Source: Bacillota bacterium (GTDB lineage: Bacteria; Bacillota; UBA4882; UBA8346). From it: DNA of 59,836 bases. Positions 1-59,836 of the stretch are shown in pieces. The stretch's first letter is position 1; each line of letters opens with the position of its first letter. The stretch lies in NCBI GenBank assembly GCA_029776205.1, contig JAKOTQ010000102.1, forward strand, positions 1-59,836. The letters are read 5' to 3'. Below the pieces are notes generated by a model, which made no database searches, was not told the origin of the DNA, and worked only from the letters and a program-made list of their open reading frames with translations. The translations under genes and the position numbers were made by a program.

Positions 1-216
1 GCGACACAAAATAAAGTAACCTATCAAATCATGCTGATGATGAAGGAAGTCCTGTTCTCCCATTTTAAAGTGAACACGGAGAATTTAAAGGACAAGTTCG
101 AACAGGATCTTCATATTCAGATTTATGAGGCCATTAAGAACCGCGATCCGGAAACGGCCGAAAAAGTGATGACCAAACTGTTGGATACCAACATTCAACT
201 ATTGCAGCAACAATAA
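1..216 (+). CDS. GntR-family regulator, C-terminal FCD domain (5' truncated)
   Basis: The reading frame is open from base 1 and ends at 216, so only the last 71 residues are present. The segment matches the closing helices of an FCD ligand-binding domain of the FadR subfamily of GntR repressors, with a His followed by an I-Y-E-A-I-K-N-R-D-P-E-T-A helix-turn typical of this family. The DNA-binding part lies outside the window. FCD regulators normally sense an organic acid or sugar acid. The gene directly precedes the cyclase-family hydrolase with a 17-base gap, so it may control that gene; this is inference. It could be another all-helical protein, but the repeat-rich helix pattern favours FCD. 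Confidence 0.7.
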   Translation, partial: ATQNKVTYQIMLMMKEVLFSHFKVNTENLKDKFEQDLHIQIYEAIKNRDPETAEKVMTKLLDTNIQLLQQQ

Positions 217-233
217 ACAAGGAAAGTGGGTGT

Positions 234-923
234 ATGTCAATGAAGTATGTTATGGAACTGGACGGACTCAGATTTGTGGATCTCAGCAAGGATTTAATTC
301 CCGGGGTGGAGACCCGGCGCTTGGAAGTCCGGCGCTATAAGTCCTATCCGATGGAGGATTACCACTCCGAGATCGACATCATGAGTCACCTGGGAACCCA
401 TATTGAAGCACCGTACCATCATGCCGACGAATTGAAAGATACCTTCGATATCCCGCTGAACCATTATATTTGCCGGTGTGTATTGCTTGATTTGGCCGAT
501 ATTCAACCGAAGCAAGCTATTACAGCTGCTGATCTGGATCGGGCAGACCGGGGCCGGGTAAAGAAAGGCGATTTTGTGTTGTTAAAGAGCCCTTACTACT
601 TTGAGCCCTTTACGGAGCTGGCCAACAGTGAACAAGACAAACGTCCGTATTTAAACGGAGAGACCGGTAAATGGCTGGCAGAAAAAGGAGTGTATGGAGT
701 CGGATTTGACAATACCATCTCCATCGAATACGATAAGCAATCGGTGAAGGAATTCCATGATATCCTGATGCGGAAAGACGTGGTTTTCATAGAGGTCATG
801 CACCATTTCGATTTGTTGAAAAAGGATGTCTTCTTGCTGATGTGCGTTCCGTTGCCGATCAAAGGGTTGGATTCCTGCCCGGTGCGGCCGATTGCCATTG
901 AAGGGATCCCAGGAATTGAATAA
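234..923 (+). CDS. Cyclase / kynurenine formamidase-like metal-dependent hydrolase
   Basis: This 229-residue protein has the signature of the cyclase family (PF04199), H-L-G-T-H-I-E-A-P-Y-H at residues 52-62, whose histidines bind a divalent metal. Family members hydrolyse amides or lactones (N-formylkynurenine, isatin) or act as polyketide cyclases. The true substrate cannot be read from the sequence. The start at 234 follows a weak GGAAAGTGGG ribosome site; a second ATG six bases later is possible. It sits 17 bases behind a GntR-FCD regulator, so the two probably form one transcription unit that ends at a strong terminator 30 bases downstream. No kynurenine pathway gene is present in the window. 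Confidence 0.85.
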   Translation: MSMKYVMELDGLRFVDLSKDLIPGVETRRLEVRRYKSYPMEDYHSEIDIMSHLGTHIEAPYHHADELKDTFDIPLNHYICRCVLLDLADIQPKQAITAADLDRADRGRVKKGDFVLLKSPYYFEPFTELANSEQDKRPYLNGETGKWLAEKGVYGVGFDNTISIEYDKQSVKEFHDILMRKDVVFIEVMHHFDLLKKDVFLLMCVPLPIKGLDSCPVRPIAIEGIPGIE

Positions 924-951
924 AACGGGGATCTGAGATTGGAAGTTCAAT

Positions 952-990
952 AAAAAGGGCTATTGCAAGAACATTGCAATAGCCCTTTTG
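952..990. terminator. Bidirectional intrinsic terminator
   Basis: A perfect 15-base inverted repeat pairs 954-968 with 974-988 around a 5-base loop. It has A and T runs on opposite sides, so it can end transcription of the cyclase gene (+) and of the converging CBM25-like gene (-). Confidence 0.9.
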
Positions 991-1014
991 GTTTTTAGAG
1001 GGTCAGCTGCCAGA

Positions 1015-1467
1015 TTATTGGCGGATTTGGGTTGTCCAGTTCCAACCGTTGTTATTATCCCAATGGTCAGCAGAATCTTTAAAACAATAATTTATTTCCC
1101 TGTGGCCATGAGCCGGGATGGTCAATGTAAATCCCCCGTCTTCACTGCGGTTCATCCGTTCGGTCCGAATCGTATGATAATCCCAGTTGTCAAAGGCATA
1201 ATGAAGATAAACAGCATCAGCGCCACAGTTCTTTAATAAACCGTCATAATCAATACGTATCGATTCCTCAGAATGGTGTGGAGCGTCAAAGTCGCTACCG
1301 ATTTCATAACGAAGATAAGAATACTGTTTCGGCATGAACTGGGACTTTAGGTAACCGCCAGTGTCATCGCTGTCGGGCTGTAGATTGGGTTCCGCATCTA
1401 AATAGCTGAATTCCTGATTGTAAGAATTAGCGTCAAAAATCCGCCGAAGAAAATCAAGAAGGCCCAA
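1015..1467 (-). CDS. Small CBM25-like carbohydrate-binding protein
   Basis: The 150-residue protein has no signal peptide and no catalytic domain. Its C-terminal two thirds resemble a starch-binding module of family CBM25/26. Visible marks are V-Y-L-H-Y-A-F-D-N-W, a G-G-F-T-L-T-I-P strand, a C-F-K-D strand and a final W-D-N-N-N-G-W-N-W block, the spacing usual for this fold. The N-terminal residues 1-12 could form a short amphipathic helix. The start is TTG at 1467, chosen because AAAGGAGGTG lies six bases upstream. Free-standing cytoplasmic modules of this type are known in Firmicutes and may bind glycogen or another alpha-glucan; this is inference. Confidence 0.75.
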   Translation of the reverse strand: MGLLDFLRRIFDANSYNQEFSYLDAEPNLQPDSDDTGGYLKSQFMPKQYSYLRYEIGSDFDAPHHSEESIRIDYDGLLKNCGADAVYLHYAFDNWDYHTIRTERMNRSEDGGFTLTIPAHGHREINYCFKDSADHWDNNNGWNWTTQIRQ

Positions 1468-1696
1468 GATTTCACCTCCTTTGCAGGTGTTCTCGAGGTT
1501 AGTGTTTCCCGGTCAATACTCACTCAAACCTCGGGTTGATGGGGATCTAAACAGAAATTCCCTGGCTTATCTCTAAAAAATTTGAACGAAAGATCGGAGT
1601 TAAGAATTATTGTAAAAAAAGGAAAATATAAACAAATATTGAACAATTTCTGATGACTCCGGAATGGAGATTAATATGTTGGGGGAGGTTGATTAG

Positions 1697-2803
1697 ATGT
1701 TACGAAAGAAGGTGTTTTTTTGGGTCTCGGTGTTCATGATTTTTGTGATGATGACGTGTGCTGTCTTTGCTGCAGCTCCTACATTTAAGATCGGTGTGGT
1801 CACTGGAACGGTTTCTCAGAATGAAGATGAATACCGGGGTGCAGAGGCAGCTATCAGGAAGTATCCTGGATTAATTAAGCATGTGACTTATCCGGATAAT
1901 TTTATGCAAGAGCAGGAAACCACCATTGCTCAAATTACTGGATTGGCTGCGGATCGTAGTGTCAAAGCGATCGTGGTGAATCAGGCGATTCCCGGTACGG
2001 TGGCGGCCATCCGAAAAGTGAAAGAGACGCGGCCGGATATAATTTTTATTGCGGGTGAGCCCCATGAGGATCCGCCGATGCTCGAAAGATATGCTGATGC
2101 GGCATTAATTTCTAATAACCGGGCCCGGGGAAAATCCATCGTTCAGCTGGCTAAAAAGATGGGTGCTAAAAAATTCTTGCACTATTCATTCCCGCGGCAT
2201 ATGTCCTATCAACAATTAGCCGAACGCCGGGATATTATGCGTCAAGAATGTGCCAAACTCGGCCTTGAATTCATCTTTGTTACAGCGCCGGATCCGATGG
2301 GAGAAGGCGGTATTCCGGCAGCTCAGCAATTTATCCTGGAGGATGTACCTAGACAAGTGGCTAAACACGGCAAGGATATAGCGCTTTTCTCAACCAACTG
2401 TGCCATGCAGGAACCGTTAATTGCAGCTGCATTAAAAACCGGAGCGATCGTTCCTGAACAATGTTGTCCTAGTCCGACCCATGGTTATCCGGGTGCATTA
2501 GGGTTGGAAATTACCCAGGATATGAAAGGCAATTTCCCAAAGATCGCTCAAGAGATATCCAAGGAGATCGCCAAAAAGGGTGCAGCCGGCCGCTTTGCCA
2601 CCTGGCCGGTAGCTACCGGTTATCTCAATACTACGGCAGGGGTAGAGTTGGCTAAACTGGCGGTTGAGAAAAAAATAAAACTGAGCGATATTAAAGCTGT
2701 TCAACAGACTGTGGAAAAGAATACCGGACATAAGATGCAGTTTGAACGTTTGAGCAATAAGGGTAATTATTACATGTATTTGGTTGACTCGATCGTTTTC
2801 TGA
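1697..2803 (+). CDS. ABC importer substrate-binding protein, DUF3798 family
   Basis: A 368-residue exported protein with a signal peptide (residues 1-25, AxA-type cleavage after V-F-A). The mature part has the type I periplasmic-binding fold seen in sugar and nucleoside binders, opening K-I-G-V-V-T-G-T-V-S and containing K-A-I-V-V-N-Q-A-I-P. The whole resembles the DUF3798 group, whose ligand is not known to me. It is the first gene of a four-gene importer with a double ATPase and two different permeases, a layout like the NupNOPQ/BmpA nucleoside systems. The cysteine at residue 21 is not in a lipobox context, so a free periplasmic protein is likely. A hairpin after the stop may set its higher expression over the downstream genes. 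Confidence 0.8.
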   Translation: MLRKKVFFWVSVFMIFVMMTCAVFAAAPTFKIGVVTGTVSQNEDEYRGAEAAIRKYPGLIKHVTYPDNFMQEQETTIAQITGLAADRSVKAIVVNQAIPGTVAAIRKVKETRPDIIFIAGEPHEDPPMLERYADAALISNNRARGKSIVQLAKKMGAKKFLHYSFPRHMSYQQLAERRDIMRQECAKLGLEFIFVTAPDPMGEGGIPAAQQFILEDVPRQVAKHGKDIALFSTNCAMQEPLIAAALKTGAIVPEQCCPSPTHGYPGALGLEITQDMKGNFPKIAQEISKEIAKKGAAGRFATWPVATGYLNTTAGVELAKLAVEKKIKLSDIKAVQQTVEKNTGHKMQFERLSNKGNYYMYLVDSIVF

Positions 2804-2815
2804 AGATAACCGCAA

Positions 2816-2842
2816 ATGATGCCGGGTTTTACCCGGCATCAT
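2816..2842 (+). terminator. Hairpin between binding-protein gene and transporter genes
   Basis: A perfect 12-base stem (2816-2827 with 2831-2842) and a 3-base loop lies 12 bases after the stop. There is no long T run, so it is better seen as an mRNA-stabilising or partial attenuation hairpin that keeps the binding-protein message abundant. Confidence 0.6.
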
Positions 2843-2902
2843 CTCTGTCGGTGAACCGGGGTATAAGCCGGGATGATTTTTGAAGGATGAGGGGCGATTG
2901 AG

Positions 2903-4525
2903 ATGTCTGAATCGGCCGTTTTGGAGCTAATCGGAATTACCAAGGACTATTATGGCGTCACAGTTTTAAAGGGCATAGATCTGAAGGTAAAACCTAGAGA
3001 AATTCACGGGATCATCGGGGAAAACGGGGCCGGAAAGTCTACGTTGATGAACATTTTATTTGGAATGAGCGTTATCCATGAAACCGGCGGATTTCAGGGA
3101 GAAATTCGAATCGATGGAGAGCCGGTAGTGATCGATTCGCCGGCTCGAGCCATGGAATTAGGGATTGGAATGGTTCATCAAGAGTTCATGCTTTTACCAG
3201 GTTTTTCGATTGCCGAAAACATAAAGCTAAACCGGGAGATTACCTGTTCGAATGTGATTAGCCGGGTAATGGGGAAATCCATGGAAACATTGGACTTTAA
3301 AGCGATGCGGCAGGATGCCCGGTCGGCTTTGGATCATTTGTCGATCAACATCGACGAAACACTACCTGTCGCCGGATTGCCTGTTGGGTATATGCAGTTT
3401 GTGGAGATTGCCCGTGAGATTGATAAGAAAAATCTTCGGGTAATGGTCTTTGATGAACCGTCTGCAGTACTGACAGAATCTGAAGCCGGGTTACTGCTAG
3501 AAGCAATGCGCCGCCTTTCTGAAAAAGGGATTGCTATCTTATTCATTACCCATCGTTTGGATGAGGTGATGGCGGTTGCCCATAGTATCAGTATCTTACG
3601 GGATGGCCAATTGGTAGCCCGGATGGAGCGGGATCAAGCTCGGATTGACAAAATTGCCGAATGGATGGTCGGCCGTAAAGTGGAACGTTCGGTTTTGGCC
3701 AAACGTCCGGTGGCGGAAGACGAGGCTGAGGATGTCATCTTGGAGATTCATGATTTATCCGTGGAGATGCCGGGAGAAGTGGTACATCGGTTCGATTTGA
3801 AGCTGCGGCGCGGCGAAATTTTGGGTATCGGCGGATTGGCCGGCCACGGGAAAATCGGCGTTGCCAACGGCATTATGGGTCTTTATCCGGCGCGAGGTTC
3901 GGTATTTAAGGACGGGCTGCCTGTTTCGCTCAATAATCCCCGCCAGGCACTGTTGTCGGGGATGGCTATGGTATCGGAGGACCGGCGCCGAGTTGGTTTG
4001 TGGATGGATGAATCCATCGAGATGAATATCAGTTTTACAGCAATGCAGGTTCAGGGGAAATTTCTTTGGCCTGGTCCCCTGGAAAGGCTTCGTAGGGAAG
4101 ATCGGACCGCAATGCGGGAGCATGCCTTAACCATGATTAAAGATTTGGATATCCGGTGTACGGGACCACAGCAAATCGTCCGCCATCTATCCGGCGGAAA
4201 CCAGCAAAAGGTATGTTTGGCGCGGGCATTAACCATGAAACCGGATATTTTGTGGGCATCGGAACCGACCCGGGGTATTGACATCGGGGCCAAGCAATTG
4301 ATTTTGGATTATTTGGTCCGGTGCAGCCGGGAAGGAGGAATGACCATCGTGATGACCTCCAGTGAATTAGGAGAACTGCGAAGAATCTGTGACCGGATCG
4401 TCATTATGTATGAGGGCCGTATTTCCGGTATTTTGCCTCCCGATGCATCGGATATGGAGTTTGGGATGATGATGGCTGGAAAGTATCAGTCGGGAAAGGG
4501 GGTAGGAATCGATGGAATGGCTTAA
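2903..4525 (+). CDS. Double-domain ABC importer ATPase (RbsA/MglA/NupO type)
   Basis: The 540-residue protein contains two fused nucleotide-binding domains, as in ribose, galactose and nucleoside importers. Domain 1 has Walker A G-E-N-G-A-G-K-S-T and Walker B V-M-V-F-D-E-P-S, with a relaxed signature (L-P-V-G-Y-M-Q-F). Domain 2 has a canonical L-S-G-G-N-Q-Q signature but a degenerate Walker A (G-L-A-G-H-G-K-I-G-V) and a Walker B in which the Asp before the catalytic Glu is replaced, W-A-S-E-P-T-R-G-I-D. Degenerate second sites are common in this family, but loss of that Asp is less usual. The gene overlaps the first permease by 14 bases. It energises the uptake of the DUF3798 ligand. Confidence 0.92.
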   Translation: MSESAVLELIGITKDYYGVTVLKGIDLKVKPREIHGIIGENGAGKSTLMNILFGMSVIHETGGFQGEIRIDGEPVVIDSPARAMELGIGMVHQEFMLLPGFSIAENIKLNREITCSNVISRVMGKSMETLDFKAMRQDARSALDHLSINIDETLPVAGLPVGYMQFVEIAREIDKKNLRVMVFDEPSAVLTESEAGLLLEAMRRLSEKGIAILFITHRLDEVMAVAHSISILRDGQLVARMERDQARIDKIAEWMVGRKVERSVLAKRPVAEDEAEDVILEIHDLSVEMPGEVVHRFDLKLRRGEILGIGGLAGHGKIGVANGIMGLYPARGSVFKDGLPVSLNNPRQALLSGMAMVSEDRRRVGLWMDESIEMNISFTAMQVQGKFLWPGPLERLRREDRTAMREHALTMIKDLDIRCTGPQQIVRHLSGGNQQKVCLARALTMKPDILWASEPTRGIDIGAKQLILDYLVRCSREGGMTIVMTSSELGELRRICDRIVIMYEGRISGILPPDASDMEFGMMMAGKYQSGKGVGIDGMA

Positions 4526-5576
4526 ATCCCGGCCAATATTCTGGCAGAACGGTTTAATCGAAAGCATAGGCATTCCCAGGATAATTATTGCCGGGTTTCT
4601 GGTATTCCTTTTCGTATTAGCGGTCGTACTCAAGATGGATTTAACGTTTCTCATCAGTGACTCTTTGGTGCGAATCGGGATGAATGGGCTGCTGGTGCTG
4701 GCCATGGTTCCCACTATCACGTGCGGAGCCGGTTTAAACTTTGCATTGCCTGTGGGTATTCTCTGTGGTTTAGTCGGCGGCGTGGTCAGCATGAGTTTAA
4801 ACCTGCGAGGATGGGTTGGTTTTGGGACTGCGGCGTTATTGGGTATAGTGTTAGCATGGATATTAGGCTACGTTTATGCTTTGTTGTTGGATAAAGTCCA
4901 GGGACAGGAGATGATGGTCGGAACCTATGTTGGGTTTTCGATGGTAGCAGGAATGTGCATTTTTTGGTTGGCGGCACCCATTAAAAATCCGGCCATGGTT
5001 TTCGCCATCGGAGGACAGGGCCTGCGGTATACTCTGACTTTGGAAAATTACTATTGCAAGCTGTTGAATCATTTTTTAGAGATAAAGCTTTGGGGGATTA
5101 CGATTCCCACTGGATTACTGATGTTTTTCGGATTGGGTTGTGCCTTAATGCACTTTTTCTTAAAAACCCGGGTCGGGAGGGCAATGGCCGCTGCCGGCTC
5201 CAATCCGTTATTTGCGAAGTCTTCCGGGGTTAATTTGAATGCCATGCGTCACTTGGGAGTGGTCATTTCAACGGTTTTGGGGGCCATCGGGATTTTAGCT
5301 TATGCACAAAGTTATGGATTTTTGCAGCTTTATACTGCCCCTCTATATATGGCATTTCCGGCAGTGGCTTCAATCTTGATCGGAGGCGCTTCACTTCAGA
5401 AGGCTAGTATAAGCCAGGTGGTCATCGGCACGATCCTTTTTCAAACTTTGTTAACTATTGCTTTGCCGGTAACCCAGACGGTATTGAGCGGTGCGGATGT
5501 GAGTGAAATAGCCCGGATGATTATCAGTAACGGGATGATCTTATATGCTTTGACTCGCGGGGAAAGGAGGCGTTGA
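4512..5576 (+). CDS. ABC importer permease 1 (BPD_transp_2 family)
   Basis: A 354-residue integral membrane protein with about eight to ten hydrophobic segments. It belongs to the branched-chain amino acid/ribose/nucleoside permease family, shown by the G-A-G-L-N-F-A-L-P-V-G region near residue 75 and the conserved loop around V-A-S-I-L-I-G-G-A-S-L near residue 285. It starts inside the 3' end of the ATPase gene, which supports translational coupling, and is followed after one base by the second permease. The two permeases should form a heterodimer in the cytoplasmic membrane. Its ligand is unknown; nucleosides, sugars or related compounds are all possible. Confidence 0.88.
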   Translation: MEWLKSRPIFWQNGLIESIGIPRIIIAGFLVFLFVLAVVLKMDLTFLISDSLVRIGMNGLLVLAMVPTITCGAGLNFALPVGILCGLVGGVVSMSLNLRGWVGFGTAALLGIVLAWILGYVYALLLDKVQGQEMMVGTYVGFSMVAGMCIFWLAAPIKNPAMVFAIGGQGLRYTLTLENYYCKLLNHFLEIKLWGITIPTGLLMFFGLGCALMHFFLKTRVGRAMAAAGSNPLFAKSSGVNLNAMRHLGVVISTVLGAIGILAYAQSYGFLQLYTAPLYMAFPAVASILIGGASLQKASISQVVIGTILFQTLLTIALPVTQTVLSGADVSEIARMIISNGMILYALTRGERRR

Positions 5577-5577
5577 G

Positions 5578-6714
5578 ATGAAGCGAGGCGGCGTTGAGGT
5601 TCGAAGCTTCGGATATTTCTTGCAGCTTAGGACCGGAGTGTTCTCCCGTAGTATGGTTCCGGCATTTTTTGCCGTATTGTGCATTATCGGCGTGGTTGTA
5701 GCCAAGCTGGACCTGAATTATCTGATCAATGAGATTTTTACCCGATTGGGCCGGAATACGTTTTTAGTTTTATCACTGCTTATCCCGGTTGTGGCCGGAC
5801 TTGGCTTGAATTTCGGAATTGTAATTGGGGCGATGGCCGGTCAGATTGCGTTGGTTATCGTAACCCATTACCGGATCGAAGGATTGACGGGTTTGGCAGT
5901 GGCGATGCTTATCGCACTGCCGCTGGCTGTGTTATTCGGGTGGTTAACCGGGCTGGTTTTAAATAAAGCCAAAGGCCGGGAGATGGTGACCGGCATGATT
6001 TTAGGCTTTTTTGCCAATGGATTGTATCAGTTGATCTTTTTAGTTCTGGTGGGAACCGTTATTCCGATGAACAATCCAACCCTGCTACTTCCTTCCGGGA
6101 TCGGTATCCGTAATACAGTGGACCTGATTGGAGTGGCCAACGCCTTGGATCGAGCATTGGATGGAATCTGGGATGGACTTATTATGTTCGATTTAGGACC
6201 GATTCCGGTAGGCCCGTGGCGAATTCCTTTGGGAACATGGTTGGTTACTGGGCTTCTCTGTGGAGGGATCTCATTCTTGATGAAGACGCGGTTAGGCCAG
6301 CAAATGCGGGCGGTAGGTGAGGATGGGCATATTGCGTCGGTGGCCGGTATTCCGGTGAATCGGATTCGGATCACAGCGATTGTCTATTCCACGGTGTTAG
6401 CAGCTTGGGGACAATTGATTTTCCTACAGAATATTGGAACGTTAAATACATATAACAGTCATGAACAAATTGGCATGTTTTCCATCGCAGCGCTATTGGT
6501 GGGAGGAGCATCAACCCGGAAGGCTGGTATCGGCAATGCCATCCTTGGGGTTTTCCTTTTTCATACCCTATTTGTGGTATCTCCTTTGGCAGGGCAGGCG
6601 GTATTTGGTATACCCCAGATCGGAGAATATTTCCGGGTGTTTTTAGCTTATGGGGTGATCGCGGTAGCCTTGGTTCTCCACGCATGGCAGAACCGGTTGC
6701 CTGCCAAAGGCTGA
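5578..6714 (+). CDS. ABC importer permease 2 (BPD_transp_2 family)
   Basis: A 378-residue membrane protein, paralogous to the preceding permease. It shares G-L-G-L-N-F-G-I-V-I-G-A-M-A-G near residue 85 and an S-I-A-A-L-L-V-G-G-A-S loop near residue 305. The start at 5578 has GGAAAGGAGG seven bases upstream and lies one base after the previous stop. This is the last gene of the DUF3798 importer operon; no clear terminator follows, only a 180-base AT-rich gap before degV. The protein pairs with permease 1 to make the translocation path. Confidence 0.88.
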   Translation: MKRGGVEVRSFGYFLQLRTGVFSRSMVPAFFAVLCIIGVVVAKLDLNYLINEIFTRLGRNTFLVLSLLIPVVAGLGLNFGIVIGAMAGQIALVIVTHYRIEGLTGLAVAMLIALPLAVLFGWLTGLVLNKAKGREMVTGMILGFFANGLYQLIFLVLVGTVIPMNNPTLLLPSGIGIRNTVDLIGVANALDRALDGIWDGLIMFDLGPIPVGPWRIPLGTWLVTGLLCGGISFLMKTRLGQQMRAVGEDGHIASVAGIPVNRIRITAIVYSTVLAAWGQLIFLQNIGTLNTYNSHEQIGMFSIAALLVGGASTRKAGIGNAILGVFLFHTLFVVSPLAGQAVFGIPQIGEYFRVFLAYGVIAVALVLHAWQNRLPAKG

Positions 6715-6894
6715 ACATCCATAAAGCTATGGTTGAAGAGAGCGTCGTTCAAAGCGGCGTTCATGTTATTTTGATTAATTATGTAATATAGCAAGAAAAT
6801 GGCTCCTCTATAATGACTATCTATTCTGACGAAAACGTGTTATGATTAGATTCATAATAGTTTCAATTGAAGATGAACGAGAGGTTATAATGAT

Positions 6895-7737
6895 ATGAAG
6901 AAAATTGCTTTGGTGACGGACAGTACAGCGGATTTGAACCACGAGTTTCAGCAAACATGTGATACTCATGTTATCCCGTTGAAACTTCGGTTTGAAGACG
7001 AAGAATTATTCGATAATCAGATATCCAGCGAAGAATTTTATGCCCGGTTGGCTGATTCGAAACATTTACCCAAAACATCACAGCCGTCACCGGAGGACTT
7101 TCGTCGGCTTTATATGCGGTTGCTCCAGGAGTATCAGGAAATTATCTCAATTCATATTTCGTCGGGATTGTCCGGAACATTGAATGCAGCCCGTATTGCA
7201 GCCGAAGAACTGAAAGGGAAGATTCACATTATTGATTCCAAGACCATCAGTTTGGGGATGGGTTTGATGGTTCAAGAAGCGGCAAAACTTATCCGGGAAG
7301 GGCTTGAAGCCACCCAGGTGGTGCAGGCTCTAACCAAAGCCCGGCAGAATATTGAAACGATGTTTACCGTAAATACCCTGGAATATCTCCAAAAAGGAGG
7401 CCGTATTGGCAAGGTGCAGGGTTTGATGGGCTCGATCCTCAATATTAAGCCTTTAATCCGGGTGGGCGATGATGGGGTTTATCACACTTACGATAAAGTG
7501 CGTAGCCAGGAGAAGGCTTTTAAAACCATGATCCAAGGGTTTAAGGAGTTGGCGAAGGGCAGAAAAGCGGTTAAAATGGCTATAGCCCATGGTGCGGCCC
7601 TCCAGGCGGCGTCCGGTCTTAAAGACGCTTTGGAAAATGCTTTCCAAATACCGGCATCTATCGTTACCCAGGTTGGGCCGGTGATCGGGGTGCATACGGG
7701 TCCGGGGACTCTGGGGGCTGCTCTTCAGTATGAGTAA
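6895..7737 (+). CDS. DegV family fatty-acid-binding protein
   Basis: The 280-residue protein has the full DegV fold signature: the opening K-K-I-A-L-V-T-D-S-T-A-D-L, T-S-Q-P-S-P-E-D-F at residues 61-69 and I-S-S-G-L-S-G-T at 88-95. DegV proteins (FakB in some Firmicutes) bind a fatty acid in a buried pocket and, with the FakA kinase, hand acyl-phosphate to phospholipid synthesis. No fakA is visible here, so the kinase must be elsewhere if the role holds. The gene is monocistronic, ending in a strong terminator. A TATAAT-like box lies about 85 bases upstream but without a clear -35. Confidence 0.92.
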   Translation: MKKIALVTDSTADLNHEFQQTCDTHVIPLKLRFEDEELFDNQISSEEFYARLADSKHLPKTSQPSPEDFRRLYMRLLQEYQEIISIHISSGLSGTLNAARIAAEELKGKIHIIDSKTISLGMGLMVQEAAKLIREGLEATQVVQALTKARQNIETMFTVNTLEYLQKGGRIGKVQGLMGSILNIKPLIRVGDDGVYHTYDKVRSQEKAFKTMIQGFKELAKGRKAVKMAIAHGAALQAASGLKDALENAFQIPASIVTQVGPVIGVHTGPGTLGAALQYE

Positions 7738-7792
7738 AGGATGAGTTGGGTTTAGGTGTCTTAGATAATGAAATGATGAACGGATACAATGG

Positions 7793-7828
7793 AAAAAGGT
7801 CTGAGCCGGAGAGGATCAGACCTTTTTT
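7793..7828. terminator. Bidirectional intrinsic terminator
   Basis: A 12-base stem pairs 7793-7804 with 7816-7827, with A runs on the left and T runs on the right. It separates the converging degV (+) and DUF2935 (-) genes. Confidence 0.88.
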
Positions 7829-7831
7829 ATA

Positions 7832-8266
7832 TTAGCGGGATAGATAATGTTCCATTACAGCCTGGGTAATCCCAATGTAATATTCGGATTCGCGGCGGAT
7901 GTGATGAATGACAGTGGATGCTAAGGGATTGGTTTGAACGGTGCTGCTTTCATTGACCATTTGGCCGAGAAAAGCAACGAAATCCCGGCTTTGCTGAAGG
8001 CTGCAATGGAGTAGCTGTAAGATTTCGCCTTCAGCGGTTTTGCTGATTTCATGTCCGGAACGGTTGAGAAGCTCGATATATTGAACAACGGCTCCTTCGG
8101 TCTGGGAGAACACTTCTCCCCATCGAGCTAAAATTTGGGTAAAATGGGATTCCAGGTTGGGGACGATGGTTCGAATAACGTTCGTATGCTCTGCCTCCTG
8201 GCGTTTCCAAAACTCGGCTTCATCCAATGCCCGATGCAGGGTTTTTTCTGCATAATAAAAACGCAT
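7832..8266 (-). CDS. DUF2935 family protein, single-domain form
   Basis: A 144-residue, all-helical cytoplasmic protein. It matches one copy of the DUF2935 domain, with A-L-D-E-A-E-F-W-K-R-Q near residue 12, a following E-A-E-H, and a closing E-S-E-Y-Y-I-G-I near residue 126. The conserved Glu and His residues suggest a metal site in the family. Most family members I know carry two such domains in about 270 residues, so this is half length. The start codon follows a GGGGG-rich ribosome site and lies inside an RNA hairpin (see 8260-8308). It is downstream of apbE on the same strand with a 77-base gap. Its function is unknown. Confidence 0.75.
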   Translation of the reverse strand: MRFYYAEKTLHRALDEAEFWKRQEAEHTNVIRTIVPNLESHFTQILARWGEVFSQTEGAVVQYIELLNRSGHEISKTAEGEILQLLHCSLQQSRDFVAFLGQMVNESSTVQTNPLASTVIHHIRRESEYYIGITQAVMEHYLSR

Positions 8267-8308
8267 AGGGATTCCCCCTTCGCAGGTTTATGGTAATCCT
8301 TATGCGTT
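8260..8308 (-). promoter_or_regulatory. Hairpin covering the DUF2935 start codon
   Basis: A 14-base inverted repeat (8260-8273 with 8295-8308, one G-U pair) surrounds the DUF2935 ribosome binding site. On the minus strand the ATG at 8266 lies in the 3' arm and is followed by a T-rich stretch, so the structure could block translation or act as an intrinsic terminator/attenuator between apbE and this gene. Confidence 0.55.
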
Positions 8309-8343
8309 GTTTTTTATAGATATGAAAAAGAAGGTTTAAGTAC

Positions 8344-9357
8344 CTAATTTTCGGTTGTGGCGGAGAAATTGGGTTCATTGATAACGGTTAACCGTTGGGC
8401 CGCATCAAAAATGATCACACCAATGTCGGGACGATTTTTTACATAGGTTTGAATCTGATGGAGGGGGAGAATGAAAAAAGCGGTGGATAACAGGTCTGCT
8501 TCCACAGTAGTCGGAGCAGTGACCGTCACCAGGATCTTATCCCGAGCCGGATAGCCGGTGGCCGGATCGATCAAATGGGAATAACGAATCCCCTCTTCCA
8601 GGAAGAAGTTTTGAGTGTCTGCTGAAGTACTTAAGGCCCGATTATTTGGAAGGGTTAAGGTACCCAATAATTGGTTTTCGTGGCGGGGATGGCCGATGCC
8701 TAAGATCCAGTGGCGCTTTGATTCTTTTTTGCCGATTATCCGAATACTGCTGGTACCGCCATTGATCAATGCTGAGTGAATTCCATCGGCTTGGAGGATC
8801 TGGTAAGCCCGGTCAATGGCATAACCTTTGGCAATACCTCCTAAATCCAGCTTCATTCCGGGTTGGGTTAGGTGAACCGTTTGCCGGGATGGATGGATGG
8901 TTACGTTTTTAAAATTCACTAAGGGCAGTAGGGAAGCAATTTGGCTTTTTTCCGGGCGATGGGGCAGACCGTTGCTGTTAAAGCCCCATAAGTCGATGAG
9001 AGGAGCAATGGTTGGATCAAAGGCGCCGGATAATGCTTGATAATGAGCACGGACCAATTGTAAGATTTCCAGGGTTTCCGAAGCAATCTTGACTGGGCTG
9101 ATGCCGGCATTTTGATTGATTCGGCTGATGTCCGAATCGCCCCCGGGTTTGGTCAAGGATTCGATGCGTTCGATCTCGGCGACTGCCTTGTCAATGGTTT
9201 TTTCGGGGAACCGCCCGGTAGCAGTGATCTCAAAGAAGGTTCCCATAGCGAAAAAATTACGGGTAACGGTATGGTTTCGTGTAAACCACCATAGCGGGGC
9301 GAGGATGATGAGGACTATGCCGATGAAGGCGGCCGCTTTAAAAAAGTGTTTAGTCAC
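8344..9357 (-). CDS. apbE: FAD:protein FMN transferase ApbE
   Basis: The 337-residue protein has an N-terminal membrane anchor (residues 9-25) followed by the ApbE domain. Motifs are S-G-A-F-D-P at 110-115, L-D-L-G-G-I-A-K-G-Y from 170, and H-L-I-D-P-A-T-G-Y-P-A near 261-271. ApbE uses FAD to attach FMN covalently to Thr/Ser of flavoproteins such as RNF or NQR subunits and acts outside the cytoplasmic membrane. I chose the GTG at 9357, with AGGAG eight bases upstream; a longer frame opens at a TTG at 9420 but lacks a ribosome site. A flavinylated electron-transport complex is therefore expected elsewhere in the genome. Confidence 0.92.
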   Translation of the reverse strand: MTKHFFKAAAFIGIVLIILAPLWWFTRNHTVTRNFFAMGTFFEITATGRFPEKTIDKAVAEIERIESLTKPGGDSDISRINQNAGISPVKIASETLEILQLVRAHYQALSGAFDPTIAPLIDLWGFNSNGLPHRPEKSQIASLLPLVNFKNVTIHPSRQTVHLTQPGMKLDLGGIAKGYAIDRAYQILQADGIHSALINGGTSSIRIIGKKESKRHWILGIGHPRHENQLLGTLTLPNNRALSTSADTQNFFLEEGIRYSHLIDPATGYPARDKILVTVTAPTTVEADLLSTAFFILPLHQIQTYVKNRPDIGVIIFDAAQRLTVINEPNFSATTEN

Positions 9358-9491
9358 GGCGGTTGCTCCTGTTCCATCGTTTTCTTTGATTAATTTATCG
9401 AAATCGGTTTTTAAAAGCAAGCCAATATGTTAATAAATTTGTCACAATGATATTTTAATATATTATTTAAATTTGACGATAACAATGATAT

Positions 9492-9519
9492 ACATTCTAC
9501 AAAAATAAACATTCTACAA
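9492..9519. repeat. Direct repeat upstream of the IlvD/Edd-family gene
   Basis: The 11-base word ACATTCTACAA occurs at 9492-9502 and 9509-9519, a 17-base period, just upstream of the ribosome site at about 9520-9530. It may be an operator; no regulator is identified. A TTGACG word lies at about 9473. Confidence 0.4.
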
Positions 9520-9534
9520 GAAGAAGGGGTCAAA

Positions 9535-11280
9535 ATGAGTGGTTGGCAACAGAGTGTAAGTCGGACCCAAAAAGTCCGTAACCGGTGGCGTCAGTTTGAT
9601 GCTTTGCGGTTGGGTATGGATTGGACAGAGGAGGACTTGGCTAAATATCAGATATTTATCGATGATGTTTATGGCGACAGTCATCCGGGCAGTGTTCATC
9701 TGGGAGAGCTAAGCGAATCAGCTTCCATGGGTGTTATGGAGGCTGGCGGTAAAGCAGCTCATTTTCATGTAACCGATCTTTGTGACGGTTGGGCCCAGGG
9801 ACATTCGGGTATGAATTATATTTTAGCTTCCCGGGATGTTATTGCCGATATGGTGGAATTGCATGGTTCGGTAATTCCCTGGGACGGAGCGATCATGGTA
9901 TCCAGCTGTGATAAGTCGATTCCAGCCCATTTGATGGCGATGGCCCGGTTAAATATTCCGGCAATTCATATTCCCGGAGGCACCATGGGTTCCGGTCCGG
10001 AATTGACCACCATTGCGGTTGGCGGAGATATTTCCCTTCGGGAACATCAGCAAAATATTACTGAGAGTGAAATTCGGGAGTTTTGCCTTACTTCCGCTCC
10101 GACCTGTGGAGCTTGTCCGTTTATGGGAACGGCCGGTACGATGCAATGTATGTCTGAAGCACTGGGACTGGCTTTACCCGGGGCTGCACTGGTTCCTGCT
10201 TTTTATCAGGAATTACAACGTAAAGCCCGGCAGGCTGGGAAAGCTATTATCAATTTGATCAAACAGCGAATCAAGGTGAGCGATATTTTAACACCGGCGG
10301 CGTTCAGTAATGCCATTAAAGTTCATGCTGCTATCGGCGGTTCCACTAATGCGTTGTTACATTTGCCGGCTATTGCTCACGAGGCGGGGATTTATTTACC
10401 TTTAGAATTATTTGATGAAGCCAATCGGGAGATACCGTATCTCACCAATTTGCAGCCCAGCGGCGAATTCCCAACCCAATTTTTCTGGTATGCCGGTGGG
10501 ATTCCCATGATTCAGTGGTTAATCCGGGATCATCTGGATTTGTCAGTGATGACGGTGACCGGAAAGACTTTGGGAGAAAACCTGGAAGAACTTCAAAGGG
10601 ACGGATATTTCCAACGGGTCCAGTCGTATCTGGCCAATCACCGGATCTCTGTGTCAGATATTATCCGGGATCCGAAGACAAATACGAAAAAAGGTTCCGT
10701 GGCTGTGCTCCGGGGAAGCCTGGCTCCGGAGGGAGCGGTTATCAAGTATGCGGCAGCAGGCGCCAAAGCCAGCGAGCTGGCTAAAAAGGGACCTGTCAAG
10801 GTTTTCGAGTCAGAGGACTTGGCGTATCAGGCGCTGGTTGAGAAAAAAATTGAACCTGATGATATTATCGTAATTCGAAATGAGGGGCCACGGGGTTCGG
10901 GTATGCCGGAAATGTTTATGACTACTGAAGCATTGGCTTCCGTTCCGGAACTTTCGTCTTCGGTAACTCTGATCACTGATGGCCGGTATTCCGGTGCCAC
11001 CCGTGGCTTATGTATTGGCCATGTTGCTCCGGAAGCGGCATTGGGCGGGCCTATCGGCCTGATTGAAACCGGGGATCTGGTGCTCGTGGATCTTCCCAAC
11101 CGGCGGTTGGATGTTATCGGATTTAAGGGGCAGGAGATGCCGGCTGAAGAGGTTGCCCGGATCCTCTCGGAACGTCAAAAGAAATGGGAACCGCCTGCAA
11201 CCGGCAAAAAGCACGGTGTGCTTCGTCGCTACCTGAAACATGCTGCTCCGGTTTCCGAAGGAGCGTATATGGAATCATAA
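9535..11280 (+). CDS. IlvD/Edd-family dehydratase (dihydroxy-acid or sugar-acid dehydratase)
   Basis: A 581-residue protein of the IlvD/Edd family of iron-sulfur dehydratases. Visible marks are V-S-S-C-D-K-S-I-P (Cys125), S-A-P-T-C-G-A-C-P (Cys191, Cys194) and [10 protein letters not shown] near residue 485. The PCN cysteine of the 2Fe-2S subgroup is absent; the site reads P-G-S-V-H-L, similar to the E. coli IlvD class, while an unusual cysteine (Cys83) stands in L-C-D-G-W-A-Q-G-H. The enzyme either makes branched-chain 2-oxo acids or dehydrates aldonic acids. It stands alone between two other transcription units, away from other ilv genes, so I leave the substrate open. Confidence 0.88.
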
Positions 11281-11324
11281 TTATATTTAATTGATAGTAT
11301 GATGTTTTATGGATTGAAAAACTG

Positions 11325-11349
11325 GCGGGAGTTCTCCCGCTTGTTTTTT
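11325..11349 (+). terminator. Intrinsic terminator
   Basis: A GC-rich 6-base stem (11325-11330 with 11335-11340) and a GTTC loop is followed by TTGTTTTTT. It ends the dehydratase gene. Confidence 0.88.
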
Positions 11350-11417
11350 CCATAAAAAGGTTAGGAACGCATCAATTGGGTATAATAAAGCGTAAATCAA
11401 ATGCTTGGGGTGGTACA

Positions 11418-11723
11418 ATGAAATACCATCAAATAGCCGGAGTTGCAGGTTTTATGTCCATCTTTTTCTTCCTGCCGTCCCTGGCGGTTAAATTGTGGAA
11501 CTGGTTGATTTATGCGCCATGGTATCGGAAGGGTTGGCTGGTTTATCTATTCATCGGACTGTTGCTCATCGCTTGGGTCCGCCGTAGGGTAGGAAACTGG
11601 AAGATGCAGTCTCAACCGGTTGAACGGCCGGATCATCCTTTGTACATTGCAAAGCAACGGTTGGCTGCCGGTGAATTGACCGTGGAAGAGTTTCGCCGGA
11701 TTAAACAGGAGTTATTGGAATAG
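11418..11723 (+). CDS. Small membrane protein with C-terminal SHOCT domain
   Basis: A 101-residue protein with two hydrophobic segments (about residues 5-25 and 38-58). Its C-terminal SHOCT-like motif, I-A-K-Q-R-L-A-A-G-E-L-T-V-E-E-F, is followed by R-R-I-K-Q-E-L-L. SHOCT motifs are short oligomerisation elements found at the ends of many bacterial membrane proteins. The frame could open 42 bases earlier, but the ATG at 11418 follows a GGGGTGG ribosome site and begins next to the first membrane segment. It lies between two terminated units and has no obvious partner. Function unknown. Confidence 0.75.
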   Translation: MKYHQIAGVAGFMSIFFFLPSLAVKLWNWLIYAPWYRKGWLVYLFIGLLLIAWVRRRVGNWKMQSQPVERPDHPLYIAKQRLAAGELTVEEFRRIKQELLE

Positions 11724-11847
11724 GTTTTGCGGGGTAAAATATTTTGTTAAGTTCCTGTCATTGTGGAGGAAAGATCGGTTGTAATCGAGAATAGCATGAT
11801 GTAAGAATAATGCTTAGTGAATATCGGATAGACTGGGGGGAACTTAG

Positions 11848-12963
11848 GTGGCCAAGATACGGGTGGGATTGATTTACGGGGGTCGTTCTGGAGAACATGA
11901 GGTTTCGGTGCTGTCGGCCAATTCGGTGATGGCAGCCATCGATAAGGATAAATATGAGGTTATTCCCATCGGGATCACGAAGGAAGGCCGTTGGTTGCCG
12001 GGGCAGGGCCCTGAGGCCTTGGTTGCCAGCGGTGATTTGCAGGTCCGCCGGTTATCTGACGGCACAGAATCGTTGGCAGCATTAAGCGGAGACAAAGCAT
12101 CGTCGTTGGTATTCTTGGAAAATACTCAGGGACACATTTTAGCGGGACTTCGGGAAAAGGTGGATGTTCTTTTTCCGGTGTTGCATGGGCCGTTTGGTGA
12201 AGACGGTACCGTTCAGGGGCTGCTAGAACTGGCGGATATCCCCTATGTGGGAGCCGGGGTTTTAGGTTCAGCAGTAGGAATGGATAAAGCCATCATGAAA
12301 GCTGTCTTTCAGCAGCAGGGCTTGCCAGTTGGTAAATATCTGGTGTATCTCCGAAAAGAGTTGGAGAACTTTGACCGAGTGGCAGCTGAGATCGAAGAGA
12401 ACCTGCAATTTCCTTGTTTTGTGAAGCCGGCTAATTTAGGCTCCAGTGTGGGGATTTCGAAGGCGCATGATCGGGAGGAACTGCGTAAAGCTTTGCATCT
12501 TGCCGCTGAATACGATCGAAAGATTGTTGTCGAGGCGATGCTGCACGGCCGGGAGATTGAATGCGGTGTCCTCGGTAACGATGAGCCGATGGCTTCGGTT
12601 TTGGGAGAGATCGTCCCTTGTGCGGAGTTTTATGATTATGAAGCCAAGTATGTTTTGGGTGACTCGAAGTTAATTATCCCGGCAACGTTGCCCGAAGATA
12701 TTGTGGTTAAAGTTCAGGATTTGGCTGTAAAGGCCTTTAAAGCCGTGGACTGTGCTGGGCTTGCCCGGGTCGATTTCTTTGTCGATGTGGATAATCAACA
12801 AATTTATCTGAATGAGATTAATACGATTCCCGGATTTACCCGGATCAGTATGTATCCGAAGCTGTGGGAAGCTACGGGCGTTCCCTATGAGACATTGATC
12901 GATCGGTTGATTCAGTTGGCATTTGAACGGTATGACGATAAAAAGAGAAATCGAGTAGGATAA
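11848..12963 (+). CDS. ddl: D-alanine--D-alanine ligase
   Basis: The 371-residue enzyme joins two D-alanines using ATP for peptidoglycan precursor synthesis in the cytoplasm. It has the N-terminal G-G-R-S-G-E-H-E-V-S motif, H-G-P-F-G-E-D-G-T-V-Q-G, the ATP-grasp loop K-P-A-N-L-G-S-S-V-G, and the metal-binding end N-E-I-N-T-I-P-G-F-T. The loop F-Y-D-Y-E-A-K-Y is of the D-Ala:D-Ala type rather than the D-Ala:D-Lac type. The start is GTG at 11848, preceded by GGGGGGA. Length matches the longer Ddl class. It ends at a terminator and is followed by a PHP protein, rapZ and yvcK, all linked to cell-envelope metabolism. Confidence 0.95.
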   Translation: MAKIRVGLIYGGRSGEHEVSVLSANSVMAAIDKDKYEVIPIGITKEGRWLPGQGPEALVASGDLQVRRLSDGTESLAALSGDKASSLVFLENTQGHILAGLREKVDVLFPVLHGPFGEDGTVQGLLELADIPYVGAGVLGSAVGMDKAIMKAVFQQQGLPVGKYLVYLRKELENFDRVAAEIEENLQFPCFVKPANLGSSVGISKAHDREELRKALHLAAEYDRKIVVEAMLHGREIECGVLGNDEPMASVLGEIVPCAEFYDYEAKYVLGDSKLIIPATLPEDIVVKVQDLAVKAFKAVDCAGLARVDFFVDVDNQQIYLNEINTIPGFTRISMYPKLWEATGVPYETLIDRLIQLAFERYDDKKRNRVG

Positions 12964-12987
12964 GGAGCCGAAAGGCTTCTTTTTTTG
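12964..12987 (+). terminator. Intrinsic terminator after ddl
   Basis: A 6-base stem (12964-12969 with 12974-12979) closed by a GAAA tetraloop and followed by eight T residues. Confidence 0.9.
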
Positions 12988-13075
12988 GAATATCTGCAAG
13001 GTCGGCAGAGAAGGTCAAACTCACCGTTAAGCTCGGAATTATTGGGGTATGATAAGGTTTGAGAGGTGATTGAGG

Positions 13076-13819
13076 ATGTGGAGGGCATTTGCCGATTATC
13101 ATACCCATACGAAATATTCCCGGGTTGGCGGAACCATTAAAGAGAACGCGCTGAAAGCTAAAGAGGCCGGTTTGGAGGAAGTGGGGATCGCAGACCATGG
13201 CCCGGCCAATTGGGGGCATTGGGGTTGTACCAGTCTGGAGGATTTTGATCAGATTATCGCTGAGACCCGGTTGGTCGAAGCGGAGCTGGATGGGATTAAG
13301 GTGTTGGCGGGGGTTGAGGCTAATATTGTCGGATATGACGGATCGCTGGACATTCCAGGGGAGATCCAGCGGAAGCTGGATAAAGTTCTGGCAGGTTTTC
13401 ATGTAACGGTAAAACCCCGCTCCCTTGAAGAAGGCGTTCGGTTTATGACCGGGCGGCTGCTGGCTCCGGTAAGTGACCGGATTTACCGGAAGGTCCGCAA
13501 TGAAAATACCAAAGCCATCGTTGAAGCTGTTTATAACAATAAAATCGATGTTATTACCCATCCGGGCCTCAAAATCAGTATCGACACCTATGAATTGGCC
13601 AAAGCCTGTGTAAAACGGGGAACAGCACTAGAAATCAACAGTAAACATGGAATCGAGTCGGTGGAATTCGTTAAGGCTGCGGCCCGGGAGGGAGCTTGCT
13701 TTGTAATTGGTAGTGATGCCCATTCGCCGGACCGGGTTGGCGATTTGGAACCCGGCCTTCGTGCAGCTAAGCTGGCTGGATTGACAGTTGATCAACTTCT
13801 AAATGTGAGGGAAGAATAA
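13076..13819 (+). CDS. PHP-domain phosphoesterase
   Basis: The 247-residue protein has the polymerase-and-histidinol-phosphatase fold with its trinuclear metal site: D-Y-H-T-H-T (His9, His11), a following A-D-H-G, G-V-E-A-N-I, T-H-P-G-L, and S-D-A-H-S-P near the C-terminus. It resembles YcdX-type phosphatases, so phosphoester hydrolysis is likely but the substrate is unknown. A TTG six bases upstream is in frame; the ATG at 13076 is preferred because GAGAGGTG then sits about eight bases away. In many Clostridia a PHP gene sits just upstream of rapZ and yvcK, as here, although a 320-base repeat-filled gap separates them. Confidence 0.88.
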   Translation: MWRAFADYHTHTKYSRVGGTIKENALKAKEAGLEEVGIADHGPANWGHWGCTSLEDFDQIIAETRLVEAELDGIKVLAGVEANIVGYDGSLDIPGEIQRKLDKVLAGFHVTVKPRSLEEGVRFMTGRLLAPVSDRIYRKVRNENTKAIVEAVYNNKIDVITHPGLKISIDTYELAKACVKRGTALEINSKHGIESVEFVKAAAREGACFVIGSDAHSPDRVGDLEPGLRAAKLAGLTVDQLLNVREE

Positions 13820-13898
13820 AAACGTCGGGTTTGGGTTTCCTGGGATTAGGGTACAGCCATAGTACGCAGTATAAATTTGAGTTTCGTTTTCTAAGCTT

Positions 13899-14038
13899 TC
13901 CCTTTACTCTTTACCCTTTTCATTTATTAACTGTTCACTGGCCCAACTGTCAACCATTTCAACTCCTGTCTCCTCACGTCTGGATCCTGTTTGATAATTA
14001 CTAGAACTCTGTGCACTGTGCACCATGCACCAAGTACC
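13899..14038. repeat. Degenerate heptanucleotide repeats, site A
   Basis: The 320-base gap between the PHP gene and rapZ holds no gene. It contains words in a 7-base phase: CTTTACT, CTTTACC near 13910, then GTGCACT, GTGCACC, ATGCACC and AAGTACC at 14011-14038. These share the pattern R-T-G-N-A-C-T with three other gaps (21038, 28032, 36375). No promoter or riboswitch was recognised in the gap. Confidence 0.6.
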
Positions 14039-14139
14039 ATAACATTCCCGCCATCCTTTTATGGTAATTGTTGTCCGTGGCAGGAGAACGGGTATTAAAA
14101 GCGAATGCTTAAAAATACCGTAAAATGAGGTGTACTGCC

Positions 14140-15009
14140 ATGACAGAAATGATTCGGTTTGTGATCATAACCGGTTTGTCGGGAGCCGGTAAATCGGAGA
14201 CAATGAAGTGTTTCGAGGATCTTGGCTATTTTTGCGTCGATAATCTTCCGCCGGTGCTTATCCCGAAGTTTGCTGAGCTTTGTGCACAATCGGACGGCCG
14301 TATCAATAAAATAGCATTGGTTGTTGATATCCGGGGCGGGGGATTTTTTGATGATATATTTGAAGCTTTGGAAAGCCTTGAACACAACGGCTTCAGCTAT
14401 GAGATTCTTTTTCTGGAAGCCCGTGAAGAGATTTTGGTCCGTCGTTTTAAAGAGAGCCGCCGGCGTCACCCATTATCGACAACCGGTGGAATTTCGGAAG
14501 GAATCCGGGCTGAGATGGAACGGTTGGGGGAAATCCGCGGTAAGGCGAGTATGATTATTGATACCTCTGAACTTACCGCCCGGGCGCTTCGGGAAGTCAT
14601 CGTCAAACATTATGATCAATTAACTCCCGAGTCTAAGATGTTGATTACTGTGGTTTCTTTTGGATTTAAGAATGGAATTCCGCTGGATGCCGACTTAGTT
14701 TTTGATGTTCGGTTTTTGCCTAATCCCCATTATGTGGATTCGTTACGGCATTTGAACGGCAACCGGATTGAAGTCTCCGACTACGTGCTGAAATGGCCGG
14801 TGGCGACCCGGTTTTTGACCAAGTTATATGACTTTATGGATTTTCTAGTGCCGCAATATGTCAATGAAGGCAAGTCCAATTTGATTATCGGGATTGGATG
14901 TACTGGGGGGCAGCACCGGTCGGTAACCATTGCCAATCAGTTGGGAGAGTTTTTGCGGGCCAAAGGTTACAGGATCGTGGTGGATCACCGGGATGTTCGA
15001 ACGGTGTAA
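14140..15009 (+). CDS. rapZ: RNase adapter / nucleotide-binding protein RapZ (YvcJ)
   Basis: A 289-residue P-loop protein with Walker A G-L-S-G-A-G-K-S at 12-19, G-Y-F-C-V-D-N-L-P-P soon after, and the C-terminal G-C-T-G-G-Q-H-R-S-V. RapZ/YvcJ binds nucleotides and, in enterobacteria, guides RNase E to GlmZ to control glucosamine-6-phosphate synthesis; in Firmicutes the role is less clear and touches competence. The ATG at 14140 is chosen because GAGGTG lies seven bases upstream; an ATG at 14125 overlaps that site. It is the first gene of a rapZ-yvcK pair. The usual third partner whiA does not follow. Confidence 0.95.
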   Translation: MTEMIRFVIITGLSGAGKSETMKCFEDLGYFCVDNLPPVLIPKFAELCAQSDGRINKIALVVDIRGGGFFDDIFEALESLEHNGFSYEILFLEAREEILVRRFKESRRRHPLSTTGGISEGIRAEMERLGEIRGKASMIIDTSELTARALREVIVKHYDQLTPESKMLITVVSFGFKNGIPLDADLVFDVRFLPNPHYVDSLRHLNGNRIEVSDYVLKWPVATRFLTKLYDFMDFLVPQYVNEGKSNLIIGIGCTGGQHRSVTIANQLGEFLRAKGYRIVVDHRDVRTV

Positions 15010-15045
15010 TTTGGGTACAGTATCAGGAGAGGGGACCGATGATTG

Positions 15046-16320
15046 ATGGGCAATGTTAAGTCCCGACCGCATTTGGTCATTATAGGCTGGTTTGTGTGGG
15101 CGTTTATTTGCCTGATCATCATGGCTTCCGGTGTGGCCTGGCTAGCCGGTTGGATCCGGGTAAATGTGTCGCTGCCTCTGCGTTATGCCTGCGGATTGCT
15201 ACAAATTATCCTCGGAGTGCTGGCCGCCTATTACGGTGCATTGAAATTTTTTTGGTATGTTGTGAAATGGTTGTCGCGGGGTAAGACCAAAAATGGCAAT
15301 TCAACAGGTAGAGGGCCTAAAATCGTGGTGATTGGCGGTGGAACCGGCCTGGGAACCATTTTACGCGGCCTAAAGGAGGTTTCCTCCAATATTACGGCCA
15401 TCGTGACTGTGGCTGATGATGGAGGGAGTTCAGGACGATTGCGTCGTGAATTCGGTATTTTGCCGCCCGGAGATATCCGCAACTGTCTGGTGGCCATGGC
15501 CGATTTGGAACCATTGATGGAGAAATTGATGCAATATCGTTTTGACGGGGATTCGGTTTTTGCCAGCCATAATTTCGGTAATTTATTTTTAACAGCCCTC
15601 ATCAATGTAACCGGAGATTTTGAGAAGGCCATTAAGGAATCGAGTAAAGTTTTAGCAGTTCGGGGCAGAGTTTTACCTGCTACCTTAGAACACGTGACGT
15701 TAAATGCCGAGTTTGCTGACGGAACTGTCATTCGCGGCGAGTCGGCCATTCCATTGGCAGGAAGGCCAATTACCCGAGTTTTTTTAGAACCTAAAAACAT
15801 TAAACCGGTGGCGGAATCAATTATTGCCATCAAAGAAGCTGATGTGATCTTATTGGGACCCGGCAGTTTGTATACCAGTGTGATTCCCAATCTTTTGGTG
15901 GCTGATATCGCGGATGCCATTCGGTCGTCGAATGCGGCGAAAGTCTATGTATGCAATGCGATGACGCAGCCTGGCGAGACGGAGGGTTATAGTGCCAGTC
16001 AGCATATTCAGGCGATTATCAATCATGCCGGGACCGGTTTGATCGATTATGCCGTTGTGAACACCGGAGATATTCCTGCCCGAATCTTGGGACGTTATGC
16101 TGAAGAAGGCTCGCAACCGGTGGAGGCGGATCTTGAACGTATCAAGGCCTTGGGGATTAATCCGATTGCCATGGATATAATCAAAAAAACCAGCGTGATC
16201 CGTCATGATGCCCTTAAGCTGGCTGAATTAATATTGGAGCTGGCACGGCGCAGGAAAATTGAAAATGTATTCGGTAAAGGAATCATGGGTCAACTTTACC
16301 GGCTTTTTAAAGGGTTTTGA
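15046..16320 (+). CDS. yvcK: Gluconeogenesis/morphogenesis factor YvcK with N-terminal membrane anchor
   Basis: The 424-residue protein begins with two membrane helices (about 10-36 and 47-71) and then the CofD/YvcK domain with G-G-G-T-G-L-G at 97-103, D-D-G-G-S-S-G-R-L-R, and L-G-P-G-S-L-Y-T-S-V-I-P-N-L. YvcK binds UDP-sugars and is needed for cell-wall precursor balance during growth on gluconeogenic carbon. The membrane-anchored form is common in Clostridia-type YvcK. A TTG at 15043 is an alternative start. The AGGAGAGG site is 13 bases away, so the exact start is uncertain. The gene ends at a strong terminator and the next genes are flagellar. Confidence 0.95.
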   Translation: MGNVKSRPHLVIIGWFVWAFICLIIMASGVAWLAGWIRVNVSLPLRYACGLLQIILGVLAAYYGALKFFWYVVKWLSRGKTKNGNSTGRGPKIVVIGGGTGLGTILRGLKEVSSNITAIVTVADDGGSSGRLRREFGILPPGDIRNCLVAMADLEPLMEKLMQYRFDGDSVFASHNFGNLFLTALINVTGDFEKAIKESSKVLAVRGRVLPATLEHVTLNAEFADGTVIRGESAIPLAGRPITRVFLEPKNIKPVAESIIAIKEADVILLGPGSLYTSVIPNLLVADIADAIRSSNAAKVYVCNAMTQPGETEGYSASQHIQAIINHAGTGLIDYAVVNTGDIPARILGRYAEEGSQPVEADLERIKALGINPIAMDIIKKTSVIRHDALKLAELILELARRRKIENVFGKGIMGQLYRLFKGF

Positions 16321-16367
16321 TTCATTTTTCTTTCGTACTATTGAGATTAGGATGACAGGGATTAAAT

Positions 16368-16390
16368 CCCTCCCTCGGGGAGGGTTTTTT
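16368..16390 (+). terminator. Intrinsic terminator after yvcK
   Basis: A 7-base CCCTCCC/GGGAGGG stem (16368-16374 with 16378-16384) with a TCG loop is followed by six T residues. Confidence 0.92.
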
Positions 16391-16405
16391 CTTTATACTT
16401 TACTC

Positions 16406-16432
16406 TAATCTAAATTAAATTTTATCCGATAA
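16406..16432 (+). promoter_or_regulatory. Sigma-28 (SigD/FliA)-like promoter for the flagellar rod genes
   Basis: TAAT at 16406-16409 and TCCGATAA at 16425-16432 are 15 bases apart. This differs by one base in each half from the sigma-28 consensus TAAA-N15-GCCGATAA. It lies 41 bases upstream of flgF and after the yvcK terminator. Confidence 0.6.
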
Positions 16433-16473
16433 TTATAAAGAAAATCTAATTAAATGCAAAAGGAGGTGAACCC

Positions 16474-17193
16474 ATGATCCGAGGAATCTATACGGCAGCT
16501 ACTGGCATGGTTGCTGAGATTCATCGCCAGGATGTGATCGCTAATAACCTGGCTAATGTGGATACGGTTGGGTTTAAAGCGGATCATACAGTGTCCGTGC
16601 CTTTTCATGAAATGTTGTTAAATGCTTACAATCGGCAGGGAGTTCGTCCTATCGGCGGATTGGGTTTAGGAGTTGCGGCAACTTCCGAGTATATCGATGC
16701 CAGCGAAGGATCTATGGTGGAGACCGGAAACATGTCTGACCTGATGATTGGCGGGCAAGGATATTTCGTTGTAGAGACGAACGCCGGTGAACGGTATACC
16801 CGGGCGGGAAATTTTAAAGTGGACGCTGCTGGTTATCTCACCACCAAAAACGGCTGGCGGGTGCTGGGCGAGAACGGGCCGATTCAAGTGACCGGTAGTT
16901 TTGAGGTCAATCAAGACGGAGAAGTTTTCAGCGACGGTGTCATGATTGATCGGTTGCGGATTGTCAATCTGGAGGGAGCCCGGAAAGAAGGCGAGTCATT
17001 GTTTACGGCAAACGGGGTTACTCCGGCGACTGGTATTCAAGTTTTTCAAGGAACTCTGGAACGTTCTAATGTTAATGCCATTCGGCAAATGATCGAAATG
17101 ATCAATGTTACCCGGAGTTATGAAACCAACCAGAGGGCTTTAATTGCACATGATGAAACGTTGGGGAAAGCAGTCAACGATATAGCCCGTTAA
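16474..17193 (+). CDS. flgF: Flagellar basal-body proximal rod protein FlgF
   Basis: The 239-residue protein starts with the rod/hook signature, I-A-N-N-L-A-N-V-D-T-V-G-F-K-A at residues 23-37, and ends with the family coiled-coil motif S-Y-E-T-N-Q-R-A-L. It has the FlgE/F/G-like beta domain in the middle. FlgF forms part of the flagellar rod. It is first of the rod/ring cluster flgF-flgG-flgA-flgH-flgI-flgJ. An AAAGGAGGTG ribosome site lies six bases upstream. In some Firmicutes this position is called FlhO/FlhP; FlgF fits because FlgG follows and true P- and L-ring genes are present. Confidence 0.9.
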   Translation: MIRGIYTAATGMVAEIHRQDVIANNLANVDTVGFKADHTVSVPFHEMLLNAYNRQGVRPIGGLGLGVAATSEYIDASEGSMVETGNMSDLMIGGQGYFVVETNAGERYTRAGNFKVDAAGYLTTKNGWRVLGENGPIQVTGSFEVNQDGEVFSDGVMIDRLRIVNLEGARKEGESLFTANGVTPATGIQVFQGTLERSNVNAIRQMIEMINVTRSYETNQRALIAHDETLGKAVNDIAR

Positions 17194-17403
17194 CAATTAC
17201 ATAGGGACAGGCAGTGAAGTTAAAACCGGACCGCTTTGCGGAGGTTTTCGAAAGATCGATTGACGGAGATCTTTCAGAAATGACTGGAATATAGTGCGGA
17301 AAGGGGCGGAGCCCTTGTCCGAATTCGTTTGGTTTTGCCGGATATTGAAACTGCCTGGAGTTTATGGGCAGTTTTCTTTATTAAAACATTACGGAGGGTT
17401 AAA
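17194..17403 (+). ncRNA. Structured flgF-flgG spacer, candidate cis-regulatory RNA
   Basis: The 210-base spacer folds by eye into several hairpins. Pairings are 17222-17227/17243-17248 with 17231-17234/17238-17241, then 17250-17257/17268-17275, and 17301-17307/17311-17316. A long-range pairing of GGACA (17205-17209) with TGTCC (17316-17320) could close these into a junction. A terminator-like hairpin follows at 17348-17374, then the flgG ribosome site. The arrangement of a multi-helix domain followed by a terminator resembles a riboswitch or leader. It matches no riboswitch class that I recognise. Confidence 0.45.
17348..17379 (+). terminator. Intrinsic terminator or attenuator before flgG
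   Basis: An 8-base AAACTGCC/GGCAGTTT stem (17348-17355 with 17367-17374) is followed by TCTTT. It lies 29 bases before flgG, so it may regulate readthrough from flgF into flgG and the ring genes. Confidence 0.65.
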
Positions 17404-18192
17404 ATGATCAGAGCGTTATGGACAGCTGGCACAGGAATGAATGCACAGCAATTGAATATTGATACCATCGCCAATAATTTATCCAACGTGAATACCACGG
17501 GATTCAAAAAGATGCGGATGGAATTTCAAGATTTGCTTTATCAGACCATTCGTTCGGCAGGAAGTCCGTCATATCAGGGTGGAGTACTGCCTACCGGGTT
17601 GCAGGTCGGTTACGGCGTTCGTCCCGGTGCGTCCACCAAGATTTTTACTCAGGGAGACTTTTTACAAACAGATAACAGTTTGGACGTAGTCATTGAGGGA
17701 GACGGCTTCTTCCAGGTGCAGATGCCGGATGGGACCATTGCTTACACCCGTAACGGAGCATTTAAAGTCGATGCCGAAGGACGGCTGGTGACTTCCGAAG
17801 GGTATTTGTTGCAACCGGAGATTACGATTCCGTCTGGAACTACTGATATCAATATCGGTAGCGACGGGACTATTTCAGTTGTTGTGGCCGGGGAAACCGA
17901 AGCCCAACAGGTCGGTAACTTGGAGTTGGCTGTCTTTGTCAATCCAAGTGGTTTAAATAACCTTGGGAAAGGCTTATATCAAATTACGGATGCTTCCGGA
18001 GAACCTGTGACAACAACGCCGGGAACTGAGGGAGCGGGAACGGTTATTCAAGGATATTTGGAAATGTCCAATGTGAAAGTTGTCGAAGAAATGGTGAATA
18101 TGATCGTGGCCCAACGCGCTTATGAGGTCAATTCCAAAGCGATTCAGGCTGCGGATGAAATGTTGCAAACTGCTAATAACCTGAGGAGATAG
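17404..18192 (+). CDS. flgG: Flagellar basal-body distal rod protein FlgG
   Basis: A 262-residue protein, the usual FlgG length. It has the N-terminal motif [15 protein letters not shown] at 22-36, the G-D-G-F-F-Q-V region near residue 100, and the C-terminal [14 protein letters not shown]. FlgG makes the distal rod that passes the P and L rings. The frame is open 75 bases further upstream, but the ATG at 17404 follows ACGGAGGG and starts exactly where FlgG should, M-I-R-A-L-W-T-A. It is followed six bases later by flgA. Confidence 0.96.
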
Positions 18193-18198
18193 TGACGG

Positions 18199-19185
18199 AT
18201 GAAAGCGGGTGTAATCCGGTTATTGGTGAATAATTGGGTGAATCCGCTTTTGTGGATGGTCGTCCTGCTTATCGTAGCAGGCAGTCCGGTTCAAGCGGAG
18301 GCACCGTTTATGGTGGAGATCCCGGATGAGGTCGTTGTTTCCGGTTCCCGGTTCGGACTGAGCGATTTAGGAAAGATCACCGGAGGCACGGAGGCAGATC
18401 GTAAATTACTGGAATCCATCTCTTTTGGCACGCCTCCGGCTCCGGGTCAGACTAGGGTGTTTGAGCGGAAGTATTTGCAGTTGATTGTGAGTGGGTACCG
18501 TTTTCAGCAAATTCCCGAGCTGAAAATGGGAGAGCGGGTTACTGTTCGCACAGCGGCCGTCCGTATTTCTGGACCCCAGCTGCAGGCGGCGATTGACCGA
18601 TTGATCGCCAAAGGAAAACCCGGTATTGTCGAACGCTGGGTTGAGCTGCGGAATGTGCCGTCGAACATCTGGCTTGCTCCGGGAAATTGGGATGTTCAAG
18701 CAGCCCCGGTGGGAGATCTCCCATTGGTAGGCAGTGCTGTTTTTAAAGTAATTATTACGAATGGGTCGGAGACGAAGACGCTTCATATCAGTGGGCGAAT
18801 TCGCGCAAAAGCTTTGGTATACCGTTCGAAACGCTTATTGCCTCGCCATACTCTTTTGAATGAGGATGAATTTGAACAAATAACCATGGAGCTTCGCACC
18901 GGCAAGGAATTTATCGGTGAATTGCCGAATTATTATCGAAATCTGACGGTGATCCGGGAAGGAGATATTCTTTTAGGGCACCAGATCGAGGAAGCGCCGT
19001 TGGTAATGAAGGATCAACCGGTGATCATGGTTGTACGGCATGAAAATTTCGAAATACGGATCATGGGAACGGCATGTGCAGACGGTTGGATGGGGGATGC
19101 GATCAAGATTATTAATACATCCAGTAAAAAGATAGTTACCGGACGGGTTATCGATAAAGATACCGTGGAGGTGATTGTTCAATGA
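18199..19185 (+). CDS. flgA: P-ring assembly chaperone FlgA
   Basis: The 328-residue exported protein has a signal sequence (about residues 13-34, ending V-Q-A-E-A) and a C-terminal SAF/FlgA domain. Visible marks are L-L-P-R-H-T-L-L-N-E-D, R-E-G-D-I-L-L-G-H-Q-I and the closing I-K-I-I-N-T-S-S-K-K-I-V-T-G-R-V. FlgA works in the periplasm to help FlgI assemble into the P ring. Its presence, with flgH and flgI, shows that the flagellum crosses an outer membrane. The end overlaps flgH by four bases. An N-terminal region of about 100 residues is longer than in the shortest FlgA proteins. Confidence 0.88.
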   Translation: MKAGVIRLLVNNWVNPLLWMVVLLIVAGSPVQAEAPFMVEIPDEVVVSGSRFGLSDLGKITGGTEADRKLLESISFGTPPAPGQTRVFERKYLQLIVSGYRFQQIPELKMGERVTVRTAAVRISGPQLQAAIDRLIAKGKPGIVERWVELRNVPSNIWLAPGNWDVQAAPVGDLPLVGSAVFKVIITNGSETKTLHISGRIRAKALVYRSKRLLPRHTLLNEDEFEQITMELRTGKEFIGELPNYYRNLTVIREGDILLGHQIEEAPLVMKDQPVIMVVRHENFEIRIMGTACADGWMGDAIKIINTSSKKIVTGRVIDKDTVEVIVQ

Positions 19186-19775
19186 AAAAAATTATTAAAC
19201 TTTCTGTAATCATTGGGTTGGTTTTATCTTTACTTTTGATAAGCGGAGCTGCTTTCGGTGATTCATTATGGACCGAAAACAGCAATTCATTATATAAGAG
19301 TCAACCCCGGTCTTTTAAAGTGGGGGACCTGATCACTATTATCATCGTCGAACAGGCAACGGCCAGTCAGAAAGCATCATCTTCCAATGGAAAGGATGGC
19401 TCACTGTCGGCAGGCCCGGGAACCGGGGTGCTGAAGGATGTCATACCCGAATTGAAGGGTGACTGGAAATCGAAGTATGAAGGGACGGGTAGTACTACAC
19501 GGGGTGGAAGTCTCACGGCCAAGCTTACGGTGACCATCAGTGAAATCACTCCGGAAGGGCTTTTGCTTGTTGAAGGAAAGCAAACCATTAAAGTCAATAA
19601 TGAAAATCAGGTGCTGACAGTTAAGGGTAAAATTCGGCCGGAAGATGTTTCTCAGTCCAATACGGTATATTCCACCTATGTTGCGGACGCAGTTATTGAA
19701 TATCAAGGCAAGGGAACTCTCGGGGATACCCAGAGACCGGGAATCCTGACCCGTATCTTTAACTGGATCTTCTAA
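19182..19775 (+). CDS. flgH: Flagellar L-ring protein FlgH, without lipobox cysteine
   Basis: A 197-residue protein with a signal peptide (residues 1-26). It has the FlgH core: F-K-V-G-D-L-I-T-I-I-I-V-E, an L-T-V-T-I-S-E-I block, G-K-Q-T-I-K-V-N-N-E, and V-A-D-A-V-I-E-Y-Q-G-K-G near the end. FlgH makes the L ring in the outer membrane. Most FlgH proteins are lipoproteins; here the signal region, I-S-G-A-A-F-G-D-S, contains no cysteine, and none occurs in the rest of the protein. It is therefore probably cut by signal peptidase I. Start overlaps flgA (ATGA). Confidence 0.92.
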   Translation: MKKIIKLSVIIGLVLSLLLISGAAFGDSLWTENSNSLYKSQPRSFKVGDLITIIIVEQATASQKASSSNGKDGSLSAGPGTGVLKDVIPELKGDWKSKYEGTGSTTRGGSLTAKLTVTISEITPEGLLLVEGKQTIKVNNENQVLTVKGKIRPEDVSQSNTVYSTYVADAVIEYQGKGTLGDTQRPGILTRIFNWIF

Positions 19776-19788
19776 GAAAGGGGAAGGA

Positions 19789-20901
19789 ATGATGAAACGT
19801 TGTCTGATCTTGAGTCTGGTTATCGCTTTATTGGTGGGATTGACCGGAGTCGAGGGTCTGGCGGAATCACCGCTGACGCGCGTTAAAGATATTGCCCGGC
19901 TTCAAGGAGTCCGCAACAACCAACTGAACGGTATGGGTTTGGTTGTGGGTTTAAACGGAACCGGGGATTCATCGAAGGCCAATATTCAATTGGTGGCAAA
20001 TGCTTTAGCCAAATGGGGTATTGAAGTCAATCAATACGACCTTAAAGTGAAAAATGTAGCGGCGGTTATTTTAACGGCCACTTTACCTCCATATAAACAT
20101 CGAGGAGATGCTATTGATGTTCAGGTTTCCTCGCTGGGGGATGCCAAAAGCCTTCAAGGTGGGATCCTTTTGCAAACGCCGCTTTCCGGAGCTGACGGTA
20201 GAGTATATGCTGTGGCCCAAGGTCCGGTTTACATCGGTGGATATACTGCCGGAGGTAGGGGTTCATCCGTTCAGAAAAATGTGACCACGGTAGGGATTAT
20301 ACCTTCCGGCGCGATTGTTGAGCGGGAAGTGCCGATGCAATTTGAAACTGACGGTAAATTGCGCTGGGTACTGAATAATCCGGACTTTACCACCGCTTCT
20401 AGGTTGGCACGAACCATTAATGAAAATATTGCAGAGGGCGCAGCCCGAGCGGTTGATATGGCTATGGTTGAAGTTTTGATTCCCCAGCAATTGAGCCATG
20501 ATCCCATTGCTTTAATTGCAGAAATTGAAGCATTACCGGTGACGCCCGATGGTGTGGCGAAAGTAGTGGTTAATGAACGCAATGGGACCGTAGTGATTGG
20601 GGAACGGGTCCGTATCGCTCCGGTGGCTGTCACTCATCGTAATATCACCGTGAAAGTCAATACGTCATCTCAGGTGTCTCAGCCTGCTCCTCTTTCCGGT
20701 GGCGAGACGGCTACTGTCAACGATACCAGGGTGGATGTGAAGGAAGAAGCCGGCCAGCTGGTGGAACTTCCTGCAGGAACCACCATCGGATCCATTGTTA
20801 AGGCTCTTAACGCCGTAGGGTCCACGCCGCAGGATATTATCGCGATATTGGTCGCCATCAAAGAAGCCGGCGCACTGTATGGAGTATTGGAGTTTATTTA
20901 A
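19789..20901 (+). CDS. flgI: Flagellar P-ring protein FlgI
   Basis: The 370-residue exported protein has a signal peptide ending near residue 25 and the FlgI core. Marks are R-V-K-D-I-A-R-L-Q-G-V-R-N-N-Q-L, G-L-V-V-G-L-N-G-T-G-D, and the C-terminal I-V-K-A-L-N-A-V-G-S-T-P-Q-D-I. FlgI polymerises around the rod in the peptidoglycan layer of diderm bacteria. The start may be the second ATG at 19792, which is better spaced from AAGGGGAAGG. The gene lies 13 bases after flgH. A repeat-bearing gap follows before the flgJ-type gene. Confidence 0.96.
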   Translation: MMKRCLILSLVIALLVGLTGVEGLAESPLTRVKDIARLQGVRNNQLNGMGLVVGLNGTGDSSKANIQLVANALAKWGIEVNQYDLKVKNVAAVILTATLPPYKHRGDAIDVQVSSLGDAKSLQGGILLQTPLSGADGRVYAVAQGPVYIGGYTAGGRGSSVQKNVTTVGIIPSGAIVEREVPMQFETDGKLRWVLNNPDFTTASRLARTINENIAEGAARAVDMAMVEVLIPQQLSHDPIALIAEIEALPVTPDGVAKVVVNERNGTVVIGERVRIAPVAVTHRNITVKVNTSSQVSQPAPLSGGETATVNDTRVDVKEEAGQLVELPAGTTIGSIVKALNAVGSTPQDIIAILVAIKEAGALYGVLEFI

Positions 20902-20917
20902 ATAAAAAATGGCTAAT

Positions 20918-21067
20918 GGGTTCTGGGTACTGGAAGACTGGGATATAGGAGACGGGAGAGATTAAACGAGTTGACAATTGGGACAGTGGACAGTTAAGTG
21001 TAAAAGCGAAGATTAAAGCTGGAACTATAACTATATATGAACTGTGGAACGGTGTACGGTGAACTTT
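20918..21067. repeat. Degenerate heptanucleotide repeats, site B
   Basis: The flgI-flgJ gap contains three runs with about 7-base spacing: GGGTACT-like words near 20925, GACAATT-GGGACAG-TGGACAG at about 20973-20993, and ATGAACT followed by GGAACGG-TGTACGG-TGAAC near 21036-21065. Similar words occur at sites A, C and D. Confidence 0.55.
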
Positions 21068-21085
21068 AGTTGGTGGAGGTCTTGA

Positions 21086-21430
21086 ATGGCTGATCGCATT
21101 TACAATCCGGTAGGGATAAATTATAATATTCCAAAGAACGTAAAAACTTCAGAGCAAAAGCAGTTGTATCAAGCGTGTGTGGAGTTTGAGGCGTTGCTCA
21201 CTAAGCAGATATTGGCTACCATGCAAAGTTCCAACGATATCTTTGGGAAAGGTTTTGGCGGAGATTATTTTAAAAGTATGTTCCAAGATGAGCTTGCAAA
21301 ACAGATCGCAGGTAATGGACTAGGTTTGGCTAAAGTTCTTTATGAACAGATAGTTAAAGCAGAACTTGCGAAAGCAAGCCCCGGCCAATTTTCCAGGAAT
21401 GGCAGGGAAACGGAGATTGTTGGCGAATAA
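21086..21430 (+). CDS. flgJ: Flagellar rod-binding protein, FlgJ N-terminal type
   Basis: A 114-residue protein that matches only the rod-binding half of FlgJ: L-Y-Q-A-C-V-E-F-E-A-L-L-T-K-Q-I-L near residue 28, then F-G-G-D-Y-F-K-S-M-F-Q-D-E-L-A-K-Q-I. The peptidoglycan hydrolase half found in enterobacterial FlgJ is missing, as in many other phyla; a separate hydrolase probably opens the cell wall. It is the last gene in the rod/ring set, 184 bases after flgI, and has its own GGAGG ribosome site. No signal peptide is present, as expected, since FlgJ leaves through the flagellar export gate. Confidence 0.88.
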   Translation: MADRIYNPVGINYNIPKNVKTSEQKQLYQACVEFEALLTKQILATMQSSNDIFGKGFGGDYFKSMFQDELAKQIAGNGLGLAKVLYEQIVKAELAKASPGQFSRNGRETEIVGE

Positions 21431-21562
21431 ATAAATGTTTTCCATTTGATAAGAGATTTCCATCGGGCCCATGAATGCAGCAAAAAGAGATAATGCAAAA
21501 TGGGGGTGTTTTCCGGGAAATCTTTTGATGTTGATATGTAAATTTAAAAGGGGGAAATACAT

Positions 21563-22486
21563 TTGAAGTTAGTGGGGAAGAAAGAGAAACAAAAAATCTC
21601 CGAAAAGAAAAGTTTACCCTGGAATATGATTATTGGGACCATCGTCGGATTGGGTATCGGAGTGGGCTTGAGTTTCATTACAGACTGTTACAACGGTAAC
21701 TGGATTGGATATAGCTCAGCGGTTGTCTTCATTTTATTCGGAGCATGGTTAGGTTATTGGGTCGGGAAGAACAACGGATTAAAGCTGCTCTTTCATGATG
21801 ATGTGTATTACCGGGTTGGAGGTTATGTTGCATTTGGTCTCATTTTATTCCTTTGTACTTGGGCCCTCTTCTTTTTCGTGGTGAAGAAGTCCGATTTGAT
21901 GTATGATTCCTTTGTTGTCCAGAAATTGTTCAAGCAAGAGATTAACAACGGGATAGGAACTTGGGGCACAAAAGTTTTCGGTGAAACCTGGAAGATCGCC
22001 GGAAAAGAATATAAAGTAGCAGAGGCTGTTGGTATTTGGGGCAATGTATTCTGGTTTACGCTGAAATACTTCCTGAACCATATGGTTTTTGTGATTCCCT
22101 TTATTTTCCTGATGAACTATATAAAAATCGGTAAATGGAATCTGAGTGTGATTTATTTTGCCTTGTATACCATCATGTGGGGCGCTGTTGTCGGAACGAA
22201 CTCTCTGACATTCCCGGTTGGGGAAAATCCCATGGCTGGTCCTTTGGTGGTCTTTGCCCGCTATGGACTGTGGGTTTGGTTCTCATACTTGCTGTTAATG
22301 ACCTCAACCAGTCAGATGGCCTGTTTGGTAGCACCGAAATGGACCGAATGGGAATGGAAGAAAGAAGGCAAGTTCTGGCCTATCTCCTTCACTCCCGATC
22401 AAAAAGAAGTATTCATTTATGGGTTGCTCTTCTTGCTGGCCTCCAGCTTCGCTGAAGCCCGGATCTTTGTTTATTACAACTTCTAA
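21563..22486 (+). CDS. Polytopic membrane protein of unknown function
   Basis: I do not recognise this 307-residue protein. It has about seven hydrophobic segments, near residues 22-40, 46-68, 87-108, 158-188, 194-215, 226-254 and 282-302, with a lysine-rich N-terminus. It is rich in Trp, Phe and Tyr and contains an unusual E-W-E-W-K-K-E stretch before the last segment. The start is TTG at 21563, ten bases after AAAAGGGGG. There is faint similarity in layout to SpoIIM/DUF95 membrane proteins, but not enough for a call. It stands alone between the flagellar cluster and a methyltransferase and ends at a strong terminator. Confidence 0.7.
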   Translation: MKLVGKKEKQKISEKKSLPWNMIIGTIVGLGIGVGLSFITDCYNGNWIGYSSAVVFILFGAWLGYWVGKNNGLKLLFHDDVYYRVGGYVAFGLILFLCTWALFFFVVKKSDLMYDSFVVQKLFKQEINNGIGTWGTKVFGETWKIAGKEYKVAEAVGIWGNVFWFTLKYFLNHMVFVIPFIFLMNYIKIGKWNLSVIYFALYTIMWGAVVGTNSLTFPVGENPMAGPLVVFARYGLWVWFSYLLLMTSTSQMACLVAPKWTEWEWKKEGKFWPISFTPDQKEVFIYGLLFLLASSFAEARIFVYYNF

Positions 22487-22505
22487 TTAGAATCTGTGTG
22501 GCGTT

Positions 22506-22531
22506 AAAACCCAGAGTAATCTGGGTTTTTT
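22506..22531 (+). terminator. Intrinsic terminator
   Basis: A perfect 10-base AAAACCCAGA/TCTGGGTTTT stem (22506-22515 with 22520-22529) with a GTAA loop and a T run. Confidence 0.93.
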
Positions 22532-22582
22532 CTGTGTCTAGAGGGAAAAATAAAACGTAGCTTTTAGAAAGAAGGGTTTTAT

Positions 22583-23200
22583 ATGTCAGAACATTATTAT
22601 ACAGCCCAGCCCCTGTCCAAACATAAACCTGGACAATTCAAAATTACATTGCGTGGCGTGGAACTTGAATTTCACACGGATGCCGGCGTATTTTCCAAAA
22701 GCCGAATTGATACAGGGACTAAATTGCTCATCGATGGTTTGCGATTGACTCCGGAGATTCAAACAGTACTAGATCTGGGGTGTGGTTATGGCCCCATCGG
22801 CTTGACCGTTGCCAGTTTGCTGCCTAAAGCTACGGTATATATGGGCGATATTAATGAACGTGCGGTAGAATTAGCCCGGATGAATGCCCGTTTAAACGGT
22901 TTGACTAATGTGGAAATTCGTGCCGGGGAAGGTTTTACCCCCTTTGCCGGGTTGACCTTTGACTTGATTGTGACCAATCCGCCGATTCGTGCCGGGAAAC
23001 AGGTGATCTATGGGATGGTGGATGCCGCACCGACCTTTCTCAATGATAACGGCTGGTTTGTGGCGGTTGTTGCCACCAAACAGGGAGCTAAAAGCTTTGA
23101 GCGGAAGTTGGAAGAAGTCTTTGGCAATGTGGATGAATGGGAGAAAGGCAGCGGTTTTCGAGTGATTGCGGCCCAGAAAAGGAATTCTTTGAAGGTTTAG
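22583..23200 (+). CDS. RsmC-like class I SAM-dependent methyltransferase
   Basis: The 205-residue protein has the methyltransferase small domain: SAM-binding D-L-G-C-G-Y-G-P-I-G, a following acidic G-D-I-N-E-R-A, and the catalytic N-P-P motif in V-T-N-P-P-I-R-A-G-K near residue 134. That N-P-P-[IF] form is typical of RsmC/YbxB enzymes, which methylate guanine N2 in small-subunit rRNA. Firmicute homologues of this short form often lie near ribosomal genes, but here it lies between an unknown membrane gene and a GalT-like gene. Target not proven. Confidence 0.88.
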   Translation: MSEHYYTAQPLSKHKPGQFKITLRGVELEFHTDAGVFSKSRIDTGTKLLIDGLRLTPEIQTVLDLGCGYGPIGLTVASLLPKATVYMGDINERAVELARMNARLNGLTNVEIRAGEGFTPFAGLTFDLIVTNPPIRAGKQVIYGMVDAAPTFLNDNGWFVAVVATKQGAKSFERKLEEVFGNVDEWEKGSGFRVIAAQKRNSLKV

Positions 23201-23263
23201 AAACGGGAAAATTCGAGAAACTAGTCTTTAAATGAAGAGACTGGTGGAAGGATTGTGGTTTCG

Positions 23264-24331
23264 ATGATGAGGTCAATCACTCAATTGGAACATATAAAAA
23301 ATGAGCTCTCCGAGAGGGAACATAGCCTATTTAACCGGTATTACCGGGTGGATAAGGCGACGGGACGGTTACAAGTACCGGAAGGGATGCGTTCCTGGAT
23401 TGCGAATAATTTTGGGGCTCTCGAGGCGGTGGTAGAACAGCAGATTGTGAAAGTGACCAATCTGTTGACCATGGAAGGGGCCCTATTTAATGGTCTTCGG
23501 GCCAGTCGTCCGATGACCGTGGCTGACGGGGAATCCATGGAGACCATCATCGAGAAAAGCAGCGGTGATTCATTTTGCCGTCCGGAGACGGATACTCCGG
23601 AGGATATCTTTGGACGAATTCGGGGAAAGTATTGCACCACTGCCAGCAATATAGCAAAATATGACGGCTATCACGGGATCGTGATCTTTGATGAGCATCA
23701 TCCGTTGCGGTTTGATGCTGCCCAAATTGCCGACTATTTTAAGACAGCGTGGGAGTGGGGAAAAACGGCTCATCAGGAAGATCCGGAGAGCCGTTATTTC
23801 TTTTTGATGTGGAATTGCTTGTGGAAGAGTGGTGCTTCTATTATCCACGGCCATGCTCAGATGACGTTGAGTCGGGGGATGCATTACGCCAAGGTGGAGG
23901 CGCTGCGCCGGGTGTGGGAGCAGTATAAGCGGGAGCATGATGGGGCGTGTTATTTTAAGGATTTGTATGAGGTGCACCGGAGTCTAGGGCTGGCCTGGGA
24001 GCGGGAGGGTGTCAAAGGTGTGGCCCATTTGACGCCGGTGAAGGAGAAGGAGGTATTGTTGGTGGCGGCAGAGTGGGGAGAGCCGCTTTACCGGGAGGTG
24101 TACCGGGTATTGGATGGGTACCGCCGGATGGGGGTGCGTAGTTTCAATCTGGCGGTGTATGTGCCGCCGTTGGAGGAAGTGGAGGAGGATTGGGAGGGGT
24201 TCCCGGTCGTGGTACGGTTAGTGGATCGGGGGGATTTGGAGAGCCGGACGTCGGATGTGGGGGCGATGGAGCTTTATGCAGCCAGTGTGATCTCCAGTGA
24301 TCCGTTTCGAGTGGTGGAGGCTTTGAAGTGA
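23264..24331 (+). CDS. GalT-like / HIT-superfamily nucleotidyltransferase
   Basis: A 355-residue protein. The motif I-I-H-G-H-A-Q-M (about residue 203) matches the H-x-H-x-Q active site of galactose-1-phosphate uridylyltransferase-like enzymes, where the middle histidine carries the nucleotide. The N-terminal half contains R-P-M-T-V-A-D-G-E-S and Y-D-G-Y-H-G-I-V-I-F. Classical GalT has P-H-P-H-G-Q, so the match is at superfamily level and the substrate may be another sugar phosphate or nucleotide. The frame opens at a GTG at 23255, but the ATG at 23264 or 23267 is better spaced from GGAAGGA. The last third is markedly GC-rich. Confidence 0.75.
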   Translation: MMRSITQLEHIKNELSEREHSLFNRYYRVDKATGRLQVPEGMRSWIANNFGALEAVVEQQIVKVTNLLTMEGALFNGLRASRPMTVADGESMETIIEKSSGDSFCRPETDTPEDIFGRIRGKYCTTASNIAKYDGYHGIVIFDEHHPLRFDAAQIADYFKTAWEWGKTAHQEDPESRYFFLMWNCLWKSGASIIHGHAQMTLSRGMHYAKVEALRRVWEQYKREHDGACYFKDLYEVHRSLGLAWEREGVKGVAHLTPVKEKEVLLVAAEWGEPLYREVYRVLDGYRRMGVRSFNLAVYVPPLEEVEEDWEGFPVVVRLVDRGDLESRTSDVGAMELYAASVISSDPFRVVEALK

Positions 24332-24801
24332 GGGGATTTGTTTTTGCCAAAATGAGGGAATGCGGCGTGATCTGCGGCGCATAGCTGTGTCGCTCGTCAT
24401 TCCGGTCCTCAGCGTACATTAGTACGCCTGCGGTCCTCGTTTCTGTCGCTTCTTGCTCTGCTTGCATCTGACGCCCCAAGCGGTTTCAGGGAGTAAGCTC
24501 CCTCATTTTGGCAAGGTCCACCCGGCGCGTCCGGGCGGGGCGCCGGATGCATAAGCTGACCTGGGTCTAAAGACTGGGGAGATGGGATTTGCTTACTGCG
24601 AGTAAACTCATGGAGTGGCTCTCCCATTTTGGTAAAGGCCGTTTGGAGCAGGGCGCCGGTAGGCAGGGAGATTTAGTCGCAAAGGCTCAGGTTTTTTGCT
24701 TAAGATGGAGACTGGTGTGTCAGGGTGGTCTTTGGATGCATAGGTTAACAGGGGTGTAATGATGGTATATTCTTTGGTATAATGAATTCGGGTGAAAGGT
24801 A
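24332..24801. repeat. Non-coding composite repeat region
   Basis: This 470-base gap has no credible gene. A 16-base perfect inverted repeat, TTGCCAAAATGAGGGA, lies at 24344-24359 and its complement at 24499-24514, with a third, degenerate copy at 24621-24635. Between the outer arms are a GCGTAC-ATTA-GTACGC palindrome (24412-24427) flanked by two CGGTCCTC direct repeats (24403-24410, 24431-24438). A GGATGCATA word recurs near 24547 and 24735. It looks like a decayed miniature element or a structured intergenic repeat. No transposase is present. Confidence 0.6.
24775..24783 (+). promoter_or_regulatory. Extended -10 promoter for mntA-hepT
   Basis: TGGTATAAT at 24775-24783 is a perfect -10 with a TGn extension, 18 bases before the mntA start. 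The -35 position (TGTAAT at 24755) is weak, as expected for an extended -10 promoter. Confidence 0.55.
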
Positions 24802-25230
24802 ATGCGTGATTTAAGTAATTATCAAACGCATATTGAAGCGCTGGCCAGATATTTTGAATCTGAGCCGGATGTATTAACGGTGTTTGTTTTTGGCTCTTTC
24901 GGGACAGAATTACAGACGCCGTTGAGTGATGTAGATATAGCGATTTTGTTCCGCCGGAAGCTTCCGTTGTTGGAAGAGTTGAAATATGCAGCGGAAATTT
25001 CGTCATTGTTAAAAACGGAAAAAATCGATGTGATCAATTTAAATACTGCGCCGGTACGGATTCAACATCGAGTGTTACGCCAGGGCCAAAAAATCTATGA
25101 ACGGGATCTTGAAAAAACCCAGGACTTTGTGGAGCGGGTTTTGGAAATCTACCATGATTACCGGGGTATTTTCCAAAAGTATCAGGAAGATTGTAGGGAA
25201 GGCCTGATAGGAGAGTATTTAAATGGTTGA
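24802..25230 (+). CDS. mntA: MntA-type antitoxin, minimal nucleotidyltransferase
   Basis: The 142-residue protein has the G-S-X10-D-X-D motif of MNT antitoxins, with G31-S32 and D43/D45 in S-D-V-D-I-A-I-L. MntA uses ATP to AMPylate a tyrosine of its partner HepT and so neutralises it. The partner gene overlaps by eight bases downstream. The protein length and the gene pairing fit a type VII toxin-antitoxin module. The pair is flanked upstream by the composite repeat and downstream by tRNA-Thr, a context that may point to past acquisition. Confidence 0.88.
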   Translation: MRDLSNYQTHIEALARYFESEPDVLTVFVFGSFGTELQTPLSDVDIAILFRRKLPLLEELKYAAEISSLLKTEKIDVINLNTAPVRIQHRVLRQGQKIYERDLEKTQDFVERVLEIYHDYRGIFQKYQEDCREGLIGEYLNG

Positions 25231-25642
25231 TAAAGAGAAGATAGTATCTAAAATCAATGTATTAAAGCAAAGTCTTGACCGGTTGGAGCATCTTCGCAGT
25301 TTGTCTCAGGAGGCTTTTTTAAGTAGTTTCTTAAATTTTGATGCGGCGAAATATAATCTTATCATAGCAATCGAAGCCATGATCGATATTGGAAATCATA
25401 TTATTTCCAGGAAAAATCTGGAAATCCCTGAAACCAGCAGTGATACGATGAAGACCATGGTTAAGCATGGAATCTTACCAGCGGATAAGCAATCCGATTT
25501 TGTCGCCATGGTCAGGTTCCGTAATCGTGCCGTCCATCTTTATGACCAAGTGAATAATGAAGAGATCTATCGAATCTTGCAGGAGAATTTATGGGATTTT
25601 AAGGTTTTTATACGGGCGATTGTAAAATATCTTTATGGGTAG
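25223..25642 (+). CDS. hepT: HepT-type HEPN toxin (DUF86)
   Basis: A 139-residue all-helical HEPN protein. The catalytic R-X4-H motif and the following tyrosine are visible as R-N-R-A-V-H-L-Y (R100, H105, Y107). HepT is an RNase (in some systems it trims tRNA ends); Tyr107 is the expected AMPylation target of MntA. The start at 25223 lies in the end of mntA, so the two are translationally coupled. The gene ends 83 bases before tRNA-Thr, with the tRNA promoter between them. Confidence 0.9.
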   Translation: MVDKEKIVSKINVLKQSLDRLEHLRSLSQEAFLSSFLNFDAAKYNLIIAIEAMIDIGNHIISRKNLEIPETSSDTMKTMVKHGILPADKQSDFVAMVRFRNRAVHLYDQVNNEEIYRILQENLWDFKVFIRAIVKYLYG

Positions 25643-25672
25643 TCCGAGTTTGATTATGGGTAATAATGGAAC

Positions 25673-25701
25673 TTGAAAAATAGCTCTTGATATGGTAAAC
25701 T
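25673..25701 (+). promoter_or_regulatory. Promoter for tRNA-Thr
   Basis: TTGAAA at 25673-25678 and TAAACT at 25696-25701 are 17 bases apart, with a TGG extension before the -10. The tRNA begins 24 bases later. Confidence 0.6.
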
Positions 25702-25725
25702 AATTATTGCTTCAAAAGTAAATAT

Positions 25726-25801
25726 GCCGACATGGCTCAGCTGGTAGAGCAGCGCACTTGTAATGCGCAGGTCATCGGTTCGAATCCGATTGTCGGCTCC
25801 A
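25726..25801 (+). tRNA. tRNA-Thr (anticodon TGT)
   Basis: A 76-base cloverleaf with acceptor stem GCCGACA/TGTCGGC, the D-arm GGCTCAGCTGGTAGAGC, the anticodon loop CTTGTAA with TGT at 25759-25761, and the T-arm GGTTCGAATCC. The 3' CCA is encoded. It is a single tRNA gene followed by an intrinsic terminator. Confidence 0.97.
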
Positions 25802-25817
25802 TTTTTTGTGATTAGTT

Positions 25818-25848
25818 AAGCCTACTAGAATACTCTGGTAGGCTTTTT
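25818..25848 (+). terminator. Intrinsic terminator after tRNA-Thr
   Basis: An 8-base AAGCCTAC/GTAGGCTT stem (25818-25825 with 25838-25845) followed by a T run. The 240 bases from here to the hemerythrin gene hold no gene that I can support. Confidence 0.8.
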
Positions 25849-26088
25849 GTTATAGGTTATAAAATTTGAAGCTCCTCATATGGTGCTTTTTTTACAAAGA
25901 GTTCCTTACAATGAGATTCCATATTTGGTCCCAGACGGGTACAAGTGAGTTTGATGAAGGAGAAAAACCCAAATATCCATAAATAATTGCAGGAATTATC
26001 CTCTAAATGTCAAACAGCTTATTATTCAGAGTTCCTGATGAAAAATTGCGAACAAAAATGGACATAATCTATTCAAGGAGGAAGAAAA

Positions 26089-26493
26089 ATGAAGATTGAA
26101 TGGACTCCCGATTTGGCTGTGGGCTTGGATGTGATTGATGATCAACATAAGGAGTTGTATCGCCGTATCGATCGGTTGATGGAAGCCTGTCACGAGGGAA
26201 AAGGGAAAGAAGTTGTGGGTGACACCTTGAAGTTTTTAGAAGATTATGTCGTCACGCATTTTACCAATGAACAACAGTACATGCAGAGATTTGGCTATCC
26301 GGATTACGATGTCCACAAAAGGAATCACGATTATTATGTGAATAATTTGAAGGAGTTAAAAAATATTTTGGCTGAGAAAGGCCCGGGAGTTGAATTGGTC
26401 GTTAAAACCAATGTCATGGTTATCGAATGGCTCAATAACCATATCCGTAAGATGGATACCAAAATGGCGGCATTTTTGAAAGATAAAATATGA
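26089..26493 (+). CDS. Bacteriohemerythrin
   Basis: The 134-residue protein has every iron ligand of the hemerythrin four-helix bundle: H20, H57, E61, H76, H80, H118 and D123. Bacteriohemerythrins bind O2 at a di-iron centre and store, deliver or sense oxygen in the cytoplasm. In a strict or near-strict anaerobe this suggests oxygen protection or sensing, in line with the desulfoferrodoxin-ferritin unit 7 kb away. AAGGAGGAAG precedes the start. The gene is monocistronic, with a strong terminator. No chemotaxis or kinase domain is fused. Confidence 0.95.
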   Translation: MKIEWTPDLAVGLDVIDDQHKELYRRIDRLMEACHEGKGKEVVGDTLKFLEDYVVTHFTNEQQYMQRFGYPDYDVHKRNHDYYVNNLKELKNILAEKGPGVELVVKTNVMVIEWLNNHIRKMDTKMAAFLKDKI

Positions 26494-26530
26494 TTTTGGT
26501 ATTTAGATTAAGTTTTTTGGAAAATTATAA

Positions 26531-26564
26531 ATAAACCCGGAGATTAATAGGTCTCCGGGTTTAT
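26531..26564. terminator. Bidirectional intrinsic terminator
   Basis: A 13-base stem (26531-26543 with 26552-26564) of ATAAACCCGGAGA type closes an 8-base loop. It separates the hemerythrin gene from the small minus-strand gene. Confidence 0.85.
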
Positions 26565-26567
26565 TTG

Positions 26568-26907
26568 CTAGGGTGTTGTAATTATAGTTAGAATTGAATA
26601 AGGGATACATTGGATATTAGCCATTTGAAGGACTTCTGAAGAGGTCTGATTATAGCTGTGGTATTCTTTTAGGGCTTTTAAAATTCCTATCATCGTTTCG
26701 TAATAACGAATATCGTTTCCAACTGCTGATTTACTAGCTTCTAAAAATCTGTCTGTTATCGTTGTGCCTTTATGGTGATCTTCAAGATAAAGTGCATTTT
26801 GCAATCCATTTTTCGTAGTTTTCGCCAGTTAAATATTGACTCATCATTCCTTCTTTGACGCATGTCTGGCGAATTTTTTCGCCTTCCTCGATTAATCTAT
26901 CTAACAT
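26568..26907 (-). pseudogene. Small uncharacterised gene interrupted by a frameshift
   Basis: Two overlapping minus-strand frames appear to be one gene. The first begins at the ATG at 26907, with GGAGGTG six bases upstream (M-L-D-R-L-I-E-E-G), and runs to Y-E-K-W-I-A-K-C before a stop near 26782. The second continues as L-Y-L-E-D-H-H-K-G-T-T-I-T-D-R-F and ends at 26568. Removing one base from a homopolymer at 26797-26800 or 26809-26813 would join them into about 112 residues. This could be a true pseudogene or a sequencing error. The product would be a small helical protein of unknown function. Confidence 0.6.
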
Positions 26908-27028
26908 CGTAACACCTCCATCTGATTTTATGGAAATATTCTTTGCGATATTTGGAAATCCTTTCAAAATTGTGTTATTTTAGGCAAAATCTCAATGATA
27001 TGGATACAATATTGCTGTAATAAACTAA

Positions 27029-27055
27029 AAAAGCTGGAAATGAATCCGGCTTTGC
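27029..27055 (-). terminator. Possible terminator for the deacetylase gene
   Basis: An imperfect 9-base stem (AAAGCTGGA with TCCGGCTTT) lies after the deacetylase stop and is followed on the minus strand by a T-rich stretch. It has one mismatched or wobble pair. Confidence 0.45.
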
Positions 27056-27100
27056 TAAATGAGCCTTCTTCAATCCCAGCTGTAGTTGATGAAAGGGGGG

Positions 27101-27901
27101 TTATTTAAGGATGACTTGACTCCCGCCAGGAATTTCGATGGGGTGGTCGTCAACGCTGATCCAGACGGACATGGCTGAGGGGTTGTAAACCATGGTGCCG
27201 GCGGCGGTGAATTTCAGGTTGCTTAATGCTTTCATATAGTCCACAATTTCGATATTCGTCGCGTACCAGATATCCTTCCGGTTGCCGATGAACTCGCAAA
27301 ATTCCTCGATAACTTCCCAGTTGTTATCGTTATCAAATTCATAACTGTGGCCCCAGACGTACATCATGTAGAAATATTGAGCTTTGGTCAGGCTGGCAAA
27401 GGTTTTTGCCAGATCCATCAGGTTGTGGTTGTGATGGCAGGTGGCTGCCCAGGTGTAGAAATCTTCCGGCATGGTGAACTGGCCGTGTTCATGGACTGTC
27501 CGGGCATATTCGATGCCCAGATGGGGCAAGACCTCCCGGATCGCTTTGCTATAAGAGCCGTTAGGGTAGGAGAGGCCCCGGACCGGATAACCCACAATTT
27601 CTTCAAGTTGGATTCGGTCATTCAAAATCTCTTGGACAACCTGGTCTATGGGACAGCGGGCAATCGTCGGATGAGTCAATGTGTGGGCTGCCACTTCATG
27701 ACCTTGGTACAAATTTCGAATTTCGTCCCGGGAGATCCGAATGGATTGCTCCATTAGGCCTGAATTCAGATGAAAGGTAGCTTTTATGCCGTGACGGTTA
27801 AAAATGGAAATGAGCCGACGGTCGGCAATTTTTCCATCGTCGTAACTGAGAGTCAGTACTTTATGCCGCCCTCCGGGAAAACAATGATAAATCTTGGGCA
27901 T
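27101..27901 (-). CDS. Polysaccharide deacetylase family protein (NodB fold)
   Basis: The 266-residue protein has the NodB metal-dependent deacetylase motifs: L-T-L-S-Y-D-D-G near residue 20 (the second Asp binds metal), A-T-F-H-L-N-S-G, H-T-L-T-H-P (metal histidines) and L-S-Y-P-N-G-S-Y. There is no signal peptide, so it may act in the cytoplasm, unlike most peptidoglycan deacetylases. The C-terminal 50 residues form a separate beta-like tail. The ATG at 27901 is preferred to a GTG at 27910 because GAGGTG lies seven bases before it. The substrate is unknown. Confidence 0.85.
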   Translation of the reverse strand: MPKIYHCFPGGRHKVLTLSYDDGKIADRRLISIFNRHGIKATFHLNSGLMEQSIRISRDEIRNLYQGHEVAAHTLTHPTIARCPIDQVVQEILNDRIQLEEIVGYPVRGLSYPNGSYSKAIREVLPHLGIEYARTVHEHGQFTMPEDFYTWAATCHHNHNLMDLAKTFASLTKAQYFYMMYVWGHSYEFDNDNNWEVIEEFCEFIGNRKDIWYATNIEIVDYMKALSNLKFTAAGTMVYNPSAMSVWISVDDHPIEIPGGSQVILK

Positions 27902-28031
27902 CGGGATCACCTCGAAGTAAATGGATTCTTTAACTATTCTTTCATTATACTCCTTTTTAGGAAAGAATCCTATCCGAAGTGAACTGATTCGGCTTGTCGA
28001 ATTTGTTGGATGAATTGATAAATCTGTGCCA

Positions 28032-28073
28032 GTTCACTGTGTACTGTCTACTGTGAACTATGAACTGTGAACT
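28032..28073. repeat. Degenerate heptanucleotide repeats, site C
   Basis: Six in-phase heptads: GTTCACT, GTGTACT, GTCTACT, GTGAACT, ATGAACT, GTGAACT. This is the cleanest copy of the repeat family and lies five bases after the stop of the DUF4363 gene. Confidence 0.75.
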
Positions 28074-28077
28074 ATAT

Positions 28078-28458
28078 TTAAAGTATATTCACCAGCGAAA
28101 GTCGTTCGCGTTCGGCAATGTGTTTGATGAAGTGGCGTAAGGTTTCTATCTCTATTTGGGCGTCAGAAAGGCTGCGGCCTTTAATAGCCTCCCGGGTTTT
28201 GGTCAATGATTGATCCACGTTGTCGATTTCCTCGTGATGGGTGAGGAGGGCCCACAGTTTACGAGTTCCGGACCAATCCTGCTCAAAGGTTTTCATGAGC
28301 CGTGCAGCTTCTTCCCAATGGTTTTCGGAAAGGGCCGATTGGACCGAAAGTAACTGGTGGTTTAATCGTTGGCTGCTGGTATTGAGATAGGTTTGGGTTG
28401 AATAACCAAAGAGGATAAACAAGCCGACGCCGAGGATGATGATATACCATGGCTTCAT
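28078..28458 (-). CDS. DUF4363 family protein
   Basis: A 126-residue protein with one N-terminal membrane helix (about residues 5-22) and a helical extracytoplasmic part. It has the DUF4363 pattern, with W-E-E-A and a conserved W near the middle (K-L-W-A-L-L-T-H-H-E-E-I-D). DUF4363 genes regularly follow DUF421 genes in endospore-forming Firmicutes, as here with a four-base overlap. The pair may act in the spore or cell membrane. The molecular function is not known. Confidence 0.8.
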   Translation of the reverse strand: MKPWYIIILGVGLFILFGYSTQTYLNTSSQRLNHQLLSVQSALSENHWEEAARLMKTFEQDWSGTRKLWALLTHHEEIDNVDQSLTKTREAIKGRSLSDAQIEIETLRHFIKHIAERERLSLVNIL

Positions 28459-29156
28459 GAGTTTCGGTTTCCTTTCGAGGGGACCTTTGCTTGGATAAAC
28501 AGTTTTCCGGATGCATCGTGGTTGACTAAAAACGCCTCTTCAGTTCCAGAGAGGCCTTTTTTGCGAAGTTCTTTCAATAACCATTCTTCGGAGATGCCGG
28601 CTTTTTTTAAATTATTCCGTTTAAGGACGCCGTCTTCGACGAGAGTGACTGGCAGTCCTTCATAATCAGGTTTCAATGCCAAATCACCCGGAGTGACCGG
28701 ACGTTTGTCAGTTTTGGGAATGACGGACAACTTACCGCTGGTTTCCAAAATGGCATAATCCACATCGGCCACATTAGGAATACCTTTTAGGCGGAGTTGT
28801 TCTAATAAATCACTGAGACTGTAACGTAACCGGATCAATTCTTGTTGATTTATTCTGCCCTGATTAATGATGATGCTGGGTTCGCCGGAGATGATCCGAC
28901 GAAACCCGGGGCTTTTTAAAGAGAGCAGAGAAACACAGACTTGAATCAAGAGTAGTGTTAATATTGGAATAATGCCGTTGAGTAAAGGAATTTCAGTGTC
29001 TTGCATCGGTACCGCAGCCAATTCGGAGATCATAATGGTAATGACTAACTCGTAGGGTTGTAACTGTCCAACTTGGTGTTTTCCCATGATGCGGATGATC
29101 AATACAACGACCAAATAAAGAATAATTGTCCGGAACGGGAGAATTAACATGTACAA
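28455..29156 (-). CDS. DUF421 (YetF/YdfR-like) membrane protein
   Basis: The 233-residue protein has three N-terminal membrane helices and a cytoplasmic DUF421 domain. Conserved stretches are R-I-M-G-K-H-Q-V-G-Q-L-Q-P-Y-E-L near residue 22, I-I-S-G-E-P-S-I-I-I-N-Q-G, and L-R-L-K-G-I-P-N-V-A-D-V. Related proteins (YetF) are found in many spore formers, where some affect spore germination. The start is TTG at 29156 with GAGAGGTG just upstream; an ATG at 29150 is an alternative. It overlaps the DUF4363 gene and runs divergently from the secreted M16 operon. Confidence 0.88.
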   Translation of the reverse strand: MYMLILPFRTIILYLVVVLIIRIMGKHQVGQLQPYELVITIMISELAAVPMQDTEIPLLNGIIPILTLLLIQVCVSLLSLKSPGFRRIISGEPSIIINQGRINQQELIRLRYSLSDLLEQLRLKGIPNVADVDYAILETSGKLSVIPKTDKRPVTPGDLALKPDYEGLPVTLVEDGVLKRNNLKKAGISEEWLLKELRKKGLSGTEEAFLVNHDASGKLFIQAKVPSKGNRNS

Positions 29157-29336
29157 TGCTCACCTCTCCCCCATTGTTTACAGGTTCAAAACAGTTTATA
29201 CGCTGCCTTGGCGGAAACGCTTTCTTGTACAGAGTCAGTGGCAGGATTTAAGGTCAAAAAGCCGAATATATTTCGGATAACGGAAGTGACAAACAAAGAT
29301 AGGAATCAATACCGTCTTTTGTGGATTATTGTCATA

Positions 29337-29364
29337 TTGAACGGTTTAGGACGATAACTATATT
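29337..29364 (+). promoter_or_regulatory. Candidate promoter for the M16 peptidase operon
   Basis: TTGAAC (29337-29342) and TATATT (29359-29364) with a 16-base spacer, 33 bases upstream of the first gene. Confidence 0.45.
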
Positions 29365-29397
29365 CGAAACAAGTTTTGATTAAAGGGCGTGAATTGA

Positions 29398-30207
29398 ATG
29401 AAATTCAGCGGTAGATATTTTCTTTTGGCAGCGATGTTGATGGCCTTCACCGGAGTGTCTTTGGCAGCCTCGCCAGCTATCGGAGGGATCCAACCCGGAA
29501 AGTACCCGACATTTGCGATTAACCATCATACACCGGAATCTTATAAAAAAGTGGACGATTATGTGAAAAGTTTGCAGAAAGTTGAATTGGAGCTCGGCCG
29601 GGCCTACCGGTTCAGGGATTTACCTCAGTTAGGGATGAAAGATCCCTACGTAGGCTATATTACGTTAGGTGACAGTGGCCAGCAGTTCGGTGTGATCGTT
29701 GATATTTACGGGGAAGAAAAGCGGCTTTATATTGATACGGATGGAGACGGCAGTTTTAAAAATGAGCCAATGACTTTGCTTTTAAACGAATGGCAGGGCT
29801 TACAGGTGTACTATGTGATTGGACCTGAACCGATAAAAATGAATGTTAAATACCGTTCATTGAATCGAACCTGTCCGGTCTATATTAATGTTTCCGGTTT
29901 TTTAAATCCCAAGGCGGTTCTGGTTAAGGGAAAACCCTTTTTACTTGTTCAAGTCCGAACCTGGTTTTTAGCCAAGGTTACAGAAGATGGGTATGAAAAG
30001 TTCTTTGCTATCGTTGATCGTAACCATAATGGCCGCTACGATGATCCTGAAGACCAACTGTTTATTGATTATGACAACAATTTATTTTTTGCAGGAAAAG
30101 AAGCGGTGGCCCGTAAAAAGGGTGTACGTTTTAAGACGGCAAATGGTTACATGACGGCGGATTGGGGTCCGTATCCTGATAATTTGGTGCTGGGAGGGGT
30201 GAAGTGA
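29398..30207 (+). CDS. Exported protein with EF-hand-like calcium loops
   Basis: The 269-residue protein has a signal peptide (residues 1-23, V-S-L-A-A). It carries two acidic loops of EF-hand or dockerin type, D-T-D-G-D-G-S-F near residue 120 and D-R-N-H-N-G-R-Y-D-D near residue 216, which would bind calcium. I do not recognise a family for the rest. It is the first of three genes, overlapping the active M16 peptidase by one base. Being exported and coupled to two exported peptidases, it could be a substrate, chaperone or partner of them. Confidence 0.75.
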   Translation: MKFSGRYFLLAAMLMAFTGVSLAASPAIGGIQPGKYPTFAINHHTPESYKKVDDYVKSLQKVELELGRAYRFRDLPQLGMKDPYVGYITLGDSGQQFGVIVDIYGEEKRLYIDTDGDGSFKNEPMTLLLNEWQGLQVYYVIGPEPIKMNVKYRSLNRTCPVYINVSGFLNPKAVLVKGKPFLLVQVRTWFLAKVTEDGYEKFFAIVDRNHNGRYDDPEDQLFIDYDNNLFFAGKEAVARKKGVRFKTANGYMTADWGPYPDNLVLGGVK

Positions 30208-31481
30208 TGCGAAGGAAATGGTTTTTAGGAATTCTTTTGTGTATAACCCTTTTCGGTATGGTTTTTACTGCGGAAGCGGCTCCCCGGGAGAACTTTGAAC
30301 GGGTTGTGCTGAAAAATGGGGTTACGTTAAAGTTTAAAGTGATTAAGAATGAGCCGATGGTCTCAATTTACGCTGTTTTCCCCATCGGGAGCCACGGTGA
30401 AAAGGCCAAGGGAATTGCCCATCTATTGGAACATTTGGTTTTTAGGGGTGGTTCCGGGTTGACGTTTAAAGACATCTCCGAGGTGACGACAAAAAAAGGG
30501 GGATACTTTAACGGATTTACTTCCTTCTATGCTACAGCGTACAATTATGTAGTTCCTAAAGAGCACTACGAGAAAGCCTTAGAAGTATTTAACGGTTGTA
30601 TCTGGGGAGTCACGTTGGCTCCACCGATTGTCGAGATGGAAAAGCAGATTATCGGCCATGAGTTAAATATGAACTATTCATTGCAATATCGGTTTTATCC
30701 ATTGGTCCGGTATTTTTATCCGGAGCGGTATCACTCCAAAGAGACGATGGCCCAGATTACTGTGGATGATTTACGAAGCTTCCATAAAACATATTACCAA
30801 CCGGACAATGTAACCTATGTTATCGCAGGCGACATTGATCCCAAGAAGGTGATTGCCCAATTGGAACAGGTCGAAAACCAGTCCGGATATATGAAAGCTC
30901 CGCAGGTGCCTGTCTCCCGGCTGGATTTTCCTGTTGGAGAGATTGTGGAGGAGCGCAATCTTTACCCCTATCAATATCAGCTGATGATGGGGTATGTTTT
31001 GGAAGGCCTAACGGAAAAGGAACGAATGGCTGTTAAGTTGTTGTCCTATATGTATGGCGGCGATTATAAGATCGATTATCTGAAGAACCGTTATAAGGTT
31101 TATAATGCGATTTCCCGTTCGGTCGGGGATCAAGATTATTTCGGCCTTTTTTATCTGGAACGCAACGAGCCGTACAGCGAGGATGCAGTGGAGCGGGAAA
31201 AGGCTAACATTCTTCGGTATTTTCATGAATTTAAACAAGTCGATTTTAAGCGGGCGGTCAAAAATTTTATCGGGCTGATTGAACTGGAAGCCCGCCAAAG
31301 CCAATCTTCGGCAGTGGCAGCGGTTGAATACGAGGTGCAACGGCTTTCGGATCCGGATAATCTGACAGTGGATTCTTTGACGCTCCTTCGTAAATTGACG
31401 GAAAAGGATCTGCTCGAAGTCATCGATAAGTATTTTTCAAAACCTCCGACCACCTGGGTCCTGGTTAAAACGACACGGTAA
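30207..31481 (+). CDS. Exported M16 family zinc peptidase, catalytic subunit
   Basis: The 424-residue protein has a signal peptide (residues 1-25) and an M16 N-terminal domain with the inverted zinc motif H-L-L-E-H at 72-76 and a third ligand Glu about 76 residues later (H-E-L-N-M-N). The C-terminal domain is the usual non-catalytic half. The enzyme should cleave small peptides or unfolded proteins in the periplasm. It pairs with the next gene, which lacks the motif, as seen in other two-gene M16 systems. The frame can also start at the GTG at 30204. Confidence 0.9.
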   Translation: MRRKWFLGILLCITLFGMVFTAEAAPRENFERVVLKNGVTLKFKVIKNEPMVSIYAVFPIGSHGEKAKGIAHLLEHLVFRGGSGLTFKDISEVTTKKGGYFNGFTSFYATAYNYVVPKEHYEKALEVFNGCIWGVTLAPPIVEMEKQIIGHELNMNYSLQYRFYPLVRYFYPERYHSKETMAQITVDDLRSFHKTYYQPDNVTYVIAGDIDPKKVIAQLEQVENQSGYMKAPQVPVSRLDFPVGEIVEERNLYPYQYQLMMGYVLEGLTEKERMAVKLLSYMYGGDYKIDYLKNRYKVYNAISRSVGDQDYFGLFYLERNEPYSEDAVEREKANILRYFHEFKQVDFKRAVKNFIGLIELEARQSQSSAVAAVEYEVQRLSDPDNLTVDSLTLLRKLTEKDLLEVIDKYFSKPPTTWVLVKTTR

Positions 31482-31494
31482 GGGGGGAGCGGAA

Positions 31495-32769
31495 ATGAAA
31501 TTCATTAAAAAAATGGTATGGATGGTTTTGTTTGCTTCGATCCTCGCTTTGCCGGTGTGGGCGGACGGCCCCGCCCGGATCGAACGGACCACGGTGAACG
31601 GGATGCCGATTCTGCTGCAACGGACCAATTCTGATCTGGTTGAAGTTACTATGCTGCTTAAGTCCGGCAGTGGTTTGGACGGTAAAAAAAAGGGTACGGC
31701 TGAATTAATGAATACCCTGGTTTATTTGAAGCTTCTCGGTGCACCGGAGTCATTAGGCACTGTGAATGTATTGACCCGTCCGGATTATACCGAAATTCGG
31801 ATCCAGGCTTCAGCGGAAAACCTAAAAAAAGTATTGGTTGAATTGGAAAATCTCCTGACCTCGCCATTATACAGTTACGATGTGATTATGGATTTGAAGC
31901 AATTTTTGATTGCTGATATCAAAGGAATGCCGGCGTTTAACAAAACGTATTTTGAGGCCAATCGTAATTTTTATGGTCCGGCTCATCCTTATAACGATTT
32001 TCTTGAGCCGGAAGTGGTGGAGTCTATTACCGGTCATGATGTATATCGGTGGTATCGACAAACGTATCAGCCGGGGAATGCCATTCTTTCCATCGCTGGC
32101 GGAGTAAAGGAAAGTATGGATCAGATCGCCAAGATCTTCGGGGAGATGCTTTATGAGTCGGTTGATCAACGGTTGCTGATTCGGCCGATTATTCCAAAGC
32201 AAAATAGGCAGATCGAACGGGAGGATTACAACGGGCGGGTGGCTTCCATATGTATGGAATTTGCCGCCCCCCGGCTCCAGGATCCGGAGTATCCGGCGTT
32301 TCGGATTATTGCTTATTATCTTGAAAATTATCAGTATTATTTCGAGAAACTCCGTATTGAAGAAGGGCTCATGTATACGGGCATGGTCTATTACAGTTAT
32401 CTTGAAAGACCTCAGGCTCCGAACATTGTATTTCTGACCATGACCGATCCTGAAGATCTGTTTTTGATTGAAGCTAAAACGCTGGATATCACCCGTGAAT
32501 TGATGGAGAAGGGCATAGAACAGTCAATAATTAATCAAATTGCTGAAGCCATTGAAAAGGACGGTAAATCAAAAATTCAGTCCGGTATTGGAGCCTCCCG
32601 CCGCAATGTAATGAGTTATTATCTACAGAATCAATTGGTGTATGACGAAAACCTCTGGCCCAAGTTGAAGCAGGTGACGACTGCCGACATTCAAAAGGCT
32701 GCTGCCAAATATTTAAACCATTATGTCCGGGTTGCTTATATTCCCAAAGAAAAACCGGATAGTTTCTAA
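31495..32769 (+). CDS. Exported M16 family protein, non-catalytic partner
   Basis: A 424-residue protein with a signal peptide (residues 1-24, V-W-A-D). It aligns with M16 domains, but where the H-x-x-E-H motif should be it reads G-T-A-E-L-M-N-T, so no zinc is bound there. It keeps the R/Y-type features of inactive M16 subunits (R-W-Y-R-Q-T-Y-Q-P-G-N-A). It probably forms a heterodimer with the preceding catalytic subunit. The gene lies 13 bases downstream and ends at a strong terminator. Confidence 0.88.
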   Translation: MKFIKKMVWMVLFASILALPVWADGPARIERTTVNGMPILLQRTNSDLVEVTMLLKSGSGLDGKKKGTAELMNTLVYLKLLGAPESLGTVNVLTRPDYTEIRIQASAENLKKVLVELENLLTSPLYSYDVIMDLKQFLIADIKGMPAFNKTYFEANRNFYGPAHPYNDFLEPEVVESITGHDVYRWYRQTYQPGNAILSIAGGVKESMDQIAKIFGEMLYESVDQRLLIRPIIPKQNRQIEREDYNGRVASICMEFAAPRLQDPEYPAFRIIAYYLENYQYYFEKLRIEEGLMYTGMVYYSYLERPQAPNIVFLTMTDPEDLFLIEAKTLDITRELMEKGIEQSIINQIAEAIEKDGKSKIQSGIGASRRNVMSYYLQNQLVYDENLWPKLKQVTTADIQKAAAKYLNHYVRVAYIPKEKPDSF

Positions 32770-32797
32770 CTGCGAAAGCATAAAATAGATGAAGTAT

Positions 32798-32841
32798 AAA
32801 AATCAGGCGTTGCTTGAAGACTAATAGCGCCTGATTTTTTT
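32798..32841 (+). terminator. Intrinsic terminator after the M16 operon
   Basis: A perfect 12-base stem (32798-32809 with 32828-32839) with an 18-base loop and a run of T residues. Confidence 0.9.
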
Positions 32842-32853
32842 ATCTCAAAATAA

Positions 32854-32886
32854 TTGACATTAATATTTAACCATGTTAATATTTAA
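32854..32886 (+). promoter_or_regulatory. Promoter with overlapping operator for marR-dfx-ferritin
   Basis: A perfect -35 TTGACA (32854-32859), a 17-base spacer and TAATAT (32877-32882). The word TTAATATTTAA occurs at 32860-32870 and 32876-32886 as a direct repeat, and the palindrome TTAAC-CAT-GTTAA (32867-32879) lies between. Repeats overlap the promoter, so the downstream MarR protein probably binds here and represses its own operon. Confidence 0.65.
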
Positions 32887-32913
32887 TTATGTTAAGAGGA
32901 AGGTGGCGAAAAG

Positions 32914-33462
32914 GTGGTTGACCGGAAGTTATTAGGATTATCGGCAAAGTTGTTTTGTCGGGCGGTCAATGAAGTAGTTGCTAGTCGCAGCCTTCGGGAT
33001 TTACCGGAAAAAGATCAGTTGACTCAGGTACAGATGGCCTGTATCCGTTTTGTTCATTTGCATCCTGATTTATCCGTAGGTGAAATAGCTACCGGATTGA
33101 TGATTAGTAACGCAGCAGCCGCTAAACTAATCGACCGGTTGGTAAAACGTCAATTGCTTTTGAGAGAGGAAGACAGCCAGGACCGGCGAGTATTAAAAAT
33201 TAAGCTGACTGCGGAAGGACAGAAAGTTCTGGAACAGGCGCTTCGTTTAGAGGAACAGTATTTCAACGAAATCGTGGAACGGATGGATCCGGAGGTAGCT
33301 GAAAATTTACAAGTAGCTTTACAAGCATTTCTGAAAGCGGCGTTGCAAGATCCGGAGACAGTAGATGTCTTGTGTCTCTGGTGTGGACGGGAGCATCTTA
33401 ATGAATGTGTGGGAAATTTAATATATCGGGAATTAACAGGGAAGGATAGGAGTAAAATTTGA
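32914..33462 (+). CDS. MarR-family regulator with C-terminal Cys/His cluster
   Basis: The 182-residue protein contains a MarR winged helix: L-S-V-G-E-I-A-T-G-L and a recognition helix in N-A-A-A-A-K-L-I-D-R-L, then the wing E-E-D-S-Q-D-R-R-V-L. After the dimer helix, it ends with C154-L-W-C157-G-R-E-H161-L-N-E-C165. This cluster is not a normal part of MarR proteins and could bind iron or zinc or respond to redox change. It is followed by desulfoferrodoxin and ferritin, so it likely senses iron, superoxide or peroxide. The start is GTG at 32914. Its own promoter carries an operator-like repeat. Confidence 0.85.
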   Translation: MVDRKLLGLSAKLFCRAVNEVVASRSLRDLPEKDQLTQVQMACIRFVHLHPDLSVGEIATGLMISNAAAAKLIDRLVKRQLLLREEDSQDRRVLKIKLTAEGQKVLEQALRLEEQYFNEIVERMDPEVAENLQVALQAFLKAALQDPETVDVLCLWCGREHLNECVGNLIYRELTGKDRSKI

Positions 33463-33526
33463 TGATTTTAGAGAGTGATAATACGGTTTACATAATTATT
33501 AAAACCAAAGAAAGGAGAAGATGAAG

Positions 33527-33907
33527 ATGACAAAACGCTATGAAGTTTATAAATGTGAGGTGTGCGGAAACACCGTAGAGGTTCTGGAGAAGGGTTCCGG
33601 TGAAATGGATTGCTGCAGTCAACCCATGAAGAAGTTGGACGAAAATACGGTCGATGCATCGAAGGAGAAACATGTTCCGGTCATTGAAAAAGTAACGGGT
33701 GGATACAAAGTTAAGGTTGGTAGCGTTGCCCATCCTATGGAGGAAAAACATTATATTGAATTGATTGAATTAATAGCCGATGATAAGGTTTATAGGAAAT
33801 ACTTAAATCCTGGCGATGCACCGGAAGCGTTTTTTGAGATCGAAGCCAATCAGGTGACGGCTAGGGAACTCTGTAATATCCATGGTTTATGGAAAGCGGA
33901 GGGATGA
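33527..33907 (+). CDS. dfx: Class II desulfoferrodoxin / superoxide reductase
   Basis: A 126-residue protein with both iron centres. Centre I is the rubredoxin-like site C10, C13, C29, C30. Centre II, the superoxide-reducing site, is formed by H49, H69, H75, C116 and H119, with the conserved lysine K48 beside it. It reduces superoxide to peroxide without making O2, a typical anaerobe defence. The second ATG (33527) is chosen, since AAAGGAG is then nine bases upstream. It lies between the MarR regulator and the ferritin gene. Confidence 0.96.
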
Positions 33908-33909
33908 GG

Positions 33910-34401
33910 ATGATTGGCGCTAAAGTTGAAGCTGCATTGAACCGGCAAATCAAGGAAGAGCTGGAATCTGCTTATTTGTACCTGTCGATGGCGGCTTACT
34001 TTCATTCCCGGAATCTGGATGGAATGGCCAATTGGATGCATGGGCAGGCTCGCGAGGAGTATGAACATGCCATGAAGTTTTTCCATCATGTTGTCGAACG
34101 GGGCGGCCGGGTGGAATTGCCCGGGCTGGGTCAACCGAGAAAAGAGTGGGATTCGCCATTAAGTGCTTTTCAAGAAGCATACCGACATGAACAATATATT
34201 ACCGGCGAAATTAACAATCTCTATCAATTGGCCATGACCGAAGGGGATTACCCGGCTGTCGGCCTGTTACAATGGTTTGTCACCGAGCAGGTTGAGGAAG
34301 AAGCATCCGTCTCCAGAGTGGTCGAACAATTGAAGATGATTGGAGATTCTGGCTCAGGATTGATTATGCTTGACCGGGAGCTCGGGAAGAGGGGAGAATA
34401 A
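33910..34401 (+). CDS. ftnA: Ferritin (non-heme, FtnA type)
   Basis: The 163-residue protein has the di-iron ferroxidase residues at the same numbers as E. coli FtnA: E17, E50, H53, E94, Q127 and E130. There is no heme-binding Met as in bacterioferritin. It stores iron as a mineral inside a 24-subunit shell. The start at 33910 follows GGAGGG by six bases and lies two bases after the dfx stop; an upstream ATG at 33904 overlaps that site. Together with superoxide reductase it removes iron that would drive radical formation. Confidence 0.96.
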   Translation: MIGAKVEAALNRQIKEELESAYLYLSMAAYFHSRNLDGMANWMHGQAREEYEHAMKFFHHVVERGGRVELPGLGQPRKEWDSPLSAFQEAYRHEQYITGEINNLYQLAMTEGDYPAVGLLQWFVTEQVEEEASVSRVVEQLKMIGDSGSGLIMLDRELGKRGE

Positions 34402-34403
34402 TG

Positions 34404-34437
34404 AAAAGGTTGCCTGTAGGCAGCCTTTTCTTATTTT
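34404..34437. terminator. Bidirectional intrinsic terminator
   Basis: A long stem (34404-34415 with 34418-34429, one G-U pair) with T runs on the right and A runs on the left, between the ferritin (+) and ABC exporter (-) genes. Confidence 0.88.
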
Positions 34438-36228
34438 TTACGTGGCTTGCTGGTATAAGGTTTCTAATTTTTTAAACTCTCCGTTCATGGCTGTCAATTG
34501 GTCGTAAGTACCGATTTCGACGATGGTGCCGTTTTGAATGACTGCAATGCGGTCTGCATCCCGGATGGTGGAGAGACGATGGGCAACAATAAAGGTGGTA
34601 CGCCCTCTGATCAACGAATTGAGGGCGGTTTTAACCTGGGCTTCGGAGATGAGATCCAAGGCAGATGTGGGTTCATCTAAAATAATGACTTTAGGATCCC
34701 GAATTAACGCCCGGGCAATGGCAATTCGCTGCCGTTGGCCGCCGGATAATTTTCCCCCGTGTTCGCCGATACGGGTATCCAACCCTTCGGGCAGTTGTTC
34801 AATGAAATCTTTGGCACAGGCGGATTCTAAGGCTTGGTTAAGTTGGGCTTCGGTTACCGACGGCAAGCCGTAAGTGATGTTTTCACGGATAGTACCTGAG
34901 AACAAAATGGTGTTTTGAGGGACGACAGCCAGATGGCGGCGGTAGGACCGTAGGTCCAGGTTTTCCATGTCTTCGCCGTCCAGTAGGATTCGGCCGCTGG
35001 TGGGACGGTAAAAGCCGATAATCAGGTTTAAAAGAGTGGATTTGCCGGCTCCGGATTCGCCGACGAAAGCAATACATTCACCGGGTTTAACCTCAAGATT
35101 AACACCGCGGATTGCGGCAACTTTACCGGAGGGATAAGAAAAATAGACATTTTGAAAAGAAAAGCTTCCTTGAACGTCAGTGACTAATTTCTTGCCTTTA
35201 TTCTGTTCGAAGTCGGATGATGCCAGTATTTCGCCAATGGAACGTAAAGACTCCAAGCCTCGGGTCAGTTGGGGGTATATATTAATGAGCCCGTTGATTG
35301 AAGAGGTAATCGAATTAAAGAACCCTTGATACATGACGATATCTCCAGGCGGGATCAGACCCCGAAATGCCATGTAAGCAGTGACGAGCAGGCAAGCGAT
35401 TTGAAAGGCTTGAAAAGAGACCCAGGCGGAGGCTCCAAAGGTAGCGTTCAAGATGTCCAATCGTAATCCTTCATTCTGTACTTGTTCCAAGTGTGCGTCA
35501 ATGGTTTGGATCTCTACGTTTTCGAGGCCGTGGGCCCGGGTGACCGGGAGCATTTCAATGGACTCTGAGATTCGGGCGACCATATTTTCGATCTCTTTGC
35601 GGAAAACCCGGTTTTTACTCCGCATATTGCTACGGAAGAAATAGATCAAGGATGAAGCCACCGGAATCGTTAAAAGATAAAACAAGGCGATAGTAAGGTT
35701 CTTACTGAGGGTATAGGCTAAGGCTACGATCACCGATAAAACGCTGGGCACGAAATGGGCGATAAGTTGCCGGGATAGGTTTTCAACCGCTTCAACGTCG
35801 CGGAGGACTTTCGATTGGAGTTTGCCGGATTGATATTCATTATGAAAAGAGAATGATAACTGTTGTATCTTTCGAATTAAGGAGCCGCGGAGCCGTGATT
35901 CGACACTGCGGATGGCTTCGCTGTGATAACGTACATGTAAGGTATTGGTATAAATATTTTGGATGATCATGATCAAAATAACCGCAATATTGATCCAGAT
36001 CTCATGAAGAGCATGTTGGGTTGGATTGCTGACGATGTTGATGATATTGGCACTGACAATGGGCAGGATCCAGGCAGGGGAATGCTTGATAATGTAGAAA
36101 ATGGTCGATAGTACCAGGCGATGATAATTCCCTCGGTAAAGATAGTAAAGAATTTTAAATGGATCGGATGTTTGGAACGAATCACTTAAGTCCTCCGGAA
36201 TTCTTTGAGCTGTACCGGGCTTTGCCAC
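34438..36228 (-). CDS. ABC exporter half-transporter (TMD-NBD fusion)
   Basis: The 596-residue protein has an N-terminal type I exporter membrane domain with six helices (about residues 40-315) and a C-terminal ATPase. The ATPase has Walker A G-E-S-G-A-G-K-S-T, signature L-S-G-G-Q-R-Q-R, Walker B V-I-I-L-D-E-P-T-S and the H-loop V-A-H-R-L-S-T. All catalytic residues are intact, so a homodimer could work alone. Family members move lipids, peptides or drugs; the substrate cannot be told. The start is GTG at 36228, eight bases after AAAGGAGA. It stands alone on the minus strand. Confidence 0.93.
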   Translation of the reverse strand: MAKPGTAQRIPEDLSDSFQTSDPFKILYYLYRGNYHRLVLSTIFYIIKHSPAWILPIVSANIINIVSNPTQHALHEIWINIAVILIMIIQNIYTNTLHVRYHSEAIRSVESRLRGSLIRKIQQLSFSFHNEYQSGKLQSKVLRDVEAVENLSRQLIAHFVPSVLSVIVALAYTLSKNLTIALFYLLTIPVASSLIYFFRSNMRSKNRVFRKEIENMVARISESIEMLPVTRAHGLENVEIQTIDAHLEQVQNEGLRLDILNATFGASAWVSFQAFQIACLLVTAYMAFRGLIPPGDIVMYQGFFNSITSSINGLINIYPQLTRGLESLRSIGEILASSDFEQNKGKKLVTDVQGSFSFQNVYFSYPSGKVAAIRGVNLEVKPGECIAFVGESGAGKSTLLNLIIGFYRPTSGRILLDGEDMENLDLRSYRRHLAVVPQNTILFSGTIRENITYGLPSVTEAQLNQALESACAKDFIEQLPEGLDTRIGEHGGKLSGGQRQRIAIARALIRDPKVIILDEPTSALDLISEAQVKTALNSLIRGRTTFIVAHRLSTIRDADRIAVIQNGTIVEIGTYDQLTAMNGEFKKLETLYQQAT

Positions 36229-36374
36229 GTGCGGTATCTCCTTTCAAGAAGATAATTTATACGTTTAAATCAATTATAGCTTACAATCAAAAATTCAGTT
36301 TTTACGTTCGTGTTAATTTTTCGATAGAAAGGTGACAGGAAAGGTCCCAGGGTTAGGCTGTTAGCGGGTATCCT

Positions 36375-36416
36375 GTTTACTACCATCTGTGTACAATGTA
36401 TGATGTACTATCTGCA
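36375..36416. repeat. Degenerate heptanucleotide repeats, site D
   Basis: Six heptads: GTTTACT, ACCATCT, GTGTACA, ATGTATG, ATGTACT, ATCTGCA. They end just before the ribosome site of the M20 gene, in the divergent gap between the exporter and that gene. Confidence 0.6.
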
Positions 36417-36431
36417 TAGAGGAGGGTTCTA

Positions 36432-37544
36432 ATGGATAAGCATCTGGCTTTATTAGAAGCAATGGTCAATGTGGATTCGGGAAGCGGTTATCGGGAAGGA
36501 TTTCAACAATTAGCCGCCATGATTCGACCAATTGCCAAGGAGCTCCATTGTTCCTTTGAATCTCGGACAGCTCATGATGGGTCAGTTCATTACGTGATGA
36601 GCCGGGGAGAGGGAGAACGGATCCTGCTGATTGCTCATTTGGATACGGTGTTTCCCCTGGGAACGGCGGCCAAGCGGCCATTTACTATCATCGGAGATCG
36701 GGCCTATGGTCCGGGAGTTTCGGATTGCAAGTCGGGGGTGGTGACGATACTAGCAGCCCTTGACGAATTAAACCGGGATCAATGGCCGGATTGCCGGATT
36801 GAGTGTTTATTCAATACGGACGAAGAACTAAGTTCTCCAGGCTCCCGGGAGATCATTGCCGAATTGGCTAAGGGTGCCAAAGCAGTTTTGGTGGTTGAAC
36901 CTGCGGAAGGGGACAATTTAACGGTTGCCCGGAAAGGGATCGGACGGTTTGTGTTGAAAGTCACCGGTAAAGCAGCTCATTCCGGTTCCAATTATGGGGA
37001 TGGGCGAAATGCGGTAGTGGAATTGGCCCATAAGATCACGGAGATCTATCGGTTGAGCGATCTAAAAACGGGAGTTACCTTTAATCCTGCCGTAATCAAG
37101 GGCGGCTCCAGACCGAATATTGTTCCGGATTATGCAGAGGTGGAGATCGATCTTCGCTTAAAAACGGTGGCGCAAGAAAGACAGGCATTAGAAAGGTTAA
37201 ACGAAATTGTGGGACGACGATGGATTCCCGAAACGGAGAGCCGGCTGGAGGGAATGATCACCCGGCCTCCAATGGAGGTAACTCCGGCTAATCTCCAGTT
37301 GTATCAGGAGTTTAAGACCATTGGGGATGATTTGGGAATAACTTTGGGTTACGTTGAGTCGGGCGGAGGTTCCGATGCCAATCTGGCCGCTGCCTGCGGC
37401 GTTCCGGTCATTGACGGCCTAGGACCGGTAGGCGGAGGCCATCATACAGAAGAAGAATATTTAGAGATTCCAAGTTTGTATCGTCGGATTAAATTATTAG
37501 CGGAATATTTAAAGCGTTGCGGGAATGGCAAAATTGGTGTATAG
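36432..37544 (+). CDS. M20 family zinc peptidase (glutamate carboxypeptidase type)
   Basis: The 370-residue protein has the M20 two-metal site: H69 and D71 in A-H-L-D-T-V, D98 in G-V-S-D-C-K-S-G, the catalytic pair E131-E132 in N-T-D-E-E-L-S-S, E156 in V-V-E-P-A-E-G, and the last ligand in G-G-G-H-H-T-E-E. It has the inserted dimerisation domain. The closest type is carboxypeptidase G2-like, which removes C-terminal glutamate. There is no signal peptide, so it acts in the cytoplasm. AGGAGGG precedes the start. A DUF554 gene follows after eight bases. Confidence 0.92.
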   Translation: MDKHLALLEAMVNVDSGSGYREGFQQLAAMIRPIAKELHCSFESRTAHDGSVHYVMSRGEGERILLIAHLDTVFPLGTAAKRPFTIIGDRAYGPGVSDCKSGVVTILAALDELNRDQWPDCRIECLFNTDEELSSPGSREIIAELAKGAKAVLVVEPAEGDNLTVARKGIGRFVLKVTGKAAHSGSNYGDGRNAVVELAHKITEIYRLSDLKTGVTFNPAVIKGGSRPNIVPDYAEVEIDLRLKTVAQERQALERLNEIVGRRWIPETESRLEGMITRPPMEVTPANLQLYQEFKTIGDDLGITLGYVESGGGSDANLAAACGVPVIDGLGPVGGGHHTEEEYLEIPSLYRRIKLLAEYLKRCGNGKIGV

Positions 37545-37552
37545 TATGGTGC

Positions 37553-38236
37553 ATGGGCACAATTGTTAATGTGATCACCATTATTATTGGCGGGACACTC
37601 GGGCTGTTGTTGAAAAAACGGTTTCCGGAACGGATCTCCCAGACTGCTCTTCAGGTTATGGGGTTATTCACCATGATCGTGGGGATCGGGATGGCTCTAA
37701 AAGGCGAAGAGCAGATTTGGGGCCTGATTAGCCTGGCTGTAGGGGCCATGCTTGGGGAGTGGTTGGATATTGAGGGGGTTCTGGAGCGCTTCGGAACTTG
37801 GATGGAAACTCGATTTAATGTGCAAGAGGGGAGCCCTGCCAAAGGTTTAATCTATGCCAGCTTGGTGTTTTGTGTCGGTTCCATGGCCATCGTGGGAAGT
37901 ATTGCCGACGGTGTTCAAGGCGATCCTTCGATTTTGTATACTAAAGCGATGATGGACGGGATTATTTCCATTCCGTTTGCGGCAGCCATGGGTATCGGCG
38001 TCTTAGGATCGGTAATACCGATTTTGGTGTATCAGGGCGGGTTAACACTGTTAGCCCATTGGTTGCAGCCATTATTTTCGCCGGAAGTGATTCGGGAATT
38101 GACGTCAGTTGGCGGAATTATCGTGATGGGGATCGGCATTAATATTTTAGGATTGCAGAAAGTAAGAGTTGGGAATTTCTTGCCTGCGCTGATTCTGATC
38201 ATAGGTATTATGTATATTAAAGTTCACTTTTTCTAA
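37553..38236 (+). CDS. DUF554 family membrane protein
   Basis: A 227-residue protein with six to seven membrane segments. It begins M-G-T-I-V-N-V-I-T-I-I-I-G-G, the normal DUF554 start, so I chose the ATG at 37553 over an earlier in-frame ATG at 37517 that lies inside the M20 gene. Conserved features include G-A-M-L-G-E-W-L-D-I-E and V-F-C-V-G-S-M-A-I-V-G-S. DUF554 (YqgA/YdfK-like) proteins are thought to be transporters, with no proven substrate. The ribosome site is weak, suggesting translational coupling with the M20 gene. Confidence 0.9.
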   Translation: MGTIVNVITIIIGGTLGLLLKKRFPERISQTALQVMGLFTMIVGIGMALKGEEQIWGLISLAVGAMLGEWLDIEGVLERFGTWMETRFNVQEGSPAKGLIYASLVFCVGSMAIVGSIADGVQGDPSILYTKAMMDGIISIPFAAAMGIGVLGSVIPILVYQGGLTLLAHWLQPLFSPEVIRELTSVGGIIVMGIGINILGLQKVRVGNFLPALILIIGIMYIKVHFF

Positions 38237-38283
38237 TACCCAAATCAAATAGGACTTAAGCTGCATGCAATTTTTTTAATCGG

Positions 38284-38307
38284 GGAATCCGAAGGGATTC
38301 CTTTTTG
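38284..38307 (+). terminator. Intrinsic terminator
   Basis: A 7-base GGAATCC/GGATTCC stem (38284-38290 with 38295-38301) with a GAAG loop and five T residues. Confidence 0.9.
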
Positions 38308-38391
38308 TTTTGGGTTGATATCAGTCATGAAATTCGTCAAACGGGCGTATGCATGATTGAATAAACGATCCAAAAGGAGTATAGGTTGTGA

Positions 38392-39930
38392 ATGAAGCCA
38401 ACGGTGTCGATCATTAAGGGTACAGCCATTTTAACAGCTGCCGGATTTGCGGTGAAGGTTTTTGGTGCGATATATCGGATCATTTTATCCCGGATGATTG
38501 GCGCGGAGGGAATTGGACTATATCAGATGGCATATCCGGTATATTTGATTTTTTTATCCTTATCCACGGCTGGGATACCGATCTCGATCTCGAAGATTAT
38601 CGCCGAAAAATCGGCTTCCGGGGATCAGGCCGGTATGCGGACTGTATTTAGAGCAGCGTTTGGACTGATGTTTTTGTTGGGGATGTTGAGCTCGATAGCG
38701 ATGGCTGGTACGGCCCGATGGTTTGCAGGCCATGTAGTCTTTGATTCCCGGGCCATCTTTGCGATTTGGGCCTTATCGCCGGCTATCTTTTTAATGAGCT
38801 TGATGGCAGTATTTCGCGGCTATTTCCAGGGGCAACTACATATGCAGCCCAGTGCTGTTTCACAAATTTTTGAACAATTGGTACGGGTGAGTGTATCCAT
38901 TATTCTGGCCTATGCCCTACTTCCGATGGGCATTGAACATGCAGCGGCTGGTGCTGCATTTGGCGCGACTGCCGGTGGGGCTGCAGGCTTGGTATATCTG
39001 ATTTTCGTCTATTGGCGAAGTCATCTTACTTCAAAGGCTGTTGTCCCAAAGACGGGCCGAAAAGGTCGAACTTTTGCGGAAATGCAGCGGCTTATCCGGT
39101 TCGCCTTGCCCATTTCATTAACTGCGATTTTAATGCCTTTATTGCAGACCTTGGATTCGGTATTGGTACCCCATAGGCTTCAGACAATTGGATATACTAT
39201 CAAACAATCCACGACAATGTTGGGGATCCTGGGGAATTCCTGGGCGGTGATTTATTTACCGCTGATTGTAACTGGAGCGATAGCAGCCAATATGGTTCCG
39301 GCCGTCTCGATATTGAAGGGCAGCCGGGATATGAAGTCCTTGCAAAATAAGGTCAGTGAAGGATTGCGCCTGGCAGTGATCTATCTTTGTCCGGCCTTTA
39401 TAGGCCTCTTGGTTTTCGGAGGAACGGTTTACCGTATGATCTATGGCGACGCAGGAATCACCGTCCTTTCCTGGTTTAGTCCGGCCATTTTTTTTCTGGG
39501 GATGGAACAAGTATCTGCCGGAGTGCTACAGGGATTGGGGAAGCCAAAATGGCCTTTGGTTTCTTTTGTCATCGGGGCAGTGGTCAAAATTGCCGTAACA
39601 ACGGTGGCTACTGGATGGCCCGGGCTGAATTTGGCCGGGGCAGCCCTTGGAACCGTATCGGGGGCTTTGGTGACCGCTTCGCTGAACTTATTCAAGATCC
39701 GCCAGGTGGTCAGATTTCGGCTGGAGGAGAGCGGTGCCGTTATTTTGGCTGGGTGTGCTATGTTTTTTACCTGTCACTATCTTCGAAAAGTATTGGATTT
39801 TCCAATGACGTTTGAGTTTGTCGTTGTCGGGTTTATCGGGGTCATTGTTTACGGAATCGTATTATGGCTTCTGGGAGGAATACGCCTTCAGGATCTCGAA
39901 GTGATTACAAAAAAGTTCAATAAAGGATAA
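38392..39930 (+). CDS. SpoVB/YabM-type polysaccharide or lipid flippase (MOP superfamily)
   Basis: The 512-residue protein has about fourteen membrane segments and the start G-T-A-I-L-T-A-A-G-F-A-V-K-V-F-G-A-I-Y-R of the SpoVB/YabM/MurJ-like family. Other marks are I-G-A-E-G-I-G-L-Y-Q-M-A-Y-P and V-F-R-G-Y-F-Q-G. Such proteins flip lipid-linked sugars; SpoVB acts in spore cortex formation. In Bacillus the paralogue yabM precedes yabN (mazG), as here, so this is probably the YabM-like copy. The AAAGGAG site is twelve bases from the ATG at 38392, a long spacing. It opens a six-gene run without internal terminators. Confidence 0.9.
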   Translation: MKPTVSIIKGTAILTAAGFAVKVFGAIYRIILSRMIGAEGIGLYQMAYPVYLIFLSLSTAGIPISISKIIAEKSASGDQAGMRTVFRAAFGLMFLLGMLSSIAMAGTARWFAGHVVFDSRAIFAIWALSPAIFLMSLMAVFRGYFQGQLHMQPSAVSQIFEQLVRVSVSIILAYALLPMGIEHAAAGAAFGATAGGAAGLVYLIFVYWRSHLTSKAVVPKTGRKGRTFAEMQRLIRFALPISLTAILMPLLQTLDSVLVPHRLQTIGYTIKQSTTMLGILGNSWAVIYLPLIVTGAIAANMVPAVSILKGSRDMKSLQNKVSEGLRLAVIYLCPAFIGLLVFGGTVYRMIYGDAGITVLSWFSPAIFFLGMEQVSAGVLQGLGKPKWPLVSFVIGAVVKIAVTTVATGWPGLNLAGAALGTVSGALVTASLNLFKIRQVVRFRLEESGAVILAGCAMFFTCHYLRKVLDFPMTFEFVVVGFIGVIVYGIVLWLLGGIRLQDLEVITKKFNKG

Positions 39931-39948
39931 AGAGGAAGGAATATTGGT

Positions 39949-40755
39949 ATGAGCGAACAGGCTGTATCGGATATAACATCGTTAGAACGGTTACTGGAAT
40001 TAATGGTGAAGCTTCGAAGCGAAGATGGTTGCCCGTGGGACCGGGAACAAACCCATCAGTCGCTCCGGCCTTATGTGGTCGAAGAAACCTATGAAGTCCT
40101 GGAGGCTATTGACAGCCAGTCCTCGGACAAGCTCTGTGAAGAGCTTGGGGATCTTTTGCTTCAAGTGGTTTTTCATGCCCAGCTGGCGGCCGAGGCAGGA
40201 CAATTTACGATGAGAGATGTGATCCGGGGGATTAATGAGAAATTGATTCGGCGGCATCCCCATGTGTTTGGCGATGTTGTCGTGAACGGAGTCTCCGGTG
40301 TGCTTGACAATTGGGAGAAGATTAAAAAAGTAGAAAAAGGGGACGAACGCCGTTCGGCATTGGATGGCATCCCGAAAGATCTGCCGGGCCTGCAACGGGC
40401 AGAGAAGCTACAGAATAAAGCGGCTAAGGTAGGGTTCGATTGGGGTAATTTGGAAGGCCCCTTGGAAAAAGTGAAAGAGGAATTTGCTGAATTTGAAGCT
40501 GTACTTCAGGGCGGCATACCGGAGCCGAATACTGATGCCTGGGACCGGTTGGAAGATGAATTTGGCGATATTTTATTCTCTCTGGTCAATGTGGGCCGTT
40601 TTCTGAAAATCAATTCGGAATTGGCTTTACGCCGTACGATCTCCAAGTTTATATCCAGGTTTGAGTATATGGAACAGGCTGCTGCCAGCCAAGGCAAAAA
40701 GTTGGAAGATCTGACCCTTGAGCAAATGGATGAATTATGGCAGCAGGCTAAGTGA
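39949..40755 (+). CDS. mazG: Nucleoside triphosphate pyrophosphohydrolase MazG
   Basis: The 268-residue protein has two MazG domains. The first has the metal motif E-E-T-Y-E...E-E-L-G-D and the G-C-P-W-D-R-E-Q-T-H-Q-S-L entrance; the second has E-F-G-D-I-L-F-S-L-V-N-V near residue 203. MazG hydrolyses house-cleaning targets such as ITP, dUTP or oxidised NTPs to the monophosphate and pyrophosphate. Unlike YabN of Bacillus it has no tetrapyrrole methylase domain. It follows the flippase by 18 bases. The S4-domain yabO and spore genes yabP/yabQ that usually follow are absent. Confidence 0.95.
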   Translation: MSEQAVSDITSLERLLELMVKLRSEDGCPWDREQTHQSLRPYVVEETYEVLEAIDSQSSDKLCEELGDLLLQVVFHAQLAAEAGQFTMRDVIRGINEKLIRRHPHVFGDVVVNGVSGVLDNWEKIKKVEKGDERRSALDGIPKDLPGLQRAEKLQNKAAKVGFDWGNLEGPLEKVKEEFAEFEAVLQGGIPEPNTDAWDRLEDEFGDILFSLVNVGRFLKINSELALRRTISKFISRFEYMEQAAASQGKKLEDLTLEQMDELWQQAK

Positions 40756-40834
40756 GCAGGAATAAAAAGGATTACTGTGGGATAAATAGAATAGTTTTTG
40801 TTTAAGTAATCATTCAAATGAAGGGATGATCGGA

Positions 40835-43800
40835 TTGCCGAAAGATACCATGATTGAGCGGGTGTTAGTGATTGGGCCAGGTCCATATCGGATCGGCCAG
40901 GGAATGGATGATGATTTTGCCGTCGCCGAAGCCTGCCGTACCTTCAAACAGGAAGGCTGTGAAGTAGTTGTTCTCCATAATCATCCAGCTTCTTTGAGTA
41001 CGGATGTAGAGTGGGTGGATCGGGTTTATATAGAGCCTCTGACCGTTGACAGGGTGCGGGAGGTTGTTACCCGGGAACAGCCGCAATTGCTGGTGACTGG
41101 GTATGGCGGCCTGTCGATGGGCGCGATCATGGAAACGGTTGGTATCGAAGGCGTTAAAACGGACATCCCTGCAAAGGTTTATCAGCTTACCCAGAACCGG
41201 GGGGCATTTCGGAAGTTGTTGGCCGGTGCAGGACTTGCCCCGGTGCCGGGCGTTACTGTAACCCGGGCCGATGAAGGAGCTTCGTTGGCCATGGATCTTA
41301 AATTTCCTTTGATGGTTCGTTCTTTTGCCTCACAAGGAGGACTTGGCAGTAGTGTGGTTTATAACCATGAGGAACTGGAAGAAGCGGTACAACAGGGGTT
41401 GAACTTGTCGCCGCTGAAGGAAGTGGTTCTCGAAAAAGCGCTGATCGGGTGGGATGCTATTGATTTGCAACTGCTTTGTGATACTTCAGGAGAAGTGGCT
41501 CTGGTTGCCCTGGGTGTCCAGATCGATCCGGTTGAAGTTCACCGGGGAAACAGTATGGCTTTCACTCCCTCCGGAGCATTACAATCCCGGTTTTCTGTCT
41601 GGCTGGATACAGTGAAGCCGTTGTTCCATGCATTATCTTATGCCGGACCTCTGCATTTGCGTCTGGCTTGTAACCCTGGCGGAAGTGAAATCTATATTTT
41701 AGATTTAAATCCCCGGCTGACGTTACAGCCGGCCTGGCGGTGGATGTTTCCTTGGCATCGGGTGACGGAGGCTTCGGCCAAGTTGGCGTTGGGATATGGT
41801 TTATCAGAGATTTTATCAACAATGGATGCAATCCCCCAGATTGATGATGAGGTTGCGGTGACACTACCGGTTTTTGATTTTGAGCGTTTTGGGGCAGAGG
41901 ATCGACTGGGTTCCGTCGTTCAGTCGACTGGAACAGCGCTGACGGTAGGTACTAATCTTCGGGAAGCGCTCCAAAAAGCTATTCGGGCTTTGGGAGGCGA
42001 ACCCTTTGGTTTTGGGGCAGACCCTTACAGTGCCAAACTTGAACAAGTTTCAGACCGGGAAATCAGGGGAAAACTGGTGAATCCCAACAGTCAACGGCTG
42101 TTTTATATTCGTCAGGCGTTCAAGGCTGGAATGTCTCCCGATGATTTGCAATCCCAAACCAAAATGAATCGGGTTGTTCTGTCGGAATTGTCGGAGCTGC
42201 ATCGACTGGAGAAAGAATTGACCACTTATGCGCTTTACAATCTTCCGTCGGATGTTTTATTGAAGGCGAAAAGAGCCGGATATTCGGACCGGCAATTAGC
42301 ATATTTGTTGCGGGTTAACGAAGCTGATGTCCGTAAAACCCGCCAAAAGTACGGGATCGAACCCCAAAGGTTAAACGTGACTGTAGCCAGGAGTTTAGGA
42401 AAATGGTTTACCACAACTTATGCGGTAAAGGAGGCGGTTCCTGCTTCGGCGTCGGAGACACCCGGTGTTTTATTGGTTGGTTCCGGAGTGAACCGTGTGT
42501 TATATGGAAGCGAATATGATTGGAATTTGATTCGGGCGGCCCGTGCCCTCCGGGAAGCCGGATACCGGGTTATCCTACTAACTCCAGTTTCTCCGGCGGT
42601 TTTAGGTATCGGCGATTATTTTGACCGGATTTACATGGATGCGGTGACTTTGGAGGATGTTTTGAACATCGCCGAGTTGGAGTCGGTAGAGGGCGTAATC
42701 CTTCAATACGGCGGAGAAGCGGCTTTAGCGTTGGGTGATGCATTAAGCCAGTGTGGGGTTGGGGTCTTCGGAACTGACAAGGAAGATCTGCAAAGTTTGG
42801 CTAAAATGAGACTCCGGAATGAAGGCGGTTTCCAAGCCAGGCAGATCAGCAGTGAGTCCCATTGGGATCAACTGTTGAATGAGCTAGGCAGGTCAACTGT
42901 TCATTCGGTGTTGGCGGAGCCGTTGGTATCGGAAGCCATTGGCGTATCGGTTGGGTCCGTCGGTGATGGGAAAAACTGCGTCATTGCCGGTATCGCCGAG
43001 CAGATTGAGGAGGCGGGTATTCATCCGGGCGACAGTGCATTTTCATGCCCGCCCTATAGTCTCGACCATGAGGTCATCGATCGTATGAAGCGCTTTGTAG
43101 CAACGATGGTTCAGCGTTTGGCAATTCGAGGGTGGGTTGAATGGCGGTTTGCGGTAAAACAAGATCGGATATACCTCATTTCGGCAGAGGCATTGGCCAA
43201 TCCGATGATGCTCTTCTTCAGCAGAGCTGCCGGGGTGGACTGGGCGGCGGTAGCGGCCAAGGGGTTAGTTGGCCGGAGTCTTGGTGACTGGCAGCCGGTG
43301 AGTTCCGAGATTCCGTGGACTGCCGTTAAAGAAGCTGTATTCTCCTTCAAACATTTTCCGGGGATGGATCCGGTACTGGGCACTGAAAAGCATTCTACCG
43401 GTATGGTGATGGGGATTGATTCCGATTTTGGAACAGCCTTCATCCGTTCGCAACTGGCTGCCGGTGAAAGGATCCCTATGACTGGACGAGTTTATTTAAG
43501 TATCCGCAGTCAAGATCTCCGGCCTTTTATCAGTGTTGCCGAACAATTGGCTGATCTCGGGTTTGTATTGGCGGCCTCGGAAGAGATAGCGTCTCTTTTG
43601 AAGCGAAACGGGATCGATTGTGAATCCGTTTATAATATTGGTGAAGGACGTCCCCATATTTTGGATCGAATGAAAAATGGCGAAATCCAATGGTTTATTC
43701 ACTTGCCGTCGGAATCCCGCAGTGAATCCCATGAGCGGCTCATGCGATGCACTGCCATTGCCCAAGGTATTCCGGTAATTACCACCCTTTCAGGGGCTTT

Positions 43801-43882
43801 GGCGGCTGTTAACGGTGTGCGTCAATATATTCGGGACGGACTGAAAACGCAACCGTCAGAACGAAAATTGCTGAACTCATAA
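40835..43882 (+). CDS. CarB-like protein, probable pseudo-carbamoyl-phosphate synthase
   Basis: The 1015-residue protein follows the CarB domain order: two pre-ATP-grasp/ATP-grasp halves, the oligomerisation helices (L-E-K-E-L-T-T-Y-A and similar) and a C-terminal MGS-like domain (G-E-G-R-P-H-I-L-D-R-M-K-N-G-E-I). It opens like CarB, M-P-K-D-T-M-I-E-R-V-L-V-I-G, if read from the TTG at 40835, nine bases after GAAGGG. Active-site residues are changed. In half one the loop R-P-S-F-T-M-G-G is R-S-F-A-S-Q-G-G and the N-P-R motif reads L-D-L-N-P-R-L-T-L-Q-P. In half two about 45 residues containing the glycine loop are missing and E-V-N-P-R is replaced by S-A-E-A-L. It is unlikely to make carbamoyl phosphate. 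No carA is nearby. It lies 79 bases after mazG and 37 before an importer operon. Confidence 0.85.
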   Translation: MPKDTMIERVLVIGPGPYRIGQGMDDDFAVAEACRTFKQEGCEVVVLHNHPASLSTDVEWVDRVYIEPLTVDRVREVVTREQPQLLVTGYGGLSMGAIMETVGIEGVKTDIPAKVYQLTQNRGAFRKLLAGAGLAPVPGVTVTRADEGASLAMDLKFPLMVRSFASQGGLGSSVVYNHEELEEAVQQGLNLSPLKEVVLEKALIGWDAIDLQLLCDTSGEVALVALGVQIDPVEVHRGNSMAFTPSGALQSRFSVWLDTVKPLFHALSYAGPLHLRLACNPGGSEIYILDLNPRLTLQPAWRWMFPWHRVTEASAKLALGYGLSEILSTMDAIPQIDDEVAVTLPVFDFERFGAEDRLGSVVQSTGTALTVGTNLREALQKAIRALGGEPFGFGADPYSAKLEQVSDREIRGKLVNPNSQRLFYIRQAFKAGMSPDDLQSQTKMNRVVLSELSELHRLEKELTTYALYNLPSDVLLKAKRAGYSDRQLAYLLRVNEADVRKTRQKYGIEPQRLNVTVARSLGKWFTTTYAVKEAVPASASETPGVLLVGSGVNRVLYGSEYDWNLIRAARALREAGYRVILLTPVSPAVLGIGDYFDRIYMDAVTLEDVLNIAELESVEGVILQYGGEAALALGDALSQCGVGVFGTDKEDLQSLAKMRLRNEGGFQARQISSESHWDQLLNELGRSTVHSVLAEPLVSEAIGVSVGSVGDGKNCVIAGIAEQIEEAGIHPGDSAFSCPPYSLDHEVIDRMKRFVATMVQRLAIRGWVEWRFAVKQDRIYLISAEALANPMMLFFSRAAGVDWAAVAAKGLVGRSLGDWQPVSSEIPWTAVKEAVFSFKHFPGMDPVLGTEKHSTGMVMGIDSDFGTAFIRSQLAAGERIPMTGRVYLSIRSQDLRPFISVAEQLADLGFVLAASEEIASLLKRNGIDCESVYNIGEGRPHILDRMKNGEIQWFIHLPSESRSESHERLMRCTAIAQGIPVITTLSGALAAVNGVRQYIRDGLKTQPSERKLLNS

Positions 43883-43919
43883 ATTCATTAAAGCATTAGT
43901 CGAAGGAGAGTGATAAACC

Positions 43920-44876
43920 ATGCGTCGGCTTATTGTGTTGGGACTGATTATCGGGCTGTTGTTGGCGGGAAGCCTTCAGCTTGGAGCGGAAAATGCTTCA
44001 GTGAGGGTATTAGCTTTGTCGGGCAATACCGGTTTGGCTATGGTCCGGATGATGGAACAGCCGGTGATTGATGGAGTGAATTATCAATTCCAGGTCTATA
44101 AAAGTCCTGATCAGCTCATCGGGAAATTGGTTACCGGTGAAGCGGATATTGCCGCTTTGCCTTCAAATACGGCAGCGATTTTATACAATCGGGGAACCGG
44201 GGTTCAAATATCTTCGATCATTGGCTGGGGCGTACTCTATGTGACGGGACAGGATCGAAACATTAAGCAATGGACAGATTTAAAGGGGAAAGAAGTATTT
44301 ATTGGCGGTAAAGGAGCTGTTCCGGATCTGTTATTTCAATATCTTTGCCAAAAGAACGGATTGAAACCGGATGCTGATATTCGCATCTCCTATATCGCCA
44401 GCCCGGCTGAACTCGCCCAACTGGTGATTGCGGGGAAAGCGCCGTTGGCGGTGATTCCGGAACCGTGGGTTACCGAGGTCCTGGAACGTTCGCCTCAGAC
44501 CCGGGTATTGCTGGATTTCCAAAAAGAGTGGGGGAGAATCGAAAAAACCCAACCCCTATATCCTCAAACCTGTGTGGTGGTTCGAAAGCAATTTGCCAAG
44601 GAATACCCGGAACGGGTGAAGGCTTTTTCCCGGGAGTTGGCCCAGAGTATCATTTGGTTAGAACGAAACCCGGTGAAAGGAGGAGTTTTGGCGGAGAAGT
44701 ATGTATCCCTTTCTCCGGTGTCAGTGGAAAAAGGATTGGAACGGTGTAATCTGAAGTATAGCGATGCCTATGCTGTACGGAAGGAAGTTCAAATGTTTTT
44801 AAGCCGTTTATATGAGGTGATGCCTCAAGCGGTTGGAGGAAAGTTGCCTGATGAAGATTTCTACTACCGTCCGTAA
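43920..44876 (+). CDS. SsuA/NMT1-like ABC importer substrate-binding protein
   Basis: A 318-residue exported protein with a signal peptide (residues 1-23) and no lipobox cysteine, so it should be soluble in the periplasm. The type II binding fold of the nitrate/sulfonate/thiamine-precursor family is shown by V-T-G-E-A-D-I-A-A-L-P-S-N near residue 75, the W-T-D-L-K-G-K-E-V-F-I-G-G segment and P-E-P-W-V-T-E. The ligand could be a sulfonate, a pyrimidine such as HMP, or similar. It is followed by overlapping permease and ATPase genes and preceded 37 bases upstream by the CarB-like gene. Confidence 0.88.
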   Translation: MRRLIVLGLIIGLLLAGSLQLGAENASVRVLALSGNTGLAMVRMMEQPVIDGVNYQFQVYKSPDQLIGKLVTGEADIAALPSNTAAILYNRGTGVQISSIIGWGVLYVTGQDRNIKQWTDLKGKEVFIGGKGAVPDLLFQYLCQKNGLKPDADIRISYIASPAELAQLVIAGKAPLAVIPEPWVTEVLERSPQTRVLLDFQKEWGRIEKTQPLYPQTCVVVRKQFAKEYPERVKAFSRELAQSIIWLERNPVKGGVLAEKYVSLSPVSVEKGLERCNLKYSDAYAVRKEVQMFLSRLYEVMPQAVGGKLPDEDFYYRP

Positions 44877-45624
44877 CGTGTGGTTGGGTATCGCCGCATT
44901 GGTTGGAGCAACGGTCATTTGGTATATGGCTGCCTTGAAAGTGGGTTTGCCGGTGATTTTGCCGACGCCCTCTGCGGTTTTTCTCCAATTGACGGCGATG
45001 GTCCGCAAGACGGTTTTTTGGCATCATGTGGGAGCCACTTTGCTAAGGGGGCTTGCTGGTTTTCTGATTTCATTGGGAGTTGGACTGGTGGTAGGGTTGG
45101 CGGCTGGTATCTTTCCGACGTTGGAGGCGTTGCTACGGCCGATCATCGTGGTGCTTAGAAGTACTCCGTCCATGGCTTTTATTGTTCTGGCGCTCGTTTG
45201 GTTCAAAGGGGACTGGGTGACGATCTTCGTTATCTTTTTAGTGGTTTTTCCGATGATCGCCCAAAATGTCATCGAAGGGATTCGGAATATCGATCGGGAA
45301 CTTTTGGAGATGGTGACGGTCTTTCGAGTTCGTAAACTGCGGCGCCTGACTGCTCTTTATCTACCGTCGGTGGCCTCGTATCTGGCGGCAGGAATTGCGG
45401 CCGGATTGGGAATCACCTGGAAAGTTCTGATTGCAGCGGAAGTGTTGGCTTACCCGCGAATGGGAATTGGGACCCAAATGGATACGGCAAGGACCTATTT
45501 GGAAACAGATAAAGTGTTTGCTTGGAGTTTAGTGGTTATCGGGATCGGTTTGTGTTTCGATTATGTACTAGGGGCCATCCGACGCAAACAGGATGAGATG
45601 CGGAAAGGGAGCCGGAATGTATAA
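44851..45624 (+). CDS. SsuC/TauC-like ABC importer permease
   Basis: The 257-residue membrane protein has about six helices and the E-A-A-like loop of binding-protein-dependent permeases (G-L-G-I-T-W-K-V-L-I-A-A-E-V-L near residue 190). It resembles nitrate/sulfonate/thiamine-precursor permeases, with P-T-P-S-A-V-F and T-L-L-R-G-L-A-G-F. The ATG at 44851 has GGAGGA upstream and overlaps the binding-protein gene by 26 bases; an earlier in-frame TTG at 44833 is less likely. It forms the membrane channel of this importer as a homodimer. Confidence 0.9.
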   Translation: MKISTTVRNVWLGIAALVGATVIWYMAALKVGLPVILPTPSAVFLQLTAMVRKTVFWHHVGATLLRGLAGFLISLGVGLVVGLAAGIFPTLEALLRPIIVVLRSTPSMAFIVLALVWFKGDWVTIFVIFLVVFPMIAQNVIEGIRNIDRELLEMVTVFRVRKLRRLTALYLPSVASYLAAGIAAGLGITWKVLIAAEVLAYPRMGIGTQMDTARTYLETDKVFAWSLVVIGIGLCFDYVLGAIRRKQDEMRKGSRNV

Positions 45625-46312
45625 ACTGGAAAGCATTTCAAAGAACTATGGGACTTTGGTGGTCTTGGATAATTTTTCATTGAGTATTCCTAAGGACCGG
45701 ATTACGGTGCTGGTTGGCCCTTCCGGATGCGGTAAGACAACCCTTTTAAACATATTGGCCGGATTGGTCCGGCCGGACAGAGGGCAGGTCATTAGCGAAC
45801 AGGTCAGTTATCTCTTTCAGGAACCGCGGCTTCTTCCCTGGTTGAATGTTCGTGAGAATATCGGGCTGCCTCTTCGGGATATTTTTGAAAAGAAGCGGGT
45901 AGACGAGGAAGTTCGGCGTTATCTGCGCGAGATTGGGTTGGAGGGTTATGCTGATTTTTATCCCGGGCAGTTGAGTGGAGGGTTGAAACAACGAGTAGCT
46001 ATGGCCCGGGCTTTTGCCTTTCCTGCGCCGATCCTGTTGATGGATGAACCGTTCAAATCATTGGATTTAAAAATACGATACCGGTTGATGGAGGATTTTA
46101 TCCGGTTATGGCTTTCGGAACCCCGGACAGTGGTTGCGGTGACCCATGATCTCCATGAAGCGGTTGTTTTGGGAGATCGGGTGATTCTCCTCGATGAAAA
46201 GCCAGCCCGTATCAAACAATGCTATGAGATTGCCGTTCCCCGGGATGTACGGCATGAAAGTGGAGAGATCCGGCGTTTGGAGAGAGAACTGCTGGAATTG
46301 ATGTTAGCATAG
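45617..46312 (+). CDS. SsuB/TauB-like ABC importer ATPase
   Basis: A 231-residue ATPase with Walker A G-P-S-G-C-G-K-T-T, the Q-loop in Y-L-F-Q-E-P-R-L-L-P-W typical of the nitrate/sulfonate subfamily, signature L-S-G-G-L-K-Q-R, Walker B I-L-L-M-D-E-P-F-K-S and H-loop V-T-H-D-L. The ATG at 45617 follows AAAGGGAG and overlaps the permease gene by eight bases. It drives the importer of the two preceding genes and ends the long 38392-46312 run, closed by a terminator. Confidence 0.93.
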   Translation: MYKLESISKNYGTLVVLDNFSLSIPKDRITVLVGPSGCGKTTLLNILAGLVRPDRGQVISEQVSYLFQEPRLLPWLNVRENIGLPLRDIFEKKRVDEEVRRYLREIGLEGYADFYPGQLSGGLKQRVAMARAFAFPAPILLMDEPFKSLDLKIRYRLMEDFIRLWLSEPRTVVAVTHDLHEAVVLGDRVILLDEKPARIKQCYEIAVPRDVRHESGEIRRLERELLELMLA

Positions 46313-46333
46313 AAGATATTGGATCATGTTTTT

Positions 46334-46361
46334 AGAGGCGTCGATTGGCGCCTCTTTTTTA
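46334..46361 (+). terminator. Intrinsic terminator after the importer operon
   Basis: A 7-base AGAGGCG/CGCCTCT stem (46334-46340 with 46349-46355) followed by a T run. It is the first terminator after the one at 38284. Confidence 0.9.
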
Positions 46362-46488
46362 TAGAGTCATGTCAATGGAGCGAAAAATATTATGTTAACA
46401 ATAATCGATATTTAACAAAGATATGACAGAAACGAGGGGGTGGCACATAAAATATAGTATTTAGTGAAGATGGTAGGAGGAAAAAGGT

Positions 46489-48330
46489 ATGTGCGGTATT
46501 CTGGGTTGGATTGACCATCGGTCGGACTTAAGGGAACAAAAACCGGTATTGGAAAGGATGTGTCAGCAATTAGCTGTACGGGGCCCGGATGCGGAAGGAT
46601 ATTGGATAACAACGGGAGCGGCCATTGGCCATCGACGCCTGACGGTGGTGGATCCTGAAGGCGGAAAGCAGCCAATGATCCGGGAACATGCCGGCCGAAC
46701 TTATGTTTTAACCTATAACGGAGAACTTTACAATACGGCTGAGATCCGGGAGGAACTGGAGAAACTGGGGCATCGCTTTTTATCCTATTCTGATACCGAA
46801 GTTTTGCTTGTGGCTTTCATCGAATGGGGAAAGGATTGCCTTAAATACCTCAATGGAATTTTTGCCTTTGGCGTTTGGGATGATGGGGAGCATAAGTTGT
46901 TTCTCGCCAGAGACCGGATGGGCGTAAAACCTCTTTTTTATACGGAACTGAACGGAACGTTAATGTTCGCGTCGGAGATTAAAGCGCTTCTTGCCAATGA
47001 CATGGTGAAGCCCGAGGTTGATGCGGTGGGTCTTGCTGAGATCTTCGGTTTGGGCCCGGCCCGTACGCCTGGCAGCGGCGTTTTTCGGGGGATTCGGGAA
47101 TTGCCGCCAGGATGTTGGCTGGAATTTTGTAACGGGCAAAGCCGAATTGGCCGGTATTGGCAACTGGAAAGCAAACCCCATGAAGATGACTTTCAAACCA
47201 CAGTCGAACGGGTTCGGTATTTGGTGGTTGATGCTGTGGAGCGGCAGTTGGTTTCCGATGTACCGATCGGTTCCTTTTTATCCGGAGGGTTGGATTCCAG
47301 TATTATTGCAGCAATAGCGGCCAGACGGCTGTTGGAAGATAAAGAGGTTCGGTTGCCGACCTTTTCTTTGGATTATCAAGGGAATGCTGAATATTTTAAA
47401 AGTAGTCTCTTCCAACCCAATGCGGATCGGCCGTGGGTTGAACAGATGGTTCAGGCAATCGGGAGCGAGTCCCATTGGGTTGAGCTGGGCCAGGAAGAAT
47501 TGGCCGATGCCCTTGAACCGGCGGTTTTAGCCCGAGATGTACCGGGTATGGCGGATATTGATTCATCGTTATGGTTATTCTGCCGAAGAGTGAAGGAACA
47601 CGTTACGGTTGCTTTATCTGGAGAATGTGCCGACGAGGTTTTCGGGGGGTATCCCTGGTTTCATCATCCGGAGCGGGTCAATGGTAATTCTTTTCCCTGG
47701 TCAACGGCATATGTGATGTGGGAAAAAATATTCCCCAAAAATGTAAAGAAAAAATTGAAACTATCCGATTATGTAAACGAGAGATATATGGAGGCACTGA
47801 AAAGCGTCCCGCGGCTTCCTGGTGAATCCCCGGTGGAAGCGCGAAGAAGGGAACTCTTCTATCTTAATCTGAATTGGTTCATGGTGATGTTACTTGAACG
47901 TAAAGATCGGATGAGTATGGCGAGCGGCTTGGAAGTCCGGGTGCCGTTCTGCGATCACCGGCTGGTGGAATATGTATGGAATATTCCTTGGGAATGGAAA
48001 TGTTACGGCGGCCGTGAAAAAGGGATCCTGCGCCAGGCGGTTCAGGACCTTCTTCCGGAAGAAGTGTTGTTGCGAAAAAAGAGCCCATATCCCAAAACCC
48101 ATCATCCGGAGTATCTGGCTCTGGTCACGGAACGATGGCTGGACATTGCGGCTGATCCTCAATCGCCGGTACGGGAATTAATCGATGTGAATGCCGTCTT
48201 TGAATGGGTCCGTCGGCAAGGGGTTGATAAGCCCTGGTTCGGCCAATTGATGGCCGGCCCGCAGTTGTTGGCATATTTGATACAAATTGATTCATGGTTG
48301 AAACATTATCGGGTCAATATTGTAATTTAA
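46489..48330 (+). CDS. asnB: Asparagine synthase (glutamine-hydrolysing)
   Basis: The 613-residue enzyme starts M-C-G-I-L-G-W, so Cys2 is the glutaminase nucleophile after Met removal. The N-terminal class II glutaminase domain has R-G-P-D-A-E-G and Y-N-G-E-L-Y-N. The synthetase domain has the pyrophosphate loop S-G-G-L-D-S-S near residue 265 and S-G-E-C-A-D-E-V-F-G-G-Y-P-W-F. It makes asparagine from aspartate, glutamine and ATP. It is monocistronic, between the importer terminator and the pilus promoter. The length and inserts match the longer AsnB/AsnO group of Firmicutes. Confidence 0.95.
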   Translation: MCGILGWIDHRSDLREQKPVLERMCQQLAVRGPDAEGYWITTGAAIGHRRLTVVDPEGGKQPMIREHAGRTYVLTYNGELYNTAEIREELEKLGHRFLSYSDTEVLLVAFIEWGKDCLKYLNGIFAFGVWDDGEHKLFLARDRMGVKPLFYTELNGTLMFASEIKALLANDMVKPEVDAVGLAEIFGLGPARTPGSGVFRGIRELPPGCWLEFCNGQSRIGRYWQLESKPHEDDFQTTVERVRYLVVDAVERQLVSDVPIGSFLSGGLDSSIIAAIAARRLLEDKEVRLPTFSLDYQGNAEYFKSSLFQPNADRPWVEQMVQAIGSESHWVELGQEELADALEPAVLARDVPGMADIDSSLWLFCRRVKEHVTVALSGECADEVFGGYPWFHHPERVNGNSFPWSTAYVMWEKIFPKNVKKKLKLSDYVNERYMEALKSVPRLPGESPVEARRRELFYLNLNWFMVMLLERKDRMSMASGLEVRVPFCDHRLVEYVWNIPWEWKCYGGREKGILRQAVQDLLPEEVLLRKKSPYPKTHHPEYLALVTERWLDIAADPQSPVRELIDVNAVFEWVRRQGVDKPWFGQLMAGPQLLAYLIQIDSWLKHYRVNIVI

Positions 48331-48712
48331 CGTAATTTATCGAAAAAAGCATTAAAAAATCCGATTTTACCTACCGGCACAAGATGTGGGAAAAAGATTG
48401 GAAAATTTAACTAGATATTGAATGTTGGCATTATTTTGTAAAAAAAGATGCCGCAAAAAATGTAGAAAACCTGCGAAGGCTCATTCCAATAACGGTTAAA
48501 ATTGTTGACATTTGGAAATACGTAGACTAAAATTAAAGAAAAATCTGGGTTTTAGAAGGAAGTTTATTACTTTTTAGCGAATATCTTAGTCACTATTGGT
48601 AATGAGATCTTTTTTTATCAGAACTTACCTATAAATTTTTTGTTTCGTTATATTAAAATTTTTGTGAACCCATAGAAGTGCATATCAAAATCAAACAACA
48701 GGTGGTATTAAC
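48331..48712 (+). other. AT-rich gap with pilus operon leader
   Basis: No gene is visible in these 382 bases. They contain the pilB promoter (48505-48533), a leader of about 170 bases with several T runs, and the region between asnB and that promoter. I looked for c-di-GMP riboswitch signatures, which often precede pilus genes, and did not find one. No convincing terminator for asnB was found either. Confidence 0.5.
48505..48533 (+). promoter_or_regulatory. Sigma-A-type promoter for the type IV pilus operon
   Basis: A perfect -35 TTGACA (48505-48510) and TAAAAT (48528-48533) with a 17-base spacer, 179 bases before the pilB start. Confidence 0.75.
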
Positions 48713-50425
48713 TTGGCAGCACAAAACAGACAACGGCTCGGAGATATTTTGGTCCAGACCGGGATTATTACTCCGGAACAATTGGCTGAAGCTTTGGACG
48801 AACAAAAACATTCCGGAGAACGCTTGGGGAATGTCTTGGTCAAAAAGGGCTATTTAACGGAACAACGCCTAATCGAGGTGCTTGAATTTCAACTGGGTAT
48901 TCCTCATGTGGTTATAGCTAAACGGCATATCTCTCCTGATGTAGTCGCATTGGTTCCTGAAACACTAGCCAGAAAATACCGGATTTTTCCGGTGGAGAGA
49001 AACGGGGATCGACTTGTCCTCGGAATGGTTGACCCGACGAATATATTAGCTATCGATGACCTGAGACTGTCGTTGAAAATGGAAATTCAACCGGTCATCG
49101 TTACTGAAGAAGATTTAAATCATACCTTTAATCAATATTATGGCATTAAAGAGTCGGTTCGGGATGTCTTTAAGGATATGGACGTGGAGATTGAAGAGAC
49201 AAAATCCGATGAACCGTCAATGGATGCCATTGAGTCCATGGTTGACGACGCTCCTATTGTTCGCCTGGTTAATCTCATCATCACCCAGGCGGTTAAGGAG
49301 CGGGCCAGTGATATTCATTTGGAGCCGACTGAAAAAGAATTGGTTGTACGTTATCGGGTTGACGGTCGCTTGCGTCAGATGATGACGACGCCGAAAAATA
49401 CCCAGCCGGCGATTATTTCCAGGATTAAGATTATCTCGGGAATGAATATTGCTGAAAAGCGGATTCCCCAGGACGGACGTATACAAATGAGGGTAGATGG
49501 GGTTCCCATCGATTTGCGGGTTTCATCCGTTCCCACAGTCTTTGGCGAAAAGATCGTTATGCGGATTCTTTTTAAAAACAATGTTCTGGTCAAAATGGAC
49601 AAGCTTGGATTTTTGCCTGAGACTCTGGAAAAATTTAGATCGGTATATCGTAATCCACACGGTATTATTTTGGTGACAGGCCCTACCGGAAGCGGTAAGA
49701 CAACTACTTTGAGTGCAGTGTTGAATGAGTTGAATTCCCCGGAAGAAAATATCATGACAGTTGAAGATCCGGTGGAATATCAGATTCCCGGTATTAACCA
49801 GGTGCAGGTTAATGTAAAAGCCGGTTTGACATTTGCGTCGGCATTGCGGGCATTTTTGCGGCAGGACCCTGATATTATCATGGTTGGTGAGATCCGGGAT
49901 AAAGAGACCGCTCAAATTGCAACTCAAGCAGCTTTGACAGGACATTTGGTGCTGTCAACCTTGCATACTAATGACGCTCCGAGTTCTATTACTCGTTTGA
50001 TCGACATGGACATTGAGCCCTTTTTAGTCGCTTCTACCGTGATCGGGGTATTGGCTCAACGGTTGGTGAGAGCCATTTGCGAAGGGTGTAAAGAAGCGTA
50101 TCAAATTCAACCTAATGATGTTTATTATTCGATTGTCCGTGAATGGTTAAGGGAATTGCCCGAAGAACGATTGATCTTTTATAAAGGTAAGGGCTGTCGC
50201 CAGTGTAATGGGACAGGCTATGCCAAACGGGTGGCCCTTCATGAGGTTCTAGTTGTCGATAAGGACATTCGTTATTTGATTGGGAAAAATGTGCCGTCTA
50301 CGGAGTTGAAAGAAGCGGCTATGAAATCAGGGATGATAACTTTATTTAAGGATGGTTTATTAAAGGCTTTGGAAGGCAAAACAACTCTTGAAGAAGTTAT
50401 TCGGGTGGCTTACACCAGAGAATAG
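48713..50425 (+). CDS. pilB: Type IV pilus extension ATPase PilB
   Basis: The 570-residue protein has an N-terminal T2SSE_N domain (R-L-G-D-I-L-V-Q-T-G-I-I) and the GspE/PilB ATPase with Walker A G-P-T-G-S-G-K-T near residue 325, the Asp box in D-P-V-E-Y-Q-I-P, Walker B D-I-I-M-V-G-E-I-R-D and H-T-N-D. A zinc-binding C-x-x-C pair sits near residues 459-462 and 495-498. PilB powers pilus extension. The start is TTG at 48713, seven bases after CAGGTGG. It is the first gene of a continuous operon to the window end. Confidence 0.95.
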   Translation: MAAQNRQRLGDILVQTGIITPEQLAEALDEQKHSGERLGNVLVKKGYLTEQRLIEVLEFQLGIPHVVIAKRHISPDVVALVPETLARKYRIFPVERNGDRLVLGMVDPTNILAIDDLRLSLKMEIQPVIVTEEDLNHTFNQYYGIKESVRDVFKDMDVEIEETKSDEPSMDAIESMVDDAPIVRLVNLIITQAVKERASDIHLEPTEKELVVRYRVDGRLRQMMTTPKNTQPAIISRIKIISGMNIAEKRIPQDGRIQMRVDGVPIDLRVSSVPTVFGEKIVMRILFKNNVLVKMDKLGFLPETLEKFRSVYRNPHGIILVTGPTGSGKTTTLSAVLNELNSPEENIMTVEDPVEYQIPGINQVQVNVKAGLTFASALRAFLRQDPDIIMVGEIRDKETAQIATQAALTGHLVLSTLHTNDAPSSITRLIDMDIEPFLVASTVIGVLAQRLVRAICEGCKEAYQIQPNDVYYSIVREWLRELPEERLIFYKGKGCRQCNGTGYAKRVALHEVLVVDKDIRYLIGKNVPSTELKEAAMKSGMITLFKDGLLKALEGKTTLEEVIRVAYTRE

Positions 50426-50439
50426 AAGGAGTTGAGTTT

Positions 50440-51510
50440 ATGCAGATTGCTGACTTTTTAAAAGTGGCTATGGAAAGAAATGCATCCGATCTGCATTTAA
50501 CTGTCGGACGCCCTCCGATGTTGAGGATTTATGGGGAATTGCTGCCGATTGAAGGGGTGGAGGCATTAACGTCAGCCACAACCCAGGAATTGCTCGTCCC
50601 TCTTTTGGACGATAACCGGAAAAAGGCATTACTTACTACAGGCCAGGTGGACTTCTCTTACGGAGTGCGCGGCTTAGGACGCTTTCGTGTGAATATCTTT
50701 CGGCAACGGGGAGCACTTTCTGCAGCTATGCGTACCATTCCCAGCAGTATTCCTTCCATTGATATGTTGGGGTTGCCGGAAGTGGTGAAAGGGTTTGCCG
50801 AGAAGTCGAGAGGGCTCATTTTGATAACCGGCCCGACAGGAAGTGGAAAGTCGACGACGTTGGCGGCCATTATCGATTTGATCAATACCAACCGCAATTG
50901 CCATATTATTACGCTGGAAGATCCGATTGAATATTTGCATATGCACAAAAAATCCATTATTAATCAGCGGGAAGTCGGGACGGACACTGATTCCTTTGCC
51001 TCAGGGCTCCGGGCGGCGCTACGGGAAGATCCGGATGTAATTTTAGTGGGCGAGATGCGGGATTTTGAAACGATTCAGATTGCGATTACGGCCGCAGAAA
51101 CGGGACATCTGGTTTTTGCTACGTTGCATACAAACGATACGGTCCAAACGGTGGACCGGATCATTGACGTTTTCCCGCCAAACCAGCAAGCCCAGATCAG
51201 AACGCAATTATCTTTGGTAATACAGGCGGTTGTTTCACAGCAGTTGTTGCCCCGCTTAGATCAGCAAGGACGGGTCATTGCTACGGAAGTTATGATTGCC
51301 AATTCGGCTATCCGGAGTTTGATACGCGAAGGGAAAACCCATCAAATCAGGACATCGATTCAGACTGGAGCTAAATTTGGTATGCATACGCTGGATTCGG
51401 ATTTAAGAAGATTGTATGAACAGCGGATTGTCAGTTTCTCGGAAGCGTTGATGCGTGCTGTGGATCAGGAAGAATTCAGAAAATACGGGGAAGAATCCCG
51501 GCATGGATAA
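50440..51510 (+). CDS. pilT: Type IV pilus retraction ATPase PilT
   Basis: A 356-residue ATPase with Walker A G-P-T-G-S-G-K-S-T near residue 132, Asp box E-D-P-I-E-Y, Walker B D-V-I-L-V-G-E-M-R-D, the H-A-T-L-H-T-N-D box and the retraction-specific motif near residue 295 (A-I-R-S-L-I-R-E-G-K-T-H-Q-I). PilT depolymerises the pilus and powers twitching or DNA uptake. It lies 14 bases after pilB. Its presence indicates that the pili retract. Confidence 0.95.
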   Translation: MQIADFLKVAMERNASDLHLTVGRPPMLRIYGELLPIEGVEALTSATTQELLVPLLDDNRKKALLTTGQVDFSYGVRGLGRFRVNIFRQRGALSAAMRTIPSSIPSIDMLGLPEVVKGFAEKSRGLILITGPTGSGKSTTLAAIIDLINTNRNCHIITLEDPIEYLHMHKKSIINQREVGTDTDSFASGLRAALREDPDVILVGEMRDFETIQIAITAAETGHLVFATLHTNDTVQTVDRIIDVFPPNQQAQIRTQLSLVIQAVVSQQLLPRLDQQGRVIATEVMIANSAIRSLIREGKTHQIRTSIQTGAKFGMHTLDSDLRRLYEQRIVSFSEALMRAVDQEEFRKYGEESRHG

Positions 51511-51524
51511 CCGGAGGGATATAA

Positions 51525-52766
51525 ATGGCTAGTTTCAAGTATGTGGTGAAGGATCGGTCTGGGAAGACCTCTCAGGGATTCATCGAAGCGGCCAACATGG
51601 GCGAGGCTGCTGCCAAACTCAGACAGGATAATTACTTTATTGTACAGCTCGGTCCGGCAGACAAGGAATCAGCCGTATTGACCAAGAGTGCTAAGCAGCA
51701 AACCCAGGAAAATTCGGTCCGGGGGAAAGTGAATCTAAAAGACAAAATCTTTTTTACGAAACAGTTTTATGTTATGCTCCGGGCTGGTATGGGGATGATC
51801 GTATGCCTTAACAACTTATACGAACAGACAGAAAATCTCTATTTACGTCATATTATTACGGAAATTCGAAAAGATGTGGAAAGCGGTGTTCCTCTTAGTA
51901 CTGCACTAGCCAAGTTTCCAAAAGTTTTTAACGGGATGTTTGTAAACATGATTGAGGCTGGCGAAGCCAGCGGAAAATTGGATTTGAGTTTACAGCGTCT
52001 CAATGATTTTTTCGAACGGGAATATAATCTGAAAAAAAAGATTATCGGAGCTTTGATTTATCCGGCGATCATCTGTGTCGTGGCCGTTGCTGTGGTGATT
52101 ATCTTACTGACATTTGTGGTTCCGACTTTTGTCAATATTTTCGCTGATTCCGGTGCCCAACTTCCGGGTATCACTCGAGCGTTGGTGATGGTCAGCGATA
52201 TTCTGAGAAATTATTGGTATCTGTTGATGGTGTTTGTGATTGGCCTTGGATTGGTTTATAAAGTCATGGGCAATAATCCAAAAGGCAGGGAGAAGTTGGA
52301 TCAGTTTTGGATTAATTTCCCCCAGGTCGGGGATTTAATCGAAAAGGTGGTGATCTCCAGGTTTGCCCGGACTTTGGCGACCTTATTGGACAGCGGAGTT
52401 CCGTTGCTCCAAAGCTTGGAAATTGTCCAGAGGGCGGTAAGTAATGCGGTAATCGCCCGGGGAATTCGTCATGCAGCAACCAGTGTCAATCAGGGGACAG
52501 GTTTGGCACGGCCGCTATTGGAAAGCGGCGTGTTTCCGGTGATGGTTCCACAAATGGTTGCCATTGGCGAAGACACCGGTGATATAAATCATATGCTGGA
52601 GGAAGTTGCTGATTATTATGATAAGGAGGTGAGTTATGCTTTAGAAAACCTGACCGCAATGTTCGAACCTTTGATCATTGTGGGTTTGGGCGGAGTGGTA
52701 GCGTTTATCGTCGCAGCTATCATGCTTCCCATGTTTGACATCTCAACAGGAGCAACTCTTCGATAA
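51525..52766 (+). CDS. pilC: Type IV pilus inner-membrane platform protein PilC
   Basis: The 413-residue protein has two GspF domains (about residues 70-195 and 275-395), each with a cytoplasmic helical bundle and membrane helices. Marks are F-T-K-Q-F-Y-V-M-L-R-A-G-M near residue 78 and I-S-R-F-A-R-T-L-A-T-L-L-D-S-G-V-P-L near residue 280, the typical repeat. It anchors pilus assembly in the cytoplasmic membrane between PilB/PilT and pilin. It is 14 bases after pilT. Confidence 0.95.
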   Translation: MASFKYVVKDRSGKTSQGFIEAANMGEAAAKLRQDNYFIVQLGPADKESAVLTKSAKQQTQENSVRGKVNLKDKIFFTKQFYVMLRAGMGMIVCLNNLYEQTENLYLRHIITEIRKDVESGVPLSTALAKFPKVFNGMFVNMIEAGEASGKLDLSLQRLNDFFEREYNLKKKIIGALIYPAIICVVAVAVVIILLTFVVPTFVNIFADSGAQLPGITRALVMVSDILRNYWYLLMVFVIGLGLVYKVMGNNPKGREKLDQFWINFPQVGDLIEKVVISRFARTLATLLDSGVPLLQSLEIVQRAVSNAVIARGIRHAATSVNQGTGLARPLLESGVFPVMVPQMVAIGEDTGDINHMLEEVADYYDKEVSYALENLTAMFEPLIIVGLGGVVAFIVAAIMLPMFDISTGATLR

Positions 52767-52790
52767 AAAAATTAAAAGGAGGAAAAAAAG

Positions 52791-53129
52791 ATGTTTATGA
52801 AATTGGCAAAAAGACAAGAAGGTTTTACTTTGGTTGAATTATTGATTGTTATTACCATTATCGGCGTTTTGGCAGCTATTGCTGTACCCCGCTTCTTAAC
52901 CAACAAGGCAGCTTCGGAGCAAACTGCTTGCCGAGGGAACTTGTCCCGCTTAAATGAAGCGATTGGCCGATATGCATTTGATAATAATGGTAAAGCTCCT
53001 AGTGCGATCGGTGATTTGGCTCCCAAGTATATTGATCGGGCGCCGAACTGCCCTACAGATGGTAGTGGTTATAATATTAATACTACTACTTTGACAGCTG
53101 TATGCCCGAACGGTCACGTGTTACCGTGA
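52791..53129 (+). CDS. pilA: Major type IV pilin (GspG-like)
   Basis: A 112-residue prepilin with an 11-residue leader ending Q-E-G and the mature start F-T-L-V-E-L-L-I-V-I, with Glu at +5. The globular part has three cysteines in T-A-C-R-G-N, N-C-P-T-D-G and V-C-P-N-G-H; the ending is typical of GspG-like pilins. AAAGGAGG precedes the start, and a strong hairpin follows the gene, which should raise its message level, so it is likely the major subunit. The following gene is a paralogue. Confidence 0.9.
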   Translation: MFMKLAKRQEGFTLVELLIVITIIGVLAAIAVPRFLTNKAASEQTACRGNLSRLNEAIGRYAFDNNGKAPSAIGDLAPKYIDRAPNCPTDGSGYNINTTTLTAVCPNGHVLP

Positions 53130-53138
53130 TGACAATTT

Positions 53139-53167
53139 AAAGGGGGAAGGCCTCTTCCCCCTTTTCC
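53139..53167 (+). terminator. Attenuating terminator after the first pilin gene
   Basis: A perfect 11-base AAAGGGGGAAG/CTTCCCCCTTT stem (53139-53149 with 53154-53164) and a T run. It likely limits readthrough so that pilin exceeds the downstream products. Confidence 0.88.
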
Positions 53168-53203
53168 CAAATTTAAAATAGGGTTATCCTAAGGAGTTTC
53201 CTG

Positions 53204-53542
53204 ATGGTTCAAAATTTTTATCAGGAAGTACAAGGTTTCACATTAATTGAAATATTGATTGTTATCACTATCATTGGCGTGTTGTCAGCCCTTGTTTTGC
53301 CGAGGTTTTTCGTTAATTTGAATGATGCTGACATTGCGACATGTAAGAGTAACCTTTCCAGTCTAAATGAAGCAATCAGTCGCTATATGTATGTAAACGG
53401 TGGCCTTCCGCCAGCTGTTATAGGGGATTTGATTCCGAATTATCTGGAAAGGGTACCTAAGTGCCCGGTCGGTAAATCGACAGGTGCCTATTTAATTGGG
53501 ACTGATAATTTAGCGATATGCAGCAATGGGCATACGCTGTAA
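53204..53542 (+). CDS. Second type IV pilin, paralogue of pilA
   Basis: A 112-residue prepilin of the same length as pilA. The leader ends V-Q-G and the mature part begins F-T-L-I-E-I-L-I-V-I. The three cysteines keep the same positions (A-T-C-K-S-N, K-C-P-V-G-K, I-C-S-N-G-H). The sequences differ over the central surface. It arose by tandem duplication and could be a minor or alternative subunit, expressed at a lower level because it lies after the terminator. Confidence 0.88.
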   Translation: MVQNFYQEVQGFTLIEILIVITIIGVLSALVLPRFFVNLNDADIATCKSNLSSLNEAISRYMYVNGGLPPAVIGDLIPNYLERVPKCPVGKSTGAYLIGTDNLAICSNGHTL

Positions 53543-53575
53543 GTTAATAATATCATTGGTAGTTAGGAGATTCCA

Positions 53576-54307
53576 TTGGAGTTTATTGTTGCATTAACTT
53601 TTGGTATGGTTATCGGTAGTTTTCTGAATGTCTGTATTTACCGGATACCTCGAGGGTTGTCTATTGTATTTCCGCCGTCGTCCTGCCCTGCCTGTGGCCA
53701 TCGTTTAGGTGTAACGGAATTGGTTCCGTTGTTCAGTTTTTTGGCATTGCGTGGGAAATGCAAAAACTGCGGAAAGAAAATATCTTGGCGGTATCCGTTG
53801 GTTGAGCTGTTGACCGGGTTATTGTTTGCTGGTTCTTATGGTATCTGGGGATTGTCTTTGGATACATTGAAAGCGTGGATTTTTATCGGTTTGATTATTC
53901 CGATTGCATTGATTGACTTAGAGTATAAGCTTATCCCCAATGTACTTTCATTTCCCGGAATTATAGCGGGATTACTCTTGAGTTATGATCATATCCTGGA
54001 TGCCGCAGTTGGTATTTTGCTTGGTTTTGGCGTCGTTGTATTGATCATTGTTATCAGCCGTGGAGGCATGGGCTGGGGAGACGCTAAGTTATTAGCGATG
54101 TTTGGAGCATTTTGGGGATGGAAAGTTGTCATATACAGCCTTTTTATCGGTAGTTTTTTTGGAAGCATTATTGGTGTGATACTACTTGCGACACATCGTG
54201 CTACAAGGAAGACTTACATACCCTTTGGTCCTTATCTTGCTTTGGGTGCGATAACATCGGTTGTCCTTTTCGCTTTCAATTTTCCATGGATCTCAATTAT
54301 TCCGTAA
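53576..54307 (+). CDS. pilD: Prepilin peptidase/N-methyltransferase PilD
   Basis: The 243-residue membrane enzyme has the N-terminal cytoplasmic zinc-type loop with C37-x-x-C40 and C62-x-x-C65, and the two active aspartates in I-D-L-E-Y-K-L-I-P and G-W-G-D-A-K-L. It removes prepilin leaders and methylates the new N-terminus. Eight membrane segments are expected. The start is TTG at 53576 with AGGAG upstream; the first residues M-E-F-I-V-A-L-T-F-G lead straight into the first helix. Confidence 0.95.
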   Translation: MEFIVALTFGMVIGSFLNVCIYRIPRGLSIVFPPSSCPACGHRLGVTELVPLFSFLALRGKCKNCGKKISWRYPLVELLTGLLFAGSYGIWGLSLDTLKAWIFIGLIIPIALIDLEYKLIPNVLSFPGIIAGLLLSYDHILDAAVGILLGFGVVVLIIVISRGGMGWGDAKLLAMFGAFWGWKVVIYSLFIGSFFGSIIGVILLATHRATRKTYIPFGPYLALGAITSVVLFAFNFPWISIIP

Positions 54308-54321
54308 AGGGGTGATGAGAT

Positions 54322-54819
54322 GTGAAAAAAAACGAAGCAGGAATGACCTTTATTGAAATAATGGTGGTAATTGCTATTCTAAGTGCAGTATCGGCGATTG
54401 CGATTTTTAATCTTAGCCGTGGTACCAATGCTTATGTAGCTGAGACGGCGAGAGAGAGGTTGATTCAGGAACTGCGCAGTGCCAGGGCGGAAGCAATTGC
54501 CAGGAATGCGTTGGTCGAATTTAGGATGGTCAATACGAATACTTTTGAAACCAATTTACTTACTAATAACGGGAGTATCAGCTCTAATCTTCGAGTGCCA
54601 TTTCAGTTGGTTGAGAGAAATAACGATATTGTAGTAAGACTGAATAATTTTACCTCAAATAATTCGGTAATTTTTGATAATAGAGGTCGAGTAACCAATA
54701 TCCAAACGGGAAGAAACCAGGGTTCGATTCAGGTTCGCGGAACAAACATAACTACAAATATTGCTATTTATAATACAGGGCATATTGCCCGTTCGTGGAG
54801 GAGCAATAATGAGGAATGA
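54322..54819 (+). CDS. GspH/FimT-like minor pilin
   Basis: The 165-residue prepilin begins at GTG 54322 (AAAGGGGTG upstream). A short leader ending E-A-G is followed by M-T-F-I-E-I-M-V-V-I, where Met replaces the usual Phe at +1. A GspH-like motif, R-S-A-R-A-E-A-I-A-R-N, follows. GspH/FimT proteins join the pilus tip complex. Overlaps the next gene by 11 bases. The C-terminal half is rich in Asn and Thr. Confidence 0.85.
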   Translation: MKKNEAGMTFIEIMVVIAILSAVSAIAIFNLSRGTNAYVAETARERLIQELRSARAEAIARNALVEFRMVNTNTFETNLLTNNGSISSNLRVPFQLVERNNDIVVRLNNFTSNNSVIFDNRGRVTNIQTGRNQGSIQVRGTNITTNIAIYNTGHIARSWRSNNEE

Positions 54820-55252
54820 TTCTGGCTTTACGCTGATCGAAGTCATGGTGTCGTTGTCATTAATGGGCTTCTTACTGATAGGAATGAGCATGATGCCTAT
54901 GCAGATGAGGGCTTTACGGGCTAATGCTGAGGCAAGGGCTACTGCGGTTTCTTATGCAGAAAATATTATCGAGCAATATCGAAATATGGATTATGATACG
55001 CTGCCCAATAGAGCGTTACAGCCCATTATAAATTTGAGAAATGCTGATGTTACTAAGAATATGAATTTAACTTACAGATACAGTGTTGTGGTGGAAGGGT
55101 ATAATATCGGAAATATATCCGCTAATTTCGATAATATGCTAACTTCTACAAATGTCAATCCCCAAGTTAAACAGGTCAGGGTAAGAGTTACATGGCAAGG
55201 GGAAAGGTTGAACGGATTTGTTGAGCGAACCGCTTTGATTCCGAAGAAATAA
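54809..55252 (+). CDS. PilV/GspI-like minor pilin
   Basis: A 147-residue prepilin with a very short leader (M-R-N-D-S-G) and the mature start F-T-L-I-E-V-M-V-S-L. It starts at the ATG at 54809, six bases after GGAGGAG; a longer in-frame opening lies inside the previous gene. The rest has the Y-A-E-N-I-I-E-Q-Y-R-N-M helix of PilV/GspI proteins. It is one of four adjacent minor-pilin genes that probably build the tip complex. Confidence 0.85.
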   Translation: MRNDSGFTLIEVMVSLSLMGFLLIGMSMMPMQMRALRANAEARATAVSYAENIIEQYRNMDYDTLPNRALQPIINLRNADVTKNMNLTYRYSVVVEGYNIGNISANFDNMLTSTNVNPQVKQVRVRVTWQGERLNGFVERTALIPKK

Positions 55253-55264
55253 GGGGTGATTGGT

Positions 55265-55756
55265 TTGAAACGAAATGGGAGTAGGTTGAAAAACCAGTCT
55301 GGGATGACTCTGGTTGAAATGCTCATTGCTATCTTGATAACCGGAATCCTTATTATCGGATTGACGGGGTTTGCAAAAATATTCCAAGAGCAATTTTCTA
55401 CGCATCGTGATGTTTTTGAGACAGAGCAATCAATATATTTTGCCATGGAAAGCTTAATACGGGAGATACGTGAAGCCCGTAGTATTGAGCCTTCACCCTC
55501 TTCTACTTCGAGCCAAATTCGCTTAATAAATTCCAATAGTATCCCGGTTACATACAGGATTGATCCGAACGATAGCAGCTTGAAACGCCAAGAAGGCAGC
55601 GGAGAATTTGTTGTAGTCGCTGAACATGTTGATACAGCAAATTCCAGATTTTCATATGATACTAAATATAAAGTTGTAACTATCGTACTAAAAGGATTGT
55701 TTAATGACAATGAAGTCATTCTCGAAAATTCCGCATATTTACGTAATTCCAAATAA
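55265..55756 (+). CDS. PilW/GspJ-like minor pilin
   Basis: The 163-residue prepilin has a basic leader ending Q-S-G and the mature start M-T-L-V-E-M-L-I-A-I. The TTG at 55265 is chosen because AAGGGGTG lies about six bases upstream; a GTG at 55256 is part of that site. The middle has S-I-Y-F-A-M-E-S-L-I-R-E-I-R-E-A-R-S, characteristic of GspJ/PilW. It follows the PilV-like gene by 12 bases. Confidence 0.85.
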   Translation: MKRNGSRLKNQSGMTLVEMLIAILITGILIIGLTGFAKIFQEQFSTHRDVFETEQSIYFAMESLIREIREARSIEPSPSSTSSQIRLINSNSIPVTYRIDPNDSSLKRQEGSGEFVVVAEHVDTANSRFSYDTKYKVVTIVLKGLFNDNEVILENSAYLRNSK

Positions 55757-55777
55757 TAATTTGGAGGGGGTAAATTC

Positions 55778-56902
55778 ATGTGCGCAGTTAGAGAAGAAAA
55801 GGGAATAGCCTTTGTATTAGTCTTATTTGCGTTAGTCATGTTCGGTGTTACCTCCATAGTTGTGATGACAGGAGTGCGGACCCAAGGGAATGTAACATCC
55901 ATGATGGAAGGGTCAAAACTTGCTCTATTGAGGGCGGAGGATGGATTAACCATAGCTATAGCCAAGATAAAAGATAATCAATCTTTCGGTAGCAGCTTTG
56001 AATATACAACTGCGGATAACTGGAGGGTAAGAATAGAACAGTCTGTCAATCAAAATGGTAGTACGCTTCTTAGATCTACAGCGACGAGGGGACGATTTAG
56101 CAGGACAGTAGCAGTTGATTATGATGCAGGGAATAATGGGCCCCATCCGGCATTACAACATGCTATTTTTGCCTACGGTGATATTGAATTGGTAAATGGA
56201 TGGATGAACTTGAATGGTAACTCTGTTTTTACCAATTCAAATATGACAATATCTAGAAATTTTGGCGGTGACGGAGGAGGCAGCGGTGAACTTCTGGCCC
56301 ATGGAACGATTACCCATAATGGAACCATTAATAATACTCCCATCAGAGGAGGGCAGGATGAGATTCCTTTTCCGGAATTGGATTTTGAAAAACTTACAGC
56401 AGGCCAAAGGAAGATTCCACAAAGTCAGCTGCTTTCGACACTTCAAACTATGCAAGATACTGGCGGAACGATAGTTGTTGAAGTCAATAGCCCTGAAGTA
56501 AAGATAGATAGAAATATCACTCTTAACAGAGAAACAACGATAATTTTTGTGAAAGCGCCAGGTTATACCGGAGATTATGTTGTTCACTTTAAAGCAGATA
56601 GTTGGAATATAAATGGTAAAGTGAATTTTCTTGCCGATGGTGGTACATATCATTTCAACAACTTCAGCTATAATTCCAAAGGTATCATTTATTCCAATTA
56701 TGAATCACCTGATGGGTATACCATTCACGTGAATAACTCGAACAAAGCGTTTGACATTGGCGGTTTAATTGTAAAAGGAAAAATTAAATTGGATAATGCT
56801 AATGTGAACTTACATCGTCTTTCAGATAAAGAACGATGGGACTTTTTGGATGCCTTTTTACAACAAAACGGGTTTACATATAAGAATTGGCGTGAACTTT
56901 AA
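55778..56902 (+). CDS. PilX-like protein with large C-terminal beta domain
   Basis: A 374-residue protein with an N-terminal pilin-like helix (K-G-I-A-F-V-L-V-L-F-A-L-V-M-F-G). PilX proteins often lack the standard cleavage motif, and here Gly-Ile-Ala replaces it. Residues from about 125 onward form a Gly/Asn-rich domain with repeated strands (L-N-G-N-S-V-F-T-N-S-N and similar), like polymer-forming or adhesin-type domains. It may place an adhesive domain at the pilus tip. GC content here and in the minor-pilin genes is lower than in pilB-pilC. Confidence 0.75.
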   Translation: MCAVREEKGIAFVLVLFALVMFGVTSIVVMTGVRTQGNVTSMMEGSKLALLRAEDGLTIAIAKIKDNQSFGSSFEYTTADNWRVRIEQSVNQNGSTLLRSTATRGRFSRTVAVDYDAGNNGPHPALQHAIFAYGDIELVNGWMNLNGNSVFTNSNMTISRNFGGDGGGSGELLAHGTITHNGTINNTPIRGGQDEIPFPELDFEKLTAGQRKIPQSQLLSTLQTMQDTGGTIVVEVNSPEVKIDRNITLNRETTIIFVKAPGYTGDYVVHFKADSWNINGKVNFLADGGTYHFNNFSYNSKGIIYSNYESPDGYTIHVNNSNKAFDIGGLIVKGKIKLDNANVNLHRLSDKERWDFLDAFLQQNGFTYKNWREL

Positions 56903-56918
56903 TTCAGGAGGAGATATT

Positions 56919-57974
56919 ATGGCGAAATCCGTTGGCATTGGCTTGGATATCGGCACCAGTTCGGTGAAAATAGTGGAGCTGGTGAGGGATAAAGCATCCA
57001 TCAAGATATCAAAATTTGGAATACAACCTTTCTCAACGAATGCCCTGACCGGAGGCGTAATAACCAACAGTTCCGAAGTGGCCAGGGTGATTCGTGAGCT
57101 GTTTCAAATGACAAAGATCAAGCCAAAAAAAGCAGTGGTGGCCATTGCCGGGCAATCGGTCATCGTGCGGCATATTAAAATGCCTTTCATGACAAAAGAT
57201 GAGCTGGCCAATGCCATCCGGTGGGAAGCTGAGCGATATATCCCTTTTGCTATTGATGAAGTGAATATGGACTTTGAAATTATTGAAGAAGACAAAGACC
57301 AAAACACCATTGAGGTGATGTTGGTTTGTGCCCATAATGATATTTTACACAGTCATCTTCGGGCGTTGGATGAAGCTGATATTCAGCCGTTGGCAATGGA
57401 TATTCAGCCTTTTGCTTTGATGCGTGCTATGGGGATGGAACAGACCAAAATCGAGGGGAGCGTAGCTATAGTCGATATTGGTGCGGGAACAACGGATTTG
57501 ACTATCGTTAAAGACGGGATTCCCCGTTTTACCCGGATTATACCGATTGCCGGTACTCATATGACCACAACGGTAAGCGATCAATTACTTATTAGTTTTG
57601 CTGAGGCAGAGGAGCTCAAGATCAGATGTGCGGATGCTTTATATGATTTTTCGGGTTCAGAAGAGTCGGATGCATATAAAGTGAATTTTGCCTTGCAGTC
57701 AAGTTTGAAGGAATTGGTGATGGAGTTACGCCGGTCCTTCGATTATTACCGTTTACAACAAAGGAATGAAGAAATTAAGGAAGTATATATTTCCGGTGGC
57801 GGTTCCAAGATGAAAAATTTGATACCGTTTATGAAAAATGAGCTGGAAATTAAGGTGAATAAAGGAGTTAACGGTATCGGAATTACAACTAGAACGGGCG
57901 ACGATTTCGTTGAGGAATTCCCCATCTATACAGTGGCCATTGGGCTTGCCCTTCGGGAGGTGCTGGACGCATGA
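56919..57974 (+). CDS. pilM: Type IV pilus assembly protein PilM (actin-like)
   Basis: The 351-residue protein has the actin-like ATPase fold of PilM: G-L-D-I-G-T-S-S-V-K-I-V-E-L at residues 8-21, A-I-V-D-I-G-A-G-T-T-D-L near residue 185 and I-S-G-G-G-S-K near residue 290. It sits at the cytoplasmic side and binds the N-terminal tail of PilN. The start at 56919 has AGGAGGAG upstream; a longer frame opening at 56850 lies inside the previous gene. It overlaps pilN by four bases. Confidence 0.95.
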   Translation: MAKSVGIGLDIGTSSVKIVELVRDKASIKISKFGIQPFSTNALTGGVITNSSEVARVIRELFQMTKIKPKKAVVAIAGQSVIVRHIKMPFMTKDELANAIRWEAERYIPFAIDEVNMDFEIIEEDKDQNTIEVMLVCAHNDILHSHLRALDEADIQPLAMDIQPFALMRAMGMEQTKIEGSVAIVDIGAGTTDLTIVKDGIPRFTRIIPIAGTHMTTTVSDQLLISFAEAEELKIRCADALYDFSGSEESDAYKVNFALQSSLKELVMELRRSFDYYRLQQRNEEIKEVYISGGGSKMKNLIPFMKNELEIKVNKGVNGIGITTRTGDDFVEEFPIYTVAIGLALREVLDA

Positions 57975-58534
57975 GAATCAATCTGTTACCGCAGGAATAT
58001 CGGCCGCAACCATTAATTAATCCAAAACGGTTGTTCTTAATGATTATTAGCGGTGTTTTGGCCTTATCATCCATCGGTTTTGCGTTTTTCGAATATACTT
58101 CCATCAACGCAAACAAGCGGGATTTACAATCCATTAAACAACAATTAACAGCCTTGGAAAGCAAGAAAGATTTACTGCAAAAGGCGGAGGCGTTGCAGCA
58201 GGAGATCGAAAAGTTTAAAAAGGAAGTTAAAACCATTGAAGGGTATTATAATCAGCCGGTCATGCTGCTTGATCGAATGACTGCAGCGATGCCCGAGCAT
58301 ATCTGGTTGGAAAACCTGAAGCTGGGGACTGATGGGAAAATCCAGATTAGGGCCCATACTCTCGATTTTGTAATAATCAGTGATTTGTTAGATAATTTAA
58401 AGAAGACGGGGATATTTCAGGAAGTCAAACTGTTAAAGATAGATGAAGAGAAAAATGAAGATTCCGGCCTTACCACGTATAGTTTTGAGTTCATGACTGA
58501 CACAGGGAGGAAGTTGGAATATGCCAAAAAATAA
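57971..58534 (+). CDS. pilN: Type IV pilus alignment protein PilN
   Basis: A 187-residue protein that begins with the PilM-binding motif, R-I-N-L-L-P-Q-E-Y, followed by one membrane helix (about residues 23-42), a coiled coil and a ferredoxin-like periplasmic domain. It links PilM in the cytoplasm with PilO in the membrane. It overlaps pilM and pilO by four and 14 bases, a tightly coupled set. Confidence 0.92.
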   Translation: MRINLLPQEYRPQPLINPKRLFLMIISGVLALSSIGFAFFEYTSINANKRDLQSIKQQLTALESKKDLLQKAEALQQEIEKFKKEVKTIEGYYNQPVMLLDRMTAAMPEHIWLENLKLGTDGKIQIRAHTLDFVIISDLLDNLKKTGIFQEVKLLKIDEEKNEDSGLTTYSFEFMTDTGRKLEYAKK

Positions 58535-59093
58535 AATGATTATCAATAATATCGTTTTTATCATTGTTGTCTCTGTGTTGCTGGCCGGGAGTATTGCGTC
58601 AGGTATCTATTTATATAATGAAAACCAAAAGATTATGGAGGAAAAATCTGCAAAAGGAAGGGAATTAGAGGATCTTCAAAGAAGACTTGAATTGATTCCG
58701 GATCTGGAGTCGATGAATGAAGAGCTGAACAATGAAAAGCAAAAATTATCGTCATATATTCCGGATAAGGAAGGACAAGCCAACTTTGTCCGAGAGCTTG
58801 AAAAATTAGCTTCAAGTTGTGATGTCCAAATTCTGAGCTGTCAAAGTAAATCCGATGTATTTCATCATAAAGTTCTTCCCCAATATCCGGTATATCAGTG
58901 GGAACTTAATTTAGAGTCGAATTATAGCGGTTTAAGTCAATTTTTAAAATCGCTATCCGATGCCAAGCGTTTTCTGGTAGTTTCCGAGCTTGCTGTCAAC
59001 AGTCTTTTTTCAGAAGAAGATGGAAAATATCTGGTTAATACCCGTGTAACGTTAGACTTAATAACCAAACAAGTTTCGGAGAAGGTGAACTAA
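58521..59093 (+). CDS. pilO: Type IV pilus alignment protein PilO
   Basis: The 190-residue protein has a short cytoplasmic start, one membrane helix (about residues 10-30), a coiled coil (residues 32-75) and a PilO periplasmic domain with Y-P-V-Y-Q-W-E-L-N-L and F-L-K-S-L-S. It pairs with PilN to form the inner-membrane alignment complex that reaches toward PilP and the secretin. It overlaps pilN by 14 bases and PilP-like by one. Confidence 0.9.
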   Translation: MPKNKMIINNIVFIIVVSVLLAGSIASGIYLYNENQKIMEEKSAKGRELEDLQRRLELIPDLESMNEELNNEKQKLSSYIPDKEGQANFVRELEKLASSCDVQILSCQSKSDVFHHKVLPQYPVYQWELNLESNYSGLSQFLKSLSDAKRFLVVSELAVNSLFSEEDGKYLVNTRVTLDLITKQVSEKVN

Positions 59094-59704
59094 TGAAGGC
59101 TACCGAAAAAAATCAAGCAACGATAAGTCCTGCAACGTATGTTATTTTAGGGATAGGTTTGATTGCTATCATTTGGTTACTATGGCCTACTTCTCAGAAA
59201 ACCCCCCAACAGCAACCGGCACAAGAAATAGTTCATAATCAAACCGGAACCGAAGTTCCAAAAACACAAGTTAAAGCTGGGGAACAGGAGGTGGAAACGG
59301 AGGATACGGTGATTGAGTCGTCTGCACGAAATCCTTTTTTACCTCCGTCAATCGTCCGGACAATGAGCCGGAAAACGCCCTATGACTCTACAAGGAATGT
59401 AACACCACCTATAGTTCAGGAGCAGTCGCGTAGAGGATTGGATGTTATTTCATCTGGCGATAAAACGGATAAAGATGAGATTAAGTCCGAAGAGATATTA
59501 AAACCGGTATGGAAAGGGTTTTTACAGGTTCCTGGAGATCAGCTCGTAATAATCCGATACAAACAGAAATCACACTTTTTAAGATTAGGGGATCGGCTTT
59601 CCGGAACAGAGTATCGTCTTACAGATATCAATCCACAGTATGTAGTCCTGCTTTCTCCGACTGATACGTTGAAACTGGAGAAAGTGAAGAAGGGGGTAAA
59701 ATGA
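59093..59704 (+). CDS. pilP: PilP-like type IV pilus protein
   Basis: The 203-residue protein has an N-terminal membrane helix (about residues 13-31) rather than a lipobox, a long polar linker, an A-R-N-P-F-L-P-P motif near residue 80 and a beta domain with L-R-L-G-D-R-L-S-G and Y-R-L-T-D-I-N near the end. These features match PilP/GspC periplasmic domains, which connect the inner-membrane complex to the secretin. The R-N-P-F box is typical. The transmembrane anchor, in place of a lipid, is a variation. Confidence 0.8.
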   Translation: MKATEKNQATISPATYVILGIGLIAIIWLLWPTSQKTPQQQPAQEIVHNQTGTEVPKTQVKAGEQEVETEDTVIESSARNPFLPPSIVRTMSRKTPYDSTRNVTPPIVQEQSRRGLDVISSGDKTDKDEIKSEEILKPVWKGFLQVPGDQLVIIRYKQKSHFLRLGDRLSGTEYRLTDINPQYVVLLSPTDTLKLEKVKKGVK

Positions 59705-59705
59705 A

Positions 59706-59836
59706 ATGCAAAAGGTTAAATGGAAATTCCTCTGGTTGGCATTAGTCTTTGTCTTGGCTCTTTCGATTCAGGTATTGGGAGAAAGTAATGAAACTGTCAT
59801 ATTATCCGATTTTGATATATACGAAGCGGATATCCG
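59706..59836 (+). CDS. pilQ: Start of secretin PilQ (3' truncated by the window)
   Basis: An open frame from the ATG at 59706 runs to the window end, giving 43 residues. It starts with a signal peptide (about residues 1-24, L-W-L-A-L-V-F-V-L-A-L-S) and continues V-I-L-S-D-F-D-I-Y-E-A-D-I, which resembles the first N0/STN-type domain of secretins. The position directly after pilMNOP supports PilQ, the outer-membrane pore. The ATG at 59701 opens a short, different frame and is not used. Confidence 0.7.
   Translation, partial: MQKVKWKFLWLALVFVLALSIQVLGESNETVILSDFDIYEADI

Follow-up and report, generated by a model that had tools for sequence, protein, structure and literature searches.

Carbamoyl-phosphate synthase (CPSase) is a textbook case of allostery. 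To our knowledge, no study has treated its catalytic steps apart from its sensing domain. In the crystal structures of the large subunit from E. coli, CarB, E783, D791 and E892 are contacts to ornithine, and T974, N1015 and T1016 are contacts to the nucleotide. Residue T1042 contacts ornithine between the MGS and carbamoyl-phosphate domains of the E. coli enzyme, and T977 and K993 are nucleotide residues (PMC6245113). The dimer and the tetramer of E. coli CPSase are built by the regulatory and oligomerisation domains (PMC6245113).

The genome analysed here (G000) encodes two intact CarB proteins, G000:C105, which belongs to the pyrimidine operon, and G000:C73, which stands alone. Its single carA lies in the pyrimidine operon with C105. 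A further protein, called CarB* here, is homologous to both and has the same layout, but is only ~30% identical to them overall; C105 and C73 are canonical copies with all catalytic residues intact. A sequence-only reading of this DNA had claimed that CarB* has no carA partner. This is the case, as carA is absent from beside CarB* at every CarB* locus examined and the one carA of the genome sits in the pyrimidine operon. The same reading had called for a check on an intact CarB elsewhere in the genome, and the two copies above are the answer. The C73 gene (L051:7329-10550; also L052, L055 and L057) encodes a catalytically intact CarB with no adjoining carA. A C73-type CarB is also present in G005, G007 and G009, with no convincing carA match anywhere in these genomes. 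C73-type CarB may share CarA or use ammonia.

The window, which is the whole stretch of 59,836 nucleotides that was analysed, carries the CarB* gene on its forward strand. The reading frame is open throughout 40835-43882 and its product has 1015 amino acids. A ribosome-binding site, GAAGGG, lies at 40820-40825, and the TTG start at 40835 is nine bases 3' of it. The alternative start is an in-frame ATG at 40826, which overlaps the ribosome-binding site. The protein has the two homologous synthase halves, the oligomerisation domain and the C-terminal MGS domain of CarB, in order. Pfam matches (CPSase_L_D1 in two stretches, CPSase_L_D2, CPSase_L_D3 and MGS) and phmmer together give the sequence pre-ATP-grasp, ATP-grasp, oligomerisation, second pre-ATP-grasp, a remnant of the C-terminal half, and MGS domain. 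E. coli CarB was matched by phmmer along the length of CarB*, the lobe of the C-terminal half excepted. The features are as follows; residues in brackets are those of E. coli CarB.

40835..43882, + strand: CarB* gene, putative pseudo-CPSase large subunit (reading frame, Pfam, phmmer, alignment to E. coli CarB, fold model)
40835..41194, + strand, borders approximate: first pre-ATP-grasp domain (Pfam CPSase_L_D1, alignment)
41195..41995, + strand, borders approximate: first ATP-grasp domain, damaged: R276 (Q285R), D290 (E299D), E215A and G241E; N301 and R303 kept
41996..42454, + strand, borders approximate: oligomerisation domain with CarB*-specific invariants (Pfam CPSase_L_D3)
42218..42241, + strand: LTTYALYN motif of the oligomerisation domain; columns T478, Y479, A480, Y482 and N483 invariant in CarB*
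42797..43462, + strand, borders approximate: second ATP-grasp domain, without its catalytic lobe and ligands (alignment, model)
43007..43033, + strand: E725 (E783) and D733 (D791) of the ornithine pocket, the same in 8/8 CarB*
43145..43195, + strand: former metal/ATP ligand strand pair, R771 (Q829), S783 (E841), E785 (N843) and L787 (R845), by alignment
43331..43333, + strand: E833 (E892) of the ornithine pocket, invariant among CarB* and replaced by Ala in the pyrimidine-type C105
43463..43834, + strand: MGS-like allosteric domain, the most constrained part (Pfam, domain identities, dN/dS)
43781-43783, + strand: T983 (T1042) of the MGS domain, by alignment

An AlphaFold model made from three sequences reached a pLDDT of 40.8. 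With a nine-sequence alignment the pLDDT rose to 74.9, with a pTM of 0.78, and this model superposes on E. coli CarB structures with a TM score of 0.88 over the whole length. Residues 656-695, which are of low confidence in the model, mark the place of the deleted lobe. The complete CarB layout with its MGS-like domain, proposed earlier from the letters, is thus borne out by Pfam, phmmer and the model. The score against the curated family NF003671 is 635.3 bits (cut-off 599), and that against TIGR01369 is 593.9 bits (cut-off 1027).

The catalytic residues were mapped on the true E. coli K-12 CarB (NC_000913). In the second ATP-grasp domain of the window's CarB*, 42 of 268 columns are missing, including R715 and the glycine loop residues G721 and G722, and all four ligands (Q829, E841, N843 and R845) are replaced. 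The comparison made earlier, which had put the loss at about 45 residues with the glycine loop and the E/N/R ligands and had described the first half as altered too, proved correct on this alignment. Judged by these positions, CarB* is without the residues needed for carbamoyl phosphate synthesis by the known mechanism.

Relatives of CarB* are present in eight of the ten genomes of the family, and in six of its seven genera (G000, G001, G002, G003, G004, G005, G006 and G008; several family genomes are fragmented or incomplete). G001 is a second species of the window's genus, and its orthologue is 75% identical, open and has the same neighbours. The two genomes that lack CarB*, G007 and G009, belong to one genus. 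A scaffold gap and a contig end interrupt the copies in G003 and G004; the other six members are full-length. A profile built from these six gave 1595-1746 bits for full-length CarB* and 1228 bits at most for the remaining CarB of 398 genomes from the phylum, among which this search found no CarB* outside the family. A scan of genome contigs with the window protein returned nothing but the orthologue of the congener and a single distant CarB, and a viral collection held nothing closer than a few distant CarB. The search for orthologues that the sequence-only reading had asked for therefore yielded relatives with a lost second site in eight genomes. The Q829/E841/N843/R845 set is complete in none of the eight members, and its ruin differs genus by genus; the 42-column deletion is confined to the window's genus.

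The six full-length proteins form one clade (SH-aLRT 100), to which neither canonical type of the family belongs; its nearest neighbours in the trees are arginine-type CarB such as G040:C96. The branches of CarB* are long and the inner order of the clade is unsure. Compared with ten canonical CarB, invariants found only in CarB* are A480, Y482 and N483 of the LTTYALYN motif (0/10), and I949, F957, C988 and W1012 of the MGS domain. The sharing of these clade-specific invariants suggests a single origin, with the caveat of long branches.

In canonical CarB the ATP-grasp domains are the best conserved, and the oligomerisation and MGS domains the least. In every full-length CarB*, the MGS domain is better conserved than the first half. 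Between genera, C73-type CarB is 62-73% identical in the MGS domain and 85-89% in the first ATP-grasp domain, whereas CarB* is 44-57% identical in the MGS domain and 28-46% in the ATP-grasp domains. Between the window's species and its congener (G000/G001), the dN/dS of CarB* is 0.142 overall at a dS of 1.03, with 0.057 for the MGS domain, 0.092 for the oligomerisation domain and 0.204 for the first ATP-grasp domain. In the same pair of species, intact C73 CarB gives 0.040 overall, 0.060 for the MGS domain, 0.052 for the oligomerisation domain and 0.012 for the first ATP-grasp domain. The first ATP-grasp value is thus ~17 times higher in CarB* than in the intact enzyme, while the constraint on the MGS domain is about equal. 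The MGS domain of CarB* is held as tightly as in a working enzyme, and the first catalytic domain is under far looser constraint. The suggested role through the MGS domain is consistent with this inverted conservation. From the residues lost and the constraint kept, CarB* is very probably a functional pseudoenzyme that makes no carbamoyl phosphate.

To see what the second half retains, we counted positions that are invariant in seven ornithine-type CarB. The catalytic stretches of CarB* keep 1 of 33 (668-760) and 1 of 18 (801-860). Elsewhere, 8 of 18 (761-800), 12 of 27 (861-935) and 13 of 26 (MGS) are kept. Within the second half, the constrained stretches are those with the residues of the ornithine pocket. 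The four ornithine contacts E783, D791, E892 and T1042 are kept in all eight CarB* (hypergeometric P=0.006 against the base retention rate). Not one of the five nucleotide contacts T974, T977, K993, N1015 and T1016 is invariant across CarB*, and the window has S, I, N, H and L at these positions. Sensing of UMP or IMP through the MGS domain, which had been offered as an example of a new role, does not agree with a nucleotide site so eroded beside four invariant ornithine contacts. Every CarB sampled has E783 and D791, even the pyrimidine type, in which position 892 is Ala; this leaves E892 as the only diagnostic contact for ornithine. A gene for argF was detected in all ten family genomes, nine times above the curated cut-off; ornithine metabolism is therefore present in the family. 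On these residues, an amino acid of the ornithine type has an even chance of being the CarB* ligand.

Downstream of CarB*, the window carries the following features.

43920..44876, + strand: substrate-binding protein of an ABC importer, NMT1/SsuA-like
44851..45624, + strand: permease of the ABC importer
45617..46312, + strand: ATPase of the ABC importer
46334..46355, + strand: terminator-like hairpin with a T run, 3' of the importer genes (consensus match only)
46489..48330, + strand: asnB, glutamine-dependent asparagine synthetase family (TIGR01536 523.7 bits, cut-off 267.1)

The hairpin between the importer and asnB suggests that asnB is a separate transcript in the window. The three importer genes lie 3' of CarB* in six of the eight genomes (G000, G001, G002, G003, G005 and G006), with two genes between in G005 and 650 bases in G006; G004 gave no importer match, and in G008 the importer and CarB* lie on separate contigs. 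The asnB gene follows beyond the importer in G000, G001, G002 and G005 and stands directly 3' of CarB* in G004 (5/8), although shared gene order within one family can reflect common descent. An AsnB orthologue, 57-62% identical between genera, occurs in all eight CarB* genomes and is missing from G007 and G009; this co-absence concerns one genus and hence one event. The importer binding protein is found in nine of the ten family genomes, G007 and G009 among them. It has only generic SsuA/NMT1-like matches, and its best solved relative is 3hn0, a 'nitrate transport protein'. Of the two neighbours named in the sequence-only reading, the importer holds across genera, while mazG is specific to the genus; AsnB is an additional neighbour. 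We rejected mazG as a CarB* partner, as it adjoins the gene (upstream) only in the window's genus. For RNA control such as a riboswitch near the operon, no Rfam family scored above threshold in five loci, one tRNA excepted.

Other genes were seen around these loci. In G005 (L045:5343-9105), CarB* is separated from the importer by a 1101-residue reading frame and a gene for a cupin-like protein. In G003 and G008, which are of one genus (L047 and L042), a response regulator, a sensor kinase and a periplasmic binding protein-like gene stand upstream on the same strand. In the window, asnB is followed by pilB, pilT and pilC (46489-52766), and the order asnB-pilB is kept in G002 and G006. At 19182-20901 we read the translations as FlgH and FlgI, the L- and P-ring flagellar proteins, which suggests an outer-membrane (diderm) Firmicute.

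The reading that we prefer, at a probability of roughly 0.4, is that CarB* acts as a regulator, a pseudoenzyme with ornithine or a similar amino acid as its ligand, and has its partner perhaps in the importer/AsnB module. The large subunit of an arginine-type CPSase would have been duplicated, with catalysis lost and the sensor retained. Ornithine or a related arginine-pathway amino acid would bind CarB* where its second half meets the MGS domain. The ligand would change the shape or the assembly state of the protein, as in E. coli CPSase, and the signal would be passed on through the rebuilt oligomerisation and MGS surfaces. The receiver would most likely lie within the neighbouring nitrogen module, as the importer, AsnB or both. 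As a specific target, this module is a tentative and rather doubtful choice, favoured because of the gene order; hetero-assembly with canonical CPSase is favoured because of precedent. Just as doubtful is a free-standing ornithine switch with ~1000 residues of dead enzyme as its body, which would control nitrogen import or amidation instead of carbamoyl phosphate and in which the two ATP-grasp halves would have become a signalling scaffold.

CarB* might instead be a regulatory pseudo-subunit of the intact CPSases, adding or removing ornithine control through oligomerisation/MGS contact. The two most constrained domains of CarB* are indeed those that assemble E. coli CPSase (PMC6245113), and the ornithine response that C105, with Ala at 892, lacks could come from CarB*. 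However, in the oligomerisation and MGS domains CarB* shares only 22-37% identity with the intact CarB from its own genome, these domains have their own invariants, and CarB* is never seen adjoining a canonical carB. Moreover, no one canonical type was found in all CarB* genomes, some of which are incomplete: the C73 type occurs in G000, G001, G002 and G005, and the C105 type in G000, G001, G002, G004 and G006. We regard this alternative as unlikely.

No more likely than that is a new enzyme, with an active first ATP-grasp domain (ATP-dependent activation of a carboxylate or bicarbonate) and the second half as scaffold. Q285, E299, N301 and R303 are intact in four of the eight members (G003, G004, G006 and G008), which makes a first-half ATPase possible there, and these four keep 60-78% of the canonical-invariant residues of the first half. 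Yet the same site is damaged by differing changes in G000/G001, G002 and G005. The raised dN/dS of the first ATP-grasp domain in the G000/G001 pair, and a first half less conserved than the MGS domain in all full-length members, also argue against a working enzyme.

Slightly less probable again is a functional pseudoenzyme with another ligand or none, acting as a scaffold or in protein docking through its rebuilt MGS and oligomerisation surfaces. The invariants confined to CarB* (I949, F957, C988, W1012 and the LTTYALYN motif) would fit such surfaces. In human CPS1 the same domain is used for N-acetylglutamate, so the ligand can change (PMC4655335). Against this stands the retention of all four ornithine contacts while the rest of the second half erodes. 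A slowly decaying, functionless copy would account for the fast evolution, the long branches and the scattered loss of catalytic residues, but is highly improbable given a frame of ~1000 codons that is open in all full-length, unsplit members, a dN/dS of 0.142 at a dS of ~1.0 that shows no relaxed selection over the whole frame, MGS constraint equal to that in the intact enzyme, clade-specific invariants and retention in six of seven genera. With the open orthologue at 75% identity and degenerate relatives across these genera, the earlier view of CarB* as a conserved pseudoenzyme and not a decaying copy stands.

The open-access literature that we searched on CPSase pseudoenzymes, degenerate ATP-grasp CarB and orphan CarB reports no such clade. 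As far as found there, a pseudoenzyme clade derived from the CPSase large subunit is a variant without previous report. A small archaeal CPS-like ATP-grasp protein from pseudomurein clusters, OG0001014, was once called a CPS and has since been reassigned (PMC11915815). It stays apart from CarB throughout the trees of that study and is not a relative of CarB*. If binding of ornithine proves true, regulatory CarB* would be the first CPSase-large-subunit pseudoenzyme in the literature searched and a new kind of ornithine sensor. CarB* offers a natural experiment, with catalysis very probably removed and the sensor under the same selection as in the enzyme, and it sets the second-half residues of the ornithine pocket apart from those of the chemistry. 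Because the NF003671 cut-off is passed, annotation pipelines will label CarB* 'carbamoyl-phosphate synthase large subunit'.

With E. coli CarB (NF003671, TIGR01369), CarB* has in common the layout, the fold (TM 0.88), the ornithine pocket residues and the MGS domain. It differs in that the second-site residues are lost in every member, with the lobe deleted in the window's genus, that half of the members have a damaged first site, that the nucleotide site is eroded and that there is no carA partner. Human CPS1 is an ammonia-type CPSase in which an inactive glutaminase domain is kept, so that a catalytic domain is present without its activity. It is also the precedent for a changed ligand of the MGS domain, N-acetylglutamate (PMC4655335). 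However, human CPS1 has both ATP-grasp sites and does synthesise carbamoyl phosphate, whereas CarB*, as aligned here, is without the residues for that reaction.
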